From Ornithinimicrobium sp. (GTDB taxonomy: Bacteria; Actinomycetota; Actinomycetes; Actinomycetales; Dermatophilaceae), in NCBI GenBank assembly GCA_030145965.1, contig JASKZT010000253.1:1-5334 (forward strand): 5,334 nt of DNA, written 5' to 3'. Position numbers and translations under genes: made by a program. The notes beneath the pieces are model-generated. The model ran no database searches. It was not told where the DNA came from and was given only the letters and a program-made list of their open reading frames with translations. Positions 1 to 5,334 of this stretch are shown in pieces. The stretch's first letter is position 1; the number at the start of each line of letters is the position of its first letter.

Positions 1-1136
1 CCGATGTTGGCCACGTGGCTGTGCAGGCTGAGCGCGGAGACGAAGGCCTTGCCCGCGTCCACGCCGCCGGCGATCTCGAAGGCCAGGACGGCGCCGGCGC
101 CGCGGGGCAGGTAGGTCTGCGCGAGGTCGTAGGAGGGGTGGCCGGGCAGCCCGGCGTAGACGACCCGCTCGACCTGCTCGTGGTCCTGCAGCCACCCCGC
201 CACCCGGCGGGCGTTGTCGACGTGCCGCTCGACCCGCAGCGAGAGGGTCTCCACCCCCTGGGCGATGAGGAAGGCGTTGAAGGGCGACACGGCCGGGCCG
301 AGGTCACGCAGCAGCTGGACACGGGCCTTGAGGATGTAGGAGAGGTTGACCCCGAAGATCCCGTCCTTGCCCAGCGCCTCGGCGTACACGAGGCCGTTGT
401 AGGAGGGGTCGGGCTCGGTGAAGCCCGGGAAGCGGTCGTTCTGCGCGTAGTCGAAGGTGCCGCCGTCGACGATGACGCCGGCGATCGAGGTGCCGTGGCC
501 ACCGAGGTACTTCGTCGCCGAGTGGACGACGACGTCCGCGCCGTGCTCGATCGGCCTGGTCAGGTAGGGCGTGGCGACCGTGTTGTCGACCACGAGCGGG
601 ACGCCGACCTCGTGCGCCACGTCGGCCACCGCGCGGATGTCGAGGACCTCGCCGCTGGGGTTGGAGATCGACTCGCCGAAGAAGGCCTTGGTGGTCGGTC
701 GCGCCGCCGCGCGCCAGGAGGCGGGGTCGGTCGGGTCCTCGACGAAGGTCACCTCGATGCCGAGGCGGGGCAGGGTGTGCGCGAAGAGGTTCTGGGTGCC
801 GCCGTAGAGGCTGGGGCTGGCGACGAGGTGGTCGCCGGCTCCGGCGACGTTGAGCACCGCCAGCGTGATCGCGGAGGAGCCGGAGGCGACCAGCAGCGCC
901 CCCACCCCGCCCTCGAGGTCGGCGAGGCGGTTCTCGACGACCTCCTGGGTGGGGTTGGTGATGCGGGTGTAGATCGGGCCGAGCTCGGCCAGCGCGAAGC
1001 GGTTGGCCGCCTGGTCGGCGTCCTCGAAGACGTAGGAGGTCGTCTGGTAGATCGGCAGGGCGCGCGAGCCGGTGGCGGCGTCCGGGGTCTGGCCGGCGTG
1101 GATCTGGCGGGTGGTGAAGTCGGAGTAGGTGCTCAT
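1..1136 (-). CDS. metY: O-acetylhomoserine / O-acetylserine sulfhydrylase (MetY), 3' end cut by window
   Basis: This is a cytoplasmic PLP enzyme of the Cys/Met-metabolism family. MetY joins O-acetyl-L-homoserine to sulfide to give homocysteine (direct sulfhydrylation); many homologues also take O-acetylserine to make cysteine. The 378 visible codons begin MSTYSDFTTRQIHAGQTPD. They include the phosphate-binding YTR (56-58) followed by NPTQEVVENRL, the SGSSA loop (85-89), the cofactor-stacking Tyr111 in SLYGGTQ, ESISNPSGEVLDI (155-167), Asp184 in VVDNT, and the Schiff-base Lys209 in HSATKYLGGHGTS. The reading ends at SHVANI, a family motif, so about 50-60 C-terminal residues are missing (usual length about 430). 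The start is supported by AAGGA (1144-1148) 7 nt upstream. No in-window neighbour belongs to its pathway; it appears to have its own promoter and an attenuator-like leader. The family call is secure. Substrate preference (acetylhomoserine or acetylserine) is inferred from similarity. Confidence 0.95.
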   Translation of the reverse strand, partial: MSTYSDFTTRQIHAGQTPDAATGSRALPIYQTTSYVFEDADQAANRFALAELGPIYTRITNPTQEVVENRLADLEGGVGALLVASGSSAITLAVLNVAGAGDHLVASPSLYGGTQNLFAHTLPRLGIEVTFVEDPTDPASWRAAARPTTKAFFGESISNPSGEVLDIRAVADVAHEVGVPLVVDNTVATPYLTRPIEHGADVVVHSATKYLGGHGTSIAGVIVDGGTFDYAQNDRFPGFTEPDPSYNGLVYAEALGKDGIFGVNLSYILKARVQLLRDLGPAVSPFNAFLIAQGVETLSLRVERHVDNARRVAGWLQDHEQVERVVYAGLPGHPSYDLAQTYLPRGAGAVLAFEIAGGVDAGKAFVSALSLHSHVANI

Positions 1137-1143
1137 GTCGCTG

Positions 1144-1148
1144 TCCTT
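1144..1148 (-). promoter_or_regulatory. Ribosome-binding site of metY
   Basis: AAGGA on the minus strand lies 7 nt before the metY ATG (1136-1134). It fixes the metY start and lies at the far end of the long leader described separately. Confidence 0.75.
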
Positions 1149-1215
1149 CGGAGGTGGCGGGGGGCTGCAGGGGGTGTCACTGCTGCTGGGCCCGTCTCGC
1201 ACAGCGCGGGGTGCC

Positions 1216-1239
1216 GGCGCCCGCTGCGGCGGGGGCGCC
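1216..1239 (-). promoter_or_regulatory. Strong GC hairpin in the metY leader
   Basis: On the minus strand GGCGCCC and GGGCGCC face each other across a CCGCCGCAGC centre. The centre can itself close as CCGC/GCGG, so the whole element can form one nearly continuous stem, either with a small bulge or with a larger loop. No T-run follows, so it is not a classical intrinsic terminator. It could be a pause or attenuator stem, or the partner in alternative pairing with upstream ORF translation. Confidence 0.55.
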
Positions 1240-1279
1240 CGGTGGCGTCACGACGTGGGTCGCGGCTGCGGAGGAGGGC

Positions 1280-1315
1280 TCAGCAGCTGCGCATTCGACG
1301 ACGTGGGGTGCTCAT
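1280..1315 (-). CDS. Leaderless 11-codon upstream ORF ending in Cys, candidate leader peptide of metY
   Basis: The minus strand reads ATG AGC ACC CCA CGT CGT CGA ATG CGC AGC TGC TGA, giving MSTPRRRMRSC-stop. The predicted -10 hexamer (1323-1328) leaves seven bases before the A of this ATG, which is the usual distance to a transcription start. The mRNA would then begin at the start codon and be translated without a Shine-Dalgarno; no SD-like sequence precedes it. Leaderless cysteine-containing upstream ORFs acting as cysteine-responsive attenuators are known in mycobacteria, and Arg-rich, Cys-containing leader peptides are common ahead of sulfur genes in other actinobacteria. Here a Cys codon sits immediately before the stop, with one internal Met and an Arg cluster. 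A role as a sensor of cysteinyl-tRNA (or methionyl/arginyl-tRNA) controlling metY is inferred. An 11-codon ORF can also arise by chance; the promoter position and gene context are what raise confidence. Confidence 0.55.
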   Translation of the reverse strand: MSTPRRRMRSC

Positions 1316-1322
1316 GCGGGAA

Positions 1323-1352
1323 GTTCTAGCAGGGGTTGCGAGACGAAGTCAA
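1323..1352 (-). promoter_or_regulatory. Sigma-70-type promoter of the metY transcript
   Basis: On the minus strand the -35 element TTGACT (1352-1347) and the -10 element TAGAAC (1328-1323) are separated by 18 bp. TTGACT matches the consensus at five of six positions; TAGAAC matches TATAAT at four of six. The element stands out in an otherwise extremely GC-rich region. The start site is predicted at or next to A1315, the first base of the short upstream ORF. Confidence 0.7.
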
Positions 1353-1383
1353 TTCAGCCAGAGGCATCGTGGCGCGCCCCTTT

Positions 1384-1428
1384 CCGAGGATCGTTCGTCA
1401 GTCGTCGGGTCGGTGGAACGATCGTCGG
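1384..1428 (-). repeat. Imperfect 45-bp inverted repeat upstream of the metY promoter, candidate operator
   Basis: On the plus strand the left arm is CCGAgGATCGTTC (1384-1396) and the right arm GAACGATCgTCGG (1416-1428), with a 19-bp spacer. Twelve of 13 positions pair, with one G/G mismatch. It lies at about -69 to -113 relative to the predicted metY start, where an activator or repressor dimer could bind. It could also act as a second terminator stem behind the preceding gene, but the arms are less GC-rich than the region's terminators and the loop is long. I do not recognise the half-site as belonging to a named regulator. Confidence 0.5.
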
Positions 1429-1461
1429 CTGAGCCCGTCCCCCGCGGCAGGCCGGGGCGTG

Positions 1462-1500
1462 CCGGACCCCTCCGGCAGAAGGTGCGCCGAAGGGGTCCGG
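1462..1500 (-). terminator. Hairpin terminator of the beta-propeller lipoprotein gene
   Basis: CCGGACCCCT (1462-1471) and AGGGGTCCGG (1491-1500) are perfect 10-bp complements. Inside them CGGC/GCCG adds four pairs after one mismatch, leaving a 9-nt loop. The stem starts 34 nt after the stop codon of the lipoprotein gene. There is no T-tract, as is often the case for actinobacterial hairpin terminators. Confidence 0.8.
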
Positions 1501-1534
1501 ACGGTGGGTCGGCCCGCTCCGAGGCCGTGCGAGG

Positions 1535-3601
1535 TCAGGGCAGGTCGAGGACCCACCCGCCCTCCATGGTCGCCAGGTCGAAGCGGGCCATGCCCTGCCA
1601 GTCCAGCGTCCAGAGGTCGTCGCCGACGACGAGGACGCGCAGCGGGCCGTCGCCGGACATGCCGGCCCTGGGGACGGTCGGCACCGAGGCGCTCTCGACG
1701 AGGCCGCCACCGTCCACGTCGAGCACCGTGACGCCCGCGAACTGGTCGGCCGGCACGTCGCCGTCCGCGACGCCCTCCCAGTCGCCCCAGCGGGTCATCG
1801 GCAGGACGACCTGCCCGGTGGCCGGCCAGTGCAGGAAGGCGCGGTGGTCGTGCTCCACGGGCGAGGAGCTGTCGGGCCAGGTGAGCACCTGCGTCTGCGT
1901 CGGGGCGGAGAGGTCGCTGATGTCGAACATCGAGACCTGCAGACCCTTCGTCGCGCCGGTCCGCTCGTCCGCGTCCTGGCCCACCCCCAGCAGACGACCG
2001 TCCCCGAGCGGGTGCAGGTAGGCCGAGTACCCGGGGATCTTCAGCTCGCCGGCCACCCGCGGCGCCGTGGGGTCGCTGGTGTCGAGGAGGTAGAGCGGGT
2101 CGGTCTGGCGGAAGGTCACCACGGCTGCGAGGTCGGGGCTCAGGTAGCGCACGGCGCGGATGGTCTCGGTGACGCCCAGCCCGTCGACCCGGCCGCTCTC
2201 CACCAGCCGCTCGTCCTCCTCGCGCAGGACGACGAGCGAGGAGGAGGAGCTCTGGGAGGCGCCGGGCGGGTCGAGCGTGGTGGCCACCCGGAGCACGCCG
2301 TCCTGCTCGTCCAGCGCCCACTGGCTCAGCAGGTGGCCCTCCACGCTGCCCGAGGCCGCCCAGGCGGTGCCGTCCGGGTCGCTGATGTCGAAGACGTGCA
2401 GGCCGGTGCGGTTGGCCGGCCGGCCGCCCGGCCAGAGGGCGTCGACGGCCGGGCCGCCCATCCAGGTCCAGACGTCCCACGGGCTGGTGGCGAGCACGAG
2501 GCGGTCGGGGGAGGCGTAGACCGTGCTGCCGGAGGCGACGAGCCCGGCGCTGGAGCTGGGCGTCGGGGTGGCCGAGCCGAGGTCGAAGGTCACGACGGAG
2601 GTGGTCGAGATGCCGGCCGGGTCGCGGGGGCGGGAGATCTCCTCGCACCCGAGCAGCACGTCGGTGGACAGCACCTGGCCGTCGCCGTCGAGCACCTGCA
2701 CGTGCGGCACCCAGTCGTCGATGGTCGTGGCGCGGACGAGCTCGCGGTTGCGCTCCTGCGCGTCGGCCTCGGCCGCGAGGGTGCCCTTGGTCGGGTGGGT
2801 CTGCTCCAGGCCGGGAGGGTCGGTGACCATGACCATCCGCAGCGCGTCCTCGACCAGGCGGGCGGAGCGGTAGCCGCCCTCGAGCCGCACGGAGCCGACC
2901 GTGCGGGGGGCGGCCGGGTCGGTCAGGTCGACCGTGGTGACCAGCGTGCGGGAGGCCGGGAAGGCGACGAACGTGCCGTCGACCGGCTGGTGCCCGCCGG
3001 ACCACTCCTCGGCGAGGACGACGAGGGTGCTCCCGTGCAGCAGCACCTCGGAGGCGTGGACCGTGTCGGCGCGGCCGGGCAGCCGCACCTCCGAGACCAC
3101 CCGCGCGGTCGCCACGTCGACCACCCGGACCCTCCCGCTGACGACCGTGACGATGATGCTCCCGTCGGTCTTGACGATGTCCGGCTCGTCGACGCCCTCC
3201 TCCTGGACGTTGGTCGTGGAGTGGTCCGGGGCGGCGCCCGAGGCGGAGCCGTCCGAGCCGGCGGACGCCGCGTCGCCGCCGGCCGAGTCCGCGGCCCCGG
3301 CCATGCCCTCCTCGCCCCAGCCCCACCCGCCGGCCCCCAGCCCGTAGGGCCCGACGAGCTCCAGCGCGTTGGCCTGGTAGTAGGTGAGGAGGTCGGCGCA
3401 GTCGTCGAAACCGCCCAGCAGGCCGTAGGAGGCCGGCAGGGCGGTGACGGCGGCGCGGGCGGCGGTGGCGTCCCAGGGCCCGGCGGGAGGCGCCGTCCGG
3501 GTGCCGGTGCCCGGACCGTCCGGGTCGGTCGGGGCGGGCAGGCACGCGGTCAGCGCGAGCGCGGAGGCGAGGCCGAGGACGGTCAGCGTCGGACGAGGCA
3601 T
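1535..3601 (-). CDS. Secreted lipoprotein with C-terminal beta-propeller domain
   Basis: This is a 688-residue exported protein of the beta-propeller-domain family (Pfam Beta_propel type), anchored to the outside of the cell membrane; no biochemical role is established that I can name. The first 20 residues form a lipoprotein signal peptide (MPRP, then a hydrophobic stretch) with lipobox LTAC, Cys20 being the lipidated residue. A Pro/Thr-rich linker and a short conserved stretch with Cys68 (about 45-85) follow, then a Gly/Ala/Ser-rich low-complexity linker (about 87-128). The family signature TNVQEEGVDEPDIVKTDG is at 130-147. The rest is rich in propeller-like strand patterns such as VVDVATARV, FDISDPDGTAW, LLDTSDPTAPRV and FDISDLSAP. 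The ATG is fixed by AGGAGG 6 nt upstream and by the signal peptide directly after it. The same frame stays open upstream through the neighbouring gene, but that extension is antisense-like shadow coding. It lies 80 nt after a PspC-family gene and may share its transcript; a hairpin terminator follows. Confidence 0.93.
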   Translation of the reverse strand: MPRPTLTVLGLASALALTACLPAPTDPDGPGTGTRTAPPAGPWDATAARAAVTALPASYGLLGGFDDCADLLTYYQANALELVGPYGLGAGGWGWGEEGMAGAADSAGGDAASAGSDGSASGAAPDHSTTNVQEEGVDEPDIVKTDGSIIVTVVSGRVRVVDVATARVVSEVRLPGRADTVHASEVLLHGSTLVVLAEEWSGGHQPVDGTFVAFPASRTLVTTVDLTDPAAPRTVGSVRLEGGYRSARLVEDALRMVMVTDPPGLEQTHPTKGTLAAEADAQERNRELVRATTIDDWVPHVQVLDGDGQVLSTDVLLGCEEISRPRDPAGISTTSVVTFDLGSATPTPSSSAGLVASGSTVYASPDRLVLATSPWDVWTWMGGPAVDALWPGGRPANRTGLHVFDISDPDGTAWAASGSVEGHLLSQWALDEQDGVLRVATTLDPPGASQSSSSSLVVLREEDERLVESGRVDGLGVTETIRAVRYLSPDLAAVVTFRQTDPLYLLDTSDPTAPRVAGELKIPGYSAYLHPLGDGRLLGVGQDADERTGATKGLQVSMFDISDLSAPTQTQVLTWPDSSSPVEHDHRAFLHWPATGQVVLPMTRWGDWEGVADGDVPADQFAGVTVLDVDGGGLVESASVPTVPRAGMSGDGPLRVLVVGDDLWTLDWQGMARFDLATMEGGWVLDLP

Positions 3602-3607
3602 GATGGG

Positions 3608-3613
3608 CCTCCT
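3608..3613 (-). promoter_or_regulatory. Ribosome-binding site of the beta-propeller lipoprotein gene
   Basis: A perfect AGGAGG on the minus strand, 6 nt before the ATG at 3601. It decides the start in a frame that is open for another 640 bases upstream. Confidence 0.85.
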
Positions 3614-3653
3614 GGGGGTGAGGTGGTGCGACGACGATGTCCCCCCTCCGACG

Positions 3654-3670
3654 CCGGCCGCATCGGCCGG
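3654..3670 (-). terminator. Short GC hairpin after the second PspC gene, possible weak terminator
   Basis: CCGGCCG (3654-3660) and CGGCCGG (3664-3670) are perfect 7-bp complements around a CAT loop, beginning 12 nt after the stop codon at 3682. No T-run follows. The stem is much shorter than the other terminators here, so it may only partly terminate and allow read-through into the lipoprotein gene, which has no visible promoter of its own. Confidence 0.4.
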
Positions 3671-3681
3671 GTTCCGTCGCG

Positions 3682-4371
3682 TCAGGCGCCGGTGCCGCCG
3701 TCCTTCTTCTTGGCCGCGTTGACGATGTAGTAGACGACGCCCACGGTCACGGCGATGGGGACGAGCCAGCCGATGCCCTCCATGAGGGTGCTCACCATCC
3801 CGAGCGCCGCCAGCCCGCCCAGGGCCAGGATGACCAGCGAGCCGCCGTCGCCCTGGCGCACGCCCTTCTCGACGTGGGTCCGCCCCGACTGGTCGGGCAG
3901 GAGCGCCCAGGCGATGAGGTAGGCGGCGATGCCGCTGCCGAAGAAGAGGGCCAGCGCGACCGCGCCGATGCGGACCGCCGCGGTCGAGACGCCCATCTGC
4001 TTGGCCAGCCCGGCCGCGACGCCGCCGATGATGCCGTCGTCGGTGTCCCGGCGCAGCGGCGACCTCTGCAGGGCCGACAGCCCGCGGTCGAGGCCGGTGG
4101 CGCTGGCGCCCCCCTGCTTCCGGCCGTGCTGCTGGTGCGGGCCCGCGCCGTGGCCGCCGGGCTCGCTGCCCGGGTAGCCGTGCTGCCCGTGGGGCGGCTG
4201 GGCGACGGGCGGCTGCCCCAGCGCGGGGGGTCGCACGCCCCACACGTCGTCACCGGTCTGGCCGCTGCCCGGGGCCGGGTGCGGATGGCCGGTCGGCGGC
4301 GGGGCGCCGTGCGGCGGGGGCGGCGGGACGGGAGGCTGTCGGTCGTCGTGGTCGGTGCCGTCGTGGTTCAT
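3682..4371 (-). CDS. PspC-domain membrane protein with Pro-rich N-terminal tail
   Basis: This is a 229-residue protein. The PspC domain takes its name from the phage-shock envelope-stress component PspC and is widespread in actinobacterial membrane stress and signalling proteins. Residues 1-92 are disordered and rich in Pro, Gly and His (a run of five prolines, many HP and HG pairs), with a DDVWGVRPPAL motif at 41-51. LDRGLSALQRSPLRR (94-108) leads into the PspC domain (about 104-160): GIIGGVAAGLAKQMGVSTA, a hydrophobic helix at about 133-157, and the typical AYLIAWALLPD ending. Two further hydrophobic segments (about 178-195 and 201-218) and a KKK end suggest a three-helix membrane protein. 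It is a tandem paralogue of the upstream PspC gene. The ATG has no clear Shine-Dalgarno, but the tail's similarity to the paralogue supports a start near here. Its job is unknown; sensing envelope stress or scaffolding is inference. Confidence 0.93.
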   Translation of the reverse strand: MNHDGTDHDDRQPPVPPPPPHGAPPPTGHPHPAPGSGQTGDDVWGVRPPALGQPPVAQPPHGQHGYPGSEPGGHGAGPHQQHGRKQGGASATGLDRGLSALQRSPLRRDTDDGIIGGVAAGLAKQMGVSTAAVRIGAVALALFFGSGIAAYLIAWALLPDQSGRTHVEKGVRQGDGGSLVILALGGLAALGMVSTLMEGIGWLVPIAVTVGVVYYIVNAAKKKDGGTGA

Positions 4372-4487
4372 GTCTCAAGACTCTCGCATCGGAGGGGTCG
4401 GCGTCATGGGCGTGCCGGTGTTCCCGGGTCGGACGTGGGGGTGGGCCGAGGTGGTTCCGTCGGCCCTGGTGGGAGGTCGAACGCGTG

Positions 4488-4521
4488 GCGACGGCGGGAC
4501 CCGGACGGGTCCCGCCGTCGC
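4488..4521 (-). terminator. Perfect 15-bp stem terminator after the first PspC gene
   Basis: GCGACGGCGGGACCC (4488-4502) and GGGTCCCGCCGTCGC (4507-4521) pair without a mismatch around a 4-nt GGAC loop. The stem begins 25 nt after the stop of the upstream PspC gene. It separates that gene's transcript from the second PspC gene, which implies that the latter has its own promoter within 4372-4487. I could not identify that promoter with confidence. No T-tract follows. Confidence 0.85.
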
Positions 4522-4546
4522 GGACGGAGGACGCCGTGCGTGTCCG

Positions 4547-5131
4547 TCAGCCGTGGGTGTGGGCCGCGGGGCGTCCCTTCCGCCGCGAGACCACGTACGC
4601 CACGGCGGCCGCCGCGAGCAGGAGGGGCCAGGCCGAGCCGACGGCGCCGGCGACGAACCCGAGCACGGGCAGGGCGGCGAGGCCGACGACGGCGAGCGAG
4701 GCGGGCCGGCCGTCGTGCAGCGCCTGCGTGGCGTGGGTCGCGCCGCGCTCGTCGGGCAGCAGGGCCCAGGCGAGCAGGTAGGCGCCGACGCCGACCCCGA
4801 AGAAGAGCGAGAGGAGCACGGCGCTGACGCGCACGGCGGCGGTGGAGACCCCGAGCCGCGCGGCGATGCCGGAGGCCACACCGCCGACGACCCCGCCCCG
4901 GGTGTTCCGGCGCAGCGGCGAGCGCTGCAGCGCCGAGAGGCCGCGGTCGAGGGTGGGCCGGGCGGAGGCCGCCCAGCCCGAGGCGGCGGTGGCGCCGACG
5001 TGCTGCGTGGTGCCGGGCTCCTGCGGGGAGGTGGGAGGCAGGGCCGGGGGGCGGTTGACGCCCCAGACGTCGTCGGTCCCCGCCTGCTGCGGGGAGGTGG
5101 TCGGGGTGGCGGTGGCGTAGGTCTCGTCCAT
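4547..5131 (-). CDS. PspC-domain membrane protein, paralogue of its neighbour
   Basis: This is a 194-residue protein starting MDETYATATPTTSPQQ. The layout matches its neighbour at 3682-4371. It has a shorter disordered tail (1-60) carrying DDVWGVNRPPAL (20-31), then LDRGLSALQRSPLRR (61-75, identical to the paralogue). The PspC domain (about 71-127) reads GGVVGGVASGIAARLGVSTA and ends AYLLAWALLPD. Two hydrophobic segments follow (about 145-162 and 166-182), with a basic RRK tail end. An in-frame TTG at 5200 would add 23 residues. I prefer the ATG at 5131 because its N-terminus aligns with the paralogue and the extra residues would run through a probable control region. Neither start has a strong Shine-Dalgarno. 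It probably has its own transcription unit, since terminators flank it on both sides. The function is unknown beyond the PspC family's link to envelope stress. Confidence 0.9.
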   Translation of the reverse strand: MDETYATATPTTSPQQAGTDDVWGVNRPPALPPTSPQEPGTTQHVGATAASGWAASARPTLDRGLSALQRSPLRRNTRGGVVGGVASGIAARLGVSTAAVRVSAVLLSLFFGVGVGAYLLAWALLPDERGATHATQALHDGRPASLAVVGLAALPVLGFVAGAVGSAWPLLLAAAAVAYVVSRRKGRPAAHTHG

Positions 5132-5191
5132 GCTTCGAGGATGCCGGGCCGAGGCGGTGCCCGGTGAGCCTGCGGACTCCCCGACCGCTCG

Positions 5192-5205
5192 GGGGGACAA
5201 CCCCC
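5192..5205 (-). promoter_or_regulatory. GGGGG-TTGT-CCCCC palindrome upstream of a PspC gene
   Basis: Five G:C pairs flank a 4-base TTGT centre on the minus strand, 60 bp before the ATG at 5131 and between the preceding terminator and the gene. It could be an operator or a small hairpin in the 5' region; the TTGT could also be part of a -35 element, but I found no convincing -10 at the right distance. In such GC-rich DNA a 5-bp palindrome has weak support by itself. Confidence 0.3.
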
Positions 5206-5221
5206 GGTCCCGGCAGACGCG

Positions 5222-5251
5222 GGCCCCCGACCTCCCAGGAGGTCGGGGGCC
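5222..5251 (-). terminator. Strong hairpin terminator of lpd
   Basis: GGCCCCCGACCTCC (5222-5235) and GGAGGTCGGGGGCC (5238-5251) are perfect 14-base complements with two bases between them, so the real loop is a few bases wider. The stem begins 14 nt after the lpd stop codon. It has no T-tract, like the other terminators in the window. Confidence 0.85.
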
Positions 5252-5265
5252 GTCGGGCGGGTGCC

Positions 5266-5334
5266 TCAGAGGTTGATCATGTGCCCGGCGATGCCGTGCA
5301 TGGCCTCCTTGAGCGCCTCGCCCAGGGTCGGGTG
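5266..5334 (-). CDS. lpd: Dihydrolipoamide dehydrogenase (E3), C-terminal 22 residues only
   Basis: Only the last 22 codons and the stop are in the window. They read HPTLGEALKE, then AMHGIAGHMINL. The HPT motif belongs to the C-terminal dimerisation domain of flavin disulfide reductases; its His is the catalytic acid/base contributed by the partner subunit, and the Glu of the GEAL segment lies in the matching helix. The HG.xGHMIN ending resembles actinobacterial LpdC, the shared E3 that reoxidises lipoyl groups of the pyruvate and 2-oxoglutarate dehydrogenase complexes with NAD+. The rest lies beyond the right edge. Another flavin disulfide reductase cannot be wholly excluded from 22 residues, but the ending is characteristic. 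Confidence 0.85.
   Translation of the reverse strand, partial: HPTLGEALKEAMHGIAGHMINL

Follow-up and report, generated by a model that had tools for sequence, protein, structure and literature searches.

The window analyzed here, a stretch of 5,334 nucleotides from an Ornithinimicrobium contig, carries at its edge a gene for the O-acetylhomoserine sulfhydrylase MetY, which was identified by its match to NCBIfam TIGR01326 (552.6 bits versus a cut-off of 495.1) and for which the closest proteins found belong to the genera Ornithinimicrobium and Serinicoccus, that of O. cerasi being 88% identical. Ahead of it, with all of the leader elements on the minus strand, lies an upstream ORF (uORF) that reads ATG-AGC-ACC-CCA-CGT-CGT-CGA-ATG-CGC-AGC-TGC-TGA (1315-1280) and whose stop codon is separated from the metY start by 143 bases (Table 1). 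Farther upstream on the same strand, at 1535-3601 and 3682-5131, are encoded a Beta_propel (PF09826) protein and two adjoining PspC-domain proteins. An inverted repeat, CCGGACCCCT...AGGGGTCCGG, can be discerned by eye at 1462-1500, in the gap separating the metY promoter from the gene upstream; it is perhaps the terminator of that gene and is absent from the terminator-scan list of the window.

Table 1. Elements of the metY leader in the window, with positions in the window
Feature	Position	Strand	Remarks
metY, O-acetylhomoserine sulfhydrylase	3..1136	-	Runs past the window edge; start at 1136
Extended -35 element ATTGACTTCG	1344..1353	-	Hexamer TTGACT at 1347-1352; in 21/21 leaderless rows
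-10 element TAGAAC	1323..1328	-	18 bases from the -35 element; 7 bases ahead of the uORF ATG
uORF MSTPRRRMRSC-stop, predicted leaderless	1280..1315	-	11 codons; TGA at 1282-1280
Invariant codon pair CGA-ATG (Arg-Met)	1292..1297	-	
Terminal Cys codon TGC, adjoining TGA	1283..1285	-	In 21/21 leaderless rows
Long-range stem, predicted 5' arm CTGCTGAGCCC	1276..1286	-	Contains the Cys and stop codons; RNAalifold consensus, pair counts
Long-range stem, predicted 3' arm GGGCCCAGCAG	1183..1193	-	One A-C mismatch in the window; RNAalifold, pair counts
C-rich, G-poor stretch ahead of metY	1150..1179	-	Candidate Rho-loading region, by composition
Shine-Dalgarno-like GAAGGA of metY	1144..1149	-	By eye

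The sequence-only reading had described a TTGACT-N18-TAGAAC promoter followed seven bases later by the ATG (1315) of MSTPRRRMRSC-stop ahead of metY, and this layout was found just as described. Judged by that spacing, the predicted +1 or +2 position falls at about the A of the ATG. The extended -35 element is present throughout our set of 21 leaderless rows, which comprises 19 leaders from the genus, the window, and L001, and a TAGA or TACA hexamer lies 6-8 bases before the ATG in 19 of them (L195 and L197 are without one). A search of the 31 genus genomes with the pattern TTGACTTC-N12-18-TAGANN returned 19 matches in 16 genomes (three are repeated copies elsewhere in G442), versus 10 for the reversed control; in each of the 16 positive genomes, one promoter match begins 53-58 bases from the uORF core. 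A strict sigma-70 scan of the window listed no promoter. Leaderless-looking versions of the uORF, MLRRMCR and MFRRMCR, are also seen in Demequina, where TTGACC is followed by TACAGT or TAAGGT at a distance of seven bases from the ATG. The conserved -35 block of the metY leader spans ten bases, more than the hexamer requires, and may also be an operator.

Among the 31 genomes grouped by the search into the genus of these relatives, metY was recovered in 29 at an E value of 1e-120 or better; a thirtieth leader, that of G509 (L160), was found via its promoter, and G511 gave none. The 30 readable leaders comprise 19 with a uORF but without an aptamer, 10 with a SAM-IV riboswitch and a related uORF, and one (L212) with SAM-IV alone; with 19 of 30 leaders showing it, the layout seen in the window is unlikely to be a coincidence. 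Rfam RF00634 was confirmed in all 11 SAM-type leaders and in none of the seven leaderless loci given to the Rfam search; the window leader has no RF00634 match above 38 bits, nor any even at E values up to 10. The uORFs of the ten SAM-IV-linked leaders lie 3' of the aptamer, are led by a Shine-Dalgarno sequence, and start with GTG; nine of their peptides are of the MTCCRMPNR, MTCCRMPSR, MTRRMCRC, or MTRRMCGC type, and one is MTCRMCSR. By eye, a similar promoter stands immediately ahead of the aptamer in the SAM-type leaders.

The leaderless peptides include MSTPRRRMRSC, MTTARRRMRSC, MTSRSRRMRRC, MTSHSRRMRSC, MPTARRRMCRC, and MTCHPRRRMRRC. The earlier expectation of a conserved, apparently leaderless mini-ORF with a terminal Cys and synonymous drift in the neighboring codons was borne out: TGC-TGA closes the frame in every one of the 21 rows, and within the leaderless clade 19/19 examined leaders retain the ORF, so that its loss in close relatives, named beforehand as a refuting observation, was not seen there. 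The Arg cluster that had been expected alongside this Cys-stop ending is variable (RRRMR, SRRMR, or GRRMR). Both of the codons relevant to the pathway, Met and Cys, are kept in all 21 rows. Across these rows, mean pairwise identity reaches 0.95 in the uORF core with its stop and 0.94 in the partner strand of the stem discussed below, against 0.38 in the intervening loop. As is characteristic of leader-peptide attenuators, metY is preceded on its own strand by a short ORF that is kept in frame ahead of a pathway gene.

The invariant part of this uORF is the codon pair CGA-ATG. In 21/21 leaderless uORFs, CGA encodes the Arg that precedes the internal Met, whereas their other Arg codons are CGC (57), CGT (12), and CGA (1); the metY genes use CGA for 12 of their 543 Arg codons (2%; 31 sequences). 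When any CGN codon was admitted, CGA was found in 29/29 uORFs of the genus and, outside it, in L019, L025, L027, and L028. A scan for any Arg codon behind 117 SAM-IV aptamers, which came from 81 of the 148 genomes of the class, yielded 14 Arg-Met uORFs, all with CGA (L322, which ended after 134 bases, was not judgeable). Invariance at the base level that includes the synonymous third base would also be expected if CGAAUG were recognized as RNA, be it by a protein, a small RNA, or the ribosome, with the uORF peptide being irrelevant. We consider this unlikely because the adjacent Arg codons drift synonymously, because the hexamer, in the uORFs counted, shares the frame of a start codon that either opens the predicted transcript or follows a Shine-Dalgarno-like sequence, and because RNAalifold predicted no common fold around CGA-ATG in both the leaderless and the SAM-type leaders. 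An arrest peptide, in which the basic nascent chain R-R-M-R, alone or together with a metabolite, halts the ribosome, would fit the short basic peptides with conserved residues, some of them with R-M-R; however, the chain is highly variable (MTCCRMPNR, MCCRMCR, MTSRSRRMRRC) and peptide chemistry gives no reason for the synonymous conservation of CGA, and we regard this explanation as very unlikely.

CGA-ATG uORFs are also found in a range of other contexts. Among the best 80 of 335 relatives examined for metY leaders (up to 450 bases upstream, codon-blind), 18 loci have a CGA-ATG uORF of the window type. Four of the 14 SAM-IV-linked uORFs from the class-wide scan precede metY-like genes (MCIRRMCCR and MNHHRMRR, by PF01053; MSCQRMPRR and MTCRMRR, by eye). 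The other ten are of the SKRMR, NQRMR, or SQRMR type and come from genomes of 7 to 10 Mb; an Aminotran_5 gene lies behind the two that were scanned, and three more look alike by eye. These loci (L219, L222, L224, L226, L229, L230, L238, L241, L258, and L260) have a six-codon uORF with the stop TAG, and in some of them, judged by eye, base pairing seems feasible between the Shine-Dalgarno sequence and a CTCC segment that immediately precedes the GTG. In L120, at about position 1500 on the minus strand of that locus, the uORF MTRRMRS, with CGA and no Cys, is leaderless-looking and placed directly before metX. Among the codon-blind pattern matches listed, nine loci show MCCRMCR or MCCRMCS with CGA; a Trans_reg_C winged-helix protein is encoded behind L136, the one of the nine that was scanned, and likewise behind L087, which came from another pattern scan, and two long MCCRMCR leaders matched no family in NCBIfam. 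Leaders with these two peptides were noted at L087, L088, L090, L124, L126-L128, L131, L132, and L134-L136; by eye, the peptide forms the end of a 32-33-codon ORF in some loci, and in L131, L132, and L136 a TAAT-like -10 lies six or seven bases ahead of the ATG of that ORF. Finally, a protein search of 61 Streptomyces genomes for homologues of the leader peptide MetL gave the CGA-ATG core in 20/20 loci examined, where the other Arg codons are CGC (28) and CGT (22); one MetL variant, L378, has an additional Arg-Met pair, CGC-ATG, beside the core. Pattern-search loci for MetL in Streptomyces resembled chance matches and were set aside.

All of these uORF scans were keyed on Arg-Met, and uORFs of other sequence fall outside them. 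Short Arg-Met ORFs with CGC, CGT, CGG, or AGG also occur in the codon-blind scan, in L022, L051, L060, L062, L065, L068, and L080 and as second ORFs in L001 and L066; one example is MCRMPGMRRCDRP of L051, with CGC. The genus scan likewise has non-CGA cases in L190 and L201 (longer starts in the same frame) and in L209 and L212 (within the aptamer region). Two pattern scans, with 30 loci listed for each, were judged by eye, and many of their matches are embedded in longer frames or lack a nearby start. In the codon-blind one, the non-CGA matches among the 30 loci are without a nearby start, except for L142 and L145, which have a short ORF with a downstream frame. L085 was discarded as a uORF since it sits in a longer reading frame resembling a coding gene.

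Folding of the 21 leaderless leaders with RNAalifold predicted one long helix, between 1286-1276 and 1193-1183, plus a 3-pair hairpin within the uORF; the Cys-stop region is thereby paired with a segment 82 bases on. In this stem, 98.3% of the cells are paired, versus 19-49% when the arms are slid by 1-3 columns, and 7 of 500 shuffles reach the observed percentage. The covariation is modest: at a single pair, both partners differ in the sister rows L186 and L187 (UA in place of CG), and 125 of 500 shuffles do equally well by this measure. The A-C mismatch of the window stem is common to two other rows. The stem is the best longest unbroken complement in 18 of the 21 rows, the exceptions being the window, L191, and L198; the longest in the window has 7 pairs, equaled by 21 of 100 shuffles that kept base composition and nothing else. 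Of ten SAM-type genus leaders, six carry a stem of 8-9 pairs in the same place, though with another sequence, and four do not; for the whole set of ten, the RNAalifold consensus is weak (-4.2 kcal/mol; covariation term positive). Two distant metY leaders also have stems at the stop, one of 14 pairs around a TAA stop in L216 (0/100 shuffles) and one of 11 pairs in L214 (2/100 shuffles). The stem is not clearly beyond shuffles in the genus leaders L204, L207, L208, and L211, nor in L019, L025, L028, and L120. A stop-codon stem for all CGA-ATG uORFs was rejected, as ten SKRMR-type and five winged-helix leaders gave nothing clearly beyond shuffles (best 11/100). The local hairpin CTGCTGAG-gcggg-CTCAGCAG, which would compete with the stem, was likewise dropped as a general antiterminator, being perfect only in the Serinicoccus-type leaders (by eye).

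These structures bear on the possibility of a cysteine-responsive uORF of the mycobacterial type, in which a stall at the Cys codon would free the metY ribosome-binding site. This would account for the invariant terminal TGC and for the presence of at least one Cys in all ten SAM-IV-linked uORFs of the genus; moreover, going by the usual ribosome footprint, the 5' arm would be wholly shielded by a ribosome with the Cys codon in its A site and partly by one with CGA in its P site. However, when the 21 leaders were folded free and with a stalled ribosome, the metY start region was predicted to become more accessible on stalling in only five, by 0.08 or less (the window values are 0.54 free and 0.47 stalled), and ribosome-binding-site masking was therefore rejected as the output. 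Further, the leaderless uORFs typically have a single Cys (in 19 of 21 rows, with two in L185 and L199) and no run or cluster of Cys codons, and relatives without Cys, such as the SKRMR and NQRMR types, MNHHRMRR, and MTRRMRS, retain CGA-ATG. Hence, Cys is typical of the metY branch and not of the whole CGA-ATG family. The nearest published relative, MetL, precedes a methionine importer (PMC8079986). Cysteine as the defining signal, as first proposed, is not supported, the invariant part being CGA-ATG, and we regard the Cys-responsive alternative as improbable.

With regard to the output, the terminator scan of the window listed no intrinsic terminator in the metY leader. The 42-82 bases between the stem and metY have a C content of 0.40-0.51 and a G content of 0.17-0.28. 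This C-rich, G-poor interval makes Rho the best candidate for the output, with the Mbox-uORF arrangement of Mycobacterium tuberculosis as a precedent.

The history of the leader was traced in a metY tree of 35 rows, from which L213 (a short metY) and L160 were left out, L181 being a repeat of L160. All 19 leaderless rows given to it form one clade (support 100/97), consistent with one change. No SAM-IV row of the genus falls within this clade; its sister, with modest support (86/83), is L212, which has SAM-IV alone. In the sister lineages, the predicted SAM-IV occupies the same leader position, ahead of the related uORF. Since the leaderless form makes up a single clade here, one loss of an ancestral SAM-IV aptamer in the lineage of the window is probable, with the uORF left as the remaining sensor. 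The simplest account is that this single loss would also have placed the start codon of the uORF at the 5' end of the transcript.

Several of the elements can be read directly from the DNA, namely, the layout and its conservation, the codon pair, the complementary arms of the stem with their conservation, and, in sister lineages, a match to SAM-IV at the corresponding place. Our favored interpretation, to which we would give about an even chance, is that the metY uORF with its CGA-AUG and terminal Cys acts as an attenuator that senses Met and Cys supply through the position of the ribosome. The ribosome would begin at the 5' AUG of the uORF. Scarcity of charged Met-tRNA would slow it at CGA-AUG, where CGA in the P site may sensitize it to the supply of Met-tRNA, and scarcity of Cys-tRNA would slow it at UGC, where its footprint would extend over the 5' arm. 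The slowed ribosome would hold the predicted stop-codon stem open, so that metY stays on. Under conditions of plenty, the ribosome would depart, the stem would close over the stop codon, and transcription would end early before metY, probably by the action of Rho in the C-rich stretch. The step by which the closed stem would lower metY is the weakest of this model, and, by analogy, Rho would be the best candidate for it. Weighing against the interpretation are the small changes in predicted start-site accessibility, the lack of a listed intrinsic terminator, the modest covariation of the stem and its mismatch in the window, the competing hairpin being perfect in Serinicoccus-type leaders only, the partial coverage of the 5' arm expected with CGA in the P site, the alternative of an RNA site, and the short Arg-Met ORFs with other Arg codons.

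Work in yeast indicates that inosine-adenine pairing at a P-site CGA interferes with the codon that follows. In bacteria, CGA was read slowly or poorly in a his-leader assay (PMC4046918). More tentatively, and with somewhat less than an even chance of being correct, CGA-AUG might be a general methionyl-tRNA sensor of Actinomycetes, in which the poor inosine-adenine pairing of CGA in the P site would confer hypersensitivity to Met-tRNA supply at the next codon, which occurs coupled to SAM-IV or standalone, and which would have replaced the riboswitch at metY. Such a uORF together with the SAM-IV aptamer would constitute a two-input switch for SAM plus Met-tRNA, and it would act standalone before metX, metNIQ, and the regulator gene. 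In the clade of the window, the uORF would have taken over the control of metY after deletion of the riboswitch, becoming the 5' end of the message.

Leader peptides are usually recognized by runs of the regulated amino acid. The signature of the metY uORF is one synonymous codon choice before one Met codon, and such uORFs therefore escape the usual search. One hexamer connects five gene settings: metY, metX, metNIQ (the published MetL), the SAM-IV-linked Aminotran_5 gene, and the winged-helix regulator gene. The genus, in turn, offers a natural series for the loss of a riboswitch with retention of the uORF. In the titles and abstract openings of the open-access literature searched, we found no paper on the metY uORF, the SAM-IV-uORF pair, or CGA-AUG in leaders.

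Several known systems resemble this one in part. The polycysteine leaderless uORFs of mycobacteria, reportedly described by Canestrari in 2020, are said to act through masking of the ribosome-binding site, a mechanism that is not predicted at the metY leader. Like the metY uORF, they are short ORFs before a sulfur gene with Cys near the stop (PMC4633059), but they have Cys clusters rather than one or two Cys. A citing paper credits them with "translation attenuation" (PMC13236596). For the actinobacterial cys and cbs operons, an earlier study (PMC1262725) lists candidate Cys leader peptides without an intrinsic terminator, suggests Rho, and found that methionine operons have no conserved RNA structure ahead of them. 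These leader peptides share with the metY uORF the short ORF, the Cys near the stop, the want of an intrinsic terminator, and the suggested role of Rho, but have runs of Cys codons. The SAM-IV riboswitch (RF00634) is comparable in its position in the leaders of sister lineages and differs in being absent from the window leader.

A closer parallel in its core is MetL (SLIV_29928) of Streptomyces lividans, a leader peptide of metNIQ for which a leaderless transcript is reported and the methionines and threonines of the peptide are remarked upon (PMC8079986). Both uORFs stand before a methionine gene and have an in-frame CGA-ATG (Arg-Met) core with Cys around it, MetL containing CRRMC. On the other hand, MetL is 29 residues long, its N-terminal part is unrelated to that of the metY uORF and it ends in AF (by eye), and an importer, not metY, lies downstream; the CGA-AUG pair, a SAM-IV link, and a stop-codon stem are not mentioned in the sections consulted (PMC8079986). 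With respect to regulatory order, an analogy may be drawn with pe20 of M. tuberculosis, where an Mbox riboswitch controls a small uORF with Rho-dependent termination (PMC12810186). It resembles the present case in its order: a riboswitch, a conserved uORF, and a Rho-linked loss of the downstream gene. That system differs in its ligand and peptide, and its uORF is not described in the sections consulted as an amino-acid sensor.
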